Below are positions 1-64,000 of a stretch of 64,000 nucleotides of DNA, piece after piece (the first letter of the stretch is position 1; each line of letters begins with the position of its first letter). The stretch lies in contig NZ_JACRVF010000001.1 of assembly GCF_014306105.1 (NCBI RefSeq), positions 1,690,413-1,754,412 of the forward strand. The letters are read 5' to 3'. Both the position numbers and the translations under genes were made by a program. The notes beneath the pieces were generated by a model. That model was not told the DNA's origin and did no database searches. It saw only the letters and a list, made by a program, of their open reading frames with translations. Origin of the DNA: Pontibacter cellulosilyticus. GTDB lineage: Bacteria > Bacteroidota > Bacteroidia > Cytophagales > Hymenobacteraceae.

Positions 1-186
1 TACGTTGCGATACTCGATTATCACATTAGCGTCCTGTTTTGTTATCCTGTCTGTCAGGTCATCCACTAAATCCTGTGATATTTCCTTCAGTTTATTAAAG
101 GTGCCCAGGGTGTTTCGGTAAATTGCCTGTTTTGTAACCGATTTCTGGTGCAGGCCATTTATAATGTCGTTTAATCTATCTTCCAT
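1..186 (-). CDS. Hypothetical protein, N-terminal part only
   Basis: An open frame reads leftwards from an ATG at 186 and leaves the window without a stop after 62 codons. The visible protein starts MEDRLNDIINGLHQKS and is hydrophilic, rich in Lys, Asp and Asn, with no signal peptide or membrane segment, so it is probably cytoplasmic and helical. I recognise no family. The 119 bases between this start and the end of the CoA-transferase gene are AT-rich. The same-strand gene at 306-1433 lies upstream of it, so it could be the distal gene of that unit or have its own promoter in the gap. The frame is clean and the codon use resembles the neighbours, so it is probably a real gene, but function cannot be assigned from this fragment. 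Confidence 0.6.
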   Translation of the reverse strand, partial: MEDRLNDIINGLHQKSVTKQAIYRNTLGTFNKLKEISQDLVDDLTDRITKQDANVIIEYRNV

Positions 187-305
187 AGTTGGTGTTGATA
201 TCAGAAATATGCCAGATGTAGTTTGTACCGAAGTTTAACCCAGTTTGTTTAAAATATGAGCTTATAAATCCCTATAAGGCATGGTTTGGTCTTCATTACT
301 GTGAG

Positions 306-1433
306 TCATACCTTATCTGAACTGGAGTAAGCCGGCGGAGGCTGCAACGGCAACAACTCCTGCCCCTGCAGTTGGAATGCAACCTGCCTTATACCCGGCT
401 TTGCATTTTGACACTGCAGCAGCATTGCCTGTGCTTGTGGCATCTCGAAAACTTCAGGTATTGTGTTTACCGCACCGGCAGGCACATACTGACGATGCAG
501 CTCTTGCAGCAGTTCGTCGCGCTGATGTAAAGCAACTAGCCCGCTAAGTATAACATGGAGTTCTTCGCGGTGCTGCACACGACTGTAATTGTTTTTATAC
601 TTTGCATCAGTAGCCAAATCAGGGTTGCTAAGTATAGCGCACAACTTTGTAAACTGCCTGTCGTCGCCGATAGCCAGAACCAGTTGCTTCTGGTCTTTGG
701 TAGTGTACACGCTGCCGTAGGGCACAATAGTAGGATGTTCAGAGCCCATGCGCACCGGCTCCTGCCCTGCCACCAGGTAAGCTGTTCCCTGGTTGGCCAA
801 AGCCGAGATAGCAGCATCCAGCAGCGAAACCTGCACCAGTTGTCCTTCATTTGTTCTTTCACGCTGTAATAAGGCTACCAGTAGGCCTTCTTTTAGCTGA
901 TGCGCGGTCAGGATATCCATAAGGGCAACAGGCATTTTAGTAGGTGCACCGTCTGCCTCACCGTTCAGGTACATAAAGCCGCTTTCAGCCTGTACCACGG
1001 CATCGTACCCTGCCCTGCTGTTGTGGGGGCCGTAACCGGTAATATGGCCGTAAACCAGGCGCGGGTTTATACATTGCAGGGTTTCGTAATCTACTTTCAG
1101 TTTCTTTGCATCGCCGGGTTTATAGCTGGCAATTACCATATCTGCCTTCTTTACCAGTTGGTAAAGCTGTTGCAGGTCATGCTCCTCAGTCAGGTTTAAG
1201 GCCAGCGAAGTTTTACCCCAGTTGGCAGCGCAAAAGTATGCTGGAGTGTCCGTATCGGCTGCCTCGGATTTAAGTTTCCAGGTGCGGGTAACGTCGCCTT
1301 TGGTAGCGGCATTCTCAACCTTAATGACGTTTGCTCCTAGCTCGGCAAAAAACTGCCCCACGCTTGGCCCTGCCAGCACACTTGCCAGTTCCAGCACCAG
1401 CATGTCTTTAAATATCGAATCTGCTTTTATCAT
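306..1433 (-). CDS. CaiB/BaiF family (class III) CoA-transferase
   Basis: 375 residues, close to the usual family size. The N-terminus (LVLELASVLAGPSVGQFFAELGANVIKVE, read with the break after Q) is the typical class III CoA-transferase Rossmann-like start, followed by the conserved NWGKTSLALNL stretch. An Asp at about residue 173 (VALMDILTA) sits where the family's catalytic Asp forms an acyl-anhydride intermediate. The enzyme should move CoA between carboxylic acids in the cytoplasm; the substrate cannot be read from sequence. It starts 5 bases after the stop of the yebC-like gene on the same strand, so the two are probably co-transcribed. No neighbouring acyl-CoA enzymes are present to suggest a pathway. 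Confidence 0.9.
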   Translation of the reverse strand: MIKADSIFKDMLVLELASVLAGPSVGQFFAELGANVIKVENAATKGDVTRTWKLKSEAADTDTPAYFCAANWGKTSLALNLTEEHDLQQLYQLVKKADMVIASYKPGDAKKLKVDYETLQCINPRLVYGHITGYGPHNSRAGYDAVVQAESGFMYLNGEADGAPTKMPVALMDILTAHQLKEGLLVALLQRERTNEGQLVQVSLLDAAISALANQGTAYLVAGQEPVRMGSEHPTIVPYGSVYTTKDQKQLVLAIGDDRQFTKLCAILSNPDLATDAKYKNNYSRVQHREELHVILSGLVALHQRDELLQELHRQYVPAGAVNTIPEVFEMPQAQAMLLQCQNAKPGIRQVAFQLQGQELLPLQPPPAYSSSDKV

Positions 1434-1438
1434 GTGTA

Positions 1439-2191
1439 TTATTCCAGTTCAGCCATCACCTGCTCCGTCAGTTCCAGATTATGGTATACTTTCTGAATAT
1501 CATCATCGTCTTCCAAGGCATCGATCAGCTTCAGAATTTTTCGCACCGCATCCGGATCATCAATAGCCACAGTGGTTTTGGGCAGGCGCTGCAACTCCGC
1601 CGTCTCTGCTTCCAGTTGCAGCTCCTCCACTTTCTTCTGCATGGCACCAAAATCCTCCATCGCGCAGTAAATGGTTATATACTCCTCATCCAGTTCTACA
1701 TCCTCTGCCCCGCCATCGGCCAGTTCCAGCAACAACTCATCATCAGTTAGCTGTAGCTCAAGGTTTCTTTTCACCACAAAAACGCCTTTCCTGTCAAACA
1801 GAAACTCAACTGATCCATTTGTACCCAGGCTGCCGTTGCCCTTGTTAAACATGGTGCGCAGGTTCTGCACCGTACGGTTGATGTTATCGGTAAGGCATTT
1901 GATAAACACAGCCACTCCGTTGGAAGCATAGCCTTCGTAGGTTACTTCGGTGTAGTTACCTTCGGTACCTTCGCTTTTCTTTATGGCACGCTCTATGTTT
2001 TCTTTTGGCATGTTTACCGCTTTGCTGGTTTGTATAGCCAGCCGCAGGCGCGGGTTAGCATCAGGATCGGGGCCACCCTCTTTTGCCGCTACGGTAATCT
2101 CTTTGATAAGCTTTGTGAATATTTTTGATCTCTTGGCATCCAGAGCGCCTTTCTTACGCTTGATCTGTGACCATTTGTTATGTCCTGCCAT
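1439..2191 (-). CDS. yebC: YebC/PmpR family regulator / translation factor
   Basis: 250 residues, normal for the family. The opening MAGHNKWSQIKRKKGALDAK is the family signature, and the RLRLAIQTSKAVNMPKENIE segment and acidic C-terminus also match. Family members are cytoplasmic; they were described as DNA-binding regulators, and the YebC/TACO1 group is also linked to translation of proline-rich stretches, so I leave the precise role open. It is the promoter-proximal gene of a two-gene minus-strand unit with the CoA-transferase 5 bases downstream. The start is the only sensible Met and is directly preceded by a non-coding region. Confidence 0.95.
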   Translation of the reverse strand: MAGHNKWSQIKRKKGALDAKRSKIFTKLIKEITVAAKEGGPDPDANPRLRLAIQTSKAVNMPKENIERAIKKSEGTEGNYTEVTYEGYASNGVAVFIKCLTDNINRTVQNLRTMFNKGNGSLGTNGSVEFLFDRKGVFVVKRNLELQLTDDELLLELADGGAEDVELDEEYITIYCAMEDFGAMQKKVEELQLEAETAELQRLPKTTVAIDDPDAVRKILKLIDALEDDDDIQKVYHNLELTEQVMAELE

Positions 2192-2278
2192 AGGTTACTA
2201 TAAACTGTTCTTTTCTTTTCAGTCCTGAATCCTCAGTTTGAACAAAAGAACTAAAAATATGGAAGTATCCCTAAAAAA

Positions 2279-2309
2279 AGAGCAGCCTGACACCAAGCCA
2301 GGCTGCTCT
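2279..2309 (-). terminator. Rho-independent terminator for the small peptide gene
   Basis: A perfect 11-bp stem (AGAGCAGCCTG at 2279-2289 with CAGGCTGCTCT at 2299-2309) has a 9-base loop. On the minus strand the stem is followed by a run of T (the A run at 2273-2279). It would end transcripts arriving from the right, that is from the tiny ORF at 2347-2430, and lies only 37 bases past its stop. It also insulates yebC. Confidence 0.8.
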
Positions 2310-2346
2310 AAATAAGTTGTTCTCTTATGTATATATACTGCAGCGA

Positions 2347-2430
2347 TTATAGCAGCATAAAGATGGCGTTGATAATGTTAAGACCTAACAAAAGAAAAAA
2401 GTTAGGTGAGTCTTGTATAGCTCTTTTCAT
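2347..2430 (-). CDS. Putative 27-residue hydrophobic membrane peptide
   Basis: A short frame from ATG at 2430 to TAA at 2347 encodes 27 residues: a short polar head (MKRAIQDSPN) followed by a hydrophobic helix (FFLLLGLNIINAIFMLL). This is the layout of a single-span membrane micropeptide. Support comes from context: a strong terminator oriented for this strand sits just downstream (2279-2309), while no other gene on this strand lies within 400 bases upstream, so a transcript with no other evident product ends here. No clear ribosome-binding site is present, which is usual in this phylum. The alternative is a small regulatory RNA ending at that terminator. Function unknown. Confidence 0.45.
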   Translation of the reverse strand: MKRAIQDSPNFFLLLGLNIINAIFMLL

Positions 2431-2842
2431 GGCAATATAGTTAATTTATTATATTTTACTTAGAAAGCGCCGTAACTAACGCTTACTCAATTTTACGCCA
2501 CGATAAAGCAAATGTTACAAGCAAATATAATTTTTTATATAATAATATATTTATTTTTATATACCAAAATCACAATATAACACACCAAACAATTCAAAAA
2601 CCTCTATATACACATAAAAATGTACTATATTAGTCCATTCATATATTTTGCACTATATATAAAATAATTCAATTAAATACCACCAATAGTCAAATTATGT
2701 AAAATATAACCTTAGCTGCACCTGCACCAGCCAAACTTGTCACTTCACACATAAATCCTTTATTTATCGTATCTTTACCTAGCTAAATAGTGCCCGCTTT
2801 AAAAGCAGGCCCGATATCTTTAATTTAACGAACTACTATACA
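2431..2842. other. AT-rich intergenic region upstream of the helicase gene
   Basis: About 410 bases with very high AT content, especially 2520-2700. It holds no convincing ORF. It should contain the promoters of the small peptide (leftwards) and of the helicase (rightwards); a TATCTTTA element at 2770-2777 resembles the phylum's -7 box but I find no well-spaced -33 TTG. The long AT-rich 5' region before a DEAD-box helicase could be a long regulated leader, but I see no definite structure. Confidence 0.5.
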
Positions 2843-4246
2843 TTGGATTTCCATTCGTTCAACCTACACGATAACGTACTCACCGGCATCGACTCGATGG
2901 GCTACACAAAGCCTACGCCTGTACAGGAACAAGCCATACCACTGATTCTGGAGCACAAAGACATGATTGCCTGTGCACAGACCGGTACTGGTAAAACAGC
3001 AGCCTACCTGCTACCCCTGATAGACCGTATTTCGCATGAAGGCTATGAACACACCAGCACACTTATACTTGTGCCAACCCGCGAACTTGCCAAGCAGATA
3101 GACGAGCAGGTAGAAGGCTTTGGCTATTTCGCCTCCGTTAGCTCTATTGCCATTTATGGCGGCAGCAAAGGTGGCGACTGGGACCAGCAGAAACGTGCTT
3201 TAACTACTGGCGCCGACATTATAATTGCCACACCAGGCCGACTGATGGCACACATGGCGATGGGCTATGTAAAGCTGGATAAACTAAACCACCTGGTGCT
3301 GGATGAGGCTGATAAAATGCTGGACATGGGCTTTATGGACGACCTGCTGAAGATCATCCAGCAGTTGCCTAAAGAGCGCCAGACATTGCTCTTCTCGGCT
3401 ACTATGCCTAAAAAGATACGCGACCTTGCACAGCAGATCCTGCAAGCACCTGCCGAAGTAAACCTGGCTATCTCTAAACCTGCAGCCGGTATAGACCAGC
3501 GCCTGTACCTGGCCTATGATAATCAGAAGTTACCTTTGCTGGAGCATTTGCTACAAGAGCAGGATGTACAGAACATGATCGTGTTCACATCACGTAAATC
3601 TAATGTGAACCAGATCGTGCGCTCGCTTCGCAAAATGGGCTTTGGGGCAGAAGGCATTCAGTCTGACATGACCCAGGAGGAACGTGAGCGTGCACTGCAG
3701 GGATTTAAGAATAAGCAGTACCAGATTCTGGTTGCCACAGACATTCTTTCCAGAGGTATTGACATCGACAGCCTGAGCCATGTGGTAAACTTTGATATGC
3801 CAATGGATGCAGAGGATTACGTGCACCGCGTAGGACGTACTGCACGAGCTGCCTCTACGGGTGTAGCCATAACCTTTGTGAATGAAAAGGACATGTTCAG
3901 GGTACAGAAAGTGGAGCGCCTGATAGAGCGTGAACTGCCTAAGTTGTCTTTACCTGAAGACTTTGGACCAGGCCCAGCTTACGACCCAACCAAGCGCCAC
4001 GATAGCAGAGGCGGCGGCAAGCACAAGTCTGGCAACAGACCAGGGGCAGGCGCCAAGAAACACGACCACCGCAGCAAGCACCACAGAAAGCCCGACAACA
4101 AACCTGCTGAGGCCGGAGCAGCTCCACAGGCACAAGGAGAGGCAGTTGCTACAGAGGGCGGCGCTAAAAAACCGAACCGGAATCGCAACAGGAATAGAAA
4201 CCGAAACAGGAACAAGCCGGCAGGAGGCGACACGCCGCAGGCCTAG
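2843..4246 (+). CDS. DEAD-box ATP-dependent RNA helicase
   Basis: 467 residues. It shows the Q motif (KPTPVQEQAIP), Walker A (AQTGTGKT), PTREL, DEAD (VLDEADKML), SAT (FSATMP) and motif VI (HRVGRTARA), so both RecA-like domains are complete. It should unwind or remodel RNA in the cytoplasm (ribosome assembly or mRNA turnover). After about residue 375 the protein becomes a basic, disordered tail ending in NRNRNRNRNRNRNK-type repeats, expected to bind RNA non-specifically. The start is a TTG: the frame is open upstream to 2783 but contains no ATG, and MDFHSFNL fits the normal distance to the Q motif. A strong terminator follows at 4305-4344. Confidence 0.95.
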   Translation: MDFHSFNLHDNVLTGIDSMGYTKPTPVQEQAIPLILEHKDMIACAQTGTGKTAAYLLPLIDRISHEGYEHTSTLILVPTRELAKQIDEQVEGFGYFASVSSIAIYGGSKGGDWDQQKRALTTGADIIIATPGRLMAHMAMGYVKLDKLNHLVLDEADKMLDMGFMDDLLKIIQQLPKERQTLLFSATMPKKIRDLAQQILQAPAEVNLAISKPAAGIDQRLYLAYDNQKLPLLEHLLQEQDVQNMIVFTSRKSNVNQIVRSLRKMGFGAEGIQSDMTQEERERALQGFKNKQYQILVATDILSRGIDIDSLSHVVNFDMPMDAEDYVHRVGRTARAASTGVAITFVNEKDMFRVQKVERLIERELPKLSLPEDFGPGPAYDPTKRHDSRGGGKHKSGNRPGAGAKKHDHRSKHHRKPDNKPAEAGAAPQAQGEAVATEGGAKKPNRNRNRNRNRNRNKPAGGDTPQA

Positions 4247-4304
4247 GCTAATGCAGTTATAAGTCGTTCTATAGAACCAGAATAATTTGATTTACTTATT
4301 ACAT

Positions 4305-4344
4305 AAAACAGAAAAGGAGGCTTTGAAGCCTCCTTTTCTGTTTT
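4305..4344. terminator. Bidirectional terminator between convergent genes
   Basis: Long perfect hairpin (arms around AAAACAGAAAAGGAGGCT and AGCCTCCTTTTCTGTTTT, loop TTGA) with T runs on both strands. It lies between the helicase (plus) and the small membrane protein gene (minus, stop at 4358) and should serve both. Confidence 0.85.
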
Positions 4345-4357
4345 TGCAGATATGTGA

Positions 4358-4633
4358 TTAATATCTGTCTTTATCTTTGCCTAGTTGTTTTACCAGTTTG
4401 TTGTAAACACCAAGCAACAAGAATGATGGAGCCCATTGTCCTACAAAAAGAGCTTCTTCATCTTTTCTCATCACTTTAAGGGTAGCCGAAATTGCCATAG
4501 AACCAAGGGCAGCCCATAGGTACATATCTGACGGGATTCGGGCAGTATACTCTTCAATAGCCGCAGCAACAGGTCCTTCTTTCTTTTCAGGGTTATAGCT
4601 GTCAGCTTTTCTTTTTAACTCATTTGCATCCAT
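4358..4633 (-). CDS. Small membrane protein, unknown function
   Basis: 91 residues. A charged N-terminal 30 residues (MDANELKRKADSYNPEKKEG) precedes two hydrophobic stretches, about residues 38-55 (YLWAALGSMAISATLKVM) and 62-79 (ALFVGQWAPSFLLLGVYN), so it probably spans the inner membrane twice as a hairpin, ending in a basic tail. I recognise no named domain. It is transcribed alone, convergent to the helicase with a shared terminator, and its promoter must lie in 4634-4853. The clean start and stop and conserved-looking composition support a real gene. Confidence 0.7.
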   Translation of the reverse strand: MDANELKRKADSYNPEKKEGPVAAAIEEYTARIPSDMYLWAALGSMAISATLKVMRKDEEALFVGQWAPSFLLLGVYNKLVKQLGKDKDRY

Positions 4634-4853
4634 AGTTATTTATTTAGAGGTTTAAAAACGTTTAATTAGAAACGGAGCAAACACGCTGATTGTTTGCATT
4701 TTCTCTAAAATTCAGTGATTGTTAACACAGAGTCGGCTTTTTTGAGCAACTGTATACACGTTACTACCGGCGCAACAGACCTGCTTCCTGCAGCTTCAAA
4801 ACGGCAAACACAGTATAAACCACGTACCTATAACAGCAGCAACAGCTACCAGC

Positions 4854-6440
4854 ATGAACCGGCAACAAATGATCCAGCAACTTGAGAGCACCGCCATGTG
4901 GGACGTGCTGGTAATTGGTGGCGGGGCAACAGGTTTAGGCATTGCTGTGGATGCGGCCACACGCGGATACAAGACACTGTTGCTGGAGCAGGCAGATTTT
5001 GCCAAAGGCACCTCCAGCAGGAGCACCAAACTAATACACGGTGGTGTGCGCTACCTGGCATTGGGGCAAATTAAATTAGTACTGGAGGCCCTTAAAGAGC
5101 GTGCCCTGCTGCTTCAAAATGCTGCACACCTGGTAAAAAAGCAGGTCTTTGTGGTTCCTGTTTATACCTGGAAAGATGCCTTTGTTTACTTCTGCGGACT
5201 TAAGCTTTACGACCTATTAGCAGGCACACGTGGCTTGGGAGCATCTACTTTCCTCAGCAAAAAGGAAACAGCACTGGCACTGCCCACCATAAAAAAAGAA
5301 GGCTTAAAAGGAGGCATACGTTACCTTGATTGCCAGTTCGACGATAGCCGGCTTGCTGTAAACCTGGCCCAGACTGCAGCCGAAAACGACGCTTGTATAC
5401 TTAACTATGCACAAGTAACGGCGCTGCAGCAGAACAGCGAAGGCAAAATATACGGCGTTGTAGCCCAGGACCTGGAAACAGGCAAAACATACGCGCCAAA
5501 GGCAAAGGCAGTGATTAACGCAACTGGAGTTTTCGTTGATACCATACTTAGAATGGAGCAGCCGGAAGCAAAGCCACTTGTCAGGCCAAGCCAGGGAGTG
5601 CACCTGGTGCTGGACCATACTTTTCTGCCTGGCACCGATGCGCTCATGATTCCGAATACCTCTGATGGGCGCGTGCTTTTTGCAGTTCCCTGGCAGGGCA
5701 AACTATTGGTAGGCACAACAGATACACTCCGCAACAACCCCGAGCTTGAACCAAGGGCACTGGACAAAGAAGTAGCGTTTATACTTGAGACAGCCGGAAG
5801 TTATCTAGTTAAAAAGCCAACACACAAAGATGTTCTAGCTGTTTTTGCCGGCCTCAGGCCTTTGGCTGCGCATAAAGGCAACCCAAAGGAGAGCAAAGAC
5901 ATTTCGCGTAATTACAAGGTTATACTTTCGGAGAGCAGCCTCACTACAGTAACCGGTGGTAAATGGACTATTTACAGGGAGATGGCAGAGGCCACACTTG
6001 ATACTTTAATAAGAGCAAGGCATTTAACTCCAAAGCCCTGCGTTACCTCTCATTTTTCTATCCATGGCCATACCACTGCAGCAGGTATAGACAAGCACAT
6101 GGCAGGTTACGGCTCCGATGCTCACGCCATCCAGCAAATGGCCGCACAACATCCAGAACTTAATACACTGCTGCACCCCAATTACTGCTATACTTTAGCA
6201 GAAGTTGTGTGGGCTATACGTCACGAAATGGCCCGGACGGTAGAAGACGTTTTGGCGCGTAGACTACGATTGCTTTTCCTGGATGCGGCAGCGGCTGCAC
6301 AGGCAGCTCCGGCAGTAGCAGCCATACTTGCCGCTGAAATGCAACGTCCACAAATCTGGGCCGATGAGCAGGTACAGCAGTTCAGAATTCTGGCGGCTGG
6401 CTATAGGCTAAAACCAGAAAAGGTAACGCAGCAAATTTAA
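4854..6440 (+). CDS. glpD: FAD-dependent glycerol-3-phosphate dehydrogenase/oxidase
   Basis: 528 residues, normal for GlpD. The dinucleotide-binding motif VIGGGATGLGIAVDAATRG is at about residues 20-38, followed by SSRSTKLIHGGVRYL, typical of GlpD/GlpO enzymes; the C-terminal DUF/DAO_C region is present (EVVWAIRHEMARTVEDVLARR). It oxidises sn-glycerol 3-phosphate to dihydroxyacetone phosphate with FAD, feeding electrons to quinone (dehydrogenase) or oxygen (oxidase); the Cytophagales context favours the membrane-associated dehydrogenase. No glpF or glpK lies beside it, so it is a stand-alone gene here. The start chosen follows a 220-base non-coding stretch. Confidence 0.93.
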   Translation: MNRQQMIQQLESTAMWDVLVIGGGATGLGIAVDAATRGYKTLLLEQADFAKGTSSRSTKLIHGGVRYLALGQIKLVLEALKERALLLQNAAHLVKKQVFVVPVYTWKDAFVYFCGLKLYDLLAGTRGLGASTFLSKKETALALPTIKKEGLKGGIRYLDCQFDDSRLAVNLAQTAAENDACILNYAQVTALQQNSEGKIYGVVAQDLETGKTYAPKAKAVINATGVFVDTILRMEQPEAKPLVRPSQGVHLVLDHTFLPGTDALMIPNTSDGRVLFAVPWQGKLLVGTTDTLRNNPELEPRALDKEVAFILETAGSYLVKKPTHKDVLAVFAGLRPLAAHKGNPKESKDISRNYKVILSESSLTTVTGGKWTIYREMAEATLDTLIRARHLTPKPCVTSHFSIHGHTTAAGIDKHMAGYGSDAHAIQQMAAQHPELNTLLHPNYCYTLAEVVWAIRHEMARTVEDVLARRLRLLFLDAAAAAQAAPAVAAILAAEMQRPQIWADEQVQQFRILAAGYRLKPEKVTQQI

Positions 6441-6478
6441 CAAATCCAATACCACACATGAATCAATGTATAATTTGA

Positions 6479-6596
6479 TGTTTAAACACAGTATTTTTTG
6501 ATTTACTAAATTTATTTGTTTATACTTAGTAAGCTGTGGGTAAACCATCCGATACAGAAATTACGTATGCATTGCATTATAATTAATGTTTAAACA
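6479..6596. promoter_or_regulatory. Two perfect TGTTTAAACA palindromes upstream of the DUF4168 gene
   Basis: The 10-bp palindrome TGTTTAAACA occurs at 6479-6488 and again at 6587-6596, 108 bp apart, within the 216-base non-coding region before the DUF4168 gene. A -7-like AT-rich stretch (TATTTTTTG, about 6491) lies just after the first copy. Paired palindromes flanking a promoter suggest an operator for a dimeric repressor, possibly with looping; this is inference. Confidence 0.4.
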
Positions 6597-6656
6597 TGTG
6601 CATGGCACCCACTACTTTAAATATTTTCTAACCCAATCCTAAAAAAGAAACCGAAC

Positions 6657-7148
6657 ATGGTACTACTAAAGAAAGGGACTATCGCAGCCGCATTTGTAGT
6701 GGCCTCTATGTTTGCCGGACAGGCTGCATTTGCGCAAGATACAGAAGCCCCTATTACAAAGGAACAACTCGAAGCAGTAGAGTTTTCTGATGATGAGCTA
6801 AGTAAGTTTATTAAGGCCAATACCGCGGCCGTAGAGCTTGAGAAGCAAGGACGCGAAGCCGTTGTGACAACCATAGAGGGAACCGGCCTTACCGTGGACC
6901 GTTTTAACGAACTGGCTCAGGCCAACCGTGACAAAAAACTGGACGAAGTAGCCAAAGACGACGAGAAGAAAGCATTCGGTGACGCAGTTCGCGGTGTATT
7001 AAAGCTCCGCCCAGAGAACAAGCAAAAAGTGGAAAAGGCTATTACCGACCAGGGCCTGACGCTTGAACAGTACAACAAAATACATGCTGCTTTCCAAAAG
7101 GATAAAGCAGTACAGGCCAAAGTACAGTTGCTGCTGCAAGAGAAATAG
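6657..7148 (+). CDS. DUF4168 domain-containing secreted protein
   Basis: 163 residues with a clear signal peptide (VLLKKGTIAAAFVVASMFAGQAAFAQ, cleavage after AFA), so it is exported to the periplasm. The mature part is acidic, highly helical and carries the DUF4168 pattern: FSDDELSKFIKAN near residue 42 and a second LTLEQYNKIHAAFQKD near residue 135. The family has no established biochemical role. It is a single gene with its own terminator and an unusual upstream region containing two TGTTTAAACA palindromes, which suggests specific regulation. Confidence 0.85.
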   Translation: MVLLKKGTIAAAFVVASMFAGQAAFAQDTEAPITKEQLEAVEFSDDELSKFIKANTAAVELEKQGREAVVTTIEGTGLTVDRFNELAQANRDKKLDEVAKDDEKKAFGDAVRGVLKLRPENKQKVEKAITDQGLTLEQYNKIHAAFQKDKAVQAKVQLLLQEK

Positions 7149-7168
7149 TCTCTAAAGACAGTATACAT

Positions 7169-7204
7169 AAAAAAGCGCTGATGTAGATCCATCAGCGCTT
7201 TTTT
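7169..7204 (+). terminator. Terminator of the DUF4168 gene
   Basis: Perfect 15-bp stem: AAAAAAGCGCTGATG (7169-7183) with CATCAGCGCTTTTTT (7190-7204), 6-base loop, T tract in the 3' arm. It lies 21 bases after the stop codon. Confidence 0.85.
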
Positions 7205-7348
7205 TATTTATGGTATTTCCATACTCAAGCAATAGGTTACTTTTATCAGATAAATATTTTACTTTACTTATATTGCTTTAGCAATTTAAGGGTGTAATTA
7301 CTTGAAGGCTTTATACTTTGATTTAGATCTGACCGCCTGCAAAAGTAG

Positions 7349-7401
7349 CTATGACTATAGTGCGGATAAGCGTATGTTTACGCATAGCCGCTAGTTGTAG
7401 G
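7349..7401. repeat. Left attC-like palindromic flank of the DUF4304 gene
   Basis: An imperfect stem (GCGG...GCGTA, loop TGTT, TACGC...CCGC, about 7361-7390) is followed by GTTGTAGG at 7394-7401. That octamer is the inverted copy of CCTACAAC at 7944-7951 just past the gene. The layout resembles a recombination-site flank rather than a promoter; identity as an integron attC is not proven. Confidence 0.35.
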
Positions 7402-7418
7402 TAAGCAATGAAATTAAA

Positions 7419-7943
7419 ATGACTGCTAAAGAAAAACAAAAAGAGATTATTAAAAGCTATCTCAAACCAAAGCTTAAGGAAGAAGGGTTTAATACTTCAG
7501 GAATGAATTGGTGGAAGAGCAAAGGTGACTTCTTTTTGTTCATCAACTTGCAGAGTTCCTCTTGGAACAGTAGTGATAATGTGAGCTTCTGTTTTAACAT
7601 AGGTGTTGCATTGACTGCTCGCCTTTCAGATCCAGCTAAAAGAAAGGCAACATATGACGACATTAGTGCAGAAGTGCGTGAAGAAGACTTGCTGCCTGAA
7701 GACAGAAAAAAGCATAGGTACAGAAAGGATAATTGGCTCGGTTACTTAATCACGAATGATACTGACATTATTGATTTTACGAAAGAATTAAGAACCGATT
7801 TAGAAGAAATAATCCTGCCGAAACTGCAAAGTTTGAATTCTCTATCAGACTGCATAAACTTTTTCGAGCCCTTTGGCTACTGGGGGTACAATCTTAAAAT
7901 GAAAGTTGAAGAGTTAAAGCTAGATAATAAACAGAATGCCTAA
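7419..7943 (+). CDS. DUF4304 domain-containing protein
   Basis: 174 residues, cytoplasmic, no signal or membrane segment. The arrangement LKPKLKEEGFNTSGMNWWKSKGDFFLFINLQSS (break after W), with an N-terminal helix followed by a strand carrying FLFINLQSS, matches DUF4304 proteins, whose function is unknown. The gene is noticeably richer in A and T than its neighbours and uses AT-ending codons more. It sits alone between two palindromic segments (7349-7401 and 7939-8022) that share an inverted CCTACAAC/GTTGTAGG octamer. DUF4304 genes are, to my knowledge, often met as isolated accessory or cassette genes. I infer recent acquisition. Confidence 0.75.
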   Translation: MTAKEKQKEIIKSYLKPKLKEEGFNTSGMNWWKSKGDFFLFINLQSSSWNSSDNVSFCFNIGVALTARLSDPAKRKATYDDISAEVREEDLLPEDRKKHRYRKDNWLGYLITNDTDIIDFTKELRTDLEEIILPKLQSLNSLSDCINFFEPFGYWGYNLKMKVEELKLDNKQNA

Positions 7944-8022
7944 CCTACAACAAAGTTTAGCAGTACGGCTTGCTGACGCTTTGCCATTCTGCTACACGAG
8001 TAACGTTGGCTCCTCCTAACAC
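7939..8022. repeat. Right attC-like palindromic flank of the DUF4304 gene
   Basis: The segment starts GCCTAAC (matching the RYYYAAC core of attC sites) directly at the end of the gene and ends with GTAACGTTGGCT, close to the opposing GTTRRRY core but one base off. Between them lies an inverted repeat TAGCAG/CTGCTA with a GC-rich centre. Size (about 80 bases) and position right after a stop codon fit an integron-type attC, but the mismatch means it may only be a degenerate or look-alike palindrome. Confidence 0.35.
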
Positions 8023-8093
8023 GTCTCCTGCCCTAGTCGGTGAATATTTAATATCTTGCATCATTACCACCAATCAACCATACCTATTAAACT

Positions 8094-8600
8094 ATGAACC
8101 ACATCTTGCAAACCGAAAGGCTAAACCTAAGGCCCTTCACACACACGGACACGAAATTTATTATTGAACTAGTAAATAGCCCTGGATGGCTGCAATTTAT
8201 TGGCGACAGAAACATAAAAACAGAGCAGCAGGCAAAGACATACCTCGAGAATGGCCCATTGAAGAGCTATAAAGACAACGGCTACGGTTTATGGCTGGTG
8301 GAGCGGAAACAGGACAATACACCTATAGGTATGTGCGGCATCATTAACCGCGATTACTTGCATGCGCCCGACATTGGATTTGCTTTCCTGCCTGATTGTT
8401 GTGGCCAGGGTTATGCGCATGAGATTGCAAGTGCAACTATTACTTTTGCCCATCATAATTTAAACCTGCCTAAGCTATTGGCTATTACCCTCCCAAACAA
8501 CACAAAGTCTATTCGATTGCTAGAGAAGCTAGGTATGCAGTACACAGAAACTATTAGTCTGCCCAACAGTCTCGAAAAGCTCCAATTATTCAGTAATTAA
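8094..8600 (+). CDS. GNAT N-acetyltransferase, RimJ/RimL-like
   Basis: 168 residues. The start LQTERLNLRPFTHTDTKFI is typical of RimJ/RimL-type GNATs, and the acetyl-CoA loop lies in GFAFLPDCCGQGYAHEIA (motif Q/R-x-x-G-x-G/A degenerated to CGQGYA), followed by NNTKSIRLLEKLGM. It should transfer an acetyl group from acetyl-CoA to an amine; in this subfamily N-terminal amines of ribosomal proteins and many small molecules are known substrates, so no substrate is assigned. It follows the presumed cassette region and precedes another acetyltransferase, without overlap. Confidence 0.88.
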   Translation: MNHILQTERLNLRPFTHTDTKFIIELVNSPGWLQFIGDRNIKTEQQAKTYLENGPLKSYKDNGYGLWLVERKQDNTPIGMCGIINRDYLHAPDIGFAFLPDCCGQGYAHEIASATITFAHHNLNLPKLLAITLPNNTKSIRLLEKLGMQYTETISLPNSLEKLQLFSN

Positions 8601-8671
8601 CCCCCTGCAGCAAATTTTTAACACCTTACATTTTACAGCATACTTTCTTGCAGCACAAGCAATACAGATTG

Positions 8672-8705
8672 TTGCGAATTTTCTGCAGCTGCCTTACTAT
8701 CTTTA
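8672..8705 (+). promoter_or_regulatory. Candidate promoter for elaA-like gene
   Basis: TTG at 8672-8674 and TATCTTTA at 8698-8705, separated by 23 bases, resemble the Bacteroidota -33 TTG and -7 TAnnTTTG elements (one mismatch in the -7). The ATG follows 18 bases later. Confidence 0.4.
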
Positions 8706-8723
8706 GGCTTTAATTAATATACT

Positions 8724-9170
8724 ATGCCTTTAGAAGTAATTTGCAAAGCGTTCGAGGAGCTAACGCCCCAGCAAATGTATGAGATGCTACGCCTGCGCAG
8801 TGAGGTGTTTGTAGTAGAGCAAAACTGCGTTTTCCTGGACCTAGACAACAAAGACCAGGACTGTTTCCACCTGCTGCTTTACAAAGACGGTAACTTAGAG
8901 GCCTGCGCCAGGTTAGTACCACCAGGCGTTGCCTATCCGCAAGTGTCGATTGGCAGAATTGTAACCAGTCCTACCACTCGTGGCACCGGGCTAGGTAAAA
9001 AACTGGTAGAGATCGCTATTGCCGAGTGCTACCGTTTGTTTGGCGATGGCCCCATCCAAATTGGAGCACAGCTTTATGCTAAAGGCTTTTACGAGTACTT
9101 TGGGTTTGAGCAGATAGGTGAAGTATACGACGAGGACGGAATAGATCACATTCACATGATCAAGCCTTAG
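8724..9170 (+). CDS. ElaA-type GNAT acetyltransferase
   Basis: 148 residues. The ElaA pattern is clear: LTPQQMYEMLRLRSEVFVVEQNC near the N-terminus, DQDCFHLLLY, then the acetyl-CoA binding motif IGRIVTSPTTRGTGLGKKLV, and QLYAKGFYEYFGFEQIGEVYDEDGI in two adjoining parts at the C-terminus. The family is a cytoplasmic GNAT of undefined substrate. The next gene begins 33 bases downstream on the same strand, so the two may be co-transcribed. Confidence 0.9.
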   Translation: MPLEVICKAFEELTPQQMYEMLRLRSEVFVVEQNCVFLDLDNKDQDCFHLLLYKDGNLEACARLVPPGVAYPQVSIGRIVTSPTTRGTGLGKKLVEIAIAECYRLFGDGPIQIGAQLYAKGFYEYFGFEQIGEVYDEDGIDHIHMIKP

Positions 9171-9203
9171 CCAGCAACAGGCCATACTTTGAAATATTAA
9201 TCA

Positions 9204-9443
9204 ATGACTACTGAACAACCTAACTCAGATATGCTGCTGTCGCTGGTGCGCATGAAAATGCCCTTTGGCAGGTACAAAGACACCCTACTGTGTAATCTGC
9301 CGGTATCGTACCTGGAGTGGTTCTCAAGGGAAGGTTTTCCGGATGGTAAGTTGGGGATGCAGCTCGCTACTATCTACGAGATAAAAGTCAATGGACTGGA
9401 ATACCTGCTCGAGCCTTTGAAGCGGCAGGCTCGAAGCAAGTAA
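9204..9443 (+). CDS. DUF3820 family protein
   Basis: 79 residues. The motifs MPFGRYKDTLLCNLPVSYLEWF and FPDGKLGMQLATIYEIKVNGLE (each read with a short break) are diagnostic for DUF3820, a small cytoplasmic family sometimes labelled as a quorum-sensing-regulated virulence factor; a biochemical role is not established. It follows the ElaA-like gene by 33 bases and is probably its operon partner. The length is normal for the family. Confidence 0.85.
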   Translation: MTTEQPNSDMLLSLVRMKMPFGRYKDTLLCNLPVSYLEWFSREGFPDGKLGMQLATIYEIKVNGLEYLLEPLKRQARSK

Positions 9444-9753
9444 GACTAACTTACCTAATTCAGCGGCATTTTTCCAACCACCTTTGGCCCCACTGCCGTC
9501 AACTTAGGAAGAAGCTGTCATTTCGAACCGGCAGGGGTAGGGCCCCTCTTTAAGGGAGAAATCTATCTGGAATTAGTACAGATAGAATTTTATAAAGATC
9601 TCTCCTGTCGTTGAGATGACAAAAAGAGCCAGAGATGGTTGGCCTTGACTCCGTTGATATGTCCCTTACCTGCACCTTACATTATGGATCTTCTCTAATC
9701 TTACCTCCTATTTTGCCGTATGTTATACTTCTGACAACACAAATACAGCAGCT
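9444..9753. other. Intergenic region containing an interspersed repeat
   Basis: 310 bases without a gene. The centre is occupied by the TGTCATTTCGA-type inverted repeat described separately; the rest should carry the terminator side of the DUF3820 unit and the promoter of the following acetyltransferase-like gene. No ORF is credible. Confidence 0.6.
9516..9621. repeat. Interspersed intergenic inverted repeat (TGTCATTTCGA type)
   Basis: The unit begins TGTCATTTCGAACC, passes through GGGAGAAATCT and AAGATCTCTCC, and ends GAGATGACA, so its ends are inverted copies and it can fold into a long hairpin of about 106 bases. Elements beginning TGTCATTTCGA with internal GAGAAATCT are common between genes in many Bacteroidota genomes; that is general knowledge, not checked here. 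Only one copy is visible in this window. Confidence 0.6.
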
Positions 9754-10032
9754 ATGGCAACGAATATTGAGCACGAAAAAGAAGACCAGCAGTTTACAAT
9801 AAAGCTTGGCGAGGATGATGCAGAATTGGCTTATACTTTGCCATCGGAGGGTGTAATCTGCTTTACCCATACCTACGTACCCGAAGATAACCGGGGTAAC
9901 GGACTGGCAGTTAAAATGATCGAAAAAGGGTTGAACTATGCCCGAGAGCATAACTACAAAGTTAAAGCCACCTGCCCGGCAGTAAACAAGTACCTGAAGA
10001 TGCACCCCGAGTACAACGACATCACCATCTAG
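9754..10032 (+). CDS. Small GNAT-like N-acetyltransferase (YjdJ type)
   Basis: 92 residues. The pattern FTHTYVPEDNRGNGLAVKMIEKGLNYARE followed by VKATCPAVNKYLKMHPEY (both split here) is that of the short YjdJ/Gcn5-related acetyltransferase domain, in which RGNGLA is the acetyl-CoA pyrophosphate loop. It is a cytoplasmic single-domain protein; substrate unknown. It is convergent with the 6-phosphogluconate dehydrogenase gene; an inverted pair of the AAGTAT word (10051-10068) lies in the gap. Confidence 0.85.
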   Translation: MATNIEHEKEDQQFTIKLGEDDAELAYTLPSEGVICFTHTYVPEDNRGNGLAVKMIEKGLNYAREHNYKVKATCPAVNKYLKMHPEYNDITI

Positions 10033-10050
10033 CAAAGTATGATGCAGGAG

Positions 10051-10068
10051 CAAGTATGGTTATACTTG
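10051..10068. repeat. Inverted pair of the AAGTAT word between convergent genes
   Basis: CAAGTAT (10051-10057) and ATACTTG (10062-10068) form a 7-bp stem with a 4-base loop exactly between two convergent genes (stop at 10032, stop at 10090). It has no T tract, so it would be a weak terminator at best. Confidence 0.4.
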
Positions 10069-10089
10069 TAGTTTACTAAACTTCAGAGG

Positions 10090-10992
10090 CTACTCCCCTG
10101 CTTTCTCCACTTTATGTCCTCCGAACTCATTACGAAGGGCTGCTACCACTTTGCCTGAAAAAGTATCTGATTCGTAGGAGCGGTAACGCATGAGCAACGA
10201 CATGGCAATAATCGGAGTGGCCACCTGCATGTCCAGGGCAGTTTCTACGGTCCATTTACCTTCTCCGGACGAGTGCATGATTCCTTTGATGCCAGAGAGT
10301 TCGGGGTCTTTGCTAAAGGCGTTTTCTACCAGTTCCATCAGCCAGCTGCGCACCACCGAGCCATGGTTCCACACCCGGGCCACTTCCTTATAGTCCATAT
10401 CAAAGTCGCTTTTGTGCAGCACCTCAAAGCCTTCGGCAATGGCCTGCATCATGCCGTACTCCACGCCGTTATGGATCATTTTAACAAAATGCCCGCTACC
10501 TGGCTTACCCACGTGCAGGTACCCCTTATCCACCGATACATCCCGGAAAATCTGCTCGCAGTAGGTAAAAGCGTCCTGCTCCCCTCCTATCATGGTACAG
10601 GCGCCGTTGCGTGCGCCGGTAAGGCCGCCGCTTGTGCCGCAGTCCAGCAAGAAGATACCAGAAGCTTTCAGCATTTCGGCACGCCTGATGGAGTCTTTGT
10701 AGTTGGAATTACCGCCGTCTATAATGATATCATTTGGTTGCAGATGTGGCACGAGCTGCTCAATAACGGCATCTACAGGGTCACCGGCAGGCACCATAAT
10801 CCAGACTGCTTTTCTGCCTATTAACTTTTGGGCTACCTCAGGTATGGTATAAGCCGGCGTTATACCTTCTTTGGCGATGACATCTATTGTTTCCCTGGCA
10901 ATATCGTAAGCCACCACGTCGTGTTGGTGGTCTCTTAGATTTAGCGCCAGATTATACCCCATTTTTCCGAGTCCGATCAGTCCTATTTGCAT
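10090..10992 (-). CDS. gnd: 6-phosphogluconate dehydrogenase, decarboxylating (short, GntZ/YqeC type)
   Basis: 300 residues, the short-form length. It has the NAD(P)-binding start MQIGLIGLGKMGYNLALNL, the GGNSNYKDSIRR loop, the family substrate motif LDCGTSGGLTGARNGACTM and catalytic-region GHFVKMIHNGVEYGMMQA. It oxidatively decarboxylates 6-phosphogluconate to ribulose 5-phosphate in the cytoplasm. It starts 43 bases after the stop of the gluconate-kinase-like gene, so the pair forms an operon converting gluconate to ribulose 5-phosphate. Short-form enzymes often use NAD; the cofactor is not certain here. Confidence 0.93.
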   Translation of the reverse strand: MQIGLIGLGKMGYNLALNLRDHQHDVVAYDIARETIDVIAKEGITPAYTIPEVAQKLIGRKAVWIMVPAGDPVDAVIEQLVPHLQPNDIIIDGGNSNYKDSIRRAEMLKASGIFLLDCGTSGGLTGARNGACTMIGGEQDAFTYCEQIFRDVSVDKGYLHVGKPGSGHFVKMIHNGVEYGMMQAIAEGFEVLHKSDFDMDYKEVARVWNHGSVVRSWLMELVENAFSKDPELSGIKGIMHSSGEGKWTVETALDMQVATPIIAMSLLMRYRSYESDTFSGKVVAALRNEFGGHKVEKAGE

Positions 10993-11035
10993 GGTTTGTT
11001 TTCTTTAAGCTACAACATCAGCAGCGTTGCTGCAT

Positions 11036-12580
11036 TTATACTTGTGATTGTTTATGATTTAAGTGCACTGCCTGGCTAAAGCTGCTCTCGAGTTTAGGGT
11101 AAAGGTCCTCGAACAGCGCGTAGTTACGCATGTATATCCTATTTGCCTCTACATTGGGTGTGAATGTTTTCTGCACTTTCAGCAGTTTCCCGGCATCTTC
11201 CAGATTTTTGATCATACCCAGTGTATGCATGCCCAGTAAGGCCGCTCCTAAAGCCGAACCTTCGGCTGTATCTGTTAGGCGCACCTCCACGTTAAAAACA
11301 TCTGCCAGCATTTGCACCCACAGGTCGGAATGGGTAAAGCCTCCGTTAGCATAGATCCGTTTTACCGGCCCCATTGTCTGCTCCAGGGCCATGCCCACAC
11401 TGTATAACCCAAAGATGATTCCTTCCATCAATGCCCTTAAAAAATGAGCACGACCGTGGGTATAGTGTACTCCAAAGAAGCATGCCCTGGCAGCGGCATT
11501 CCAATGTGGGGAACGTTCGCCGAGCAGGTAAGGCAGAAACAATAGCCCATCAGATCCGGGTGCAACAGACGCTGCTTCTGCATTAAGCATGGTAAAGATA
11601 TCTTCCTCGTTTACCTTAGCAACTTCGGCTTCCGCACCATAAAAGTTATCCCGAAACCACTGCAGCACGATGCCTCCGTTATTTACAGCGCCACCCAAAA
11701 TATACTTTTCCGGGGTTAGCACATAACTGAAAATGCGCTCTTTTAGGTCGGTGGCAGGTTTGTCGGCTGTAACCCGAATTGCCCCGCTGGTACCAATCGT
11801 AACTACAGCATCACCCTCACAAACGGCATCGGCTCCTAAGTTTGCAAGGCATCCGTCGCTTGCTCCGATCACAAAAGGCAGATCAGCGTTAATACCGAGC
11901 TTGTCAGCGTAAGCCCTTTTCATGCCACTGAAAGTATAGCTGGCAGGCACTGGTTCCGACAATTGGGATGTACTGATCCCTGCCATCTCCAGGGCATCGG
12001 AGTGCCAGTTCAGATCAAAAATATTGAACAGGCCTGTGGCAGAGGCAATGGAATAATCTATTTTATACTCTCCATAAAGCTTGTAGAACACATACTCTTT
12101 AATGCCGATGAATTTTGCTGCTTCACGGAACAGGCTAGGATTTGACTCACGCAGCCAGCATATCTTTGGCAACGGCGACATAGGGTGCAGCGGAGTACCT
12201 GTGTGCAAGTAAATGCTATGCCCGATAACGCTGTTTTTGAGATTGGCTGCCTGCGCCATACTTCGGGCATCGGCCCAAATAATACAATTGGTTAAAAGAT
12301 TTCCCTTCTTATCCAAAGCAATAAGGCTGTGCATAGCACTGCTGAAACATACTCCTTTCAGTTCGTAATTGCAGTCGCACAGCAACTGCACAACCGCTTT
12401 CAGGCAGCTTAGCACGGCATCAAAAACAAGCTCCGGATCCTGCTCCGCAAAATTGGGTTTGGTGTTGATGATGGGATACGCTACAGCATAATGAAACACA
12501 GGCTTTGCCTCTGCATCGAACGCCACTGCCTTGGTGCTGGTTGTTCCTATGTCTATACCTATTACTGCTTGTTTTGTCAT
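11036..12580 (-). CDS. gntK: FGGY-family carbohydrate kinase, probably gluconokinase
   Basis: 514 residues. The actin-fold phosphate-1 motif GIDIGTTSTKAVAFD is at the N-terminus, TGTPLHPMSPLPKICWL is typical of the gluconate-kinase branch of FGGY enzymes, and the C-terminal FGGY signature region shows IYANGGFTHSDLWVQMLADV and EGSALGAALLGMH. It would phosphorylate gluconate to 6-phosphogluconate. The assignment rests on the HPMSPL motif and on the downstream gnd gene (43-base gap); a xylulokinase-like specificity is the main alternative. The promoter must be in 12581-12751, shared divergently with the M28 peptidase gene. Confidence 0.85.
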   Translation of the reverse strand: MTKQAVIGIDIGTTSTKAVAFDAEAKPVFHYAVAYPIINTKPNFAEQDPELVFDAVLSCLKAVVQLLCDCNYELKGVCFSSAMHSLIALDKKGNLLTNCIIWADARSMAQAANLKNSVIGHSIYLHTGTPLHPMSPLPKICWLRESNPSLFREAAKFIGIKEYVFYKLYGEYKIDYSIASATGLFNIFDLNWHSDALEMAGISTSQLSEPVPASYTFSGMKRAYADKLGINADLPFVIGASDGCLANLGADAVCEGDAVVTIGTSGAIRVTADKPATDLKERIFSYVLTPEKYILGGAVNNGGIVLQWFRDNFYGAEAEVAKVNEEDIFTMLNAEAASVAPGSDGLLFLPYLLGERSPHWNAAARACFFGVHYTHGRAHFLRALMEGIIFGLYSVGMALEQTMGPVKRIYANGGFTHSDLWVQMLADVFNVEVRLTDTAEGSALGAALLGMHTLGMIKNLEDAGKLLKVQKTFTPNVEANRIYMRNYALFEDLYPKLESSFSQAVHLNHKQSQV

Positions 12581-12718
12581 ACCGCTTCAGCTAAGCTTTA
12601 CCTACGAGAATCAACCTATACTGAGTTGTATAGTTAAGCAGGTCGGCTTTACGCTGCACCCTTCGGGCACCTGCAAAATATGCCGGCTTATGGCTCCGGC
12701 CATTTCATTTACTATGCT

Positions 12719-12726
12719 TATATTTG
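12719..12726 (+). promoter_or_regulatory. Promoter -7 element for the M28 peptidase gene
   Basis: TATATTTG matches the Bacteroidota -7 consensus TAnnTTTG exactly and lies 25 bases before the ATG. I do not find a well-spaced -33 TTG. Confidence 0.45.
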
Positions 12727-12751
12727 ATGCTTAAATCAGACTAAACCACCC

Positions 12752-14389
12752 ATGAAACCTTACCGCTTTATACTTGGGCTCTGCTTGCTGGCTGTCATGC
12801 ACCAAGCACCTGCTCAGGACCTTAAACTAGACAAGAAAGTAACGAAGTCGCTGAAGAAAGTTGAGCCGGAGGATATTAAGAAGCATATCTGGTATCTTGC
12901 CGATGATAAACTACTAGGTCGCAAGCCCGGCACACCTGGCTATGAGACTGCCGTAGCTTACGTGATTGACCAGTATAAAAAAATGGGTGTACAGCCCGGT
13001 GGCGAAAATGGCACTTATCTACAGACAGTGAAACTGCGCACTGCCAAAACCGGCGATGCCAGCATGCTACTTACTGATCTGAAAAACACCTCAACGCAAC
13101 TAACAGCAGGTAAAGACTTCGCAGTTTATCCTAATCCTAAAGATCCATCTACCACGGTTCAGGCACCGCTTGTATTTGCCGGCTATGGGATTACCGCACC
13201 TGATCTGGGTTATGACGATTATGCTGGTCTGGATGCAAAAGGAAAGATTGTAGTGGTGATGCGCGGAGCTCCAGAGAGCTTTCCAAATACTGTATCGTCT
13301 TACAGCATGGACCTGCAAACTATACTTAAAAACGCCGCTGAGCATGGCGCAGTGGGCGTGATAGTAGGCAGCGCGAACCCAAAAGCACCAGTAACAAACC
13401 TGCGTAATGGTGTAAACAATGTAATGCATGCCAACGGCGAAGTAGCCTTCTCCAGAACCTACCACGAAGACATTAAATTACTAGCTGCCGTTAACCAGGA
13501 GGTTACAGACAAACTGCTTACCAGCGCAGGCATTAATTTAACTGAGGCCTTTGTCAGCATGAAGAGCGGCAAACCTGCCTCTACAGAGTTAGGCTATTCT
13601 GCAACAGCTGCCTATACTTCGAACTACAAAGACATCGAAAGCCACAACGTAATCGGCAAAATAGAAGGCTCTGACCCTCAATTGAAGAATGAATATGTAA
13701 TGCACAGTGCGCACCTCGATCACGTTGGCATTGGAGCACCTGTAGACGGCGACTCGATCTACAACGGCGCCCACGACAATGCCTCCGGCGTAGCCAGCCT
13801 GCTGGAGATTGCCAATGTTTATTCCCGCCTGAAGAAAAACCCGAAACGCTCTGTGTTGCTGGTGATGGTTACTGCAGAGGAGATGGGCCTGTTAGGGTCA
13901 GCTTATTTTGCTAAATATCCTACTGTGCCAGCCAACAGCATTGTAGCCGACATCAACACCGATATGCCTACCATTATTGCGCCGTTGCTTTCGGTGGTAC
14001 CATTGGGTGCACCACACTCCAGCCTGATGCAGCAGGTAACAAAGGCCGCCGATTACCTTGACCTGGATATTGAAGCAGACCCTGAACCAGACCAGAACCG
14101 CTTTGTGCGCAGCGACCAATATAGCTTTGTAACCCAAGGAATACCTGCTCTGCACATCAAGTATGGCAACAAAACTGCAGATGGCAAAAACAACCTGGAT
14201 GAGACAGTGAAAGTATGGCGCGCTAAATATTACCACAAACCACAGGATGGTATTGATGGCGTGTTTGATTTTGAGGCTGGTAAAAAATATGTGCAGCTTA
14301 ACTTCCTGATCGGTTACCTGGTGGCTCAAAGCGAGCAGCGCCCAACCTGGAACCAAGGCGACTTCTTCGGCACCCGCTTCGGCAGATAG
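12752..14389 (+). CDS. Secreted M28-family zinc aminopeptidase with PA domain
   Basis: 545 residues. A signal peptide (FILGLCLLAVMHQAPAQ, cleavage after AQ region near residue 21) directs export. Residues about 110-280 form a protease-associated (PA) insertion (PLVFAGYGITAPDLGYDDYAG), and the M28 zinc centre follows: HSAHLDHVG near 318-325, GAHDNASGVASLLEIA near 340, and the catalytic-base pair TAEEMGLLGS near 375. It should remove N-terminal residues from peptides in the periplasm or outside the cell. It is a single gene with a -7 element at 12719 and a terminator at 14409-14443. Confidence 0.93.
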   Translation: MKPYRFILGLCLLAVMHQAPAQDLKLDKKVTKSLKKVEPEDIKKHIWYLADDKLLGRKPGTPGYETAVAYVIDQYKKMGVQPGGENGTYLQTVKLRTAKTGDASMLLTDLKNTSTQLTAGKDFAVYPNPKDPSTTVQAPLVFAGYGITAPDLGYDDYAGLDAKGKIVVVMRGAPESFPNTVSSYSMDLQTILKNAAEHGAVGVIVGSANPKAPVTNLRNGVNNVMHANGEVAFSRTYHEDIKLLAAVNQEVTDKLLTSAGINLTEAFVSMKSGKPASTELGYSATAAYTSNYKDIESHNVIGKIEGSDPQLKNEYVMHSAHLDHVGIGAPVDGDSIYNGAHDNASGVASLLEIANVYSRLKKNPKRSVLLVMVTAEEMGLLGSAYFAKYPTVPANSIVADINTDMPTIIAPLLSVVPLGAPHSSLMQQVTKAADYLDLDIEADPEPDQNRFVRSDQYSFVTQGIPALHIKYGNKTADGKNNLDETVKVWRAKYYHKPQDGIDGVFDFEAGKKYVQLNFLIGYLVAQSEQRPTWNQGDFFGTRFGR

Positions 14390-14408
14390 GCACATCGAAA
14401 TACAACTT

Positions 14409-14443
14409 AAAGCCCCGGTTATACTTTGTATGGCCGGGGCTTT
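14409..14443 (+). terminator. Terminator of the M28 peptidase gene
   Basis: AAAGCCCCGG (14409-14418) pairs with CCGGGGCTTT (14434-14443), followed by further T. The 15-base loop contains one copy of the TATACTT word. Confidence 0.8.
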
Positions 14444-14630
14444 TTTGTGGCAGCAAGTATAGTAAACAGGCTAAAACACGATGTGGAAAACGTGCATCAG
14501 GTGTTAATAATTCACATTCTCCAAACTCATACTTCACTGGCTCTCAATAATATCACAAATATTACGCAACACCGATTGTTGCACCTGTGTAAAATTTGTC
14601 CACATGCACATTTCCTGCATGTTTATTACA

Positions 14631-14638
14631 TATTTTTG
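14631..14638 (+). promoter_or_regulatory. Promoter -7 element deciding the start of the HTH gene
   Basis: TATTTTTG matches TAnnTTTG exactly. Transcription would begin near 14645, which excludes the longer reading frame from 14596 and supports the ATG at 14665. Confidence 0.5.
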
Positions 14639-14664
14639 TAGAGATCCAACAGAGAAAACAGGTC

Positions 14665-15096
14665 ATGGAAACGATGCAGCGCACAGTAACGAAGAACAAT
14701 ACACACAGAGGTGAAATCATTAGAGAGGCCATCAAGGCGAGTGGTGTAGCTGTTGGCGTAGTAGCCGATAAACTCGGTATCAGCAGAAAAACGCTTTACA
14801 ATAAGTTTAAGGAGAGCAGCATTCCTTTTAGTTTTATACTTAAGCTTGGCGAGGTTATTCACCACGACTTTTCACAGGAATTCCCGCATTTGAGTAAAAG
14901 TGTAAAAAAAGAGCCTGCGCTGCCGCAAATGCCTGCCAGCACAAACCTGCTTTTACCCTTCGACGGAGAGCCGGCCGGTACGCCAAAGCCAAACAACATG
15001 AAAGAATGTGAGGCAGAGTTGGTGGCGCTGCAGCGTAAGTACATTGCCCTGCTAGAGAAGTTTAACGAACTGCTGCTAAAGACATCTGCAAACTAA
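14665..15096 (+). CDS. Helix-turn-helix regulator with C-terminal coiled coil
   Basis: 143 residues from the ATG at 14665. Residues about 14-60 form a helix-turn-helix of Fis/XRE character: GEIIREAIKASGVAVGVVADKLGISRKTLYNKFKE (split here after V), where KLGISRKTLYNKF is the recognition unit. After a proline-rich linker the C-terminus (ECEAELVALQRKYIALLEKFNELLLK, again split) looks like a short dimerising coiled coil. It is probably a small cytoplasmic DNA-binding protein. The upstream start at 14596 would place the -7 element inside the gene and adds a non-conserved Cys-rich lead, so I reject it. Target genes are unknown. Confidence 0.8.
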   Translation: METMQRTVTKNNTHRGEIIREAIKASGVAVGVVADKLGISRKTLYNKFKESSIPFSFILKLGEVIHHDFSQEFPHLSKSVKKEPALPQMPASTNLLLPFDGEPAGTPKPNNMKECEAELVALQRKYIALLEKFNELLLKTSAN

Positions 15097-15183
15097 ATTC
15101 CGAACTCAACTAGCTATTTTAGTATAAGATCAACACTCTTGCCCACTTTTTTTATGTGAGTAAGGACAAACGAAACATACACC

Positions 15184-15642
15184 TTATCTCACGTCCACGC
15201 CTACTTCGTTCGGGTTGCCAGACCTGAAAGTAGCTACGGCCTTATCACCGGCATACAGCGTAAGTACTCTGCCTGATTTCTTATAGGAAGTAGTACTCCG
15301 GAGCGCTTCCATCAACTTGTTTTCTGTGTCCATGTTGGTGCAACTCATGCGTGTGGTAGATAACTCAGAGAGCTGTAGCGCATCTTCAGTCAGTTTATAC
15401 TTTCCGGTAAATTTGTTACAACCGGCAAAACCAAAGATATCGTCCTCATTCTCCTGCAGCCTTATGTAGGCCATCCGACTATCCTTTGGTGCCGGCACAT
15501 TCTGCCCTTCCAGTGAAATTAACATCCAGTAAGCATCAAGTATAGTTTCCTGATCAGCTACCTCGGTGGCAGGTTGCGCGGTGCAGAACTGCATTAATAT
15601 GGTTACTGAAAGTATGAAAGTGAATCGAAGTATATTTTTCAT
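15184..15642 (-). CDS. META (HslJ-like) domain protein, exported
   Basis: 152 residues from the ATG at 15642. MKNILRFTFILSVTILMQFCTAQ is a signal sequence; the Cys lacks a canonical lipobox, so a lipoprotein is possible but not certain. The mature part has the META/HslJ pattern: DAYWMLISLEGQNV, FGFAGCNKFTGKYKL, LSELSTTRMSCTN and FMEAL-like LMEALRSTTSY. The family occurs as periplasmic or outer-membrane anchored proteins linked to stress or antibiotic resistance in Escherichia coli (HslJ). An upstream Met 16 codons earlier gives a polar extension before the signal and is less likely. Confidence 0.85.
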   Translation of the reverse strand: MKNILRFTFILSVTILMQFCTAQPATEVADQETILDAYWMLISLEGQNVPAPKDSRMAYIRLQENEDDIFGFAGCNKFTGKYKLTEDALQLSELSTTRMSCTNMDTENKLMEALRSTTSYKKSGRVLTLYAGDKAVATFRSGNPNEVGVDVR

Positions 15643-15709
15643 AGTAAAGGTGTTCTTAAGTTTCGTGTGTTTATGGCTTACGTGGATCACGTGCTTGGAG
15701 TATAGCTAC

Positions 15710-15749
15710 AAAGAAAAAGCCTGCAGTTTATGCTGCAGGCTTTTTCTTT
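15710..15749 (-). terminator. Terminator of the low-complexity protein gene
   Basis: A perfect 17-bp stem, AAAGAAAAAGCCTGCAG (15710-15726) with CTGCAGGCTTTTTCTTT (15733-15749), loop TTTATG. On the minus strand it is 12 bases past the stop at 15762 and ends in a T-rich arm. Confidence 0.85.
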
Positions 15750-15761
15750 TGTCATAGGCTT

Positions 15762-16598
15762 TTATACGCCAAAATCGTCATAGCCATAGCTACTGATGTT
15801 AGAGTTTGCACTATAATCAGGACCTGAGCGGCCGTAGTGTCTTTCACGGCTGCTTACACGCTCACCGTCGTTTGATCCTGCCCTATTACGGTGGTCACTC
15901 ACATAGGCACGGTTAGAGGCATACAAGCCGGTAGCATAATTATCGTCGTCGCTTCGGTTTCTGGAGCTTCTGATCTCGCCGCTGTACCTGAAGTCACTAT
16001 CGTCGTAGGTGCCTTCGTAATATGGGCTTTCGCCGTACTGCATGTTTTTCCGGCCATAGTCATTATCTGAGCGGCTTTCACGGATAGGGCCACGGTCTAT
16101 ATAATGATCTGCTGTACCGGCATTGTAGCTTCTATAGCGGTCGTCGGTTCTGTTTTCGTCGCGGGCAAACTCGTTGTAGTGTCTGCCTTCGCCGCTGTAG
16201 CGGTAGCTGTTGTCCTGGCGGCTATAGCGATCCTGGTTACCGAAGTTGTTTCCTCTGCTGTGCCTTGTATCACGCTCGCTGCGCCATCCAAATTCACTGC
16301 CTGTGCCGTAGTCTCTGTTGCGGCTGTTGCCCATGTATGGGTTAGGGTCTCCGTAATGATAGCTGTCGCTGTGTCCGGATCTGTAATCGTCGTGTCTTCC
16401 GGATTGCATTGGTCCGCTGCTTGAGCTGCCCGTACTGCCAGTGCTTCTTACGTTCCTGTACTCACGGTCTGCATCCCGCATACCATAGTAGTTACCACGG
16501 TTGCTATAGCGGTCACGGTAGTTCTCGAATTGTTCGCTGCGGTTGTCTCTGTTGTAGCCACGGTTTCTGTCGCCGTAATGTTTATCGTTTCTTTCCAT
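15762..16598 (-). CDS. Intrinsically disordered Arg/Tyr/Asp/Ser/Gly/Asn-rich protein
   Basis: 278 residues, no signal peptide, no membrane segment and almost no hydrophobic residues. The entire chain is low-complexity: Tyr and Arg are spaced evenly among Asp, Ser, Asn and Gly (for example RNRGYNRDNRSEQFENYRDR), with roughly balanced positive and negative charge. It therefore should not fold as a globule. Such Tyr/Arg sticker spacing is known from RNA-binding, phase-separating proteins of eukaryotes; a similar role here is inference. It might also be a divergent relative of Bacteroidota proteins with RDE/YGR-rich leaders before BON or SWFGD segments, but no such domain follows. It is a single gene with a strong terminator, so it is a real transcript. 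Confidence 0.75.
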   Translation of the reverse strand: MERNDKHYGDRNRGYNRDNRSEQFENYRDRYSNRGNYYGMRDADREYRNVRSTGSTGSSSSGPMQSGRHDDYRSGHSDSYHYGDPNPYMGNSRNRDYGTGSEFGWRSERDTRHSRGNNFGNQDRYSRQDNSYRYSGEGRHYNEFARDENRTDDRYRSYNAGTADHYIDRGPIRESRSDNDYGRKNMQYGESPYYEGTYDDSDFRYSGEIRSSRNRSDDDNYATGLYASNRAYVSDHRNRAGSNDGERVSSRERHYGRSGPDYSANSNISSYGYDDFGV

Positions 16599-16687
16599 AG
16601 GTGAAGTTCTTTTAAATTAGCATTATAACTTTACCTATAAACGAACCTCAGCCGGCAACGTTGGTTCAGTGCTGTATTTCATTCTGT

Positions 16688-17380
16688 TTAACTGGCTGCA
16701 ACCGCTCTTTCTGTGGTGGGTGTTAACGCGTAGCCATACTTGTTTATACTTGCGGCTATTGGAGTCTCTACGTATACCTTAACCGGCAAAACTGCGGCAG
16801 GCAAGTCCGTCGGGAACCAGTTACGGTTTTCTGCTGCAAGTATAAAAAGTCCTTGTGCATCGCCTACTGCCTCAAACTTATCGTTAGCTGTTTTCCAGCA
16901 CTCAATCCCAAACTTCTGCTTCAGTTCAGCGGCAAACGCAGGCACATGCGGCACGGCCAAACCTATTTCACAGATACTCACCACACCATTTTCCTGTGAG
17001 CTTTGCTCCTCCTCCTGTATACTTTGATGTGCTATAAACTCCACAATGTTACCGTCAGGATCCAGAAAGTAAACAGCCTTTGCCTCCCACTCCTCATGCA
17101 CCACTACAGGCTTACCCGATGTCGGATCAGGCAGCACATCAACACGCTGCTGCAGCCAGTTGCTTATACTTTCAAATTGATGGTACGGCACCCGAAAAGC
17201 AAAATGATAAATTTCATCAGCCCTTTCAGAATTTAAGTTTACACACAGCAAAGAATTACCTGCTTTGATTGTAAAAGTATTCTCCTCTTCAACGGCCAGT
17301 GCAAAGCCTAAGGTGTTGGTGTAAAACGCTTTTAGCTTTTCAGGTTGCCTTGTCTGCAGTTCGATTTTGGTTATTCTCAT
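16688..17380 (-). CDS. VOC superfamily (glyoxalase-like) protein
   Basis: 230 residues. The N-terminal half is a clear VOC module: ITKIELQTRQPEKLKAFYTNTLGFAL, FRVPYHQFESISNWLQQR and KAVYFLDPDGNIVEFIAH (parts split here), with the Glu of NIVEFI as a possible metal ligand. The second half (about 135-230) begins like another VOC module (EIGLAVPHVPAFAAELKQKFG) but is short and lacks the DPDGN segment, so it looks like a degenerate repeat. Members include metal-dependent dioxygenases, glyoxalases and antibiotic-binding proteins; no specific reaction is assigned. Cytoplasmic, single gene. Confidence 0.85.
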   Translation of the reverse strand: MRITKIELQTRQPEKLKAFYTNTLGFALAVEEENTFTIKAGNSLLCVNLNSERADEIYHFAFRVPYHQFESISNWLQQRVDVLPDPTSGKPVVVHEEWEAKAVYFLDPDGNIVEFIAHQSIQEEEQSSQENGVVSICEIGLAVPHVPAFAAELKQKFGIECWKTANDKFEAVGDAQGLFILAAENRNWFPTDLPAAVLPVKVYVETPIAASINKYGYALTPTTERAVAAS

Positions 17381-17551
17381 AGTTTATGATGCTTTGGTTC
17401 TTAGCTTAAAGTTAAGCATATCATTTTACAAGCATAAGCTAACCACCAAGTGTTTATACAGACAGCCTCAAAGCCATGTGTTTGTCGAGATGTTACTTAG
17501 GTTGATCTATTTTCTAAAATATTCCAGATCCTGTTTCATACTTTCATTCTG

Positions 17552-19372
17552 ATGAAGACCTATCCAAGCTATATGAAAAAAATAACCGCCGCCCTTGGCC
17601 TTGCGGCTTTACTTGCTTTTGCTCCAGAAGCAGAAGCTGGCAAAGGACCAGAACTAACCTATACTGTAAACCTGAACGACAGGGCAGATGACCGGTTTAA
17701 AGTGACTTTGGACGTTAAGGGGCTAAACGCTGCAAATGACATATTTCAGTTTGCTGCCACGGCACCCGGCACTTACCAAACCATGGATATTGGCCGGTTT
17801 GTGCGGGAGTTTAAGGCCTTTGATAAAAAGGGACGGGAGCTGGAGGTAAAGCAGATCAGCACGAACCAGTGGCAGCTTAGCACCCCAGACAAGGTGCGCA
17901 AAATAACCTACCAGGTATCCGAAACCTGGGACACACCTGTAAAAGAAAACAAAGTATACTGGATGTGCGGCACCTCGCTGGAGCAGGACCATGCTTTGAT
18001 AAATGGCCAGGGCGTATTTGGTTACCTAAAAGGTTTACAGGCTGCCCCCATGCGCATTAAGCTGGACTACCCACAAGAGTGGCTCGTTGGCACCGCCCTT
18101 AAACCCGACAGCAAAGGCTACTACACGGCCAGCAGCTACGATCATATTGTAGACTCTCCTATACTTTTGGGAACATTAACGAAGGCTGAGACAAACTACA
18201 ACGGCACCACCATCGATATTTATACTTACTCCAAAACAGGCAAGATAAAATCGGAAGACCTACTGCAAAACATGACCTCTATGCTGGGTGCAGCACACAA
18301 ATTTGTGGTGGATTTCCCGGTTGATCGCTATACATTCCTGTACCACTTCGAAGACCAGGAATGGGGTGCATGGGAGCACTCTTACAGCTCCGAATACATC
18401 ATGAAGGAAAAGGACCTGACACCGGAATACGCCAAGCACATTTCGGACATTGCCTCACACGAGTTCTTTCATATCATTACACCGCTTAACATACATAGCG
18501 ATGTAGTTGAGCAGTTCAACTTTGTGGAGCCAACGCCATCACAGCACCTGTGGCTTTACGAGGGCACCACCGAATGGGCCTCTGACATGATGCAGCTGCG
18601 CGGAGGGCTGCTGGACCTGCCGGCATACCTGCAGGATCTGACGCAGAAGCTGAGCTACGATGATAACATGGACAGGAACTACAGCATCCTGAAACTGGCA
18701 CTTACGTCTTACACTCCGGAAGGAAATAAACAATATGGCAACATCTACAACAGAGGCGCTGTTGTAGCGGCTTTGCTGGATGTGCGCTTACTTGAATTAT
18801 CTGGTGGCAAGCGCGGCCTGCGTGAGGTGATCAATGAATTATCAAAGGAGTATGGCCAGAAAAAGGCGTTTCCTGAAAATGATTTCTTCAACATCTTTGC
18901 AGCTAAAACTTACCCTGAAATAGGCGACTTCTTTACCCGCTACATCAAAAATGCAGAACCTTTGCCTTTGGCCGAATACTACAGTAAACTGGGGATAAAC
19001 TACACTCCTGCTGTAAACACAGGCACTATGATCAAATCGCTTGGCTATAACTTAGGAGCACCAGACGGTAAGATAAGGGTGGCCAGCATACACGAAAGTA
19101 TAAAGGCATTAGGGCTGCAGGAGTTTGATGAAATTGTAGCTGTAAACGGTACAGCGTTGTCGCTACAGAACGCTAACCAGTTAGTTGGTGGACTTCATGC
19201 GCTGCAGCCAGGAGATACTTACAAGTTTACCGTTAGCCGCAAAGGTGAGCAACAGGAGTTGCAACTGAAAATGATTGAGAAAGAGAAGGTACTGAAGCAT
19301 CAGTTTAAACTAAATGAGCAGGCTACCCCACAACAGGTTGCACTGCGTAATAATTGGATGCGGAATTTATAG
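17552..19372 (+). CDS. Secreted M61-family metallopeptidase with PDZ domain
   Basis: 606 residues. A signal peptide (KKITAALGLAALLAFAPEAEA) is present; the ATG at 17573 would also give a complete signal peptide and may be the true start. An N-terminal beta domain is followed by the gluzincin zinc site HEFFHIITPLNIHSD near residue 303 and the third ligand in LWLYEGTTEWASDMM near 336. The C-terminus is a PDZ-like domain (LGLQEFDEIVAVNGTAL, ALQPGDTYKFTVSRKG). M61 enzymes are aminopeptidases with preference for Gly/Ala at the N-terminus. A terminator follows at 19403-19434. A paralogue begins at 62951. Confidence 0.92.
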   Translation: MKTYPSYMKKITAALGLAALLAFAPEAEAGKGPELTYTVNLNDRADDRFKVTLDVKGLNAANDIFQFAATAPGTYQTMDIGRFVREFKAFDKKGRELEVKQISTNQWQLSTPDKVRKITYQVSETWDTPVKENKVYWMCGTSLEQDHALINGQGVFGYLKGLQAAPMRIKLDYPQEWLVGTALKPDSKGYYTASSYDHIVDSPILLGTLTKAETNYNGTTIDIYTYSKTGKIKSEDLLQNMTSMLGAAHKFVVDFPVDRYTFLYHFEDQEWGAWEHSYSSEYIMKEKDLTPEYAKHISDIASHEFFHIITPLNIHSDVVEQFNFVEPTPSQHLWLYEGTTEWASDMMQLRGGLLDLPAYLQDLTQKLSYDDNMDRNYSILKLALTSYTPEGNKQYGNIYNRGAVVAALLDVRLLELSGGKRGLREVINELSKEYGQKKAFPENDFFNIFAAKTYPEIGDFFTRYIKNAEPLPLAEYYSKLGINYTPAVNTGTMIKSLGYNLGAPDGKIRVASIHESIKALGLQEFDEIVAVNGTALSLQNANQLVGGLHALQPGDTYKFTVSRKGEQQELQLKMIEKEKVLKHQFKLNEQATPQQVALRNNWMRNL

Positions 19373-19402
19373 TAGCGTTTGTTGTTTGTTTAATATACCT
19401 GA

Positions 19403-19434
19403 TAAAACCCCTGCCTCTCTAAAGGCTGGGGTTT
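19403..19434 (+). terminator. Terminator of the M61 peptidase gene
   Basis: AAAACCCC-T-GCC (19403-19414) pairs with GGC-T-GGGGTTTT (19423-19434) with one internal T/T mismatch, followed by more T. Confidence 0.8.
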
Positions 19435-19439
19435 TTCTT

Positions 19440-19975
19440 TGATCAGGATTATTGACCGGAGATTAAGGGGATTAAATTGATTTGCGGGATTACATTCAGC
19501 ACCGGTTGTATCAGCTTTCTGGCGCCAGTATCAAACTGGTGCCGCCAAGTGTGTGCGAGTCTACAGACTCGCTTTTGCAATACCGGGTTAAACCACCCCT
19601 TTATCCCCTCCTTAGTCAAGGCGGGGAACTCTGCCGTTGCTTTAGCTGAAGTACAAGTTTCATAACCGCTGCCATTCCTCGGACAGATCGTGACCTGTCC
19701 CTACAAATCAGAATTCATTCGTCCTCTCCCTTAGCAAAGGCTTCGGCCAAGAAGTATCCATCCCAGCCTTTGGGTTGAGCGCTTTGTGAGATCCGGTGCC
19801 TGTTAGGGCAGCGCGTAAGCGCAGGAGGGAACACAGCGCGATGCCCAAAGGCGAGGCCTCGCGGCCTTGAGCGCACCAAAGCCAGAGGTGAAAGTATGGG
19901 CAAGTAAGACTAAGGAAAGGAGCTCGCTAGTTAGGTAGGCAGAAAGTATAGAAAACCCTGCTGCATAACCCTATA
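19440..19975. repeat. Non-coding mosaic of palindromic intergenic repeats
   Basis: About 535 bases without a credible gene and more GC-rich than other intergenic DNA here. It is made of successive dyads: a CCAGT/ACTGG hairpin near 19525-19539, the perfect palindrome GCGAGTCT-AC-AGACTCGC at 19555-19572, GGACAG/CTGTCC at 19681-19700, and a block from about 19767 to 19887 with GAGCGC...GCGCGTAAGCGC and GGCGAGGCCTCGCGGCCTT. Such blocks read like stacked dispersed repeats. Frames across it (for example 19477-19665 plus, 19715-19903 minus) have no recognisable protein character. Confidence 0.55.
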
Positions 19976-19978
19976 ATC

Positions 19979-20011
19979 AAAAAGGGAGCTACCAAACCGG
20001 CAGCTCCCTTT
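19979..20011 (-). terminator. Terminator of the amidohydrolase operon
   Basis: AAAGGGAGCT (19981-19990) pairs with AGCTCCCTTT (20002-20011); on the minus strand the stem is followed by a T run (A run at 19978-19983). It lies 24 bases past the stop at 20035. Confidence 0.75.
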
Positions 20012-20034
20012 CAAAATCAAAGTATAAAATCTAC

Positions 20035-21381
20035 TTAGTTACCAGCAGAAGTGGTAGCAGAGGCCGGAGCTTTTTTCTCCTGCTTATACTTGTTATCAAA
20101 CTTCTCATACAGGTACTTCTGCTTGTTGTTCAGGTCGATTTTACGTCCCTGAATAAAAGCATGCGTTACATTGTTAGTGCGCATGTCCAGCAAGTCACCA
20201 GATGATACAACGATCGTAGCGTCTTTACCTACTTCAACAGAACCTGCCTGCTTATCGATACCTAAGATCTTAGCTGTGTTTAGCGAAACAGAAGCTAATG
20301 CCTGCTCTTTGTCAAGGCCATAGGCAGCGGCAGTACCAGCAATAAAAGGCAGGTTACGAATACCATGGATGCTCAAGTCATAGTCCAGGGCAAATTGTAC
20401 ACCGGCTTTGTGCAGCAGGTAAGGTGTCTTGTATGGCATGTCTACATCTTCCTCGGCACGAGATGGCAACGCATGCACACCAGAATAGATTACAGCTACA
20501 TTGTTTGCCTTTAGGAAATCAGCAACAGATACGGCATCGCGTGCGCCCACTACTACAATTTCCTTCACCCCATGCTTCTTCGCAAAGTTAACCGACTCGA
20601 TGATCTCTTTACCGAAGTTAGTGTGGATGTACAGCTTTTTAGAACCATCAAACAAACCGGCAGTAGCAGCCAGCTTCAGGTTCTCGTTGTCATGCTTGCC
20701 AGCTTTGTAAACTGCAGCATCTCTGAATAGCGTAGCCAACTCTGTTAAGGCTGTTTCACGCTGCTCTCTCATGCGGCCAAGGCGTGCATCGTAAGCGCTG
20801 TTACCAGTTGCTATAAGCATGTTTGGCCAGTTCAGGTGTATACCTTCGTCAGCTTTTACAATAGCGTCTTCCCAGTTCCAGGCATCCAGCTGCACCACAG
20901 AAGATGAACCGGCAATGGTACCACCTACCGGCGTTACCTGCGTCATCAGTACACCGTTTGTACGGATAGTTGGGATGATATCAGAATCGGTATTGTAAGC
21001 GATCACAGAACGCACATGTGGGTTAAGATCGCCTACTTCGCGCCAGTCGATGGTAGCACGCACGCTTTCAATCTCGTTCAGGCCTAGGTTAGAGTTCGGG
21101 TGGATAAGACCTGGATAGATGTGCTGCCCGGTTACATCCACTACCTCATAGCCACTTAAGTTGGCACCGCTCTGCGGACCAGCATACGTGATCTTGCCTT
21201 TATCAAAACCAACAGCGGCATTCTCAACTACCTGACCGTTGCCAATGTGCAGAGTAGCACCTTTCAGTAGCACCGGCTTGCTTTGCTTTGGTGCGGCAGC
21301 CGGTACCTGAGCAAATACAGGCACGCTCAGCATTAGCGCTACAAAAGCAGAAATATATCTTTTATGAATTTTCATCTTCAA
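20035..21381 (-). CDS. Amidohydrolase-superfamily protein lacking the HxH metal motif
   Basis: 448 residues with a signal peptide (ISAFVALMLSVPVFAQVPAAA). It has the composite beta-domain start (GATLHIGNGQVVENAAVGFDKGKITYAG, split), the transition GQHIYPGLIHPNSNLGLNE and the C-terminal SLNTAKILGIDKQAGSVEVGKDATIVV typical of imidazolonepropionase-like amidohydrolases. However, the HxH normally found right after PG-[LF]-[IV]-D is replaced by HPNSN, so the binuclear metal site is probably absent or altered. It starts 13 bases after the 1007-residue amidohydrolase and is likely its operon and functional partner, perhaps as a structural subunit. Periplasmic. Confidence 0.85.
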   Translation of the reverse strand: MKMKIHKRYISAFVALMLSVPVFAQVPAAAPKQSKPVLLKGATLHIGNGQVVENAAVGFDKGKITYAGPQSGANLSGYEVVDVTGQHIYPGLIHPNSNLGLNEIESVRATIDWREVGDLNPHVRSVIAYNTDSDIIPTIRTNGVLMTQVTPVGGTIAGSSSVVQLDAWNWEDAIVKADEGIHLNWPNMLIATGNSAYDARLGRMREQRETALTELATLFRDAAVYKAGKHDNENLKLAATAGLFDGSKKLYIHTNFGKEIIESVNFAKKHGVKEIVVVGARDAVSVADFLKANNVAVIYSGVHALPSRAEEDVDMPYKTPYLLHKAGVQFALDYDLSIHGIRNLPFIAGTAAAYGLDKEQALASVSLNTAKILGIDKQAGSVEVGKDATIVVSSGDLLDMRTNNVTHAFIQGRKIDLNNKQKYLYEKFDNKYKQEKKAPASATTSAGN

Positions 21382-21394
21382 AACAGTTTAAGAA

Positions 21395-24300
21395 TTAATG
21401 CGCAAAGTATGACTCTTCCTCGTTGTGCTCCACGTCTTCGCAATGCACCACGCTAGCTCTTCTCATAGCAGGAGCCTGCGTTCTGGCACCACCCGTTTTA
21501 GCATTCAGCATCGCCTGGATCAGGCGCATACGCTCTTTCTCCAGTTCCTCACGCATCTGCTCATCACGCTCCAGGTCATAGTAAGCAATACCATCTACAA
21601 AAGTTTTTAGCGGCTTCGCATAGATCGATAGCGGGTTATCGTTCCAAAGCACTACGTCAGCGTCTTTACCAGCTTTTATACTTCCCATTCTGTCGTCCAG
21701 GTGAAGCAGTTTGGCAGGGTTAAGCGTTACCATTTTAAGGGCGTCTTCTTCGCTTACACCAGCATACTTCACACTCTTGGCAGCTTCCTGGTTCAGGCGG
21801 CGTGCCATCTCAGCATCGTCAGAGTTGATAGCCGTTACCACACCCAACTGGTTCATAAGTCCAGCGTTCTGCGGGATAGCGTCTTTCACCTCCATTTTGT
21901 AAGCCCACCAGTCAGAAAAAGTAGAGCCACCAATACCGCGCTCTTTCATCTTGTCGGCTACTTTGTAACCTTCCAGAATGTGCGTGAACGTGTTCACCTT
22001 AAAGCCCATCTCATCGGCCACCTGCATCAGCATGTTAATCTCAGACTGTACATAAGAGTGGCAAGTGATAAAGCGCTTATCGTTCAGGATTTCTACCAGG
22101 GCGTCAAGCTCCAGGTCACGACGCGGTGCAGGAGTCTTTGATTTCTCTCTTTTAGAAAGGCTGTTGTAAGTTTTCCAGCTTTGCTCATACTCTTTAGCTC
22201 TCTGGAAAGCATCTACAAACACCTGCTCTACACCCATTCTAGACTGCGGGAAGCGGATGTTGGCGTTGTTGCGGTTGGACTGCTTTACGTTCTCACCCAA
22301 TGCAAACTTGATAAAGCCATCGGCATTCTCTACCATCAGCTCCTCAGGGCTCTTACCCCAACGCAGTTTGATAATCGCCGACTGACCACCTATCGGGTTC
22401 GCAGAACCATGCAGCAACTGCGAAGTAGTAACACCACCTGCCAACTGACGGTAAATGTTGATGTCGTCGGAGTTCACCACATCGGCCATACGCACCTCGG
22501 CAGTTACAGACTGTGTGCCTTCGTTTACACCGTTCAGGGCAATGTGTGAGTGCTCGTCGATGATACCCGGCGTTACGTGCTTGCCTGTACCGTCTACAAT
22601 CTTAGCACCGTTCTCCGTCAGGTTTTTGCCTACTTTGGCAATCTTACCATTCTTGATCAGAACGTCAGCATTTTCAAGCTTACCTTCTTTCTCGTTTGTC
22701 CAGACAGTGGCGTTTTTGATAAGTATAGTTTCCTGCTTAGGAAGCTCATTCTGGCCATAGGCACGGAACGGATAGATTATGTTGCCTAGCTGTGGAGCTT
22801 TAGCAACTTTCGTGCTGTCGCTTTTCGCTTTCTGGCTCATGGCCTCTGAGAAAGTGGCCGTCCATTTAACAGTAGAAGCATCAGGCAACTGGCCTTCACC
22901 TTGTAGATTTTTATCCTGTAACCAGCCACTTAAACGGATGCTTTCTTTGCTCTTCTTGTCTTTGTTAAAAGAAAGTGTAACCAGGTTACCGTTGAAAGTG
23001 ATCTTACCAGACACGGTGTCTTTACCGATTACTTTCAGCTCCGGTCTTTCGGCAGTGCCGGAGATCATCAGTTTGCGATCCGGCTGCTGGGGCATTTTCA
23101 AAGTATAAACTCCTCTGTAATCAGAAGGCACTTCAGAGATCTTGTACTGGCTGCCCTGTACCCAGTTCTCCAGGATGATGTTATCTGCTGCAAATAGGTT
23201 ACCGCTTGTTACGATAAAGTTTGCCAACATACCTTTGTTCAGGCTACCTACCTTGCTATCCGCGTTCAACAGTTTAGCAGGCGTAGCTGTAAGTGCTTTT
23301 AGTGCCTCCTCTTCGCTCAGGCCATACTGTATGGCTTTGCGCAGGTTAGGTAAAAAGTCTTTCTTATCTTTCAGATCAGAAGCTGTGAAAGCGATGGTAA
23401 CGCCTGCTTTGTTTAGTAAAGCAGCGTTGGCAGGAGCCATTTCCCAGTGCTTCATGGCCTCTAGTGGCACACGGCGTGCATCAAATGGATCTTCCACGTT
23501 ATAGGCATCCGGGAAGTTTAGCGAAAGTATGATCGGAGCGTTTGATGCTTTGATCTCTTTGATCATCTGGTACTCATCACCTCCACCTTTAATGATGTAC
23601 TGCTTTCCAAACTCGTCGCCTACTTTATCAGCACGAAGTATGTCCAGTTTGCTGTCTACCTCAAAAATCTGTGGGTATTTGTTTGCAGCAGTAAAGGCTG
23701 TAAGGGAAATGTTCTGCTCTCTGGATGGGTTCTGAGTATTCCACTGCGCATCCAGGTAGGTCTGGCGAAGCAGGGCGATAGATCCCATCAAAGAATTTGG
23801 ATAGTCCTGTGTAGAAGAACCCTTATCAAACGATAATGCACCGGCTGCTTTGTCAAGTACCACTACTTCGTTTTCACGCTTGTTATCGGCCAGCGTTACA
23901 AGGGTGGCAGTACCACGGGCAATACCATCACGGTGAACAGCCAACACAGTACCGAAGCCCAGCTTACGCATTTCCTCAGCCTGCTTCTTGTCTACTTTGA
24001 AAAGCTCTACGGCATTGGTCTCTGGTTTTATGGCCTGGTTCCAGCTATAGGCACCCTGCTTTTTAGATTCCATCTGGGGCGGAGAACCCCATCCACCACG
24101 CTCACTTTTCACCTCAGGCATACCGTAGCCGGTAAACATATCCACCAAACCCGGGTAGATGTGCTTGCCTTTGGCATCGATGGTAACAGCACCTGCAGGC
24201 ACTTTTACACCTGTGCCAACAGCTTCTACCTTACCATTGCGGATAAGCAATGTCGCGTTGCTGATAGTGGTTTTGTAATCTGTGTGGATGGTGGCGTTAG

Positions 24301-24418
24301 TGAGGGCTACCAGTCCGGAGCGCTCATCATACACCCCATTGCGCGGAAAAGTCTCCTGCGCCATCACGTGGCCTGCGCCCAAGGCAAGGCAAGCCGCAAT
24401 GGTTAAGATTTTTTTCAT
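21395..24418 (-). CDS. Double amidohydrolase (one degenerate, one active-looking domain), secreted
   Basis: 1007 residues with signal peptide (KKILTIAACLALGAGHVMAQ). Two amidohydrolase modules are fused: residues about 25-430, whose transition GKHIYPGLVDMFTGYGMPE lacks HxH, and about 565-960, whose GKHVTPGIIDEHSHIALNG carries HSH near residue 623 plus later ligands (HSYVQSEIN, HILEGYK, NSDDAEMARR). A beta-rich spacer with SGWLQDKNLQGEGQLPDAS lies between. It should hydrolyse C-N bonds of a cyclic or peptide-like substrate in the periplasm; substrate unknown. First gene of a two-gene minus operon ending at the terminator 19979-20011. The C-terminal HCEDVEHNEE tail is Cys/His/acidic. Confidence 0.88.
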   Translation of the reverse strand: MKKILTIAACLALGAGHVMAQETFPRNGVYDERSGLVALTNATIHTDYKTTISNATLLIRNGKVEAVGTGVKVPAGAVTIDAKGKHIYPGLVDMFTGYGMPEVKSERGGWGSPPQMESKKQGAYSWNQAIKPETNAVELFKVDKKQAEEMRKLGFGTVLAVHRDGIARGTATLVTLADNKRENEVVVLDKAAGALSFDKGSSTQDYPNSLMGSIALLRQTYLDAQWNTQNPSREQNISLTAFTAANKYPQIFEVDSKLDILRADKVGDEFGKQYIIKGGGDEYQMIKEIKASNAPIILSLNFPDAYNVEDPFDARRVPLEAMKHWEMAPANAALLNKAGVTIAFTASDLKDKKDFLPNLRKAIQYGLSEEEALKALTATPAKLLNADSKVGSLNKGMLANFIVTSGNLFAADNIILENWVQGSQYKISEVPSDYRGVYTLKMPQQPDRKLMISGTAERPELKVIGKDTVSGKITFNGNLVTLSFNKDKKSKESIRLSGWLQDKNLQGEGQLPDASTVKWTATFSEAMSQKAKSDSTKVAKAPQLGNIIYPFRAYGQNELPKQETILIKNATVWTNEKEGKLENADVLIKNGKIAKVGKNLTENGAKIVDGTGKHVTPGIIDEHSHIALNGVNEGTQSVTAEVRMADVVNSDDINIYRQLAGGVTTSQLLHGSANPIGGQSAIIKLRWGKSPEELMVENADGFIKFALGENVKQSNRNNANIRFPQSRMGVEQVFVDAFQRAKEYEQSWKTYNSLSKREKSKTPAPRRDLELDALVEILNDKRFITCHSYVQSEINMLMQVADEMGFKVNTFTHILEGYKVADKMKERGIGGSTFSDWWAYKMEVKDAIPQNAGLMNQLGVVTAINSDDAEMARRLNQEAAKSVKYAGVSEEDALKMVTLNPAKLLHLDDRMGSIKAGKDADVVLWNDNPLSIYAKPLKTFVDGIAYYDLERDEQMREELEKERMRLIQAMLNAKTGGARTQAPAMRRASVVHCEDVEHNEEESYFAH

Positions 24419-24730
24419 CCGATTGAGTTAAGGTGGTTTAGTTTAGTATGATTAGTTGTAGATACTCAAATATAAAATCTATCACTGAAATTACTATACT
24501 TTGAGGCCATAATTTATTGTGCTTCAACAATTAACGGCATTATCCAACTATAAATAGTGTTTGTACAGTGATTTTAGTTCCATGCTATAGACTATAAATT
24601 TTGTAAAAGGCTTAATCACACCTATAGATTAAGTATAAAAAACTTCGTATATTTCCTAAGCTTCAGCCACTTAACTTGTAGCCCACAAGACTAACAGCTA
24701 AAAGCACGTCACTTCTTTTAACCCCTGGTT
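24419..24730. other. AT-rich divergent intergenic region
   Basis: 312 bases between the amidohydrolase operon (minus) and the BamA-like gene (plus). It should carry both promoters. A 7-bp inverted repeat, CTTAATC (24611-24617) with GATTAAG (24627-24633), lies 100 bases before the plus-strand start, and TATATTTC near 24648 resembles a -7 box. No ORF is credible. Confidence 0.4.
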
Positions 24731-25855
24731 ATGAAAAAGATATTTGTGTTAGTTGTGCTGCAAGTGGTTGCGGCATTAACAATGGTGCAGGCTCAAACCG
24801 ACAGCACTATGGTAACGGCTGAAAACAGCGAAATCAAAAAAGGGTTTATACCTATACCAGTACTCTACTACACCCCCGACACCCGGCTGGGCTTCGGGGC
24901 TGCCGTGATCGGGTACATGCAGCTTAAAAGCAAAACCGATGACACCTATACCCGCCTCTCCACAGCACGCCTCCTAGTTGATTATACTTTGAACAAGCAG
25001 ACAGACCAGCAACTGGAGTGGAACATTTTTACCAGAGAGGAAAAGTACTTTTTGCGCGGCGAGTTGCGCCACCGCAAGTATGTAGACCGCTTTTATGGCA
25101 TCGGCAACGAGTCGCTTGTGGCAAACGACGAGAAGTATGAATATGAGCTGGTAAATGCCCGCCTTGGCGCACTTAAGAAAACCGGTAAGCACACCTTTGC
25201 CGGCCTCGACGTGCAGCTTACCAATTACTATAACATAGAACTGCACGATGGCGAGGAGTCTGGTACAAGTATACTTTTAACTGAACAGGTTCCGGGCTAC
25301 AAAGGCGGGTACAACGGCGGTGTGGGTGCCGTGTTCCTCTACGACTCCCGCGATAATGTCGCATTTGCCAGCAGCGGCATTTTTCTGGAGGCAGCAGCTT
25401 ATAGCTACGGAAGCATACTTGGCGGCGACTTCGATTACAGCAACTACAGCCTGAACTTCAGCAAGTACCATGCACTTAAACCCAACCACGTGCTGGGCAG
25501 TAACACCTTCATCAACATCAACAACGGCGAAACGCCTTTGTACAGAATGGCAACTGCAGGCGGAGACAGAATTCTGAGAGGCTATGCGCGCAACCGATTT
25601 ATAGACCAGAACTTTGCTGGCACACAGGTGGAATACCGCTTTCCAGTGTATAAACGCTTTGGCATGACCACGTTTGCAGGCTTAGGCGATGTCTTTGACA
25701 AACCTTCCGATGTGAGTTTCTCAACTCTAAAATATTCCGTAGGCGGTGGTATTCGCTATGCCCTGAACCAGGAGCAGAAGCTTAACATAAGGGCAGACAT
25801 TGGCTACGGACGCGAAGGCACTAATTTTTATATCGTAATTGGGGAAGCGTTTTAA
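24731..25855 (+). CDS. BamA/TamA-family outer-membrane beta-barrel protein
   Basis: 374 residues with signal peptide (KKIFVLVVLQVVAALTMVQAQ). No POTRA domains are present: the mature chain goes straight into a surface-antigen (D15) barrel, with GFGAAVIGYMQLK-type alternating strands, YKGGYNGGVGAVFLYDSRDN, and the diagnostic loop-6 motif GGDRILRGYARNRF near residue 282. The chain ends in Phe (VIGEAF), as for proteins inserted by the Bam machine. Short POTRA-less barrels of this kind are common in Bacteroidota; cargo or partner is unknown. Monocistronic or followed by yeiH 67 bases on. Confidence 0.88.
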   Translation: MKKIFVLVVLQVVAALTMVQAQTDSTMVTAENSEIKKGFIPIPVLYYTPDTRLGFGAAVIGYMQLKSKTDDTYTRLSTARLLVDYTLNKQTDQQLEWNIFTREEKYFLRGELRHRKYVDRFYGIGNESLVANDEKYEYELVNARLGALKKTGKHTFAGLDVQLTNYYNIELHDGEESGTSILLTEQVPGYKGGYNGGVGAVFLYDSRDNVAFASSGIFLEAAAYSYGSILGGDFDYSNYSLNFSKYHALKPNHVLGSNTFININNGETPLYRMATAGGDRILRGYARNRFIDQNFAGTQVEYRFPVYKRFGMTTFAGLGDVFDKPSDVSFSTLKYSVGGGIRYALNQEQKLNIRADIGYGREGTNFYIVIGEAF

Positions 25856-25922
25856 GAGGCATGTTTGTGCTCAAGGTATAAAAGCTTAAGTTTGCATACT
25901 TAGTAATGCAACCACAAGCCTC

Positions 25923-26873
25923 ATGCCCGCTACAGATTATAAGTTCTCACCTTTCATACAAAAGCTGGTATTTATACTTCTGATTCTATTACTGCTATTT
26001 ACGCCTTTGTTTACGTCGCCACTTGCACTGCTGGCTGGCTTGGCAGTGGGTCTTATGGTGGGCAATCCTTTTCCAGTGGCCTCGGCTAAAGGTTCTAAGT
26101 ATATTTTACAAGCTGCAGTGGTTGGCCTGGGCTTTGGCATAAACCTGTACCAGGTAACAGAAACCGGGCTTAGTGGACTGATTTATACCTTTGTCTCGCT
26201 TACCATAACCATGGTGCTAGGCATTGCTTTAGGACGGACTTTTGGTATTGCACCCAAGCTTACGCACCTCATCTCGGCAGGAACGGCTATTTGCGGAGGC
26301 AGTGCCATTGCTGCGGTGGCTCCGGCTATAAAAGCATCAGCCAAAGAGATTTCGGTGGCACTGGGCATTGTGTTTATACTTAATGCGCTGGCGCTGTTCA
26401 TCTTCCCCGAGATCGGCTACTCTTTGCAATTATCTCAGCAGCAGTTCGGTTTGTGGGCAGCCATTGCCATACACGATACAAGCTCAGTAGTTGGGGCCGC
26501 CAGCCGCTACGGCGACGAAGCCCTGCAACTGGCCACCACGCTTAAGCTTACCCGCGCCCTCTGGATCGTGCCACTAGTGTTGGTTTCAGGGCTTATCTTT
26601 AAATCAGAAAGCAAGAAAGTCTCCATCCCTGTTTTTATACTTCTGTTTATACTTGCTTCAGTGCTGATAACCTTTGTACCAGCCATCAAAACGGTATCCC
26701 CATTTATACTTTTTGCAGCTAAAAAAGCCCTGCTTCTCTCCCTCTTCCTTATAGGCGCAAACCTGAACATGGCAACCATCCGCAGCATCAGCGCCAGGCC
26801 TTTTTACCAGGGGTTTATACTTTGGGTTCTGATAGCGTTCTCATCCTTATTTGTGATCTACTTCTGGGGCTAA
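25923..26873 (+). CDS. YeiH/UPF0324 family membrane transporter
   Basis: 316 residues with about ten hydrophobic segments (for example FILLILLLLFTPLFTSPLALLAGLAVGL split here). Family hallmarks are NPFPVASAKGSKYILQAAVVGLGFG, the SAGTAICGGSAIAAVAPAIKA block and the AIHDTSSVVGAASRYGDEAL block. It is an inner-membrane protein; the family is annotated as putative sulfate exporters without firm proof. The following ArsR regulator and rhodanese genes on the same strand make a sulfur-related context plausible. Confidence 0.88.
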   Translation: MPATDYKFSPFIQKLVFILLILLLLFTPLFTSPLALLAGLAVGLMVGNPFPVASAKGSKYILQAAVVGLGFGINLYQVTETGLSGLIYTFVSLTITMVLGIALGRTFGIAPKLTHLISAGTAICGGSAIAAVAPAIKASAKEISVALGIVFILNALALFIFPEIGYSLQLSQQQFGLWAAIAIHDTSSVVGAASRYGDEALQLATTLKLTRALWIVPLVLVSGLIFKSESKKVSIPVFILLFILASVLITFVPAIKTVSPFILFAAKKALLLSLFLIGANLNMATIRSISARPFYQGFILWVLIAFSSLFVIYFWG

Positions 26874-26999
26874 CACCTTCAGTTTGATAGGCTTGCAGTA
26901 TCAGTAGTGTGATATACACCTGCTGGAACAGCATTTCCTTTACCACCTGAAAACCTGCCACTTCCGGAACTATAAGCGGTTAAACATTGTAACTATTCA

Positions 27000-27025
27000 A
27001 ATACATGAATTCATGTTCATGTATT
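27000..27025 (+). promoter_or_regulatory. Operator-like inverted repeat upstream of arsR-type gene
   Basis: AATACATGAA (27000-27009), 6-base spacer, TTCATGTATT (27016-27025): perfect 10-bp half-sites, centred 35 bases before the ATG. Size and position are typical for an ArsR/SmtB dimer operator, so autoregulation is likely. Confidence 0.6.
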
Positions 27026-27047
27026 ACTTAATTACATTTACCAAAGT

Positions 27048-27353
27048 ATGAGTACCTTAAAAGTGCGGGTGGACAAGAAAAAGCTTGAAAGAGCAGCTTA
27101 TATTCTTAAATGTGTTGCCCATCCTGTTCGTATAAGTATAATAGATTTGCTGGAGCAGCGTGAACGGTTAACTGTATCTGAGATACAGCAGGTGCTGGAG
27201 ATTGAGCAGTCTCTGCTGTCGCATCACCTTACCAACATGCGCGACAAAGGCATTGTAGATACACAGCGTGAAGGCAAGCGGGTTTACTATTTTTTAACCG
27301 ATACCACTATTACCAGCATCATCAGTTGCATAAACGGCTGCCGGGTGTTTTAA
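27048..27353 (+). CDS. ArsR/SmtB-family winged-helix regulator
   Basis: 101 residues. The fold is evident: AAYILKCVAHPVRISIIDLLEQ (split), LTVSEIQQVLEIEQSLLSHHLTNMRDKGIV as recognition region, and REGKRVYYFL as wing. Cysteines lie at residue 23 (LKCVAHP) and in the C-terminal tail ISCINGCRVF; there is no CVC metal motif, so a thiol/persulfide switch of the kind known for BigR/SqrR-type ArsR proteins is possible. A perfect inverted repeat sits just upstream (27000-27025). The next gene encodes a rhodanese, which fits sulfur sensing; both points are inference. Confidence 0.9.
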   Translation: MSTLKVRVDKKKLERAAYILKCVAHPVRISIIDLLEQRERLTVSEIQQVLEIEQSLLSHHLTNMRDKGIVDTQREGKRVYYFLTDTTITSIISCINGCRVF

Positions 27354-27413
27354 GAAGAAGCACGTGCGTAAGTTGCGGCAGTTTATTTTAAAGTATAAAT
27401 TGCTTTACAGCGT

Positions 27414-27421
27414 TACCTTTG
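27414..27421 (+). promoter_or_regulatory. Promoter -7 element before the rhodanese gene
   Basis: TACCTTTG matches TAnnTTTG exactly, 49 bases before the start codon. A palindromic TTAATTAA (27437-27444) follows in the leader. Confidence 0.5.
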
Positions 27422-27469
27422 TAAATAATAAACGTTAATTAACATCTAGCGTAATTCCCATCTAAAGCC

Positions 27470-27868
27470 ATGAAAATGATTATCCTAAGTATAATTACTG
27501 CCCTTATTTTCAGTTGCTCGCAACCGCAGCAGGACGTTGCAAAAGTAAAGCAGCTTACACCAAATGAGTTTAAAAAGCAGAAATTAAGCAGCAAGTCTGT
27601 ACTGCTTGATGTACGCACCCCCGAGGAGTTTTCAGCGGGCCATTTAGACGGAGCCGAGAACGTAGATTACCGTGGCGGCGACTTTGCAAAACAGATGAGT
27701 AATTGGGATAAAGACAAAGTATATTACCTGTACTGCGCTTCCGGCAACCGAAGCGGCAAGGCAGCAGAACTGTTGCGAGAGGCTGGCTTTAAACACATTT
27801 ACAATATTGGTGGCTACAATACGCTAAAGGAAGCAGGGGTGCCCACAGAGGTAAAAGTGAAAGAGTAG
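27470..27868 (+). CDS. Rhodanese-like domain lipoprotein
   Basis: 132 residues. The N-terminus MKMIILSIITALIFSCSQPQQ has a lipobox (IFSC), so it is a lipoprotein, exported and membrane-anchored. A single rhodanese domain follows: VLLDVRTPEEFSAGHLDGAENV and the active-site loop YCASGNRSGKA (CxxGxR) with Cys at about residue 89. It should carry sulfane sulfur as a persulfide. It follows the ArsR regulator by 116 bases but has its own -7 element. Confidence 0.9.
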   Translation: MKMIILSIITALIFSCSQPQQDVAKVKQLTPNEFKKQKLSSKSVLLDVRTPEEFSAGHLDGAENVDYRGGDFAKQMSNWDKDKVYYLYCASGNRSGKAAELLREAGFKHIYNIGGYNTLKEAGVPTEVKVKE

Positions 27869-27925
27869 CCTGTTACAATTGTAAAACTGGCTGGGGTATA
27901 AATTGCACTGTTTTCAACCTGTTTC

Positions 27926-27954
27926 TTTGATAAAAATACAACCTGTTACCTTTA
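27926..27954 (+). promoter_or_regulatory. Candidate promoter (-33 TTTG, -7 TACCTTTA)
   Basis: TTTG at 27926-27929 and TACCTTTA at 27947-27954 are separated by 17 bases, close to the Bacteroidota promoter arrangement (last base of the -7 box differs). The gene at 28006 follows 51 bases later. Confidence 0.5.
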
Positions 27955-28005
27955 CGCCTAATTAAATTGTACATTTGTATTTCACGCTAAGCTCTTTTTA
28001 GACCT

Positions 28006-28416
28006 ATGCCTTTTAAAACCATATACCAATCCGATTTCTATACCATTGAGGTAGATGTAGAAGGCAACCTCCTTCAGTCAAAGTGGCACAGGCCTGTAAA
28101 CGCACAGGAAATAGAGTTGGGTGGCACCAAGTTGTACGAGGTATTGCGCGATACAAAAGTTGAGCGTGCCGTTGCAAATGCACAGGATCTAGGTAGTTTA
28201 CCCGCAGCCTCTAAAGACTGGCTTTCGACTACTTTCTACCAACTGCTTTCGCAAACACAACTAAAAAGGCTAGCCAGGGTAATGCCCTCCAGTGTTTTCC
28301 ATCAGGTAGCCCTCGAATCTGTGGTTACGCGCGCCGAAGCGCTTGGCGTTACAAAATTCGAGGTAAAGAACTTTGTTAGCCAACAAGAGGCCCTCAACTG
28401 GACGTTGGATATTTAA
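28006..28416 (+). CDS. Hypothetical cytoplasmic protein (SpoIIAA/STAS-like size and pattern)
   Basis: 136 residues, no signal peptide or membrane segment. It begins with alternating strands (YTIEVDVEGNLLQSKWHRPV) followed by helix-strand alternation (TKLYEVLRDTKVERAVANAQDLG) and ends in EVKNFVSQQEALNWTLDI, a layout like the SpoIIAA-like/STAS fold seen in many Bacteroidota hypothetical proteins (variable strand then a helix with EALNW). I give this only as a resemblance. It has its own promoter-like element and precedes sbcD by 118 bases, so it may or may not share its transcript. Confidence 0.6.
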   Translation: MPFKTIYQSDFYTIEVDVEGNLLQSKWHRPVNAQEIELGGTKLYEVLRDTKVERAVANAQDLGSLPAASKDWLSTTFYQLLSQTQLKRLARVMPSSVFHQVALESVVTRAEALGVTKFEVKNFVSQQEALNWTLDI

Positions 28417-28478
28417 AGCTGCACCAACCACCCGTCTTCCATCTTCAGAAATTTCTTCGCTCAAATTGCTTAACGGCA

Positions 28479-28511
28479 TTTGCAATATCCCTATATTCTG
28501 ATGTATCTTTA
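28479..28511 (+). promoter_or_regulatory. Candidate promoter of sbcD
   Basis: TTTG (28479-28482), 21-base spacer, TATCTTTA (28504-28511); one mismatch from the -7 consensus TAnnTTTG. ATG at 28535. Confidence 0.5.
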
Positions 28512-28534
28512 ATCGGAATTGGAGCAGAAGAAAT

Positions 28535-29764
28535 ATGCGCGTATTACATACCTCAGACTGGCACCTGGGCCAGCGCTTAGTCAACCTAGAACGTACCGAA
28601 GAACACCAGCACTTCCTTAACTGGCTGCTGCAGACCATTGAGCAGGAGCAGGTAGAGGTGTTGCTCATGTCGGGTGATGTTTTCGATAACGGATCTCCCT
28701 CTAATACCGCACTAAAATTATACTACGACTTTTTGCGACGCGCCTGCGCCACCTGCTGCCGGCATATAATTATTACTGGCGGTAACCACGACTCCATCTC
28801 TACGCTTAATGCACCCAAAGAGCTTCTGGAGTATTTTAACATTCGTGTAATTGGAGGAGCATCAGCAGACCCATTAGACGAACTAATACAGCTGCACAAT
28901 GAGCAGGGCGAACTGCAGTTGGTTGTGTGCGCCGTACCTTTCCTCCGTGACCGCGACGTGCGCCTCTCTGTACCCGGCGAAACCGCTGAAGAGCGTGAGC
29001 AGCGCATCAAGCAAGGTATCGCCGATCATTATCACGCCTTTGTGCCGCACATCCAGAAGTATAAAACCCAAAGCATACCGGTGCTGGCCATGGGGCATTT
29101 GTTTGCTGCAGGCGGCTCAGCCTCTGAAAGCGAGAAGGAGATACACGTAGGCAACTTGGGGCAGATTGGGGCAGATCAGTTCCCGAAGGAATTTGATTAT
29201 GTAGCGCTTGGTCACCTGCACCGGCCCCAGATGGTAAACAAAGCGCACCACATCCGCTACTCCGGTTCTCCTATTCCGCTTAGCTTTAGCGAGGTTACCG
29301 ATACCAAAGTAATTTTTATACTTGATTTTGAAGAAGGCAAACTGGCTGACCTCCGTGATGTAGAAATTCCGTGTTGCCGGAAACTGGTGCGCTTTAAAGG
29401 AACGCTGGATAAGGTGAAGCACCAGATCGCCCTCTACGACAATAGCGCTTATACTTTGCCAGCCTGGGCCGAACTGCAGGTAGAACTGGAGGCTCCCCTA
29501 CCCGACCTTAACCAGCAACTGGAAGAGGTACTGAAGTTGAAAGAAAGTGAACTGCAACTGCTCATCCACAGGCCTCCGCTTATCCAGAAATCACGGCAAA
29601 CGCTGGAGCAACAGGTACAGGAAGAAGCAGACCTACACGTGCTCACTGAGAAAGAGGTGTTCGTTAAACGCTGCCAAAGCTCCTTTCCCGACTCAGATCA
29701 TGCAGAGCTGATAGCTACTTTCTCAGAACTGCTTGAGCTGATGAACCAGGAGCAGGAGAGTTAA
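28535..29764 (+). CDS. sbcD: Exonuclease SbcCD, nuclease subunit D
   Basis: 409 residues. The Mre11/SbcD phosphodiesterase motifs are all visible: I (SDWHLGQ), II (SGDVFDNG), III (TGGNHDS), IV (AMGHLFAAGG) and V (ALGHLHRPQ), coordinating two manganese ions. With SbcC it cleaves DNA hairpins and processes double-strand ends. The C-terminal part holds the capping and SbcC-binding region. Unusually, sbcC is not directly downstream: an unrelated AT-rich membrane-protein gene (29832-30788) lies between them on the same strand. Confidence 0.95.
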   Translation: MRVLHTSDWHLGQRLVNLERTEEHQHFLNWLLQTIEQEQVEVLLMSGDVFDNGSPSNTALKLYYDFLRRACATCCRHIIITGGNHDSISTLNAPKELLEYFNIRVIGGASADPLDELIQLHNEQGELQLVVCAVPFLRDRDVRLSVPGETAEEREQRIKQGIADHYHAFVPHIQKYKTQSIPVLAMGHLFAAGGSASESEKEIHVGNLGQIGADQFPKEFDYVALGHLHRPQMVNKAHHIRYSGSPIPLSFSEVTDTKVIFILDFEEGKLADLRDVEIPCCRKLVRFKGTLDKVKHQIALYDNSAYTLPAWAELQVELEAPLPDLNQQLEEVLKLKESELQLLIHRPPLIQKSRQTLEQQVQEEADLHVLTEKEVFVKRCQSSFPDSDHAELIATFSELLELMNQEQES

Positions 29765-29831
29765 TCAAAAGACCTCGCGCAGTTCCTGAGAGTGTTTCAA
29801 TTTTATTCGAAAGTAATATCCATTATAAGGT

Positions 29832-30788
29832 ATGAGCAGCACATTCAAATCTAAGTTTAACTATAAATTATACTTTCTAGTATTACTTTTTCTCCCATTT
29901 CTACTGGTATTATTTGCCGGGCTTTCTACGCTAGTAGAGAATATTAAAAGTGGAAGTTATTTTAATGAGTTTGGTCTTACAGTCATTATGCCTGCTGTGA
30001 TCATTGCACTTACTTATTACTCATTTCGCTTTTATATTACCAAGTCACCGAAAGTTGAAATCGATGAAAGAGAAATCCGAATTGGCGATAACAGTATAAG
30101 TTTCAGTGAAATTGATAAGATAAGAGTACGAAGTAAACATAACACTTACTTCTTAATAATGCCTTATCATTATTCCGAAGCAAGCTCTATTATTTTGAAG
30201 AATGGTAAAGAGTATGTTTTATATGTAGAGCATTATCTGAATGGAAATCTAATCAGAGTTAACCTGAATAATTTAAATAAATATTTAGGAGGACAGACCT
30301 CTTACTTCAAAGTGTCTACCTCTGCTGTTTCTCAAAAGCAACCTCAGCAATTTTACAAAGAAGACTTTCACGAATATAGACAGCCACCTTACAAGTTCGC
30401 TAACTACTATATTTTCTTTCCTTTTATAATGTTCCTCATTTATTTCGTTTTCAGCTTTGATGCTCCAGTTATTTTGAGAAGTATTTTCTTAGGAATTGCC
30501 CTATTGTTCTACTCCATCCTTGTTCGACAAAGCCACTATTTTTTAGTATCAGAAGATGTTCTAATTGTCAAAAACTACCTTTTCCCATGGTGGAAAAGGT
30601 CTTTCCCAACAAATAGTATTTATCAAGCCACTACAGAACATCAGCCTAAGCAAGAGCTAGCATTAAAAATCATAACTACAGATTTCAGAATATACCGTTA
30701 CCAATCTGGCTTAATGAATGATAGCATGTTCAGAGATTTGATTAGTGGTTTAAAAGTTAGACGTAGGGTTTTACATCAAACAATATAG
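29832..30788 (+). CDS. AT-rich membrane protein inserted between sbcD and sbcC
   Basis: 318 residues. About four membrane segments in two pairs: residues 13-35 and 48-65 near the N-terminus (KLYFLVLLFLPFLLVLFAG), and about 195-235 (YYIFFPFIMFLIYFVF and IFLGIALLFYSILV). After each pair comes a soluble beta-rich part (KVEIDEREIRIGDNSISFSE; HYFLVSEDVLIVKNYLFPWW), reminiscent of bacterial PH-like membrane proteins, so the protein looks like two TM-PH repeats. Codon use and composition are strikingly more AT-rich than sbcD and sbcC. I infer late insertion of a foreign gene into an old operon. Function unknown. Confidence 0.75.
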   Translation: MSSTFKSKFNYKLYFLVLLFLPFLLVLFAGLSTLVENIKSGSYFNEFGLTVIMPAVIIALTYYSFRFYITKSPKVEIDEREIRIGDNSISFSEIDKIRVRSKHNTYFLIMPYHYSEASSIILKNGKEYVLYVEHYLNGNLIRVNLNNLNKYLGGQTSYFKVSTSAVSQKQPQQFYKEDFHEYRQPPYKFANYYIFFPFIMFLIYFVFSFDAPVILRSIFLGIALLFYSILVRQSHYFLVSEDVLIVKNYLFPWWKRSFPTNSIYQATTEHQPKQELALKIITTDFRIYRYQSGLMNDSMFRDLISGLKVRRRVLHQTI

Positions 30789-30864
30789 AAATGTTTAACA
30801 AGATCATTTAACTCTGAAGATTCATAGACAATCTCACTGTTGGCTAAGTTATACCAGTAAACCC

Positions 30865-33800
30865 ATGAAAATCCTAGCTGTACGTTTCCAGAACCTGAAC
30901 TCGCTAAAAGGAAAACACGAGATTCGCTTTGATCAAAGCCCTTTGGCAGAGGCAGGTTTATTTGCGATAACCGGGCCTACTGGCGCCGGTAAAACCACTA
31001 TTCTGGATGCGATCACAGTTGGGCTTTACGGCAGAGTGCACCGCCACAACGAGGAAAAGCCACTCGAACTAATGACGCGCCACACAGCAGAAAGCACTTC
31101 GGAAGTGGAGTTTGAAGCCAACGGCAGGCGCTACCGTTCTAAGTGGAACATCCGTCGCAGCCGCGGCAAACTGGATGGAAAAATTCTGGCCGTGCACATG
31201 GAACTGTGCGACCTGGAAGATGACAAGCCATTCGACCTGAGGCCAAGTCAGGTGCCGGAGAAAGTTGCAGAACTGTGTGGCCTGGACTACAGCCAGTTTT
31301 TGCGGTCTGTTATGCTATCGCAGGGTGATTTTGCGCGTTTCCTGAAAGCCAGTTCCAGCGAGCGAAGCAATTTACTCGAGAAGATCACGGACACCGGCAT
31401 CTATTCAGAAATATCGAAGTATGCATTTGAGAAGGCGAAAATTGAACGCCAGAAGCGTGAAGACCTAGAGCGCAAACTAAAAGATGTACAGCTACTACCG
31501 GAGGAGCAGTTACAAGCTTATCAGCAAAGTATAACTGAGCTTACAGCGCAGGAGGCTATACTTCGGGCAGAGCAAAATACGCTGCAGGAAAAAGTGCAGT
31601 GGCTACAGCAGGTAGCGCAACTGCAGGCAAAGCAACAGCAACACAAATCAACTCTTCAGGCACAGGAGCAGAAACTGGAAAGCCTGCAACCGGATTTCCT
31701 AAAACTGCAGCACCACGAACAGGCGCACCAGTTTGTAGGAGAGCTGGCTGAGATCAAAAGTATAAACGGAAAGGTAGCCGAAGTACAGGAGCAGTTGCAG
31801 TTACTGGAGAAACGCATTCCCGTACTCGAAACAGAATTGGAAGCCGCCGGTAAACTAGCGCTGGAGGCCTCTAAAGCACAGGTGCAACAGGAACAGGCGC
31901 TGCAGGCACTTGAGCCTGTGCTGGTCGAGGTAAATAAACTGGACCACCAACTCAATAGCATCCGCGAATCTTACAGTAAGAACAAAACTGCTTATGTTAC
32001 TTTCGAAGAGCAGCTGAAGCAGGAAAAAACGCTACACCAAAGCAAACAGCAGGAGCTGGAGAAGCTAACGCAGGAGGCAACAAGTATAAAAAACTGGCTG
32101 GAGCAAAATGCAAAGCTACAGGACCTTAAAGAATATCTGCCGGAGTTTAAGACCACACTACGCGACATTCAGGACGTGGAGCAGCGGATAAAGCGCAACA
32201 AGCACGAACAACAGGAACTGGAGCAGCTACGGCAACAGGAAGCACAGCAACGCAACAGCCTACAAGAGGCGCTTGTGCAACAGCAGGAGCAGCAAGTTAA
32301 GCATCAGCAACAGAAAGAGGAGAAACTGGCAGAGCTCCAGGTTATACTTGCTGTCAAAAGTATGGAAGAGCTGGAGCAGGCGGCTCAGTCGCAGCCGGCA
32401 CTGGTTGCAAAGTATGAGCGTTTGCTCGAGCTGGCACAGCACCACACCGGGCATCAGCAGAAGCTGCAAAGTATAATTGAGCAAAAACAGCAGCACGAAC
32501 AGCAGCTAACAAAAACAAACCAGCAGCTAAAGGAAACGCAGGCAAAGTATAAGCAGGCGCTGGAGCACCTGGAGGCTCTGCAAAAACTGGTACAGCTGCA
32601 ACAGCAGATTCAGCAATATGAGGAAGCACGCCATACTTTACACAAAGATGAGCCTTGCCCGCTGTGTGGGTCAAAAGAGCACCCTTTTGCCGATGGTGGC
32701 TATATATTTGACCTGCCGGAGGAGGTGCAGAAGCGCGACAGTCAACAACTGCTGGTAAAAGAACTTGAACAAAGTATAAATCAGCTACATTTAGCAGCGG
32801 GTACACTGGAGCAGAAGAAACAACTAACTACTACCGCTATAGCCGATTCGGAAGCAGAAATAAATCGCTTATTGCTGGCCTTTGAGCAGCTGGCAGAGGG
32901 GCTTGCGCAACGAATAGAAATTTCGGAATCAGGTAAACTGGCCTCGCTCCTGAGCAGCCAGCAGGAATCGGCGCAGGTGTTACAGCAACAACTAGCGCAG
33001 GCACGTGCCTTAAGCCGTACCCTGGAAAGTATAAATCAGCAATTGCAACAGCTCCGCGAGGAACAGCTGCAAACCCAGGCAAAGTATGAGCAACTGCAGC
33101 AAACTGATAAGCTACACCTTTCGCAACTGCAAAAACTGCAAACTACCCTTACCGACGATCAGGAGCAGCTACAGGTGCACACGCAGACTGCCGGGTCTTT
33201 TGCATCAACTTACGGGTTAAAGTATGTATCTGAAGAAAGGCTTTTGCTGCAGCAGGAACTGGACAAATTGGCAAGTACCTACACACAGAAGCAGCAGCAA
33301 CTGGAGGGAATGCGGGAGCAGTATGCTTCTACCAGGGAGCAGGTAAAGCACCTGAAAGAGCGCGTGCAGGAAAAAGAAACCGAACTGCAGCAGCGCCAGC
33401 AAGCCTTAAAGGAAGAGCATGAACAACTGGCAATCCTGAAAGCTAACCGCAATACATTGTTTGGAGATAAAGATCCGGAGCAGGAGCGCAAAAAGGCTCA
33501 GCAAGAGCGGAAAACGATAGCCGAACGAGCCGAAGAAGCCCGTAGCCTACAGCAGCAGAAACAGCAGGAGCTGCAGGAAACGAAAAGCCGCCAAGCCGAC
33601 TGCCATTCAAAGCACCAGCAGAACAAGTCTGTGCTCGATGAGCTAAGTGCAGGGCTGTTGCGCGTGCTGCAGCAAAAAGGCATTGAAACGATTGAGGCAC
33701 TCAGCCAGATGCTGCTCGAGCGTGACGAAGCAGACAGATTAGCCAACCTGAAAGCCCAGACTGAAAAGCACCTGACCGAACTACGCAAAAGTATAAGCGA

Positions 33801-34518
33801 TGTGGAGCAGGAACTGGCACAGCTGCAGGCAGAAGAACTCACAACCGAAAGTATAGACCTACTGCAGCAACAGCACCAGCAAAGCACTGAAAAAAACCGT
33901 GACCTTATTGCCCAGCGTGCCCGTCACCAACAACTCCTGGAGTTGGATGCACTGCAGCGCAACAAGAATAAAGCATTGGCCGAGGAGTTAAGTGTACAAC
34001 AGCAGGTATACCAGCGCTGGGCACAGCTTGCAGACCTGATCGGCTCCTCTGACGGCACCAAGTTCAGCAAGTTTGCCCAAGGCTTAACGCTGGCAAGACT
34101 TGTAGAACTGGCAAACCGCCACCTGCACAAGCTCAACGATCGCTACCGCATTCTTAAAAGCGCTGCCGACGATCTGGAACTACTCATCGTAGATACCTAC
34201 CAAGCAGAGGCTGTCCGTCCTATGAACACACTGTCCGGTGGCGAAAGCTTTTTGGTAAGTCTGGCACTGGCCCTAGGGCTATCCGATTTGGCCGGCCGAC
34301 GTACCCAGATCAATTCACTTTTCATTGATGAGGGCTTCGGCACACTGGATGCGGAGACACTGGACGCTGCCATTACGACACTGGAAAACCTGCAGGAAAG
34401 CGGCAAAATGATCGGAATAATTTCACACGTAGAAGCTCTGAAAGAACGCATCAGCACACAGGTAAAAGTGCAAAGGCAGCCAGGCGGCGTGAGTAAAGTA
34501 GAGGTAGTTAGCTGGTAA
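30865..34518 (+). CDS. sbcC: Exonuclease SbcCD, SMC-like ATPase subunit C
   Basis: 1217 residues. The ATP-binding halves are intact: Walker A GPTGAGKTT at residues 37-45, Q-loop region VMLSQGDFARFL, signature LSGGESFLVSLALALG near 1122, Walker B SLFIDEGFGTLD near 1150 and the His switch ISHVEAL. Two very Gln/Glu-rich coiled-coil arms run between, with the zinc hook DEPCPLCGSKEHP at about 597. It forms the SbcCD complex that clips DNA hairpins and ends. Eight of its nine Ser-Ile pairs are written AGT ATA after a codon ending in A, creating AAGTATA words, although the gene otherwise prefers CAG for Gln. Confidence 0.95.
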   Translation: MKILAVRFQNLNSLKGKHEIRFDQSPLAEAGLFAITGPTGAGKTTILDAITVGLYGRVHRHNEEKPLELMTRHTAESTSEVEFEANGRRYRSKWNIRRSRGKLDGKILAVHMELCDLEDDKPFDLRPSQVPEKVAELCGLDYSQFLRSVMLSQGDFARFLKASSSERSNLLEKITDTGIYSEISKYAFEKAKIERQKREDLERKLKDVQLLPEEQLQAYQQSITELTAQEAILRAEQNTLQEKVQWLQQVAQLQAKQQQHKSTLQAQEQKLESLQPDFLKLQHHEQAHQFVGELAEIKSINGKVAEVQEQLQLLEKRIPVLETELEAAGKLALEASKAQVQQEQALQALEPVLVEVNKLDHQLNSIRESYSKNKTAYVTFEEQLKQEKTLHQSKQQELEKLTQEATSIKNWLEQNAKLQDLKEYLPEFKTTLRDIQDVEQRIKRNKHEQQELEQLRQQEAQQRNSLQEALVQQQEQQVKHQQQKEEKLAELQVILAVKSMEELEQAAQSQPALVAKYERLLELAQHHTGHQQKLQSIIEQKQQHEQQLTKTNQQLKETQAKYKQALEHLEALQKLVQLQQQIQQYEEARHTLHKDEPCPLCGSKEHPFADGGYIFDLPEEVQKRDSQQLLVKELEQSINQLHLAAGTLEQKKQLTTTAIADSEAEINRLLLAFEQLAEGLAQRIEISESGKLASLLSSQQESAQVLQQQLAQARALSRTLESINQQLQQLREEQLQTQAKYEQLQQTDKLHLSQLQKLQTTLTDDQEQLQVHTQTAGSFASTYGLKYVSEERLLLQQELDKLASTYTQKQQQLEGMREQYASTREQVKHLKERVQEKETELQQRQQALKEEHEQLAILKANRNTLFGDKDPEQERKKAQQERKTIAERAEEARSLQQQKQQELQETKSRQADCHSKHQQNKSVLDELSAGLLRVLQQKGIETIEALSQMLLERDEADRLANLKAQTEKHLTELRKSISDVEQELAQLQAEELTTESIDLLQQQHQQSTEKNRDLIAQRARHQQLLELDALQRNKNKALAEELSVQQQVYQRWAQLADLIGSSDGTKFSKFAQGLTLARLVELANRHLHKLNDRYRILKSAADDLELLIVDTYQAEAVRPMNTLSGGESFLVSLALALGLSDLAGRRTQINSLFIDEGFGTLDAETLDAAITTLENLQESGKMIGIISHVEALKERISTQVKVQRQPGGVSKVEVVSW

Positions 34519-34609
34519 CATCCTGCCACAAAATAACACAAGCTATACTACCACTTTACTCATAAAGTACTATATTGCGCCGCATTTATATTTCAACCCG
34601 ATTTTCAGT

Positions 34610-35266
34610 ATGAAAACAACTTTTACAAAACTAACAGGCCTTTTCGCAGGCCTGGGCCTTCTGCTTTCCAGTTGCGCATCCAGCTACCACTCCATCCGTC
34701 CGGAGCGCATAAACTACCACGCTAAAGTAGAAAGCAACAACGTAGAGCTGCAGTACAAGTATGATGTATTGGCTGAGGCAGGAAACAAGAAGTATGCGAA
34801 AAAGGAAAAGAAAAGCCTTGTACAGGTAGTGGCAGTTAAGTATACCAACAACACAGACCGCGTGATTGACCTTTCGCAGGATGTTAAATTACTATCAGGC
34901 GCCAACCAGTTCACACCCATGACTCCTGAACTGGCACACAGACAGCTGAAGCAGGGTGTACCCATTTATTTACTATACTTACTGCTTACTCCTGCAAAAC
35001 TTATCACTGAAGAGGAGTATGTAAATGGCCGTATGGTGAGCCAGAATTCTTTCCCGATTGGTGTAGTGCTTGGCCCGGGGCTTACTATTTTTAACATCGT
35101 ACGATCTGCTTCAGCAAACAAAGAAATGCTGGAGGAGCTGCAACGGTACAGCATTATAAACCGCAAAGTGATGCCAGGCGAAACAGTGTATGGTCTGATC
35201 CCAATTGCGAATAGCGGGTACAACCCGATTACCATCAAAGCAGATGATTTTTCTGTATCAAAATAA
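34610..35266 (+). CDS. Lipoprotein of unknown function
   Basis: 218 residues. The N-terminus ends in a lipobox (LGLLLSSCASSYHSIRPE), so it is a lipoprotein. The mature part is mainly beta: VESNNVELQYKYDVLAEAGN, VVAVKYTNNTDRVIDLSQDV, a hydrophobic stretch VPIYLLYLLLTPAKLI and GETVYGLIPIANSGYNPITI. The combination of a Thr/Asn-rich strand pair and a late 'GETVYG' turn suggests an immunoglobulin-like fold, but I recognise no named family. It lies 91 bases after sbcC and may be read from an own promoter; a strong hairpin follows. Confidence 0.7.
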   Translation: MKTTFTKLTGLFAGLGLLLSSCASSYHSIRPERINYHAKVESNNVELQYKYDVLAEAGNKKYAKKEKKSLVQVVAVKYTNNTDRVIDLSQDVKLLSGANQFTPMTPELAHRQLKQGVPIYLLYLLLTPAKLITEEEYVNGRMVSQNSFPIGVVLGPGLTIFNIVRSASANKEMLEELQRYSIINRKVMPGETVYGLIPIANSGYNPITIKADDFSVSK

Positions 35267-35297
35267 CACTTTCTGCACTTAAGGAACTTTATTTATA

Positions 35298-35347
35298 AAT
35301 CTGGCCTTTTTTAGCTGACCCAACAGGTTACTAAAAAAGGCCAGATT
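35298..35347. terminator. Long hairpin after the lipoprotein gene
   Basis: AATCTGGCCTTTTTTAG (35298-35314) pairs perfectly with CTAAAAAAGGCCAGATT (35331-35347), 16-base loop. The T run is inside the 5' arm rather than after the stem, so termination on the plus strand would rely on the following ATTTATATT. Confidence 0.55.
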
Positions 35348-35477
35348 ATTTATATTCTGGTTAATCTAGAAAAATGACCATACTACCTACACATTTAAGG
35401 CATTCATCTATTAGGTAGTGCTTTATTCCTATTATATAGTATATTAGCTTTAACAAAACTAAACTAAACACCTGCTT

Positions 35478-38400
35478 ATGAACTCACCGTTATTTGGTAC
35501 TACCACGCGATGGAAAAAGTCGCTGCTGGTACTTTGTTCGTTAGGTTTGATGCTGGAGCCAGCCATGGCCCAGGATGCAGCTAAAACTGAAAAGGACAAA
35601 GATAAAAAAGAGAAAAAGGACCTGCCGCTGGAAGGTGCCCGCAAAGTAAAAATTAACACCACCGAGGGCTCCTGGCTATCGCTGGACGTGAGCCCGGACG
35701 GCAGCAAACTGTTGTTCGACATGCTGGGCGATTTATACTTGCTTCCGGTTGGTGGCGGTAAGGCAGAGCAGCTTACTACTGGCATGTCTTTCGACACGCA
35801 GGGCCGCTTTAGCCCGGATGGCAAATCCATTGTTTTCATCTCCGACAGAGACGGTTCTGACAACGTGTGGACAATGGACCTGGCTACGAAGAAGACGAAG
35901 CAGATCAGCAAGAGCAAGAATGAAAACTTCCAGTCTGCTGAGTGGACTCCAGACGGTGAGTACCTAATCGCTTCAAAAGGTCGTCGTAACCTGAAGCTGC
36001 ACATGTACCATAAAGAAGGTGGCTCTGGCGCTGAACTTATTAGCAAGCCGGACAACCTGAAAACCGTGGAACCTGCCTTTGGCAAAGACGGCCGTTACAT
36101 CTGGTTCTCGCAGCGCAACGGCGCCTGGAACTATAACGCGCAGCTGCCGCAGTACCAGCTGGCGACTTACGACCGCGAAACCGGCGACATCGACACTAGA
36201 ACATCACGCTATGGCTCTGCCTTCACGCCTACCCTGTCACCGGACGGAACATGGTTGGTGTACGGTACACGCTATAACAACCAGACAGGTCTGGTAGCAC
36301 AGAACATCAGAACAGGTGAAGAGAAGTGGCTGGCCTACCCGGTACAGCGCGACGAGCAGGAATCTATTGCTCCGATGGGCGTACTTCCGGCTATGTCTTT
36401 CACGCCTGACAGCAAAAACCTGATCGCTTCTTATGGCGGTAAAATCTACAGCTTGCCGGTTGACGGCGGTGCTGCCAAAGAAATACCTTTCCAGGTAGAC
36501 GCTGAGATTGAAGTTGGCCCTAAGCTGGACTTTAAATTCCCGATAAAAGACGACAAGATGATGACCGTAACCCAGATCAGGGATGCGGTGATGTCGCCAA
36601 ACGGGAAGCAGCTGGCCTTTACTGCCTTGGACAGACTTTATGTAATGGACTACCCAAGCGGTACACCAAAGCGTTTGACAGATGCTAATTATACTGAGGC
36701 GCAGCCTGCCTGGTCTCCTGATGGCAAGCAGCTGGCTTATGTAACTTGGGAAGAAAAAACCGGTGGTGCTATCTACAAGATCAACGCTAACGGAAAAGGC
36801 AAACCATCAAAAGTTACTGTTGAGAAAGCCGTGTTCCAGGACCCTGTGTGGTCACCTGACGGAAGCAAGATCGTTTTCATTAAAGGTTCTGCACAGGCTT
36901 ACCGTGAAGCAGAAGGTCCGGGTGCATTTGCATCAAGACTGAATATTAACTGGGTACCTGCCAAAGGTGGCGAGACAAACTACATTGCCAAAGCTAACGT
37001 GGGTTCTAAGCCACACTTCGTAAAAGGCGATGACCGCATTTACCTGTACAATGGCAGCGATGGCCTTATCTCTATTCGTTGGGATGGCACTGACAAGAAG
37101 TCGTTCCTACAGGTGAAAGGCATTACAACGTTCGGCTCTGTGGAGGACATGATTGAGGAAGAAATGAACCACAACATGCACCTGGAAGAGCGTGAGCCAC
37201 AGCAGAAGCCATCTACGGCCTCTACTCTTATTAAGGCACCTGTTGGCGACAAAGCCTTGGCCCTGATCAACAACGAGATCTATGTAGTAACCATACCTGA
37301 GAAAGGTGGCGAGACGCCAAACATTTCGGTGGCCGATGTAAACAATTCGCAGTTCCCAAGCTGGAAGCTGACAGAGATCGGTGGCCAATTCCCAAGCTGG
37401 TCTGCTGACGGTAAAACAGTTTACTGGTCTATCGGTAATGGCTTCTTCTCTTACAACTTAGATGAGGCAAAGGCTAAAAAAGAAGAGCTAGAGCTGAAGA
37501 AAGAGGCTGAGAAAGCAAAAGCCGAGGCGAACAAAGACGAAGCTAAAAAGGACGAGGCTAAGAAAGAAGAAGCCAAGAAAGACGAAGGCTATAAACCAAC
37601 AGAGACCAAAATTGCTATTCAGGTAGAGCGTGATATACCACAGGGTACTATCCTGTTGCAGGGCGGCCGCATCATCACTATGAACGGCGACCAAGTGATC
37701 GAGAATGGTGACATCCTGATCGAGAATAACCGCATTAAAGCTGTTGGCCCTACCGGTACGCTTACAGTACCAAAAAGCGCTAACGTGGTGGATGTGAAAG
37801 GCAAAACCATCACTCCTGGCTTTATCGATACACATGCACACATGTGGCCTCGTTGGGGAGTACACACAAACCAGGTATGGATTTATGCAGCTAACCTGGC
37901 TTACGGTGTAACGACAACCCGCGACCCGCAAACAGGCACAACCGACGTGCTAACCTATGCCGATATGGTGGACGCTGGTAAAATGATAGGCCCAAGAGTT
38001 TACTCTACAGGACCTGGCGTTGGCTACTGGTCTTATAACCTGAAAAGCCTTGACCATGCCAAGCAAGTGCTGAAGCAGTACTCTGAATACTACAACACGA
38101 AGACCATAAAGATGTACCTGGTAGGTAACCGCCAGCATCGCCAGTGGATCATTATGGCAGCGAAAGAGCAGGGCTTGTTACCGACAACAGAAGGTGGCCT
38201 TGACTTTAAACTGAACATGACGCAGACAATTGATGGTTATCCGGGCCATGAACACTCGTTCCCGATTTACCCGCTGTACAAAGACGTGGTGGACCTGGTA
38301 GCGAAGTCAGAAATGACCTATACTCCAACGTTACTTGTATCGTACGGTGGTCCTTGGGCTGAGAACTACTACTATGCTACTGAAAATGTGATCGGTGACA

Positions 38401-38900
38401 AAAAGCTGAACTACTTCACACCTAAATCTGAACTGGATTCGAAGGCAAGACGCAGACCAGGTTGGTTCGCAAAAGAAGAGCACATCTTCGACCGCCACGC
38501 TGAGTTTGTTGATAAGCTGGTGAAAGCCGGTGGTTTAGCTGGCGTTGGTTCGCATGGCCAGTTGCAAGGCTTAGGTTACCACTGGGAGCTGTGGTCTATG
38601 CAGGCCGGTGGCATGAGCAACCTCGATGCGCTTAAAACAGCTACTATACTTGGTGCAAAAGGCTTAGGCCTTGATGGTGACATGGGTTCTATTGAAACCG
38701 GAAAACTAGCCGACCTAGTGATCATGGATCAGAACCCGCTGGAGAATATCCGCAACACCAACACCATTAAGCTTGTAATGCGCAACGGACGCTTGTACGA
38801 TGCCAACACGCTGGATGAGCTGGCACCAACCAAACGCAAAGCCCCTAGCTTTGACTGGCACAGTGCTACACCAGTAGGTGTGCCTGGTATTCAGGAGTAA
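35478..38900 (+). CDS. TolB-propeller / amidohydrolase fusion protein, secreted
   Basis: 1140 residues with a signal peptide (KKSLLVLCSLGLMLEPAMAQ). Residues about 60-650 contain at least seven PD40/TolB beta-propeller repeats (SPDGSKLLFDM, SPDGKSIVFISDRDG, SPDGKQLAYVTWEE, SPDGSKIVFIKG). A highly charged linker of repeating AKKDEAKKEEAKK lies near 675-700. Then a full amidohydrolase domain starts (GGRIITMNGDQVIENGDI) with the metal motif GFIDTHAHMWP near 787, GHEHSFPIY and the C-terminal IETGKLADLVIMDQNPL. The propeller probably presents or gates peptide-like substrate to the hydrolase in the periplasm. Clean terminator at 38921-38957. Confidence 0.9.
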   Translation: MNSPLFGTTTRWKKSLLVLCSLGLMLEPAMAQDAAKTEKDKDKKEKKDLPLEGARKVKINTTEGSWLSLDVSPDGSKLLFDMLGDLYLLPVGGGKAEQLTTGMSFDTQGRFSPDGKSIVFISDRDGSDNVWTMDLATKKTKQISKSKNENFQSAEWTPDGEYLIASKGRRNLKLHMYHKEGGSGAELISKPDNLKTVEPAFGKDGRYIWFSQRNGAWNYNAQLPQYQLATYDRETGDIDTRTSRYGSAFTPTLSPDGTWLVYGTRYNNQTGLVAQNIRTGEEKWLAYPVQRDEQESIAPMGVLPAMSFTPDSKNLIASYGGKIYSLPVDGGAAKEIPFQVDAEIEVGPKLDFKFPIKDDKMMTVTQIRDAVMSPNGKQLAFTALDRLYVMDYPSGTPKRLTDANYTEAQPAWSPDGKQLAYVTWEEKTGGAIYKINANGKGKPSKVTVEKAVFQDPVWSPDGSKIVFIKGSAQAYREAEGPGAFASRLNINWVPAKGGETNYIAKANVGSKPHFVKGDDRIYLYNGSDGLISIRWDGTDKKSFLQVKGITTFGSVEDMIEEEMNHNMHLEEREPQQKPSTASTLIKAPVGDKALALINNEIYVVTIPEKGGETPNISVADVNNSQFPSWKLTEIGGQFPSWSADGKTVYWSIGNGFFSYNLDEAKAKKEELELKKEAEKAKAEANKDEAKKDEAKKEEAKKDEGYKPTETKIAIQVERDIPQGTILLQGGRIITMNGDQVIENGDILIENNRIKAVGPTGTLTVPKSANVVDVKGKTITPGFIDTHAHMWPRWGVHTNQVWIYAANLAYGVTTTRDPQTGTTDVLTYADMVDAGKMIGPRVYSTGPGVGYWSYNLKSLDHAKQVLKQYSEYYNTKTIKMYLVGNRQHRQWIIMAAKEQGLLPTTEGGLDFKLNMTQTIDGYPGHEHSFPIYPLYKDVVDLVAKSEMTYTPTLLVSYGGPWAENYYYATENVIGDKKLNYFTPKSELDSKARRRPGWFAKEEHIFDRHAEFVDKLVKAGGLAGVGSHGQLQGLGYHWELWSMQAGGMSNLDALKTATILGAKGLGLDGDMGSIETGKLADLVIMDQNPLENIRNTNTIKLVMRNGRLYDANTLDELAPTKRKAPSFDWHSATPVGVPGIQE

Positions 38901-38920
38901 CATATAAATTTCCCATAGTT

Positions 38921-38957
38921 AAAAAGTCCCTTTGCCTGTATGGCGAAGGGACTTTTT
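38921..38957 (+). terminator. Terminator of the TolB-amidohydrolase gene
   Basis: AAAAAGTCCCTTTGCC (38921-38936) pairs with GGCGAAGGGACTTTTT (38942-38957) with a single G-U wobble, 5-base loop, T-rich end. Confidence 0.9.
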
Positions 38958-38982
38958 CTTTTACATGCACGTTGAAGTATAG

Positions 38983-38990
38983 TATCTTTG
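38983..38990 (+). promoter_or_regulatory. Promoter -7 element of the thermonuclease gene
   Basis: TATCTTTG matches TAnnTTTG exactly, 51 bases before the ATG and just behind the preceding terminator. The flanks contain three copies of the AAGTATA word (38976, 38994 and TATACTT at about 39016). Confidence 0.5.
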
Positions 38991-39041
38991 TTACAAGTAT
39001 AGCAGCGCCTGTACTTTATACTTTCGGACACACTCATACTT

Positions 39042-39884
39042 ATGAAAAAGCTTTTATACTTCCCTTTACTACTTTCCCTCACCTTTAGCGGCACCGCCTG
39101 CCAGCAAGATCATCGGGATGCACAGGAACAGTTCAGGGAGCGGCAAGAAGCTATACTTGAACGCGACGCTGAGCAGGAAGAAGAACTTGATACAGCTGCA
39201 TATGAGGTAGAAGAATCTACAGCGGAACCTACTGCCCCTGATAAACCAACCACAACAGCCAGCGACAAGGTAGTGGGCGTGAAAGACGGGGATACAGTTG
39301 TGCTGTTAAAAAATGGAGAGGAAGTAACGGTAAGACTATTTGGCGTGGATACCCCGGAAAAGAACCAGGCGTTTGGGCAAAGGGCAAAGCAGTTTACCTC
39401 AGATTTAGCGTTTGGCAAGCAGGTGCGCCTTATCACGCATAACAAAGACCGCTATGGCCGCACTGTTGGCACTATTATACTTCCTGATGGCCGCAACCTG
39501 AACGAAGAACTAATCCGGAACGGCTATGCCTGGCATTATAAAGCCTACTCTAAAGACGTGAACCTGGCTAATGCAGAAGCTGATGCACGTCGCTTTAAGC
39601 GTGGCTTATGGGCAGACGCAAACCCAACCGCTCCCTGGGACTTTAGGAAGAACAGAAGCAGCAACACTTCTACGTCTGCTTCAACCACCTCTGCTTCGAG
39701 TCCTGTACCAGCAGGCGCCACCAAACGTACGGTATACCTGTGCAACAGCAGCGGTTCAGCAGTATATCACCTCGACAAGTCCTGCTCCGTTTTAAAGCGC
39801 TGCAAAGCAGAAGTGTTAACTGTTACAGAGGCCGTTGCCATACGGGAGTATGACAGGCGCGCTGATAAAACCTGCAGCAAATAA
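39042..39884 (+). CDS. Thermonuclease-family lipoprotein with Cys-rich C-terminal domain
   Basis: 280 residues. Signal with lipobox-like end (LLSLTFSGTACQQ), then an acidic Glu-rich linker, then an SNase domain at about 80-200: VVGVKDGDTVVLL, VRLFGVDTPEKNQ (catalytic Arg and Asp), DRYGRTVGTI (second Arg), ELIRNGYAWHY and GLWADANPTAPWDFRK. It should cut DNA and RNA outside the inner membrane with calcium. A Ser/Thr-rich spacer leads to a C-terminal module (VYLCNSSGSAVYHLDKSC, LKRC, EYDRRADKTCSK) with four Cys and one His that is repeated in the next protein. This module is probably a small metal- or disulfide-stabilised domain. Confidence 0.9.
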   Translation: MKKLLYFPLLLSLTFSGTACQQDHRDAQEQFRERQEAILERDAEQEEELDTAAYEVEESTAEPTAPDKPTTTASDKVVGVKDGDTVVLLKNGEEVTVRLFGVDTPEKNQAFGQRAKQFTSDLAFGKQVRLITHNKDRYGRTVGTIILPDGRNLNEELIRNGYAWHYKAYSKDVNLANAEADARRFKRGLWADANPTAPWDFRKNRSSNTSTSASTTSASSPVPAGATKRTVYLCNSSGSAVYHLDKSCSVLKRCKAEVLTVTEAVAIREYDRRADKTCSK

Positions 39885-39924
39885 ATTCTCTTTTCGTACC
39901 TTTAGGACCTATAACATCACACAC

Positions 39925-40359
39925 ATGAACATCACCCTACTAAAACAGCTTAACGGTAAGTTAAAAGCGTTTGCTATCGTGCTTCTACTTGGCGCAACTA
40001 CGTTGGCGTGCCAGGAAAACAAAGAGTTGAAAGAAGAAACAAATACAGTTGAGGCATCCGCCACCGAAGCCACTGCAGTAGTGGACAAAAGACCTGCGCC
40101 TGAGTTTTTTGTAGTGCCTGCAGAGATGGCCCAAAAACGCGTGTGGATTTGTGAAAACAATACAGCGGATATTTTTCATGTGAAACATGATTGCCCAGTG
40201 CTTATTGAGTGTAAGGGCAAAGGCACTTTTCGTAACATGACCTTAGCAAGAGCCATTGAGGACTATGACCGCTACAACTGCCAGACTTGTGCTAAAGATC
40301 TGGACTTTATCTATGATGAAGACGCAGTACGCATGGAGACAGGCTTAGGACAGCAATAA
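39925..40359 (+). CDS. Lipoprotein carrying the same Cys-rich module as the thermonuclease
   Basis: 144 residues from the ATG at 39925; the open frame extends 30 codons upstream into the thermonuclease gene but MNITLLKQLNGKLKAF begins a good signal sequence ending in a lipobox-like TTLACQE. After an acidic linker the chain contains VWICENNTADIFHVKHDC, LIEC and DYDRYNCQTCAKD. The spacing C-x8-H-x4-C-x5-C equals that in the upstream thermonuclease tail, so the two share a domain, here without the nuclease. It may be an interaction or wall/surface-binding module. A TACCTTTA element at 39897-39904 could be its promoter. Function unknown. Confidence 0.75.
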   Translation: MNITLLKQLNGKLKAFAIVLLLGATTLACQENKELKEETNTVEASATEATAVVDKRPAPEFFVVPAEMAQKRVWICENNTADIFHVKHDCPVLIECKGKGTFRNMTLARAIEDYDRYNCQTCAKDLDFIYDEDAVRMETGLGQQ

Positions 40360-40409
40360 ACAGCTCAAATCAATAAAGTTTTTGCATCAATATTATCACA
40401 TATACGAAC

Positions 40410-40441
40410 AAAAAAGGCTCTTCTGTAGAAGAGCCTTTTTT
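40410..40441. terminator. Bidirectional terminator between convergent genes
   Basis: AAAAAAGGCTCTTC (40410-40423) with GAAGAGCCTTTTTT (40428-40441), loop TGTA; T tracts on both strands. It ends two bases before the stop of the minus-strand gene that finishes at 40443. Confidence 0.85.
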
Positions 40442-40442
40442 G

Positions 40443-41294
40443 TTACCTGTGCCCTTGCAGCACCAACAGCGGCACTTCGGCTTGGTATGTCATTTTTTCG
40501 GCAAGGCTTTGCGAGAACAAGTTCTTCAGGAAGCCTTTTTCCTTGCGCAGCACAGCCAGTATACTTCCATTCTCGTTTCTGAAATATTTCTTTAGCCCTT
40601 CGTCAGCACGGCTGCTTATAACCTCCTGAAAATGCAGCGGCACGCCCTGATAAGCTTGCTTCACTTCATCCCAAAAAGCTTGTGCTTTACCAGACTCATC
40701 TGTGCTTCTTTCTTTAACTACGTGCACTACATCTATTGCCGCCCCGAAAATACTGCCTAGTTCAACCACTTTCGCTAGTGCCTCTTTATCACCGGGAGCA
40801 TAGTCTGTAGCATAAATGATCTTATGAATATCTTGCCATTCTGCGGTGCCTGGTACTGATAGTACCGGGCATTTCACCTCCTCGATAACAGCCTCTGTAT
40901 TACTTCCAATCAGAAGTTCTTCCATGGTGCTGTCGCAGCCAGTAGTACCCATTACTATCAGGTCGTATCCTTCGTGTTTTGTAAGGTGTTCGGTTACATC
41001 AGTTAGCAACGCCTCCTTTAACACAAAGTCACAGGTAAAGTTGCCATCGCGGTTAGCGCCGTGCATGCCCTCGATCTGCCTCACCAACGCATTAAGCTTT
41101 TCGCTGGCATCATGCATTTGCTCGCCTAACAGCTCGCTGGCAACCAGGGCGGTTTCGGAGGTATCTACAATAGGCAAGTGCACCACATGTATCAGTGTTA
41201 GGTGCGCACCGGCACGCTGGGCAATGTGCGTGGCGTATTCTACGGCTTTACTGGCTGTTTTAGAGAAGTCGGTTGGGCAAAGTATCTTTTTCAT
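40443..41294 (-). CDS. Universal stress protein, tandem UspA domains
   Basis: 283 residues from the ATG at 41294; a Met six codons upstream is open but MKKILCPTDFSKTASKAVEY is the standard UspA start. The first domain (1-150) contains the nucleotide loop GTTGCDSTMEELLIGSNTE, near the G-2x-G-9x-G-S/T ATP-binding pattern (one residue longer), and CPVLSVPG; the second (155-283) is more divergent (IIYATDYAPGDKEALAKVVEL, VPLLVLQGHR) and lacks a clear glycine loop. Such tandem proteins are cytoplasmic stress-response factors. Monocistronic, convergent to the Cys-module lipoprotein. Confidence 0.9.
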   Translation of the reverse strand: MKKILCPTDFSKTASKAVEYATHIAQRAGAHLTLIHVVHLPIVDTSETALVASELLGEQMHDASEKLNALVRQIEGMHGANRDGNFTCDFVLKEALLTDVTEHLTKHEGYDLIVMGTTGCDSTMEELLIGSNTEAVIEEVKCPVLSVPGTAEWQDIHKIIYATDYAPGDKEALAKVVELGSIFGAAIDVVHVVKERSTDESGKAQAFWDEVKQAYQGVPLHFQEVISSRADEGLKKYFRNENGSILAVLRKEKGFLKNLFSQSLAEKMTYQAEVPLLVLQGHR

Positions 41295-41422
41295 GTTTGC
41301 AGGCTGTAGCAACTATATTTTAGTTTTCCGATGTATACGTGATACACAAAGGTATAGTATAGATAAAGGGATAAAACTGATAAACCTCAGCCAACTTTAC
41401 AGCTTTTATCACCTCAAGATGG

Positions 41423-42484
41423 CTACCTATTAGTGTTCAGTGCCTTTACTTCTTGCCACGTCCAGTTGTATTTCGGCTTTATATGTTGATAGGACTGGGC
41501 AAAGTATAAAATCACCTCTTGCTTTAGCTGCTCTACGGGTATAGACGAAGTATAAATCTCCCGCTCTGTTGGATTAGCGTACGTATCTGCTCGGTTCAAA
41601 TCCTCTCCTCCCAACCTAAGTATAGGCCCGGTCTCTGTAATCGAATCATAGGTCCAGCGGTAACCGGACTGCTCTAGTTGGTTTAACCTTTCAGCGAGGG
41701 GTGCCATCGTAATGCGTGGCAGCGTAGGCCTTGAGGCAATGTCTACCCAGGTAGTATACTTATACTCCAGTTCATAGCGGTTCTGCTCGTAGCAGCTCAG
41801 CACCATATCAAAGCCTTGTGTGCGGCTGAAAAGAGCATAGTAATGTATGGGGTGCGGCGTCTGGATAATTACCAGCCCGATCTCCGGCTTCCGGATAAGC
41901 TTGGTTTCAGGTTTATACATATCGCGGTACCCTAAAAGTACGCTTGCTACCTCATCTTCCCAAGAGCCTTTTTCCCAGTCAGGGTCTTGCAACACACGGC
42001 CAAACTCGCGCAGAAAATACTGGAACTTCTTCGTACACTGCTGCACCTCTTTCTCTTCCATCTCGTCGGCTTCAAAAGGCCTGTAAAACAGCTCCTTTTC
42101 CTTCGCGTTTATCCAGCACACCAGTTTCAGAGCCTCCCCTGCCAACGGGTGGTTCAGGTCCAGTTCTCTAAAGTCGCCTATCAGAGCCATCTGCCGCAAA
42201 AGCTCCTCGTTTTCCAGTGCCCTTTTCGGGTTAAGTAAAGCCCACACCCCCACAAAACCATCGATATCAAAATGATTGGCAGTTACATGAGGCAGGTCTA
42301 GCTCGGGTAACTGTTGCCGCATGGCATTCAGTACAATGGCTGCACTGGTATCGTCTTTTATACTTGGCGGTGTTGGTGCTCCTTTCCAGTGCGAAAGCAT
42401 AAAGCCATTTGCGTGTGTGCTGTCTACAACAATGGCTTTGTACTTTTTAAGGTCGGTAAAAGGGATGTAGGTTCGCTTTTGCAT
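41423..42484 (-). CDS. Conserved hypothetical protein, DUF6687-like
   Basis: 353 residues, cytoplasmic, no signal. The N-terminal block KYKAIVVDSTHANGFMLSHWKGAP followed by DDTSAAIVLNAM and NHFDIDGFVGVWALLNP (DxDG and HxxD acidic clusters) is reminiscent of a phosphoesterase or DHH-like active site and, to my memory, matches the family named DUF6687; I am not certain of the number. The C-terminal half is Trp/Tyr-rich (EYKYTTWVDIASRPTLPRI). Function unknown. It is a single gene with no overlap to neighbours. Confidence 0.65.
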   Translation of the reverse strand: MQKRTYIPFTDLKKYKAIVVDSTHANGFMLSHWKGAPTPPSIKDDTSAAIVLNAMRQQLPELDLPHVTANHFDIDGFVGVWALLNPKRALENEELLRQMALIGDFRELDLNHPLAGEALKLVCWINAKEKELFYRPFEADEMEEKEVQQCTKKFQYFLREFGRVLQDPDWEKGSWEDEVASVLLGYRDMYKPETKLIRKPEIGLVIIQTPHPIHYYALFSRTQGFDMVLSCYEQNRYELEYKYTTWVDIASRPTLPRITMAPLAERLNQLEQSGYRWTYDSITETGPILRLGGEDLNRADTYANPTEREIYTSSIPVEQLKQEVILYFAQSYQHIKPKYNWTWQEVKALNTNR

Positions 42485-42555
42485 GGATTAAAGGTACACA
42501 GAAATATGCGTGCTTTAAAGTATAGCAAGGGGTAAAAAGGCACCTGTAGCTTTTA

Positions 42556-42855
42556 CTATTTCCTGCGTTTGTTTTTGCCCCTACGGTTAGAGATGCGCTC
42601 CACCTTCCTATGCTTTACCCACTTTAAGTACTTTTGTAAAGGCTCTGCCTGCTGTAGCAATTCTATGGAGTTGTATTGTTTTGCCAGTTCCTGATTGCTT
42701 ATACTTAAGTGGATAGTGCTATGACAGGGTTGGCAAAGCTCGGCAGTAGCACCGTAACGTCCCCCTTCTTCGCGGGGTACCAGGTGATGGCGCGAAAGGC
42801 TTTGAACTTCACGCCTGCATAGTTCACATACCAGATCTGCCTGTTTTTTTGCCAT
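42556..42855 (-). CDS. HNH endonuclease-domain protein
   Basis: 99 residues. A compact HNH fold: CELCRREVQSLSRHHLVPREEGG gives the first CxxC pair and the His-His of the beta-beta-alpha-metal motif, and LCQPCHSTIHLSISNQELA gives the second CxxCH and the final His. The C-terminus is very basic (NRRGKNKRRK), suited to DNA contact. Stand-alone HNH proteins of this size are common and of unknown role. It starts 110 bases after the response-regulator gene but a terminator (42909-42942) separates them. Confidence 0.85.
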   Translation of the reverse strand: MAKKQADLVCELCRREVQSLSRHHLVPREEGGRYGATAELCQPCHSTIHLSISNQELAKQYNSIELLQQAEPLQKYLKWVKHRKVERISNRRGKNKRRK

Positions 42856-42908
42856 TGCTACTTACCTCTTTATGGTAAATACAAATTTGGCGCGCTTCGG
42901 GTTTAAGC

Positions 42909-42942
42909 AAAAAGCGGATACCACTACTGTAGCACCCGCTTT
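42909..42942 (-). terminator. Terminator of the four-gene signalling operon
   Basis: AAAAGCGG at 42909-42917 and CCGCTTT at 42936-42942 are the ends of an imperfect stem (with GTATC/GGTGC-type inner pairs); T run on the minus strand. It lies 24 bases after the receiver gene's stop. Confidence 0.65.
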
Positions 42943-42965
42943 GTATATGTAATAAGTAATTCAGA

Positions 42966-43385
42966 TCAATATGAAACGTTGTTCCTGATTTCGTGGGAGT
43001 AATAGTTCTTACCAAGCTTCAGGATTTGGAGAGCGTTACGAAGTTCATCTGGTTCAGCGCTTTTTAGCAGATACCCGTGTACCCCCTCTTCCAGTAGTTT
43101 CTCAACTAAAGATTCTTCACCGTACATCGAAACAATCAGAATCTTTACTTCCGGAAACTTGCTGATAAGATAACGGGCCGTAGCTATGCCGTCCATCTCG
43201 GGCATCTCCAGGTCTAGCATCACTAAATCAGGCAAATTGCTTTCGATCTTCTCAATAAGCTCTGCTCCGTTGCCGGCATCTGCCACAACGTTAATCTCAG
43301 GGTATGCCTTCAGTATCTCCATTACACCTTTTCTAAAAAGGGTATGGTCGTCGGCGATGGCAAGTTTAATTGGCTGATATCCCAT
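42966..43385 (-). CDS. Receiver-only response regulator (no output domain)
   Basis: 139 residues. A complete REC domain: acidic pair ADDHTLFRKG, phospho-acceptor Asp in VMLDLEMPEMDG, Ser/Thr position in ILIVSMYGEE and the switch Lys in YLLKSAEPDEL. The chain stops shortly after (NYYSHEIRNNVSY), where NarL/FixJ-type regulators of this lineage continue with a LuxR helix-turn-helix. The 100 bases after the stop contain a terminator and no remnant of that domain, so this is not a simple frameshift. Last gene of the four-gene minus operon; its kinase is directly upstream (27-base gap). Output must be by protein contact or phosphotransfer. Confidence 0.88.
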   Translation of the reverse strand: MGYQPIKLAIADDHTLFRKGVMEILKAYPEINVVADAGNGAELIEKIESNLPDLVMLDLEMPEMDGIATARYLISKFPEVKILIVSMYGEESLVEKLLEEGVHGYLLKSAEPDELRNALQILKLGKNYYSHEIRNNVSY

Positions 43386-43412
43386 AATATAGCCTTTAAG
43401 TTTGTTTTAAAT

Positions 43413-44192
43413 TTAAGAAATAGGAACAGAAATTTCTGCTTTTGTACCAGAATTTCGGGCAGAATAATAGGCAAAGCTACCATTTAATAAGTTAACTCTG
43501 GCATTCAGGTTCATTAATCCGAGGCCCTGGCTACTTTTTTCCTCTGATTTTGCAAGTTTCTCATAATCAAAGCCTACCCCATTATCTGTGTAGGTTAAAT
43601 ATAGCTCTTTTTCGCTGAACTGCAACTCTATCGTAATTTTGCTGGCTTTCGCGTGTTTCAGGGTATTGTTCAATAACTCCTGTACTACACGATAGAGCGA
43701 TAGCTCCACTTTCGGAGTTATACGCCTGTTGTTATCATTGCAGGTAAATTCCAACTCTGTGCCGGACTCTGCCGGTACAGAGCGTTTCATGGCTTCCAGG
43801 GCACGGGGTAATCCCATCTTTTCCAACATCACAGGCATTAAACTATGCGAGATGCGGCGCACATTGCCTATTACATCATCCAGCATACCTTTTATACTTT
43901 GCCCTTTTGTCTTATCCTCGAGTGGGGCCACCAACTGGTGCACATTAAGTTTTACCAGTGCCAGCGATGCACCAACATCGTCGTGCAGATCGCGGGCCAC
44001 GCGGCGGCGTTCCTCTTCCTGTGCCTGTAGGGTGGCATCGAGCACCTGGCGCTGCTTCTGCTCCTGCAACTCGCGCAATTGCACCTGGTGCTGTAACATT
44101 CGCCGCTGATACAGGAATACAAATAGAATGATGCCGAACGCCAACGCGAGCAATACGGGAGTGATTATAAGAACAGGCTCTAATGTTTTCAT
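43413..44192 (-). CDS. NarL-type sensor histidine kinase (HisKA_3), no large sensor domain
   Basis: 259 residues. One N-terminal membrane helix (VLIITPVLLALAFGIILFVFLY), then a coiled-coil QLRELQEQKQRQVLDATLQA, the HisKA_3 box RRRVARDLHDDVGASLALVK with the phospho-His, and a HATPase domain (ELLNNTLKHAKASKI, YTDNGVGFDY, GLGLMNLNARVNLL). There is no extracytoplasmic sensor domain, so input probably comes from the 7-TM protein encoded just upstream, whose gene overlaps this one by 4 bases (44189-44192). Its partner is the receiver-only regulator downstream. Confidence 0.92.
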   Translation of the reverse strand: MKTLEPVLIITPVLLALAFGIILFVFLYQRRMLQHQVQLRELQEQKQRQVLDATLQAQEEERRRVARDLHDDVGASLALVKLNVHQLVAPLEDKTKGQSIKGMLDDVIGNVRRISHSLMPVMLEKMGLPRALEAMKRSVPAESGTELEFTCNDNNRRITPKVELSLYRVVQELLNNTLKHAKASKITIELQFSEKELYLTYTDNGVGFDYEKLAKSEEKSSQGLGLMNLNARVNLLNGSFAYYSARNSGTKAEISVPIS

Positions 44193-44851
44193 CTGTTTAC
44201 TGCCCGCTTAAGCACAAATACCAAGCTGACATTGAAAAGTATGTTCAATACAAAAATAATTGCCAGGCACATCCGCGCCGCATCATAAGACTCGGCAAGG
44301 GCATCGTTAAAAATACCCCATGACATAGATGTGCCGGCTTTATGGATCAGCAGTCCGCAGCTTAGCAGGAAAATCGGGTCACGATCGAGGTAAGTTATAC
44401 TTAAATCGTTGCTCACCTTATAGAAGTAGGTAAGCACAATGCCGATAACCAAGGAACTCTCTACCATGCGGGGCATCGAGTTTACTTTAGCAATACCAAC
44501 ACCCAGCGTCGCATCATAAATGCTTACCAGCAATATGATACCGACAGCCACAAGTATACTTCGCTTAATAGCCACTCTTCTGAAACTGTGATAGTATATA
44601 GCAGCCAGCGCACTGAACTCTAATGGAATATAAAGGTGCTGTATCCAAAGGTTATTCTTTGTGTGCATTCGCACTGTAATCTGTCCGGCTACCTCCGACA
44701 TCACTGTTACCAGCAAAAAAAGAAATATAAGCTTGAAAAGTTTGCTCCTGTTACTCGGAAATAAAACAAGACCGGCAATAAAAGGTAAAAGAGGGCTGAA
44801 AGAAGAAACTTCTATCAGCCAGGGGTATACTTGCCGTAAAAAGAATTCCAT
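44189..44851 (-). CDS. Seven-span integral membrane protein, putative sensor partner
   Basis: 220 residues with about seven hydrophobic segments (LLPFIAGLVLF, LFKLIFLFLLVTVMSEVAG, YIPLEFSALAAIYYHSF, SILVAVGIILLVSIYDA, MVESSLVIGIVLTYFYKV, FLLSCGLLIHKAGTSMSWGI, MCLAIIFVLNILFNVSLVFVL split). I recognise no named family. It is translationally coupled to the kinase (ATGA overlap) and directly follows the 108-residue gene (one-base overlap at 44851), so it almost certainly works with them, most simply as the membrane sensor module for a kinase without a sensing domain. Confidence 0.85.
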   Translation of the reverse strand: MEFFLRQVYPWLIEVSSFSPLLPFIAGLVLFPSNRSKLFKLIFLFLLVTVMSEVAGQITVRMHTKNNLWIQHLYIPLEFSALAAIYYHSFRRVAIKRSILVAVGIILLVSIYDATLGVGIAKVNSMPRMVESSLVIGIVLTYFYKVSNDLSITYLDRDPIFLLSCGLLIHKAGTSMSWGIFNDALAESYDAARMCLAIIFVLNILFNVSLVFVLKRAVNR

Positions 44852-45177
44852 TAACCGTTTAGATCACCTCCTGTGCTACAATCCGGTGGACAAACTTTTG
44901 AACTGTCTACAACCAGATCTTCCATATCGTTTCCTTCTGCGTCTGCGCCAACCAGAACAAGTTGCTTCTGCCCTTTCCCGTCGCGGGCGTAGTACATGCG
45001 GATGCCCATGCAACCAGGCTGGTCCAACAATTTCTGTAGGATTTCGCGGCCATAAAAGTGTGCTTTAACACTAGCCCCATTTGTTTCTGTATTTGCCCTG
45101 CTGCGGTAATTGGCTGTCCATTTTGCCGCCTCAGCGCGGTCTATCGATGCGCCTTCGCTTCCGTTAAAAGTTGCCAT
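44851..45177 (-). CDS. Small cytoplasmic protein with CPPxC tail, first gene of signalling operon
   Basis: 108 residues, no signal peptide. Features: AEAAKWTANYRSRANTE, VKAHFYGREILQKLLDQPGCMGIRMYYARDGKG (split after GREI), QKQLVLVGADAEGNDM and a C-terminal KVCPPDCSTGGDLNG with a CPPDC pair. Proteins with the same AAKWTANYR...AHFFGR...GCMGIR...VLVGAD...CPP-x-C layout occur, as I recall, in other Cytophagales and Chitinophagales without assigned function. It heads the four-gene operon with overlaps throughout, so it is likely a ligand, substrate or regulator of the pathway. Confidence 0.8.
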   Translation of the reverse strand: MATFNGSEGASIDRAEAAKWTANYRSRANTETNGASVKAHFYGREILQKLLDQPGCMGIRMYYARDGKGQKQLVLVGADAEGNDMEDLVVDSSKVCPPDCSTGGDLNG

Positions 45178-45209
45178 TTGTACAATGATGATTAAGGTTG
45201 GGATGTAAT

Positions 45210-45234
45210 ATAGTAATTTTACTATTGAGTAAAA
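45210..45234. promoter_or_regulatory. Nested dyads in the divergent region before the methyltransferase
   Basis: ATAGTAA-TT-TTACTAT (45210-45225) overlaps TTTTACT-ATTG-AGTAAAA (45217-45234). They lie in the 108-base region between the signalling operon and the methyltransferase gene and could bind a dimeric regulator; no protein is assigned. Confidence 0.35.
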
Positions 45235-45285
45235 ATATTTCCACTAAATCGCGTTAGTACCTCAGAAACTACTTAATTTAAACAG

Positions 45286-46095
45286 ATGGAAAACGATACG
45301 TTATACTTTGAAGCAAACCGCAGCCTCTGGAACCAGAAAACACCGGTGCACCTCCGCTCAGAGTTCTACAACATGCCTGCTTTTATGGCCGGTAAAACAT
45401 CGCTTAACCAGATCGAGCTGGCAGAGGTGGGGCCTGTAAATGGTAAAAGCATGCTGCACCTGCAGTGCCACTTTGGGCAGGACTCACTTTCATGGGCACG
45501 CATGGGAGCCAAAGTTACAGGTATCGATATTTCGGATGAGGCGATAAAACAGGCAAGGGAACTGAACAGTCAGCTGAGCCTGGACGCAACATTTGTACGC
45601 TCAAACCTCTACGACCTGAAAGAGAACCTGGAGGGGCAGTTTGACATTGTGTTCACTTCTTACGGCACTATTGGCTGGCTACCGGACCTGGATAAATGGG
45701 CTGATATCATAGATCATTTCCTAAAGCCCGGCGGCACCTTTTATATCGCTGAGTTTCATCCGGTGCTGTGGATGTTTGATGACAACTTCAGTGAGATCGT
45801 TTACCCATACCACAATACACACGAGCCTATTATCACTGAAACCGAGGGTACTTACGCAGACCGAGAAGCTCCGATAAAACAGAAGGAGTATGGCTGGAAC
45901 CATGGTTTAGGTGAGGTAATAACGGCACTTATTAGCCGTGGTATTTACCCAGAGTTCCTGCATGAATTCTCCTACTCGCCTTATAACTGCTTTTCGGGCA
46001 TGGTGCAGGGAGAAGATGGGTATTGGCGCATTAAAGGGCTTGAAAATAAATTGCCAATGGTATACTCTATAAAGGCAATTAAAAGAGGTAACTAA
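45286..46095 (+). CDS. Class I SAM-dependent methyltransferase
   Basis: 269 residues. The SAM-binding motif I region reads MLHLQCHFGQDSLSWARMGAKVTGIDISDEAI, in the variant common to SmtA/Mmc-like methyltransferases (HLQCHFGQDSLSWAR), with motif II near FDIVFTSYGTIGWLPDL and GGTFYIAEFHPVLW. Cytoplasmic; the acceptor is unknown. It is divergent from the signalling operon, with palindromic DNA between. The next gene (thioredoxin) begins 118 bases after its stop on the same strand. Confidence 0.9.
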   Translation: MENDTLYFEANRSLWNQKTPVHLRSEFYNMPAFMAGKTSLNQIELAEVGPVNGKSMLHLQCHFGQDSLSWARMGAKVTGIDISDEAIKQARELNSQLSLDATFVRSNLYDLKENLEGQFDIVFTSYGTIGWLPDLDKWADIIDHFLKPGGTFYIAEFHPVLWMFDDNFSEIVYPYHNTHEPIITETEGTYADREAPIKQKEYGWNHGLGEVITALISRGIYPEFLHEFSYSPYNCFSGMVQGEDGYWRIKGLENKLPMVYSIKAIKRGN

Positions 46096-46213
46096 TAAAC
46101 CCCTGCAGGTTAAGGCAATAGAAGCAGCGTGTAGATTTGATTTAACCTTACCCTGAAACACGTTTAATACTTACCGCCGTACAAGTATAAACCGCATTAG
46201 ATAAACTTTAAAG

Positions 46214-46519
46214 ATGGCCAAGAAATCGTTTAAGGAGTTGATAAGTAGCCCGGGAATGCCTGTTTTAGTAGATTTTTACGCAGACTGGTGTGGCCCGTGC
46301 AAAGCCATGAACCCAGTGATACAGCAGGTTGCGAGCCAGTACAACGGCAAATTAAAAGTTGTGAAGGTTAACATCGATAACAACCAAAGCGCAGCCGCAC
46401 AATTTAGGGTGCAGGGTGTGCCTACGTTTATACTTTTCAGTAAAGGGCAGCAAGTATGGCGGCAGTCCGGAGCTATGCCAGCCCAACAACTAACGCAGGT
46501 AATACAGCAGTATATTTAA
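46214..46519 (+). CDS. Thioredoxin
   Basis: 101 residues. The active site WCGPC is at residues 25-29 in FYADWCGPCKAMNPV, and the cis-Pro segment is VQGVPTFILFSKGQ. No signal peptide, so a cytoplasmic reductant of protein disulfides. It is slightly shorter than Escherichia coli thioredoxin. It is convergent with the NtrY-like kinase gene (stop 46566), with 46 bases between and no clear hairpin. Confidence 0.95.
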   Translation: MAKKSFKELISSPGMPVLVDFYADWCGPCKAMNPVIQQVASQYNGKLKVVKVNIDNNQSAAAQFRVQGVPTFILFSKGQQVWRQSGAMPAQQLTQVIQQYI

Positions 46520-46565
46520 AGAATAGTTATTGAAGATGAAGATAGCACCTCAGAATCACTCATGA

Positions 46566-47942
46566 TTAATTATTTAGTACTTTAAGTTGTAAAGTAAAAG
46601 TAGTTTCGCCGGGTTTCGTGCTAACCCTGATGCTACCGCCATGCTGCTGCATCACCTGCTTAGATAGGCTTAGGCCAATTCCAGACCCCTGCTTTTTAGT
46701 AGTATAGAAAGGAATAAATATCTTGTCCAGCACATCTTCTGGTATACCCGGCCCATTGTCCACCACATCAATCCGAAGTTTGTCGCGCTCCATCTCCGGC
46801 AGGTAAGTCACTACCTCTACACATGGAGAAGTTTCATTTCTACAGGCTTCCATACCGTTTTTAACCAGGTTGATCAGTACCTGCTCCAACTGTTCCTCAT
46901 CGGCTAAAATGGTTACTTTTTCATCAGGCAGGTACATTTTAAAGTTCACATGCTGCGCCACCATCTCTGCCTCGAGCAGGCGATTAACGCTACGCAGCAG
47001 CTCATTTACTTTTAACGGACGCAGCTCAGGTGCAGGCAGGCGCATCAGGCGGCGATAGTTCTGTACAAAGCTCAGCATGCCTGCGCTTCTTCGCTCTATA
47101 GTTTGCAGGCCCGCCTGTATATCTTCCAGCGTTTCTTCCTCTAGCTCCTCCCCTTGTTTATACTTGCCCACTACCTCGCTTTGCACTAAACTGGTAATAG
47201 TAGAAGTTAAAGAAATAACGGGTGTAATGGAGTTCATTATTTCGTGGGTAAGCACCCTGATCACCTTCTGCCATGTTTCCAGTTCCTTCTCCTCCAGCTC
47301 CGACTGTATATTTTGCAGTGTCACGATTTTAAGGCTGTGCCCCTGCGATATCATTTCGGTTACCTGCACATTAACCAGCAATTCCTCCTGCCCAGCCTGT
47401 ACAGTTACAAGTGCTTTACCGTGATTGGCAGTGGTCTTTAAAGCTTGCACCAGTTCCGGGCTCACACGATCTAAGGCGTGTATGTGTTGCAGGTACGCTA
47501 CGTGTAACATATCTTTTACCGCCTGGTTTGCCAGCAGCACGTTTCCGTGCTCATCAAATGTGATAATGCCGACACTAACCTGCTCTACAATGGCCTGCAG
47601 GTAATGGTAGTGCGCCTCCTGTTCGGCTTTTATGTGCATAAACGCCTCTGAAATGGCATTAAAGCTCTGATATAGTTTCCGGTAAGAGGAGTTTCTGTTC
47701 TGGATGGCAAAACGTTGTGTAAAGTCGGAATGCAGCATGGCCTCTAAAAAACTGCTGATGTCCCGGTTGGTACGCTCTACAAAGTATACCAGATCGTAGA
47801 TCAGGAACGAGGCTAGCAGTAAAAGGCAGAAAGCGGTAACATACCAATCGGTGCGGTAAATTACCAGCAGGAAGCCTACAATTATTACAACCAGCAGGAG
47901 CAGGCGTAAGAGCAGGTTTAACCGAAAGCCACTAAAGCCCAT
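46566..47942 (-). CDS. NtrY-type sensor histidine kinase
   Basis: 458 residues. Two close membrane helices at the N-terminus (RLLLLVVIIVGFLLVIYR, FCLLLLASFLIYDLVYFV) leave hardly any periplasmic loop. A HAMP-like helix and a PAS domain (VSVGIITFDEHGNVLLANQ) follow, then the phospho-His in VIRVLTHEIMNSITPVISL and HATPase motifs (NLVKNGMEACRN, DNGPGIPEDVL, GSGIGLSLSKQVMQQHGG). It should phosphorylate the sigma-54-dependent regulator encoded directly upstream, whose gene it overlaps by 11 bases. The intramembrane or cytoplasmic signal is unknown. Confidence 0.92.
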   Translation of the reverse strand: MGFSGFRLNLLLRLLLLVVIIVGFLLVIYRTDWYVTAFCLLLLASFLIYDLVYFVERTNRDISSFLEAMLHSDFTQRFAIQNRNSSYRKLYQSFNAISEAFMHIKAEQEAHYHYLQAIVEQVSVGIITFDEHGNVLLANQAVKDMLHVAYLQHIHALDRVSPELVQALKTTANHGKALVTVQAGQEELLVNVQVTEMISQGHSLKIVTLQNIQSELEEKELETWQKVIRVLTHEIMNSITPVISLTSTITSLVQSEVVGKYKQGEELEEETLEDIQAGLQTIERRSAGMLSFVQNYRRLMRLPAPELRPLKVNELLRSVNRLLEAEMVAQHVNFKMYLPDEKVTILADEEQLEQVLINLVKNGMEACRNETSPCVEVVTYLPEMERDKLRIDVVDNGPGIPEDVLDKIFIPFYTTKKQGSGIGLSLSKQVMQQHGGSIRVSTKPGETTFTLQLKVLNN

Positions 47943-49323
47943 GCTTCTCTATTCTGCGGTAAAGGGCCGTACGGGTAATGCCGAGCTCTTTGGCGGCGTG
48001 TGTAATATTTCCGGCGTGTTTTACCAGTGCCTTCTGTACCATCATTTTCTCCAGGCTTTCGAGGGTATGCTCGTCAGCGTTTATACTTGGTTGCGCCTGC
48101 TGCTGTTGATTCCCTTGCGATGGCTCGTTCGGGGCCAGGTAAAAATCGTCGGGGTGCAGTTCAGAGCCGTCGCTAAGTATAATGGCCCGCTCCATAGCGT
48201 GGTCCAGTTCGCGGATGTTACCTGGCCAGTGGTAATCCTTCAGGCGGCGTAGCGTACTTTCGCTTAATTTTAATCCCGGCCGGTCATATTTCTGGCTGTA
48301 CACCTGCAAAAAGTGCCTGGCCAGCAGCTCAATGTCTTCGCGGCGTTCGCGCAGAGGTGGCAGGTGTATCTCCACAGTATTTATCCTGTAAAGCAAGTCC
48401 TGGCGGAAAGTGCCCTCGCGCACCATATTATACAGCGGCATGTTTGTAGCGCAGATCAGACGGATATCAATCGGTCGTGGTTTATTTGTGCCAAGCCGGA
48501 TCACCTGCCTGCTTTGCAGTGCCGTTAAAAGTTTTGCCTGCAGCGCCAGCGAAAGGTTTCCTATTTCATCTAAAAACAGTGAGCCCCCGGTAGCTGCCTC
48601 AAAGCGGCCGGCACGATCTTCTTTGGCATCGGTAAAGGCTCCTTTGGCATGGCCGAAGAGTTCACTTTCGAAAAGGGTTTCGCTTACAGCACCCAAGTCC
48701 ACTTTCTCAAAGGCCTTATCAGCTCTTTTTGATTTGCGGTGCAGGGCTCTGGCTGCTACTTCTTTACCAGTTCCGTTTTCGCCAAGTATAAGTACGTTCG
48801 CATCGGTGCCAGCCACCTTATCAATAGTCTGGTAAACGCGCTGCATCGCCGGCGACACGCCGATAAACTCATCGTAATGAAAGGTAGCGTTTTGTTTAAC
48901 TGCTGCCTCTGTGCTACTGTTTCTGTTTTCGCCGATCTTGTTCTGGCAGGCGGTCTTAAGTATGGCAATTAGCTTTTCGTTTTGCCAGGGCTTCAGCACA
49001 AAGTCAGAGGCACCCTCTTTTAAGGCACGTACCGCCAGCTCAATATCGCCATAGGCCGTCATGAGTATAACCGTGGTAGCCGGCGACAGATTTTTAATTT
49101 GCCTTAGCCAATGAAAGCCTTCTTTACTAGAGGTAGCACCTGTACTGTAGTTCATATCGAGCAGCACCACATCAAACCCATGCTCTTGCAACATACCCGG
49201 AATATGATACGGATCAGAGGTGGTGAGTACAGTGGCAAAATGCTGCTTTAGCAGTAGCCTGCCAGCAACCAGAATATCTTCTTCATCATCAACGATCAGT
49301 ATCTTGCACGGTACTTTACTCAT
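47932..49323 (-). CDS. Sigma-54-dependent response regulator (NtrC family)
   Basis: 463 residues: REC (1-125, phospho-Asp in VVLLDMNYS), AAA+ ATPase (about 150-385: GENGTGKEVAARALH, GAFTDAKEDRAGRFE, SLFLDEIGNLSL, ELARHFL) and a Fis-type HTH at the C-terminus (HAGNITHAAKELGITRTALYRR split). The sigma-54 contact loop reads GAFTDA rather than GAFTGA, a variant I have seen in this phylum. It should activate transcription from -24/-12 promoters; the likely target is the divergent export operon, whose upstream region has two tandem dyads and a -24/-12-like site. Confidence 0.93.
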   Translation of the reverse strand: MSKVPCKILIVDDEEDILVAGRLLLKQHFATVLTTSDPYHIPGMLQEHGFDVVLLDMNYSTGATSSKEGFHWLRQIKNLSPATTVILMTAYGDIELAVRALKEGASDFVLKPWQNEKLIAILKTACQNKIGENRNSSTEAAVKQNATFHYDEFIGVSPAMQRVYQTIDKVAGTDANVLILGENGTGKEVAARALHRKSKRADKAFEKVDLGAVSETLFESELFGHAKGAFTDAKEDRAGRFEAATGGSLFLDEIGNLSLALQAKLLTALQSRQVIRLGTNKPRPIDIRLICATNMPLYNMVREGTFRQDLLYRINTVEIHLPPLRERREDIELLARHFLQVYSQKYDRPGLKLSESTLRRLKDYHWPGNIRELDHAMERAIILSDGSELHPDDFYLAPNEPSQGNQQQQAQPSINADEHTLESLEKMMVQKALVKHAGNITHAAKELGITRTALYRRIEKHGL

Positions 49324-49447
49324 AGTTTATAAGATTTTATAACAAGGCGAAAGTCTGTAAATGTACAGTTTTTTACACAATTCGCTAAAATGCAGTTAAG
49401 TATATTTCTAATGTTAAGAAACCGACAATTAAGCTAGTTATACTTAC

Positions 49448-49485
49448 TGTTCGCATGCAGACAGTCAAGTGTTCGGTTTCGGACA
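49448..49485. promoter_or_regulatory. Tandem enhancer-like dyads for the NtrC-type regulator
   Basis: TGTTCG-CATG-CAGACA (49448-49463) and TGTTCG-GTTT-CGGACA (49470-49485) share both half-sites (5 of 6 bases identical in the right half) and their centres are 22 bp apart, two helical turns. They lie about 100 and 120 bp before the inferred start from the -24/-12 element, as expected for an enhancer-binding protein. Confidence 0.6.
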
Positions 49486-49549
49486 TAAAAATATCCCACA
49501 AGCACAAACAAGCTTTTTAATATACTGATTATCAATACATTAACATTAA

Positions 49550-49566
49550 TGGCACACTTATTGGCA
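49550..49566 (+). promoter_or_regulatory. Sigma-54 (-24/-12) promoter candidate of the export operon
   Basis: TGGCAC at 49550-49555, five bases, then TTGGCA (49561-49566). This matches TGGCAC-N5-TTGC except that the -12 GC is GG followed by C. A start near 49576 gives a 39-base leader if translation begins at 49616. Confidence 0.5.
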
Positions 49567-49615
49567 TTCCCACTACGGAACTATGAAAACTTTACCTACT
49601 GAATTAAACTCTACT

Positions 49616-50866
49616 ATGGATCGCGTAATTGAAAAGAAAAAGTTTACTCCAAAGAAAATTGCCCTTATTGCCGGCGGCGCACTGGTGCTGGTGCTTGTTA
49701 TCTATAATATCCTTTTTGCCGAGCACACCTCTAAACTGAATGTAGACAGTGAGCGTGTAACTATCGGTAATGTGCAGGAGGGCATGTTCCAGGAGTTTAT
49801 AGCTGTAGATGGCTCAGTTGATCCATTGAACACATTTTTCCTTGACATTACAGAAGGTGGCCGTGTAGACAAAATTTATACAGATGACGGCCGCATGGTA
49901 CAAAAAGGCGACACCATTCTAAAGCTGTCAAACACGACGCTGCAAATCGACTTCATGACCCGTGAAACACAGCTGTACGACCTGATGAACGAACGCCAGA
50001 ACTCGGAGATCACCATGAAGCAGGACCTGATCCGTAAGGAGAACGAACTGGCTGAAATCGATTATAACCTGGCATTGGCAAAACGCAAGTATGACCGCAA
50101 TAAAATGCTGATTGCCGAGAAAGTGATACCTCAGGAAGAGTTTGAAGCATCTAAAGATGAATACAACTACCTAAGCAAGCGCAAAACCCTAGCCGACCGC
50201 TCTGTAAAGCAGGATGCCAAACTAATGGACGATCGCCTGAAGCAGTTGGATGAATCAATCAGACGCATGCAAGCTAACATCAACATGGCCCGCAACACCC
50301 TGAACAACCTATATGTAGTAGCCCCTATCACTGGTCAGCTTTCTACCCTTAAAGCAGAAGTAGGTGAATCTAAAGGGCCAGGCGAGAACATCGGACAGAT
50401 TGACGATATGAACGGCTTCAAGATCAAATCAAGAATCGATCAGCACTACATTTCTAAAGTATACCCAGGCCTGGACGGAACCTTCGATTTTAACGGACAG
50501 ACTTATAAAGTAAAAGTTGCCAAAGTGTTCCCGGAAGTACAGAACAACACCTTTCAGGTTGACCTTGATTTTGTAGACGGCGCTCCGGAAGGCATTCGCC
50601 GTGGCCAGACCTTGCAACTAAAACTGAACCTGAACGACGGTGGCAAAGCGGTACTGATTCCTCGCGGTGGATTTTACCAGAGCACAGGCGGCAATTGGGT
50701 TTTCGTGGTAAATAAATCAGGTGATTATGCTGAGAAACGCAGCATTAAACTAGGACGCCAGAACCCGAACTACTATGAAGTACTTGACGGCCTGCAGCCG
50801 GGCGAAAAAGTAGTGCTATCGTCTTACGACAGCTACGGCGAGATTGACAGACTTGAACTAAAATAA
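49616..50866 (+). CDS. HlyD/MacA-type periplasmic adaptor protein
   Basis: 416 residues from the ATG at 49616. An in-frame ATG at 49583 would add 11 residues and is open, but MDRVIEKKKFTPKK followed by the membrane anchor IALIAGGALVLVLVIYNILF is the usual start in this lineage and fits the sigma-54 leader. A biotinyl-lipoyl-like strand pair (ITEGGRVDKIYTDDGRMVQKGD, VVAPITGQLSTLKAEVGE) brackets a long coiled-coil hairpin (residues about 110-230), then beta-barrel and membrane-proximal domains. It should link the inner-membrane ABC permeases to an outer-membrane exit duct, not encoded here. First gene of the operon running to 59595. Confidence 0.9.
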   Translation: MDRVIEKKKFTPKKIALIAGGALVLVLVIYNILFAEHTSKLNVDSERVTIGNVQEGMFQEFIAVDGSVDPLNTFFLDITEGGRVDKIYTDDGRMVQKGDTILKLSNTTLQIDFMTRETQLYDLMNERQNSEITMKQDLIRKENELAEIDYNLALAKRKYDRNKMLIAEKVIPQEEFEASKDEYNYLSKRKTLADRSVKQDAKLMDDRLKQLDESIRRMQANINMARNTLNNLYVVAPITGQLSTLKAEVGESKGPGENIGQIDDMNGFKIKSRIDQHYISKVYPGLDGTFDFNGQTYKVKVAKVFPEVQNNTFQVDLDFVDGAPEGIRRGQTLQLKLNLNDGGKAVLIPRGGFYQSTGGNWVFVVNKSGDYAEKRSIKLGRQNPNYYEVLDGLQPGEKVVLSSYDSYGEIDRLELK

Positions 50867-50998
50867 TCGATAATTGTCAGTTGCTGATTGCTTTTCCAGG
50901 CTATGAAAACAACAAGCAACCTTAAGCAACTGGCAGTCAAAACACCATTAGTACAAAATAAATTTAAAAATAAACTCAACCTCCAATAAAGAACGGAT

Positions 50999-51712
50999 AT
51001 GGAAGAACTAGTAATTGACACCAAAAACCTGCAGAAGCGCTACGTTACAGACACTGTTGAAACAACTGCCCTTGCAGGCGTAGATCTTAAAATCGCCAAA
51101 GGCGAGTTTGTGGCCATTATGGGCCCGTCGGGTTGCGGTAAGTCTACGTTGCTAAACATACTAGGCATGCTAGACTCACCAAGCGACGGCACCTTTAAGT
51201 TTTTGGGCCACGATATCAGCCGTGCCACAGAACGCCAGCGCGCCAAGCTCCGCAAAGAGAACCTGGGTTTCGTATTCCAGAGTTTTAACCTGATCGATGA
51301 GTTGACAGTGGAGGAGAACATTGCCCTGCCGCTTGCTTACTTAGGCGTATCTAAAGCCGATACTACGAAAAGAGTGCAGGAGGCAATGGAGCGTATGGGC
51401 ATCGCGCACCGCCGCAGCCATTTCCCGCAGCAATTGTCAGGTGGTCAGCAGCAGCGTGTGGCTATTGCCAGAGCAACTGTATCAAACCCTGCCCTTATAC
51501 TTGCCGACGAACCGACAGGTAACCTGGACTCGGTGCATGGCCGTGAGGTGATGACATTGCTATCTGAGCTAAACGATGCAGGCACTACTGTAGTGATGGT
51601 TACCCACTCCCCTTCTGATGCTGAATACGCGCACCGTATCGTGAACCTGTTCGACGGCCAGATTGTGACGGAGAACGTGAACGTTAAGCGCCACGCAGCT
51701 GAGTTGCTGTAG
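50999..51712 (+). CDS. LolD/MacB-type ABC transporter ATPase
   Basis: 237 residues. Walker A GPSGCGKSTLLN near 40, Q-loop VFQSFNLIDELT, signature LSGGQQQRVAIARA near 143, Walker B ALILADEPTGNLDS near 163 and H-loop VVMVTHSPSDAEYA. It is a stand-alone nucleotide-binding domain of the LolD/MacB subfamily and is expected to energise one or more of the three permeases encoded downstream. It follows the adaptor gene by 132 bases. A hairpin (51774-51818) after its stop could tune the ratio of ATPase to permease transcripts. Confidence 0.95.
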   Translation: MEELVIDTKNLQKRYVTDTVETTALAGVDLKIAKGEFVAIMGPSGCGKSTLLNILGMLDSPSDGTFKFLGHDISRATERQRAKLRKENLGFVFQSFNLIDELTVEENIALPLAYLGVSKADTTKRVQEAMERMGIAHRRSHFPQQLSGGQQQRVAIARATVSNPALILADEPTGNLDSVHGREVMTLLSELNDAGTTVVMVTHSPSDAEYAHRIVNLFDGQIVTENVNVKRHAAELL

Positions 51713-51773
51713 GGTTATAAGCACGCTCTAAGAGTAATTTTCTATCTATTTCTTCCAAAGATAAAGTTGCTTG

Positions 51774-51818
51774 TATAGCCTCTGCCGGAGGTATTTGTTT
51801 GGTCCGGCAGCGGCTATA
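51774..51818 (+). other. Strong hairpin after the ABC ATPase gene
   Basis: TATAGCC-T-CTGCCGGA (51774-51789) pairs with TCCGGCAG-C-GGCTATA (51803-51818) with a single mismatch and a 13-base loop. No T tract follows, so it is more likely an mRNA-stabilising or partial-attenuation structure within the operon than a full terminator. Confidence 0.55.
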
Positions 51819-51843
51819 CTTCAGCTTCACACACAAATAAAAC

Positions 51844-51954
51844 ATGAAAAAGAACTTTACGCTTGCCTTACTTTTCTACTGCCTTTGCACTGTAGCAAAC
51901 ACTCAGCCAAAGAAAGATGAAAACCAAGAAGGTTATTTGCATGGCAAAGTATAA
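51844..51954 (+). CDS. Small ORF with signal-peptide character (36 residues), doubtful
   Basis: ATG at 51844 to TAA at 51954: KKNFTLALLFYCLCTVANTQ is a good signal sequence, followed by only PKKDENQEGYLHGKV. It ends inside the start of the next gene in another frame. It may be the remnant of a secreted protein whose remainder was lost, a leader peptide, or chance. Confidence 0.3.
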   Translation: MKKNFTLALLFYCLCTVANTQPKKDENQEGYLHGKV

Positions 51955-52291
51955 TCTGCACGGCAGGAAGTTTGTGAGCACTGGCAATGAAAAAGGCCTT
52001 TCGAACGAGGATACCATTTTCCACTACTTTCAGGATGGCCAGGTTATAACAGGCAAGTATAAAGGAGGAGCAATTGCGGAAGGCTTTCTGGTTGGCAAAC
52101 AAACAGCCGACGATGAACTGGAGCTACTCTTCCATTGCATCACTACCGGAAACGAATTAAGAGCCGGACAATCTAAAGGCAAAATAACAGCAGCAACAAA
52201 CGGACAACTATACCTGAGCTTTAACTGGAACTGGTTAAACGGAGACAACAGTGGTGGCCTCTCATTTTACAAAGAGGTAGAACAAGTATAA
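51941..52291 (+). CDS. Small protein of the 'N-acetylglutamate synthase'-labelled family
   Basis: 116 residues from the ATG at 51941; an in-frame ATG 8 codons upstream (51917) gives MKTKKVIC as extension and is less typical. The pattern YNLHGRKFVSTGNEKGLSNEDT, DGQVITGKYKGGAIAEGFLVG and LYLSFNWNWLNGDNSGGLSFYKE (last two split from neighbours) matches a small beta-rich family that databases often label N-acetylglutamate synthase by mistake; it contains no GNAT or kinase motif. It is cytoplasmic, function unknown, and lies between the ATPase and the first permease of the export operon. Confidence 0.75.
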   Translation: MAKYNLHGRKFVSTGNEKGLSNEDTIFHYFQDGQVITGKYKGGAIAEGFLVGKQTADDELELLFHCITTGNELRAGQSKGKITAATNGQLYLSFNWNWLNGDNSGGLSFYKEVEQV

Positions 52292-52327
52292 ACACGCAGA
52301 CTTAAATCCATTATCAATACGGCAATC

Positions 52328-54736
52328 ATGCTTCAGAATTACATTAAAATAGCGCTCCGTAACCTATACCGCAACAAGGTATACTCAGCTATCAACATAG
52401 TTGGACTAGCGATAGGTGTGGCGTCCTGTATGCTTATTTTCCTTTACGTACAGGATGAGCTAAGCTATGAAAGCAATTTTAGTAAGGCTGACCGCATTGT
52501 GCGCGTTGTAGGTGAAGTTTCTTTCGAAGGGCAACAAGATAACTTTGCCGTTACCCCCCCGCCACTAGAGCCTGCCCTCCGTAAGTTTTCAGGAGTAGAA
52601 ACAGTAACTCAGTTTTCGCCAACCAGCAAACAAACTATCTGGTACGACAACCAAAGCTTTACAGAAGACGAACTACTATTTGCCGACAGCGCATTTTTCA
52701 CTGTTTTTAATTATGAGTTCATAGCCGGTGATCCTGCTACAGCCCTGGATGGCCCTCAGAAAATTGTGCTGACAGAAGAACTTGCTCACAAGCTTTTCGG
52801 AGGCACAGAAGATGCCATGGGGAAAGTATTGCAGTTCAGCCGTAACCCCTACACTGTAACAGGTATTTACAAAGACAAAGGTCACACTCATATCCGAGCC
52901 AACGGCTTACTTTCACGCGCTACCATCGATAGCAAATTAACTGAAGAAGAATTAAAGAACCTGTGGTTTAACCTAAACCGATATACATACGCCCTATTAC
53001 CCAACCAAAACAAACTGCCCGAACTCCAGCAGCAGTTAGATGAGTTATCCAGCAACTTCATTAACCCCTGGATTAAAGAGAACCGTCTGAACGCCAAGAT
53101 GAAGTTTATTGCACAGCCTTTAAAGGACATACACTTCGACCAGCGCTATGTACATGGACTATCGCCATCTGGCAACATGTCTTATGTATATATTTTCGGA
53201 GCTGTAGCCATTTTCCTGCTACTGATTGCAAGTATAAATTACATGAACCTGGCCACTGCCAGATCTGCGAAACGCGCTAAAGAAGTGGGTTTACGCAAAG
53301 TGGTTGGCGCTGGCCGTAGCCAACTGGTTAGCCAGTTCCTGGGCGAGTCTATACTACTTACACTTATTGCTGTAGTGCTGGCGCTGGGCTTGGTGCAGGT
53401 GTTTATTCCTAGCTTTAACTCACTTACCGACAAGAACTTTTCCTCAAACTTCTTCTTTCAGGGCGAGTTCTTATTGCTACTGCTTGCACTTATACTGCTG
53501 ATAGGTATTGTGGCAGGCAGCTACCCTGCGTTTTTCTTGTCGCGCTTTAAGCCAGCAGATGTGCTTAAGTCTGATAAAATGCCTAAAGGCAGCAGCGCCA
53601 CCTTACGAAAGGCATTGGTAGTAGTGCAGTTCGGTATATCGCTGATCATGATCATAGGGACTATTGTGGTTTTTGCGCAGATGCGCTTTCTGAAAAATTC
53701 AGATCTGGGCTTCCAGAAAGAACAGGTGTTGGTAATAGACGTACCAAGCGGTGACTCCACACTTGTGTCACGGCTACCAGTTATCAAGCAACAGCTACTC
53801 CAGAATCCTAATGTGCTGCAGGTTTCCAACTCATACAGCATTCCATCAGAATCTTTAAACCGCACACTGATGCTGGTAGAGCAAGGAGATAAAATGGTGG
53901 AGAAAACCATTGACCTCATGGCTATAGATTATGATTTCATCCCGCTGATGGGCATTGAAATGAAAGCAGGCCGTAACTTCTCTAAAGAACACAAAACAGA
54001 TCAACAGGCTGGGGTTATTATAAACGAAGCAGCTGCCAAATGGCTTGGTTGGGAGGATCCAATCGGTAAAAAAGTGAATACCGGTGACACCACCATTGCT
54101 GGCAACCAGGCTCGCATCATAGGTGTGGTAAAAGACTTCCATGTACAGTCACTGCACTCAGAAGTACAACCGCTGGCGTTACAACTGGCACCAGAGTCTC
54201 CTGGCTACCTATTAGCACGCATTGCCCCTGAAAACCAGGCCGCCACCATACAATTTGTGGAGCAGCAGTGGCGACAGTTCGATCAGAGACACCCGATGGA
54301 GTATTTCTTCATGGATGAGTTCTTTGACAGGCAGTACAAATCTGAGGAGAAGATGCTGACGATATTCGGGTACTTTGCTGCTCTTACCATCTTCATTGCG
54401 TGCTTGGGCTTGTTTGGCCTGGCCTCCTTCACAGCCGAGCAACGCACCAAAGAGATTGGCATCCGCAAAGTGCTGGGCTCATCAACCGGAGGTATTGTAT
54501 TACTACTTTCTAAGGATTTTGCCCTACTGGTACTGGTTGCCATTGCACTGGCAAGTCCGGTAGCCTGGTTCGGCATGAACACCTGGCTGCAGGATTTTGC
54601 TTACCGTGTAAACCTGAGCTGGTGGATATTTGTGCTGGCAGGGTTTGTAGCCATGAGTATCGCACTTATCACTGTAAGTGTTCAGGCCGTGAAAGCCGCG
54701 TTTCTAGATCCGGTTAATGCACTCAGAACACAATAG
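52328..54736 (+). CDS. MacB/FtsX-type ABC permease 1 (800-residue double-FtsX)
   Basis: 802 residues. Layout: N-terminal helix (IALRNLYRNKVYSAINIVGL), MacB_PCD periplasmic domain (about 40-280), first FtsX block with three helices (about 285-410; NLATARSAKRAKEVGLRKVVGAGR coupling region split), second helix VVVQFGISLIMIIGTIVVFA, second periplasmic domain (450-670) and second FtsX block (680-800; SFTAEQRTKEIGIRKVLGSS). It should form the membrane part of an exporter with the LolD-like ATPase. The following two genes encode close paralogues in tandem with 33-44 base gaps. Confidence 0.92.
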   Translation: MLQNYIKIALRNLYRNKVYSAINIVGLAIGVASCMLIFLYVQDELSYESNFSKADRIVRVVGEVSFEGQQDNFAVTPPPLEPALRKFSGVETVTQFSPTSKQTIWYDNQSFTEDELLFADSAFFTVFNYEFIAGDPATALDGPQKIVLTEELAHKLFGGTEDAMGKVLQFSRNPYTVTGIYKDKGHTHIRANGLLSRATIDSKLTEEELKNLWFNLNRYTYALLPNQNKLPELQQQLDELSSNFINPWIKENRLNAKMKFIAQPLKDIHFDQRYVHGLSPSGNMSYVYIFGAVAIFLLLIASINYMNLATARSAKRAKEVGLRKVVGAGRSQLVSQFLGESILLTLIAVVLALGLVQVFIPSFNSLTDKNFSSNFFFQGEFLLLLLALILLIGIVAGSYPAFFLSRFKPADVLKSDKMPKGSSATLRKALVVVQFGISLIMIIGTIVVFAQMRFLKNSDLGFQKEQVLVIDVPSGDSTLVSRLPVIKQQLLQNPNVLQVSNSYSIPSESLNRTLMLVEQGDKMVEKTIDLMAIDYDFIPLMGIEMKAGRNFSKEHKTDQQAGVIINEAAAKWLGWEDPIGKKVNTGDTTIAGNQARIIGVVKDFHVQSLHSEVQPLALQLAPESPGYLLARIAPENQAATIQFVEQQWRQFDQRHPMEYFFMDEFFDRQYKSEEKMLTIFGYFAALTIFIACLGLFGLASFTAEQRTKEIGIRKVLGSSTGGIVLLLSKDFALLVLVAIALASPVAWFGMNTWLQDFAYRVNLSWWIFVLAGFVAMSIALITVSVQAVKAAFLDPVNALRTQ

Positions 54737-54780
54737 ATTACGCACCAACTATCCGTTTACACGACCTAACAAATAAAACT

Positions 54781-57171
54781 ATGCTACACAATTATCTGCT
54801 CACTTTCTGGAGAATCCTGCTCCGCAACAAGGTCTACACAGGCCTTAACATAGCAGGACTGGCAATCGGTATTTCCTCCTGTATTCTTATTTTATTGTAC
54901 ATACAGGATGAGTTGAGTTACGACAAGCACTTTGACAAAGCTGACCGCATCTACAAAGTCACCAGCTCAATTAGCATGCAGGGCGACAAACAGACAATTA
55001 GCACTATACCTTTCCCCTTTGCTTCCACACTAGAGCAGATGTATCCCGATCTTGAAGCTACTGTGAGGCTTCAGGGTATGCCAAAGCAAACAGTTTGGTT
55101 TGAAGATAGAATGCTGAATGTGGAAGGTCTGTTTTTTAGTGATGAAACTTTCTTTGATGTTTTCTCACATGATTTTCTACTAGGCAACCCAACTACAGTT
55201 CTGCAGGCCCCCAACACCATAGTATTAACCAAAGACATGGCCGAGAAACTTTTCGGGAGTCCGCAGGCTGCCATGGGCAAAGTAATACGCACCAGTAAGC
55301 GACCTTTAGAAGTAACAGGGGTAATTGAAAACCCGAAGCAGTCACACCTTAAGTTTACCGGACTAGTTTCCATGACATCTTTTGACAAGGAAGCCATAGC
55401 TCAGAAAGAAAAAGCCTGGTACAACTACACAAGCCACACCTATGTTCTGCTAAAAGACCCTAAACAGCAAAGTGAGTTTTACAATGCTGTAAGCGGATTC
55501 GGGGGAAGTGTTATGGGGCCGATGTACAAGAAAGACAACCTGAACATTGAAGTAAATTTCTATCCTCATCCTATTACTGAAATACATTTAGGTGAAAGCC
55601 TTTCTAATGAGATCACTCCTGCAGGAAACCGTACCAACTTGTACATCTTCGGGTTTGTGGCTGCTTTCGTGCTGTTGATCGCCTCTATTAATTATACAAA
55701 CTTAGCCACAGCACGAGCCTCGAAGCGTGCACAGGAAGTAGGCCTGCGCAAAACCATTGGCGCAGACAGAAGCCAATTGGTTTGGCAGTTCTTAGGTGAG
55801 TCGCTGCTAATGACGCTAATAGCGACAGTACTAGCCTTGGCACTTGTAGAATTCCTGTTGCCAAGCTTTAACTTGCTAACAGATAAAAATATTGACCATT
55901 CTACATTGATGTCCAGCCATCTGCTGCTGGCGCTTTTTGCCCTGGTAGTGCTCATCACCGTACTGGCGGGCGGTTATCCGGCTTTCTTCCTTTCTGGCTT
56001 TAAACCCATGACAGTGCTGAAATCAAGCAGAATGCCTAACAGCGGCGGAGCAATGTTACGCAAGTCTCTTGTAGTTACGCAGTTTGCCATCTCCATTGCG
56101 CTCATCATCTGCACAATTGTAGTGATAAAGCAAATGCACTACCTGAAGAACTCTGACCTTGGCTTTAACAAAGAGCAAGTAATGGTGATCGCTATTCAGC
56201 CCGGCGACACAGCTGTTGTAAATCACCTTGCAAGTATAAAAGGTGAACTACTGCAGAACCCTAAAATCACAGAGGTGGCTGCCACTACTTACGTGCCCGG
56301 TGATGATATTGGCACCTCGCTCTACCATTTCCCGAACGGCGGTGCTTACGAAGAACGCTCTTTTAACTCTATTTGGGTAGGATTCGGATTTATGGATCTT
56401 TTAGGTGCAGAACTAGTTGATGGTCGCTTCTTCAGCGAAGATCACCCTAACGACCTGAACACTGTAATAATTAACGAGGCTACAGCAAAACACCTGAATT
56501 GGAAAAACCCTGTGGGCCAAAATATAAGAGCAGGCGATACTGACCTGAAGGTGATTGGTATGGTGAAAGATTTTAACTACCAGTCGCTGCACAATGCAGT
56601 TCAGCCTTTGCTCATATTCCCTGCTTCGGGTTGGGCAAAGTATGTCACTGTTCGCCTTTCTCCTGAGGATGTTCGCTCCACCATCTCTTTTGTAGAGGAG
56701 AAGTGGGGAGCCTTTGATCAGAAGCATCCAATGGAGTACTACTTCCTGGATGAGCATTTTGATAAACAGTACCGTGCAGAAGAGAAGATGCTGACGGTGT
56801 TCGGCTACTTTACATTGCTCACTGTTATTATTGCCTGCATGGGTCTTTTTGGACTCGCGGCCTTCACGGCAGAAGAGCGCAAGAAAGAAATCGGTATTCG
56901 CAAAGTATTGGGTAGTTCTGTCTCAGATATCGTTCTGCTCCTCTCCCGCGACTTTGCTGTGCTCGTGCTAATAGCCATTCTAATAGCCTGTCCGGTGGCC
57001 TGGTATGGTATGCATATATGGCTACAGGACTTTGCTTATAAAACTGAGCTAAGCTGGATCATGTTTGCGGCTGCCAGCTTTATTGCCTTGGCTGTTGCAC
57101 TTCTAACGGTCAGCTATCAGGCATTGAAAGCAGCTTCGTTGGATCCAGTAAAGACACTCAGGACACAATAA
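54781..57171 (+). CDS. MacB/FtsX-type ABC permease 2
   Basis: 796 residues with the same two-unit plan as permease 1: start helix RNKVYTGLNIAGLAIGISSC, PCD, FtsX block 1 (NYTNLATARASKRAQEVGLRKTIGAD split), middle helix LVVTQFAISIALIICTIVV, PCD 2, FtsX block 2 (FTAEERKKEIGIRKVLGSSVSD). The membrane and coupling regions are well conserved among the three paralogues while the periplasmic domains diverge most, which suggests different clients with a shared ATPase. Gap to permease 1 is 44 bases and to permease 3 is 33 bases. Confidence 0.92.
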   Translation: MLHNYLLTFWRILLRNKVYTGLNIAGLAIGISSCILILLYIQDELSYDKHFDKADRIYKVTSSISMQGDKQTISTIPFPFASTLEQMYPDLEATVRLQGMPKQTVWFEDRMLNVEGLFFSDETFFDVFSHDFLLGNPTTVLQAPNTIVLTKDMAEKLFGSPQAAMGKVIRTSKRPLEVTGVIENPKQSHLKFTGLVSMTSFDKEAIAQKEKAWYNYTSHTYVLLKDPKQQSEFYNAVSGFGGSVMGPMYKKDNLNIEVNFYPHPITEIHLGESLSNEITPAGNRTNLYIFGFVAAFVLLIASINYTNLATARASKRAQEVGLRKTIGADRSQLVWQFLGESLLMTLIATVLALALVEFLLPSFNLLTDKNIDHSTLMSSHLLLALFALVVLITVLAGGYPAFFLSGFKPMTVLKSSRMPNSGGAMLRKSLVVTQFAISIALIICTIVVIKQMHYLKNSDLGFNKEQVMVIAIQPGDTAVVNHLASIKGELLQNPKITEVAATTYVPGDDIGTSLYHFPNGGAYEERSFNSIWVGFGFMDLLGAELVDGRFFSEDHPNDLNTVIINEATAKHLNWKNPVGQNIRAGDTDLKVIGMVKDFNYQSLHNAVQPLLIFPASGWAKYVTVRLSPEDVRSTISFVEEKWGAFDQKHPMEYYFLDEHFDKQYRAEEKMLTVFGYFTLLTVIIACMGLFGLAAFTAEERKKEIGIRKVLGSSVSDIVLLLSRDFAVLVLIAILIACPVAWYGMHIWLQDFAYKTELSWIMFAAASFIALAVALLTVSYQALKAASLDPVKTLRTQ

Positions 57172-57204
57172 AAACTAAAGGGGAACCTCCTAATCAACTA
57201 AGCC

Positions 57205-59595
57205 ATGCTCAAGAACTACCTGCTCATCTTCTGGCGCAACATGACCCGCAACAAGGTATATGCTGCCATTAACATCACCGGCCTTGCCATCGGCATTGCC
57301 TCCTGCATACTTATTTACCTGTATGTGCAGCACGAGCTAAGCTACGATAAGTACTTTACCAAACACGATAGAATTTACCGCGTGGTAAACAACCTTATTG
57401 TAGAGGATGAGGTGGAAAAAGCATCGGTAACACACGCTGCCCTTGCACCAGGGCTTGCTGCCGATTTTCCGGAGATAGAGACAGCGTTGCGCATGATCAA
57501 CAGAAACAAGCAGGTATTGCGCCTTGATGAAAAAGCTATTACTATAGAGCATGCTTTTTGGGCAGACAGTAACTACTTCGAGGTTTTTGATTACAAGCTT
57601 TTAGAAGGTGACCCAAAAGCAGTATTGCAGGAGCCGAACACCATGGCACTCTCCAAGGACGTGGCAGCCAAGTTTTTCGACGACCCGATGAAAGCCATGT
57701 ACAGCACCTTCCGTATTGGTAGCCAGTCGTACAAAGTAACCGGCATTTTTGAGCCTGTTGATGCAGCTCATATGAAACCAAACGTGCTTACATCCATGAG
57801 CACATTACCGGCAGAAGTACGCCAAAACTTTAAATCGAACTGGTTTGGCACCAACAGTTATACTTATGTATTGCTTAGCGACAGTAAAGCAGCAGCAGGC
57901 TTGCAGGCGAAACTTCCGGACTTTGTTAAAAAACGAATTTCACCTGCACGGGGCAACACAACAGAGCGCGTAGAATTACACTTGCAGGCACTTACGGATA
58001 TCCACCTGAACACTGATTACCTTTGGGAGGCATTTCCGGTAGGCAAAAAATCATACATCTATATTTTCTCATTTGTCGGCATCTTTATACTTCTGATCGC
58101 AAGCATAAACTACATGAACCTGGCTACAGCGCGCTCTGTAAAACGCGCCAAAGAAGTAGGCTTACGCAAAGTGGTAGGCGCCGACAGATCGCAGTTGATA
58201 CTGCAATTCCTAAGCGAATCCATCTTACTTACCGTGTTTTCAGTTTTTGTAGCACTGCTGTTAGTGGAGCTGATGTTACCAACATTTAACAGCCTCTCCG
58301 ATAAAAACATAGCATCCAATTATTTTCTGGAGCCTATTTTTGCAGCTTCCATACTAGGCATCGCTTTACTCATCGGTTTAATATCGGGCAGCTATCCGGC
58401 TTTGGTTCTCTCCCATTTTAAGCCTGCAGATGTACTGAAGGGTTCCACCACACCGAACAGTGGCAGCGCAGTTTTACGAAAAGGCCTGGTTGTGTTGCAG
58501 TTTACCATTTCACTGGTGCTAATCATCGGAACCATTATAGTTTACAGCCAGATGCACTACTTAAAAAGTCAGGATCTTGGCTTTACAAAAGAACAGGTGT
58601 TAGTGGTAGATATTCCTAGCGGCGATACAACCATTGTAAACCAGATGCCGGTAATAAAAGAGCAGCTTCTCAAGAACCCTAAGATAACAGAGGCAACTAC
58701 TACAGTCATGATCCCAGGTGAGACCACTGGCGTAATCATATTTGATGTGGAGCGCAACGGTACAATGGCTGAGAAAACCATGAACACCATTTTCGTGGAC
58801 TACGAGTTCCTGGATTTGATGGACATCAACCTGAAGGCAGGCAGAAACTTCTCCAAAGAAATTGCCACAGACCAAGAAAACGGTTTTATTTTAAATGAAG
58901 CTGCAGCAAATGTACTTGGCTGGGCCGACCCGATTGGCAAGCGCATCGGCTTTTCAGATACCACTGCAGGCAGAGTAGTGGGCGTGGTAAAAGACTTTAA
59001 CTATACTTCGCTGCATAGCCCGATAGAACCGCTCGTGATTATGCTGGCCCCACAGAATAACGGTTACCTGATGGCACGTGTCTCGCCGAACGGTATAACC
59101 GAAGCCATGGACCACATGCAGGAAACCTGGTCTAAGTTCGCGCCATCTCACCCTATGGATTACTTCTTTTTGGACGAGAGCTTTAATAAACAATACCGCG
59201 CTGAAGAAAAGATGCTGACGATTTTCGGATACTTTTCACTGCTTACCATTATCATTGCCTGTATGGGTTTATTTGGCCTGGCTTCTTTTACAGCCGAGCA
59301 ACGCACCCGCGAGATAGGCATCCGCAAAGTGTTGGGCAGCTCTGTGTCTGGTATCGTGATGCTGCTAACCAAAGATTTTGCCTTGCTGGTTATGGTAGCT
59401 ATAGTGCTGGCCAGCCCTATTGCCTGGTACGGCATGCAGCAGTGGCTACAGGACTTCGCCTACCGCACGCCTATCAGTGCCTGGGTGTTTGTAGCGTCCG
59501 GTCTGGTTGCCTTGTGCCTGGCTATTGTAACGGTAAGCTTTAAAGCGGCACGCGCCGCCATGACAGATCCTGTAAAAGCCCTACGGACTGAATAA
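57205..59595 (+). CDS. MacB/FtsX-type ABC permease 3
   Basis: 796 residues with the paralogue plan: RNKVYAAINITGLAIGIASC at the start, PCD 1, FtsX block 1 (NYMNLATARSVKRAKEVG, LRKVVGADRSQL), middle helix LVVLQFTISLVLIIGTIIVY, PCD 2, FtsX block 2 (FTAEQRTREIGIRKVLGSSVSG) and the conserved end DPVKALRTE. Last gene of the export operon, which is closed by the hairpin at 59632-59659. Three permeases with one ATPase and one adaptor could form alternative or mixed transporters. Confidence 0.92.
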   Translation: MLKNYLLIFWRNMTRNKVYAAINITGLAIGIASCILIYLYVQHELSYDKYFTKHDRIYRVVNNLIVEDEVEKASVTHAALAPGLAADFPEIETALRMINRNKQVLRLDEKAITIEHAFWADSNYFEVFDYKLLEGDPKAVLQEPNTMALSKDVAAKFFDDPMKAMYSTFRIGSQSYKVTGIFEPVDAAHMKPNVLTSMSTLPAEVRQNFKSNWFGTNSYTYVLLSDSKAAAGLQAKLPDFVKKRISPARGNTTERVELHLQALTDIHLNTDYLWEAFPVGKKSYIYIFSFVGIFILLIASINYMNLATARSVKRAKEVGLRKVVGADRSQLILQFLSESILLTVFSVFVALLLVELMLPTFNSLSDKNIASNYFLEPIFAASILGIALLIGLISGSYPALVLSHFKPADVLKGSTTPNSGSAVLRKGLVVLQFTISLVLIIGTIIVYSQMHYLKSQDLGFTKEQVLVVDIPSGDTTIVNQMPVIKEQLLKNPKITEATTTVMIPGETTGVIIFDVERNGTMAEKTMNTIFVDYEFLDLMDINLKAGRNFSKEIATDQENGFILNEAAANVLGWADPIGKRIGFSDTTAGRVVGVVKDFNYTSLHSPIEPLVIMLAPQNNGYLMARVSPNGITEAMDHMQETWSKFAPSHPMDYFFLDESFNKQYRAEEKMLTIFGYFSLLTIIIACMGLFGLASFTAEQRTREIGIRKVLGSSVSGIVMLLTKDFALLVMVAIVLASPIAWYGMQQWLQDFAYRTPISAWVFVASGLVALCLAIVTVSFKAARAAMTDPVKALRTE

Positions 59596-59631
59596 AAGAG
59601 TATTTGTTGTTTGTTTAATGTGAATGCTTTT

Positions 59632-59659
59632 AGGGGGGCAATGAAATATTTGCCCCCCT
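59632..59659 (+). terminator. Terminator candidate of the export operon
   Basis: AGGGGGGCAA (59632-59641) pairs with TTGCCCCCCT (59650-59659), 8-base loop. Very GC-strong, with only TAGG after it, so termination efficiency is uncertain. Confidence 0.6.
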
Positions 59660-59710
59660 TAGGCAACCGCTAAACCAAACATAACATCATATAAGCGTGC
59701 AACTTACACT

Positions 59711-61087
59711 TTGAAAGACATGAACATATCTTTACCAAAAGTTTTGATTCTTTCTCTGCTTGGGTTCCTGCTTTTAAGTTTGATTGGGGCTCAGGCACAA
59801 GACTCCTATACCATAACTGTGGAGGATGTAAGCGATAGAAAGGTAAGAGTTGAGGCAACGCTGTATCCGAAGAACGATACCCTGCTCATGAGCCCCTACG
59901 GAGCCACGAATTTAAAAGACGGCTGTGCTACTTTCGTTAAAAACGTATCTGCAAAAACCAGCTCAGGAGAACAAATTGGTATCAGTCAACTAGATAATGG
60001 AGTTTTTGTACTTGATAATGCTAGCAAAAGCAAAAAGGTACATCTCAGCTACATCGTAAATATGCAGCATGAGAAACAGAAGTGGCCATTCGGATATAAA
60101 GAGGCAGCTTATGTGAATAATGAGATGCTGATGGCCACCGGTAATGCTCTTTTTATAACCAGGTTAGATGTAGATAGTGCCACTATAAATTTTAAGCTTA
60201 AAAAGCCTTATAAAGTAGCCAATGCTTGGAAACAGACTGCGCCAGCCTCTTATGTTGCAAAAGGTGCAGAAGAATTGGTATGGACGGTGCTCGCAATCGG
60301 AAACTTCAACCTATCAGAAATCCAGACAGGAAAAACAAAGATACTGCTGGCCTATAGCAACGAACTATCACCATCAAAAAAACTGGTTGAGTCCACCATC
60401 AGAAAAGCTGTTAAGAAGTATGAAAGCATTTATGGAGGTTCTCCTTCCAGGCAGCCGTCTGCCCCAGACAAGTACCTGTATGTAATGAACGTTGACAGCT
60501 CCTATGTGGGAGGTGGTGCTGCTTTTACAAATTCCATCAGCATACTTCTTAATGCTGCACCAGCACATACAAAAAAAGCAGGCACTACATCATGGCATCA
60601 CATCCTGGTACACGAGATCGGGCACTTATGGAATGGACGGTCTTTAAAGACAGGCGAAAGCACGGAGTGGTTTAACGAAGGGTTTACTGATTATTTAGCT
60701 TATAGAGTGGAGCATGAATTGGGGCTGTTCAATAAGAGTGAGTGGGAAGAAATGCTATCGCAAAAGCAAGCGGAGTACAACAAGGCAAGAGAAAAAAATA
60801 AGGTTACGTTGGCAGCAGCCGGCAAAGACAAAGGCCACAACTATGATATTATTTACAGTGGGGGCCTTTTTCTCGCACACAAGCTGAATACAGAAATAAA
60901 GAAGGCGACAAAGACCAAAAAAGACCTAAGTGATTTCATGCAGAATATGTATGCAGCCTTTTCGTCTAAAGATAAACCCATTGGTAATAAAGACATCAAG
61001 TTAATTGCCGAACAGGCATGCTCCTGTAACCTTGACAATCTATTTCTAGAGGTAACAGATCAGAAACTCTCCAACAAGATTGAATAG
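59711..61087 (+). CDS. Secreted gluzincin (M61/M1-like) metallopeptidase
   Basis: 458 residues. The signal sequence is VLILSLLGFLLLSLIGAQAQ (an ATG at 59720 is an alternative start). The N-terminal half is a beta domain resembling that of M61/M1 proteins (SYTITVEDVSDRKVRVEATLY split). The zinc site is HEIGHLWNGRSLKTGESTEW with third ligand Glu in WFNEGFTDYLAYR. Unlike the M61 enzymes in this window it has no PDZ domain and ends in a small Cys pair (EQACSCNLDNL). Expected to cleave peptides in the periplasm or outside. The next gene starts 40 bases later, so they are probably co-transcribed. Confidence 0.87.
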   Translation: MKDMNISLPKVLILSLLGFLLLSLIGAQAQDSYTITVEDVSDRKVRVEATLYPKNDTLLMSPYGATNLKDGCATFVKNVSAKTSSGEQIGISQLDNGVFVLDNASKSKKVHLSYIVNMQHEKQKWPFGYKEAAYVNNEMLMATGNALFITRLDVDSATINFKLKKPYKVANAWKQTAPASYVAKGAEELVWTVLAIGNFNLSEIQTGKTKILLAYSNELSPSKKLVESTIRKAVKKYESIYGGSPSRQPSAPDKYLYVMNVDSSYVGGGAAFTNSISILLNAAPAHTKKAGTTSWHHILVHEIGHLWNGRSLKTGESTEWFNEGFTDYLAYRVEHELGLFNKSEWEEMLSQKQAEYNKAREKNKVTLAAAGKDKGHNYDIIYSGGLFLAHKLNTEIKKATKTKKDLSDFMQNMYAAFSSKDKPIGNKDIKLIAEQACSCNLDNLFLEVTDQKLSNKIE

Positions 61088-61127
61088 AGTATTTATAGTT
61101 CTAAAAGACACTTTCAAACCCATCAAT

Positions 61128-62333
61128 ATGAAAAAGGCATTCTCCATTCTATTTGCAGCAACTGTTGCCTGTACGGCAGCTAAGGCAGTATCACTGCCCA
61201 CCATTTCCTACAATGATGCAGTAAATTTCTCTTCAGCTATACAAGACACCACCAAATCCAAGAAGTCTAAAAACCATGTGGAGATCAGCTCTAACAATGG
61301 AGAAAGTAAGGGCAACTTTATCTACATAAACAATGGCACGCACGAAGAGATAAAGTATAACGGCACCATTACGCTTACCAATGACAACAGAGATGTAAAA
61401 AGCATATCTCCGGATGGCTACCTCCGCTATGAGAAGAAAGAGAATGGTGTTGCTCGCAAACTGGAAATTGAAAGTGACAAAAGCGGCAACCTTACCCGCA
61501 AATATTATGAAGCTGGCAAACAGGTAGCTTATGAGCCTGCAGGCAAGCAATGGCTGCAGCTGGTAATGCCGGAGATCATTATTAAAACAGGAATTGGCCT
61601 GGAAGCTATACTAGAGGAGGCGTACAAGAAAAATAGTGCCAAAGGAGTATTGGCGGAAGCAGACAGAACCACCAGTGACAGCAACAGATCAAAGATCATA
61701 AGATACCTGTTGGCACAGCCCAACCTGCCAGCAAACGACGTGAAACTGGCACTGGAGTATGCAGGCAAAAACACGAACTCTGATTATGAGCTTGGCAAGC
61801 TTTTACGACAGATTCCATCTTCCTATTTGGCAAAAGATGACATTGCAACTGCTTACCTGCAGGCCGCCCAGAAAATTTCGTCAGACTATGAAATGCGCAA
61901 GGCTTTGTCGCACATACTTACTGTAGGCGAATTAAGTAACAGTTCAACAGGCATGGCCATAAAAGCGCTTTCATCTATTTCGTCAGACTACGAGAAGAGC
62001 AAGGTAATACAGCAACTGGCCGAGCAAAAGAGTTTCCTCGCTGACAACTATAAAGCCACCTTTGCTGTGATCAACAGCATTTCATCGGATTATGAAAAGG
62101 CAAAATCGATCAGCAGTATACTGAGCAAGCAGAAGCTCTCGGAGGCACAGTACCAATCCTTATTTCCAGTGGTTACCAGCATTAGCTCCGACTATGAGAA
62201 GAGCAAGGTGCTGCGCAACATGGCTGCACGAATACCGTCAAATGCCACTGCTCTGCACGAAGACTACAGAAAAGCAGCCAAAACTATCAGTTCTGAATAC
62301 GAATACAAAAAAGCCATGGAGGCGCTGAACTAG
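61128..62333 (+). CDS. Secreted repeat protein with six SDYE helical repeats
   Basis: 401 residues from the ATG at 61128 (an in-frame Met 16 codons upstream overlaps the previous stop and adds a polar lead). Signal peptide KKAFSILFAATVACTAAKA. A beta part (residues 45-110: GNFIYINNGTHEEIKYNGTI) precedes a helical part in which (I/T)-S-S-(D/E)-Y-E-x3-K recurs near residues 217, 250, 284, 319, 354 and 388, with 33-35 residue spacing: SDYELGKLL, SDYEMRKAL, SDYEKSKVI, SDYEKAKSI, SDYEKSKVL, SEYEYKKAM. This is an alpha solenoid. I recall similar repeats in Bacteroidota exported proteins near BlaR1/M56 proteases; here the neighbour is a gluzincin protease. Function unknown. Confidence 0.8.
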   Translation: MKKAFSILFAATVACTAAKAVSLPTISYNDAVNFSSAIQDTTKSKKSKNHVEISSNNGESKGNFIYINNGTHEEIKYNGTITLTNDNRDVKSISPDGYLRYEKKENGVARKLEIESDKSGNLTRKYYEAGKQVAYEPAGKQWLQLVMPEIIIKTGIGLEAILEEAYKKNSAKGVLAEADRTTSDSNRSKIIRYLLAQPNLPANDVKLALEYAGKNTNSDYELGKLLRQIPSSYLAKDDIATAYLQAAQKISSDYEMRKALSHILTVGELSNSSTGMAIKALSSISSDYEKSKVIQQLAEQKSFLADNYKATFAVINSISSDYEKAKSISSILSKQKLSEAQYQSLFPVVTSISSDYEKSKVLRNMAARIPSNATALHEDYRKAAKTISSEYEYKKAMEALN

Positions 62334-62471
62334 CGTTTATCTACAAAATCAGGAGGCTGGTCGAAAACAGGAGTAGTAGGCTTATCTAAAATGCTACATT
62401 AGAGTAAATAGTAATGGCTAGCTGTATTCCAGTAGTTAATATGCTGTAACAGTAAAAATAAAAAGGGAACA

Positions 62472-62927
62472 ATGAGCACAAAAGCATTTGACTTCTTCCG
62501 TCGCCACAGCGCTTATGGAGCCCTTTTTATCAGGCTGGCTATTGGAGTGTTTATAATTTATGGGGTGCAGGATAACGTTTTCAGTTGGGCAAGGATGTTG
62601 GAGTTCAGAGATTTTCTGAACGAGCGCGGAGTACCTTACCCACTCGTTGCAGCCCATTTATCGGTGTATGTACAGTTTATCTGTGGTATACTTTTATTGG
62701 TAGGCGGTGCTGTACGCTTAGCAGGCTTGTTCCTGATCCTAAACTTTACAGCAGCCATTTTTATTGCGCATATCGGGCAGACTTTCCCGCAGTACTACCC
62801 GGCAGCACAATTGATTGCTGTTGGCTTTTATTTTTTGTTTAACGGTGCAGGCCCAGTGTCCTTAGATGCTTACTTCAGCCGGAAACGAGCACAAAGTATA
62901 GATCGTACGTTACCAGTTAATGCATGA
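62472..62927 (+). CDS. DoxX family membrane protein
   Basis: 151 residues with four hydrophobic segments (ALFIRLAIGVFIIYGVQ, LSVYVQFICGILLLVGGAV, AGLFLILNFTAAIFIAHI, LIAVGFYFLFNGAGPVSLD), the size and layout of DoxX/DoxD-like proteins; the final GAGPVSLDAYFSRK is a family hallmark. The family is linked to redox and thiol-stress functions in several bacteria, but the role is not settled. The M61 gene follows after 23 bases, so they may be co-transcribed. Confidence 0.88.
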   Translation: MSTKAFDFFRRHSAYGALFIRLAIGVFIIYGVQDNVFSWARMLEFRDFLNERGVPYPLVAAHLSVYVQFICGILLLVGGAVRLAGLFLILNFTAAIFIAHIGQTFPQYYPAAQLIAVGFYFLFNGAGPVSLDAYFSRKRAQSIDRTLPVNA

Positions 62928-62950
62928 TACTAGCTTTATAAAAATATACG

Positions 62951-64000
62951 ATGTTGCTAAAAAAGACCATACTCCTGCTTAGTCTTGGGCTGAGCCTCAC
63001 TTTAACCGGTAATGTTGCTGCACAGCAGCGCCAGACCGATAAGTATAACGTTACCGTAGACCTTACGCAGGTAAAGGATGACAAAGTACAGGTAACACTG
63101 CAACCGCCGCAGCTAAAAACGAACGAAGTAATTTACAATATTCCCAAAGTTGTGCCCGGTACTTATTCTGTATCAGATTTCGGCAGGTTTGTAACAGACT
63201 TTAAGGCGCTGGATAAAAACGGAAATGCCTTGGCCGTAGAGCAACTTGATACCAACCGCTGGAAGATCAGCAACGCAAACAAACTGGCAAAGATCACTTA
63301 TTGGGTTGATGACACCTTTGATGCTGATGTGCGGGAAAATGCAGTGTTTGAACCCGGTGGAACGAACATCGAAGCAGACAAGAATTTCCTGATAAACCCC
63401 TTTGGCTTTATCGGTTATTTTGATGGCATGAAGCAGGTGCCGTACGAATTAAACGTTACCAAGCCAGAAGGATTTTATGGCGCTACGCCGCTTATCGCCA
63501 CATCCAGCACGGCCACTAAAGATACGTACCAGGTGCCAAACTATGTGGAGCTGGCCGATTCGCCGTTGATGTATAACCGCCCCGATACAACTGTCCTGAA
63601 TTTAGGAAATACCGAAGTACTTGTTTCAGTATACTCTCCGTCGGGCCGCGTTACTTCCAAGCCTATTGCCGCCAACGTGCGCGATATACTGGAGGCACAG
63701 CGTAAATACCTGGGTGGCACCTTGCCAGTAGATAAGTATGCGTTCCTGATTTATGTGCCGGAGCGTGTGGGCAAAACCGGTTCTTACGGAGCATTGGAGC
63801 ATTCTTACTCCTCAGTATACTTTTTACCGGAAATGCCCGCCGAGCAGTTTAGCTCCACCATCCGTGATGTGGCTGCCCATGAGTTTTTCCATATCGTAAC
63901 GCCACTCAACATCCATTCCGAAGAGATAGGCAACTTCGACTTCATCAACCCAAAAATGTCGAAGCACCTGTGGTTGTATGAGGGGGTAACTGAATATTTC
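62951..64000 (+). CDS. M61-family metallopeptidase, partial (runs off the window)
   Basis: 350 codons are open to the window edge. The signal peptide is LKKTILLLSLGLSLTLTGNVAAQ. The beta domain (VVPGTYSVSDFGRFVTDFKALDKNG split) and zinc site AAHEFFHIVTPLNIHSEEI plus LWLYEGVTEYF align well with the M61 enzyme at 17552, so it is a paralogue; the C-terminal PDZ part should lie beyond the window. Exported aminopeptidase by family. Confidence 0.9.
   Translation, partial: MLLKKTILLLSLGLSLTLTGNVAAQQRQTDKYNVTVDLTQVKDDKVQVTLQPPQLKTNEVIYNIPKVVPGTYSVSDFGRFVTDFKALDKNGNALAVEQLDTNRWKISNANKLAKITYWVDDTFDADVRENAVFEPGGTNIEADKNFLINPFGFIGYFDGMKQVPYELNVTKPEGFYGATPLIATSSTATKDTYQVPNYVELADSPLMYNRPDTTVLNLGNTEVLVSVYSPSGRVTSKPIAANVRDILEAQRKYLGGTLPVDKYAFLIYVPERVGKTGSYGALEHSYSSVYFLPEMPAEQFSSTIRDVAAHEFFHIVTPLNIHSEEIGNFDFINPKMSKHLWLYEGVTEYF

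Follow-up and report, generated by a model that had tools for sequence, protein, structure and literature searches.

A conserved four-gene signalling unit with a separate seven-helix membrane protein and a REC-only regulator in Pontibacter cellulosilyticus

The locus and its genes

The window analysed is a 64,000-nt stretch of the Pontibacter cellulosilyticus genome (contig NZ_JACRVF010000001.1). The list of open reading frames, Pfam and nucleic acid folding delineate in it a four-gene unit on the minus strand (positions 45177–42966), with a hairpin after the last gene (Table 1). The unit encodes, in this order, a 108-residue CPPxC protein (named CPP here), a 7-TM protein (7TM), a kinase (HK) and a response regulator (RR or REC). 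All four ORFs were found where the first-pass annotation of this DNA had placed them, with the overlaps or tiny gaps it had described: CPP and 7TM overlap by 1 bp, 7TM and HK by 4 bp, and HK and REC are separated by 27 bp. The unit had also been credited with one terminator. The hairpin located 3′ of the REC stop codon, which has 14 pairs followed by U's (–20.7 kcal/mol, z –3.3), speaks for this, but a simple consensus terminator scan yielded two terminator-like sites versus a mean of 2.8 in shuffled sequences, a number not above that of the shuffles, so that the reading of a single terminator rests on the fold. A link of the unit to defence or phages was considered and rejected, since PADLOC matched none of the four proteins and PHROGs had no match for CPP and 7TM.

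Table 1. Features of the four-gene unit (positions within the window)
Feature	Position	Strand	Remarks
CPP	44851..45177	(-)	108 aa; no export signal, no Pfam/NCBIfam match above cut-off
CPPDC motif codons (CPP residues 96-100, C-terminal)	44878..44892	(-)	Translation; conservation in 67 relatives
7TM, proposed receptor	44189..44851	(-)	220 aa; N-out/C-in by loop charge; GPCR/rhodopsin-like bundle in the model
HK	43413..44192	(-)	259 aa; one hydrophobic N-terminal segment, HisKA_3, HATPase_c, no sensor domain
REC-only response regulator	42966..43385	(-)	139 aa; D12, D13, D58, S86, K108 kept
Hairpin followed by U's, probable terminator	42911..42942	(-)	Fold

The kinase had been described as devoid of a sensor domain, and this was borne out: Pfam recognises HisKA_3 and HATPase_c, both above cut-off, and a single TM segment is present at the N-terminus. 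In NCBIfam, HK gave matches below cut-off only, the best being MctS, UhpB and LiaS. In the regulator, Pfam places Response_reg at residues 9–119, with no output domain behind it. The kinase thus has the HisKA_3 plus HATPase_c pair that characterises NarL/LuxR-type two-component systems, while the regulator lacks the GerE domain of that class and fits the single-domain response regulators (REC, no output domain). Neither an HTH remnant nor a split HTH gene was found near the unit, and the five GerE (LuxR-type HTH) matches in the genome all lie outside the window. Other REC-LuxR regulators are encoded in the genome, the nearest ones being 36% and 39% identical to the window regulator.

Spread of the unit and loss of the HTH domain

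Relatives of CPP were present in 40 of 50 genomes of the genus, 131 of 200 genomes of the family and, using a CPP profile, 43 of 395 genomes of the phylum. The 7TM family was found in 80 of 390 sampled phylum genomes (46 of 169 genera). A further 80 named loci were obtained from species genomes, including Ignavibacteria MAGs and one labelled Zixiibacteriota; as they were fetched through CPP motifs, this set favours well-conserved CPPs. In total, 181 loci were scored, three of which had no CPP call (L141, L217, L219), and the exact order CPP-7TM-HK-RR was observed in 140. From these, seventeen named loci of Hymenobacteraceae were removed, 16 as duplicates of loci already included and one (L230, with a REC of 142 aa) that was omitted alongside them though it matched none. 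The exact order was found in 125 of the 164 non-duplicate loci (51/62 inside the family, 74/102 outside), the remaining ones being variants, contig-end cases or loci with genes that escaped the profiles. Searching the neighbourhood of the 108-residue protein, as the first-pass annotation had recommended, therefore revealed wide conservation, far beyond a single strain.

At L078, L080 and L086 the order is CPP-7TM-CPP-7TM-HK-RR, the first two genes being duplicated ahead of a single kinase; three copies of 7TM precede one kinase at L092 and L162, and at L087 and L133 no 7TM gene was called in the stretch from CPP to HK. Within the genus, a search for close kinases at E ≤ 1e-60 found none in 11 of the 50 genomes. 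Ten of these are the very genomes that have no CPP; the remaining one (G002) does have CPP, with a kinase divided between two ORFs (L045). Judged from this gene content, gain or loss within the genus affects the unit as a whole block.

The first-pass annotation had described related units as ending in a REC-LuxR regulator, and the regulator of the window as having lost its HTH without leaving a remnant. The orthologous regulators agree with both points. Outside Hymenobacteraceae, REC was recognised in 78/78 regulators and GerE in 77/78; inside the family the values were 59/59 and 1/59. Not included in these counts are L088 (which has no unit), the loci without a called regulator, and L039 and L073, two family loci in which the REC ORF overlaps that of the kinase and the regulator, inspected by eye, stops directly behind REC. 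Since GerE is missing family-wide (58 of 59 regulators, plus the two examined by eye), the REC-only form is not explained by a sequencing error that truncated the regulator, and by this comparison the loss of the HTH is to be dated to an ancestor within Hymenobacteraceae and not to the window strain. The residues D12, D13, D58, S86 and K108 are invariant across the 59 family regulators, which leaves the phosphorylation site intact and argues that the receiver is under constraint rather than decaying. The C-terminal ends of the REC-only regulators differ between species.

A tree of REC alone, from which L221 was excluded, has two REC-only clades (39 rows with support 100/97, and 19 rows with 94/84), and is compatible with one or two losses. 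In a concatenated 7TM+HK+REC tree (57 rows chosen by hand from 126, midpoint-rooted), all 23 REC-only rows lie on one side of a branch supported at 100/100, and L082, the sole family member bearing an HTH, groups at 100/100 with rows that are mainly from Sphingobacteriaceae. The simplest reading of these trees is that the HTH was lost once, before the split between Pontibacter and Hymenobacter, both of which belong to Hymenobacteraceae, and that L082 would have gained its whole unit later by horizontal transfer.

The small CPP protein and its 7-TM partner

CPP starts with MATFNGSEG, without a signal, and gave no Pfam or NCBIfam match above cut-off. Across 67 relatives, no variation occurs at C56, G58, R60, Y62, G77 or P97, and C96 and C100 are kept in ≥90%; the tail ranks with the best-conserved regions of the protein, and mean identity among CPPs is 34–45%. 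Pfam searches over the 67 relatives touched 11 families (DUF6968 in five, best E 0.00088; DUF7151 in three; DUF4730 in two), and 10 of the 67 relatives scanned singly for DUF6968 above cut-off gave no match. The structural model is a small alpha-beta domain (pLDDT 89.8) with no clear match in the PDB (best Foldseek E value 0.18, best VIA-align Z value 3.5), a result that does not amount to evidence for a novel fold; profile searches for solved relatives at E ≤ 1 found none for CPP and none for 7TM. According to a simple rule of N-terminal hydrophobicity, an export signal is absent from 158 of 170 CPP ORFs and present in 12 (L133 doubtful), and in 140 of the 170 a CP..C-like motif lies within the last 40 residues.

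No curated Pfam or NCBIfam family matched 7TM above cut-off. The comparison with 7TMR-DISM_7TM (PF07695) gave 10.5 bits against a cut-off of 29, and a true PF07695 member is present elsewhere in the same genome. When 64 relatives of 7TM were searched at E ≤ 0.1, 16 Pfam families appeared, each matched by a single member, and PF07695 was absent from them. In 7TMR-DISM_7TM proteins the 7-TM part is fused to extracellular and signalling domains; in the window protein, of 220 aa, helices spanning residues 2–217 fill the model, leaving no room for such fusions. The model (pLDDT 95.9) shows eight helical segments, and segments 2–18 and 21–33 were read as one kinked helix, which gives seven TM helices. 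The matches listed by VIA-align were mostly GPCRs and rhodopsins, with Z values of 12.2–13.9, in a range where helical bundles may reach ∼13 by arrangement alone, and the best Foldseek E value was 0.03. We claim for the modelled 7TM at most a GPCR/rhodopsin-like arrangement, and no descent. That it might be a microbial rhodopsin was rejected: these proteins bind retinal through a Lys inside the last TM helix, and the sole Lys of helix 189–217, as judged by eye, is residue 215, at its inner end.

The distribution of charges over 64 aligned rows fits an N-out/C-in topology for 7TM, the mean K+R content of the presumed inner segments being 1.2, 2.1, 1.6 and 2.1 versus 0.1, 0.7, 0.6 and 0.8 in the outer ones, although one presumed inner loop carries as much D+E (1.9). 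On this predicted topology the polar residues N67, H72, E78 and N124, each of which is the same in 36–41 of the 64 rows, would be placed towards the outer side. The 7-TM protein had been called the obvious sensor. Its separation from a kinase that has no sensor domain, its predicted topology and the GPCR/rhodopsin-like bundle of its model make that role plausible.

Loci were also selected through 7TM. Sixty loci were picked with the 7TM profile instead of CPP, namely a first set of 20, in which the idea of a shared tail arose, and 40 later ones; L276 and L295 had no 7TM call, which leaves 58. A small gene on the same strand lay just upstream of 7TM in 51 of the 58 (within 100 bp in 50 of the 51) and was absent in seven, and a kinase followed 7TM in 18/19 loci of the first set and 34/39 of the later one. 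A strict tail, CP[PNTSAV].C, was found in 17 of the 51 upstream partners versus 1 of 260 other short ORFs, which served as controls and are not proven genes. A broad tail (PP, CP or a final [YW]P) was found in 47/51 versus 24/260, a contrast that flatters the pattern since this was widened after seeing the sequences, including those of the later 40 loci. For these 40 loci alone, the values were 9/34 versus 0/163 (strict) and 30/34 versus 16/163 (broad). An export signal was predicted by the hydrophobicity rule in 22 of the 51 partners, and in some other lineages partners have a lipoprotein-like or membrane-anchoring start. The predicted partner thus varies in its body and its compartment, and the proline-rich end tends to stay. 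Phylum-wide spread, duplicated CPP-7TM pairs, exported versions of the small protein and the shared proline-rich tail all go beyond what the first-pass annotation had noticed.

Co-variation within the unit was analysed by partial rank correlation of the pairwise distances, each pair of proteins being corrected for the remaining two, in 126 units (70 outside and 55 inside the family; L082 was left out of the inside-family distance set, and L221 was excluded from the distance analysis). Outside and inside the family, respectively, the values were 0.45 and 0.55 for CPP-7TM, 0.29 and 0.17 for 7TM-HK, and 0.42 and 0.75 for HK-REC. For CPP-HK they were –0.15 and –0.10, and for CPP-REC 0.04 and 0.16, the latter inside-family value being equalled by 1 of 300 permutations. 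The correlations run along the gene order CPP-7TM-HK-REC, and linkage of neighbouring genes may add to them, so that contact is supported rather than proven. By these distances, the closest evolutionary partner of CPP in the unit is 7TM, not the kinase; the duplicated CPP-7TM pairs and the occurrence of several 7TM genes per kinase also point to a CPP-7TM partnership. The small protein, described earlier as the mystery component, deserves that name, and now has a probable partner.

A possible signalling mechanism and its alternatives

The unit is a two-component system with accessory membrane proteins, a known kind, and appears to be a widespread version that is undescribed in the literature searched; this search, which did not extend to Anantharaman and Aravind's survey of membrane receptors in bacteria (2003), returned no description of the four-gene unit. 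Although the 7TM family occurs in 46 genera, the 7TM and CPP of the window reach the cut-off of no curated Pfam or NCBIfam family. Since receptor, partner, kinase and regulator would be four separate proteins, the coupling of receptor to kinase could be dissected piecewise. In addition, DNA binding appears to have been lost near the base of the family with the upstream machinery and the phosphorylation site kept, so that the question of where the output went can be asked directly, and the loss provides a clean natural experiment on regulator output.

Several known systems share features with the unit. UhpABC resembles it in having a separate membrane receptor and a HisKA_3 kinase, and the window kinase matches the UhpB model below cut-off. 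In UhpABC the membrane receptor, UhpC, is a transporter homologue, UhpB is the HisKA_3 kinase, UhpA is a LuxR-type regulator that binds DNA, and there is no small partner. In LiaFSR of Bacillus subtilis, a separate membrane protein likewise controls the kinase, within a conserved context of three genes (PMC7191749), and the window kinase matches the LiaS model, again below cut-off; however, LiaFSR belongs to another phylum, LiaR binds DNA and no CPP-like partner is described in the available text (PMC7191749). SaePQRS of Staphylococcus aureus also has four genes, for a kinase, a regulator and two auxiliary proteins, one polytopic and one small, and the latter pair controls the phosphatase activity of SaeS, according to the text available (PMC5083920). 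The small SaeP is a lipoprotein, unlike the leaderless CPP, and for SaeQ four TM helices are predicted, as against seven here (PMC5083920). The window kinase is moreover of the HisKA_3 type and its regulator has no DNA-binding domain. The likeness claimed is one of working principle. Bacterial seven-TM receptors are known in signalling proteins such as 7TMR-DISM, 7TMR-HD and BtsS, the last of which binds pyruvate via its 7-TM input domain, but in these, as far as the available text goes, the seven helices are joined to further domains in one polypeptide, while here they make up a separate protein (PMC10653868). Finally, EpsW is a REC-only regulator reported to act by direct contact on the glycosyl transferase EpsZ (PMC12802240); it works under a chemosensory system, whereas the REC-only protein of the window derives from a REC-LuxR regulator in a conserved operon.

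Sequence comparison establishes which genes make up the unit and how they are arranged, that this arrangement is widely conserved, and that in Hymenobacteraceae the HTH was lost while the phospho-acceptor was kept. With moderate confidence, we propose that CPP and 7TM together act as the split sensor of the kinase and that in Hymenobacteraceae the output is exerted by protein contact. The separate 7TM would act as receptor; CPP would bind it and set its state, and the pair would then set the kinase/phosphatase balance of the sensor-less HK, which would transfer phosphate to D58 of the regulator. For the majority of Bacteroidota units, the next step would be DNA binding by the phosphorylated REC-LuxR protein; in Hymenobacteraceae, where the HTH was lost, most simply once, phosphorylated REC would act by contact with another protein. 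In the genus of the window, CPP, having no export signal, would probably stay in the cytoplasm, next to the inner face of 7TM. By analogy, we think that CPP and 7TM may control HK much as SaePQ do with SaeS (PMC5083920) and LiaF with LiaS (PMC7191749), as far as these are described in the available texts, and infer that phosphorylated REC may act by contact as EpsW does in Myxococcus (PMC12802240). The split sensor is favoured by the conserved gene order, the block-wise presence and absence of the unit, the CPP-7TM duplications, the distance correlations and the 51 of 58 upstream partners. It sits less well with the export of the partner in some lineages only, which is hard to reconcile with a single docking mode, with the two loci that have no 7TM call (L087, L133) and with the 7 of 58 7TM-selected loci that have no upstream partner. 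A more general scheme is rather doubtful: Bacteroidota might have a class of GPCR-fold 7-TM receptors set apart from their kinases, each controlled by a dedicated partner whose proline-rich (often CPPxC) C-terminal tail would be a tethered ligand that plugs into the receptor, on its inner or outer side according to lineage, the Hymenobacteraceae pathway having turned non-transcriptional upon HTH loss, probably once.

As regards the output alone, it is possible, though not what we would expect, that in Hymenobacteraceae the REC-only protein has no effector of its own and serves as a sink for phosphate, as a feedback element or as a relay towards a further regulator. The absence of an output domain, the variable C-terminal ends and the other REC-LuxR regulators in the genome would suit such a role; yet it would be odd for a whole four-gene unit to be conserved for so long merely to drain phosphate.

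An unlikely alternative for the input is that 7TM and CPP are an auxiliary brake that holds the kinase in its phosphatase state, as SaePQ or LiaF would, the stimulus being read elsewhere (membrane stress, or the kinase's own TM helix). The architecture is like that of SaePQRS and LiaFSR, whose accessory membrane proteins act in this way in the available accounts, and the sub-cut-off matches of the kinase to LiaS and UhpB point in the same direction. However, several 7TM copies per kinase and the kept polar positions of 7TM suit receptors better than brakes, neither being proof.

It is improbable that CPP is a pro-peptide whose Cys-containing C-terminal core yields a secreted peptide signal, and that 7TM acts as the receptor or processing protein for it. 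Systems of the agr type offer a loose model for a Cys-containing precursor, and the gene order (small protein first, then polytopic membrane protein, kinase and regulator), the conserved CPxxC or proline-rich C-terminus and the existence of exported versions would agree with it. The simple rule, however, detects no export signal in the great majority of CPP ORFs, and the body of CPP is folded and conserved, unlike that of most precursors. Pheromone cores usually diverge, whereas the CPP tail is among the best-kept parts of the protein, and no conserved catalytic Cys was found in the 7TM profile.

Regulation of curli (csg) genes by the unit can be set aside as highly improbable, since the genome of the window has no CsgE match, CsgE shows no association with CPP across the genus (17 of 40 genomes with CPP, 5 of 10 without it) and no csgE match was found at the fetched loci outside the genus, although csgE, csgF and csgG do lie directly downstream, on the same strand, at 12 of the 39 genus loci besides the window (L039, L041-L044, L048-L052, L055 and L069; Pfam identification on L050).

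An HTH-bearing unit within Hymenobacteraceae

Among the family loci, a REC-LuxR regulator was found at only one (L082), a locus from another genome carrying a relative of the unit formed by the small CPPxC partner protein (CPP), the seven-TM protein (7TM), the HisKA_3 kinase and the regulator. In the tree, the 7TM, kinase and REC sequences of L082 clustered with mainly Sphingobacteriaceae sequences (support 100/100), and the whole unit was therefore probably acquired horizontally.

Genes adjoining the unit

At loci L039, L041-L044, L048-L052, L055 and L069 the unit is followed directly by the csgEFG genes (curli secretion), in the same orientation; csgE is also present at L058 and L071, at a greater distance from the unit. 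In nine Hymenobacter-side loci a protein of about 469 aa, without a Pfam match in the two of these loci scanned, is encoded close to the REC gene. In the window, the protein encoded just downstream of the unit resembles, on visual inspection, a small protein of the HNH type, and its relatives occur close to the unit in 17 family loci, that of the window included. A second two-component pair also lies nearby, the regulator of which, judged by eye from its sequence, would be a sigma-54-type activator.

Features near the unit in the window and at other loci
Feature	Location	Strand	Product
Second two-component pair	window 46566-49323	minus	458-aa kinase + 463-aa regulator
Protein just downstream of unit	window 42556-42855	minus	99 aa
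Protein close to REC gene	L092:9244-10653		about 469 aa
Protein close to REC gene	L080:8963-10369		about 469 aa
HTH-bearing unit	L082:about 5395-7963
Solitary protein with two CPP domains	L088:4686-5450		254 aa

Variants of the unit

At L045 the kinase is represented by two overlapping ORFs (104 + 171 aa), reflecting either a frameshift or an error; the remaining three genes appear intact. A CPP-7TM pair at L235 lies on a contig labelled Candidatus Zixiibacteriota, the result of either inter-phylum transfer or mis-binning. The solitary L088 protein has a lipoprotein-like start, and no 7TM, kinase or regulator was called beside it. At L149 and L150 the 7TM gene is separated from the kinase gene by an extra CPP-like gene (about 250 aa). 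At L078, L080, L086, L092, L162, L135 and L161, CPP-7TM pairs are duplicated, or two to three 7TM genes precede a single kinase, an arrangement that looks as if one kinase were fed by several receptors.
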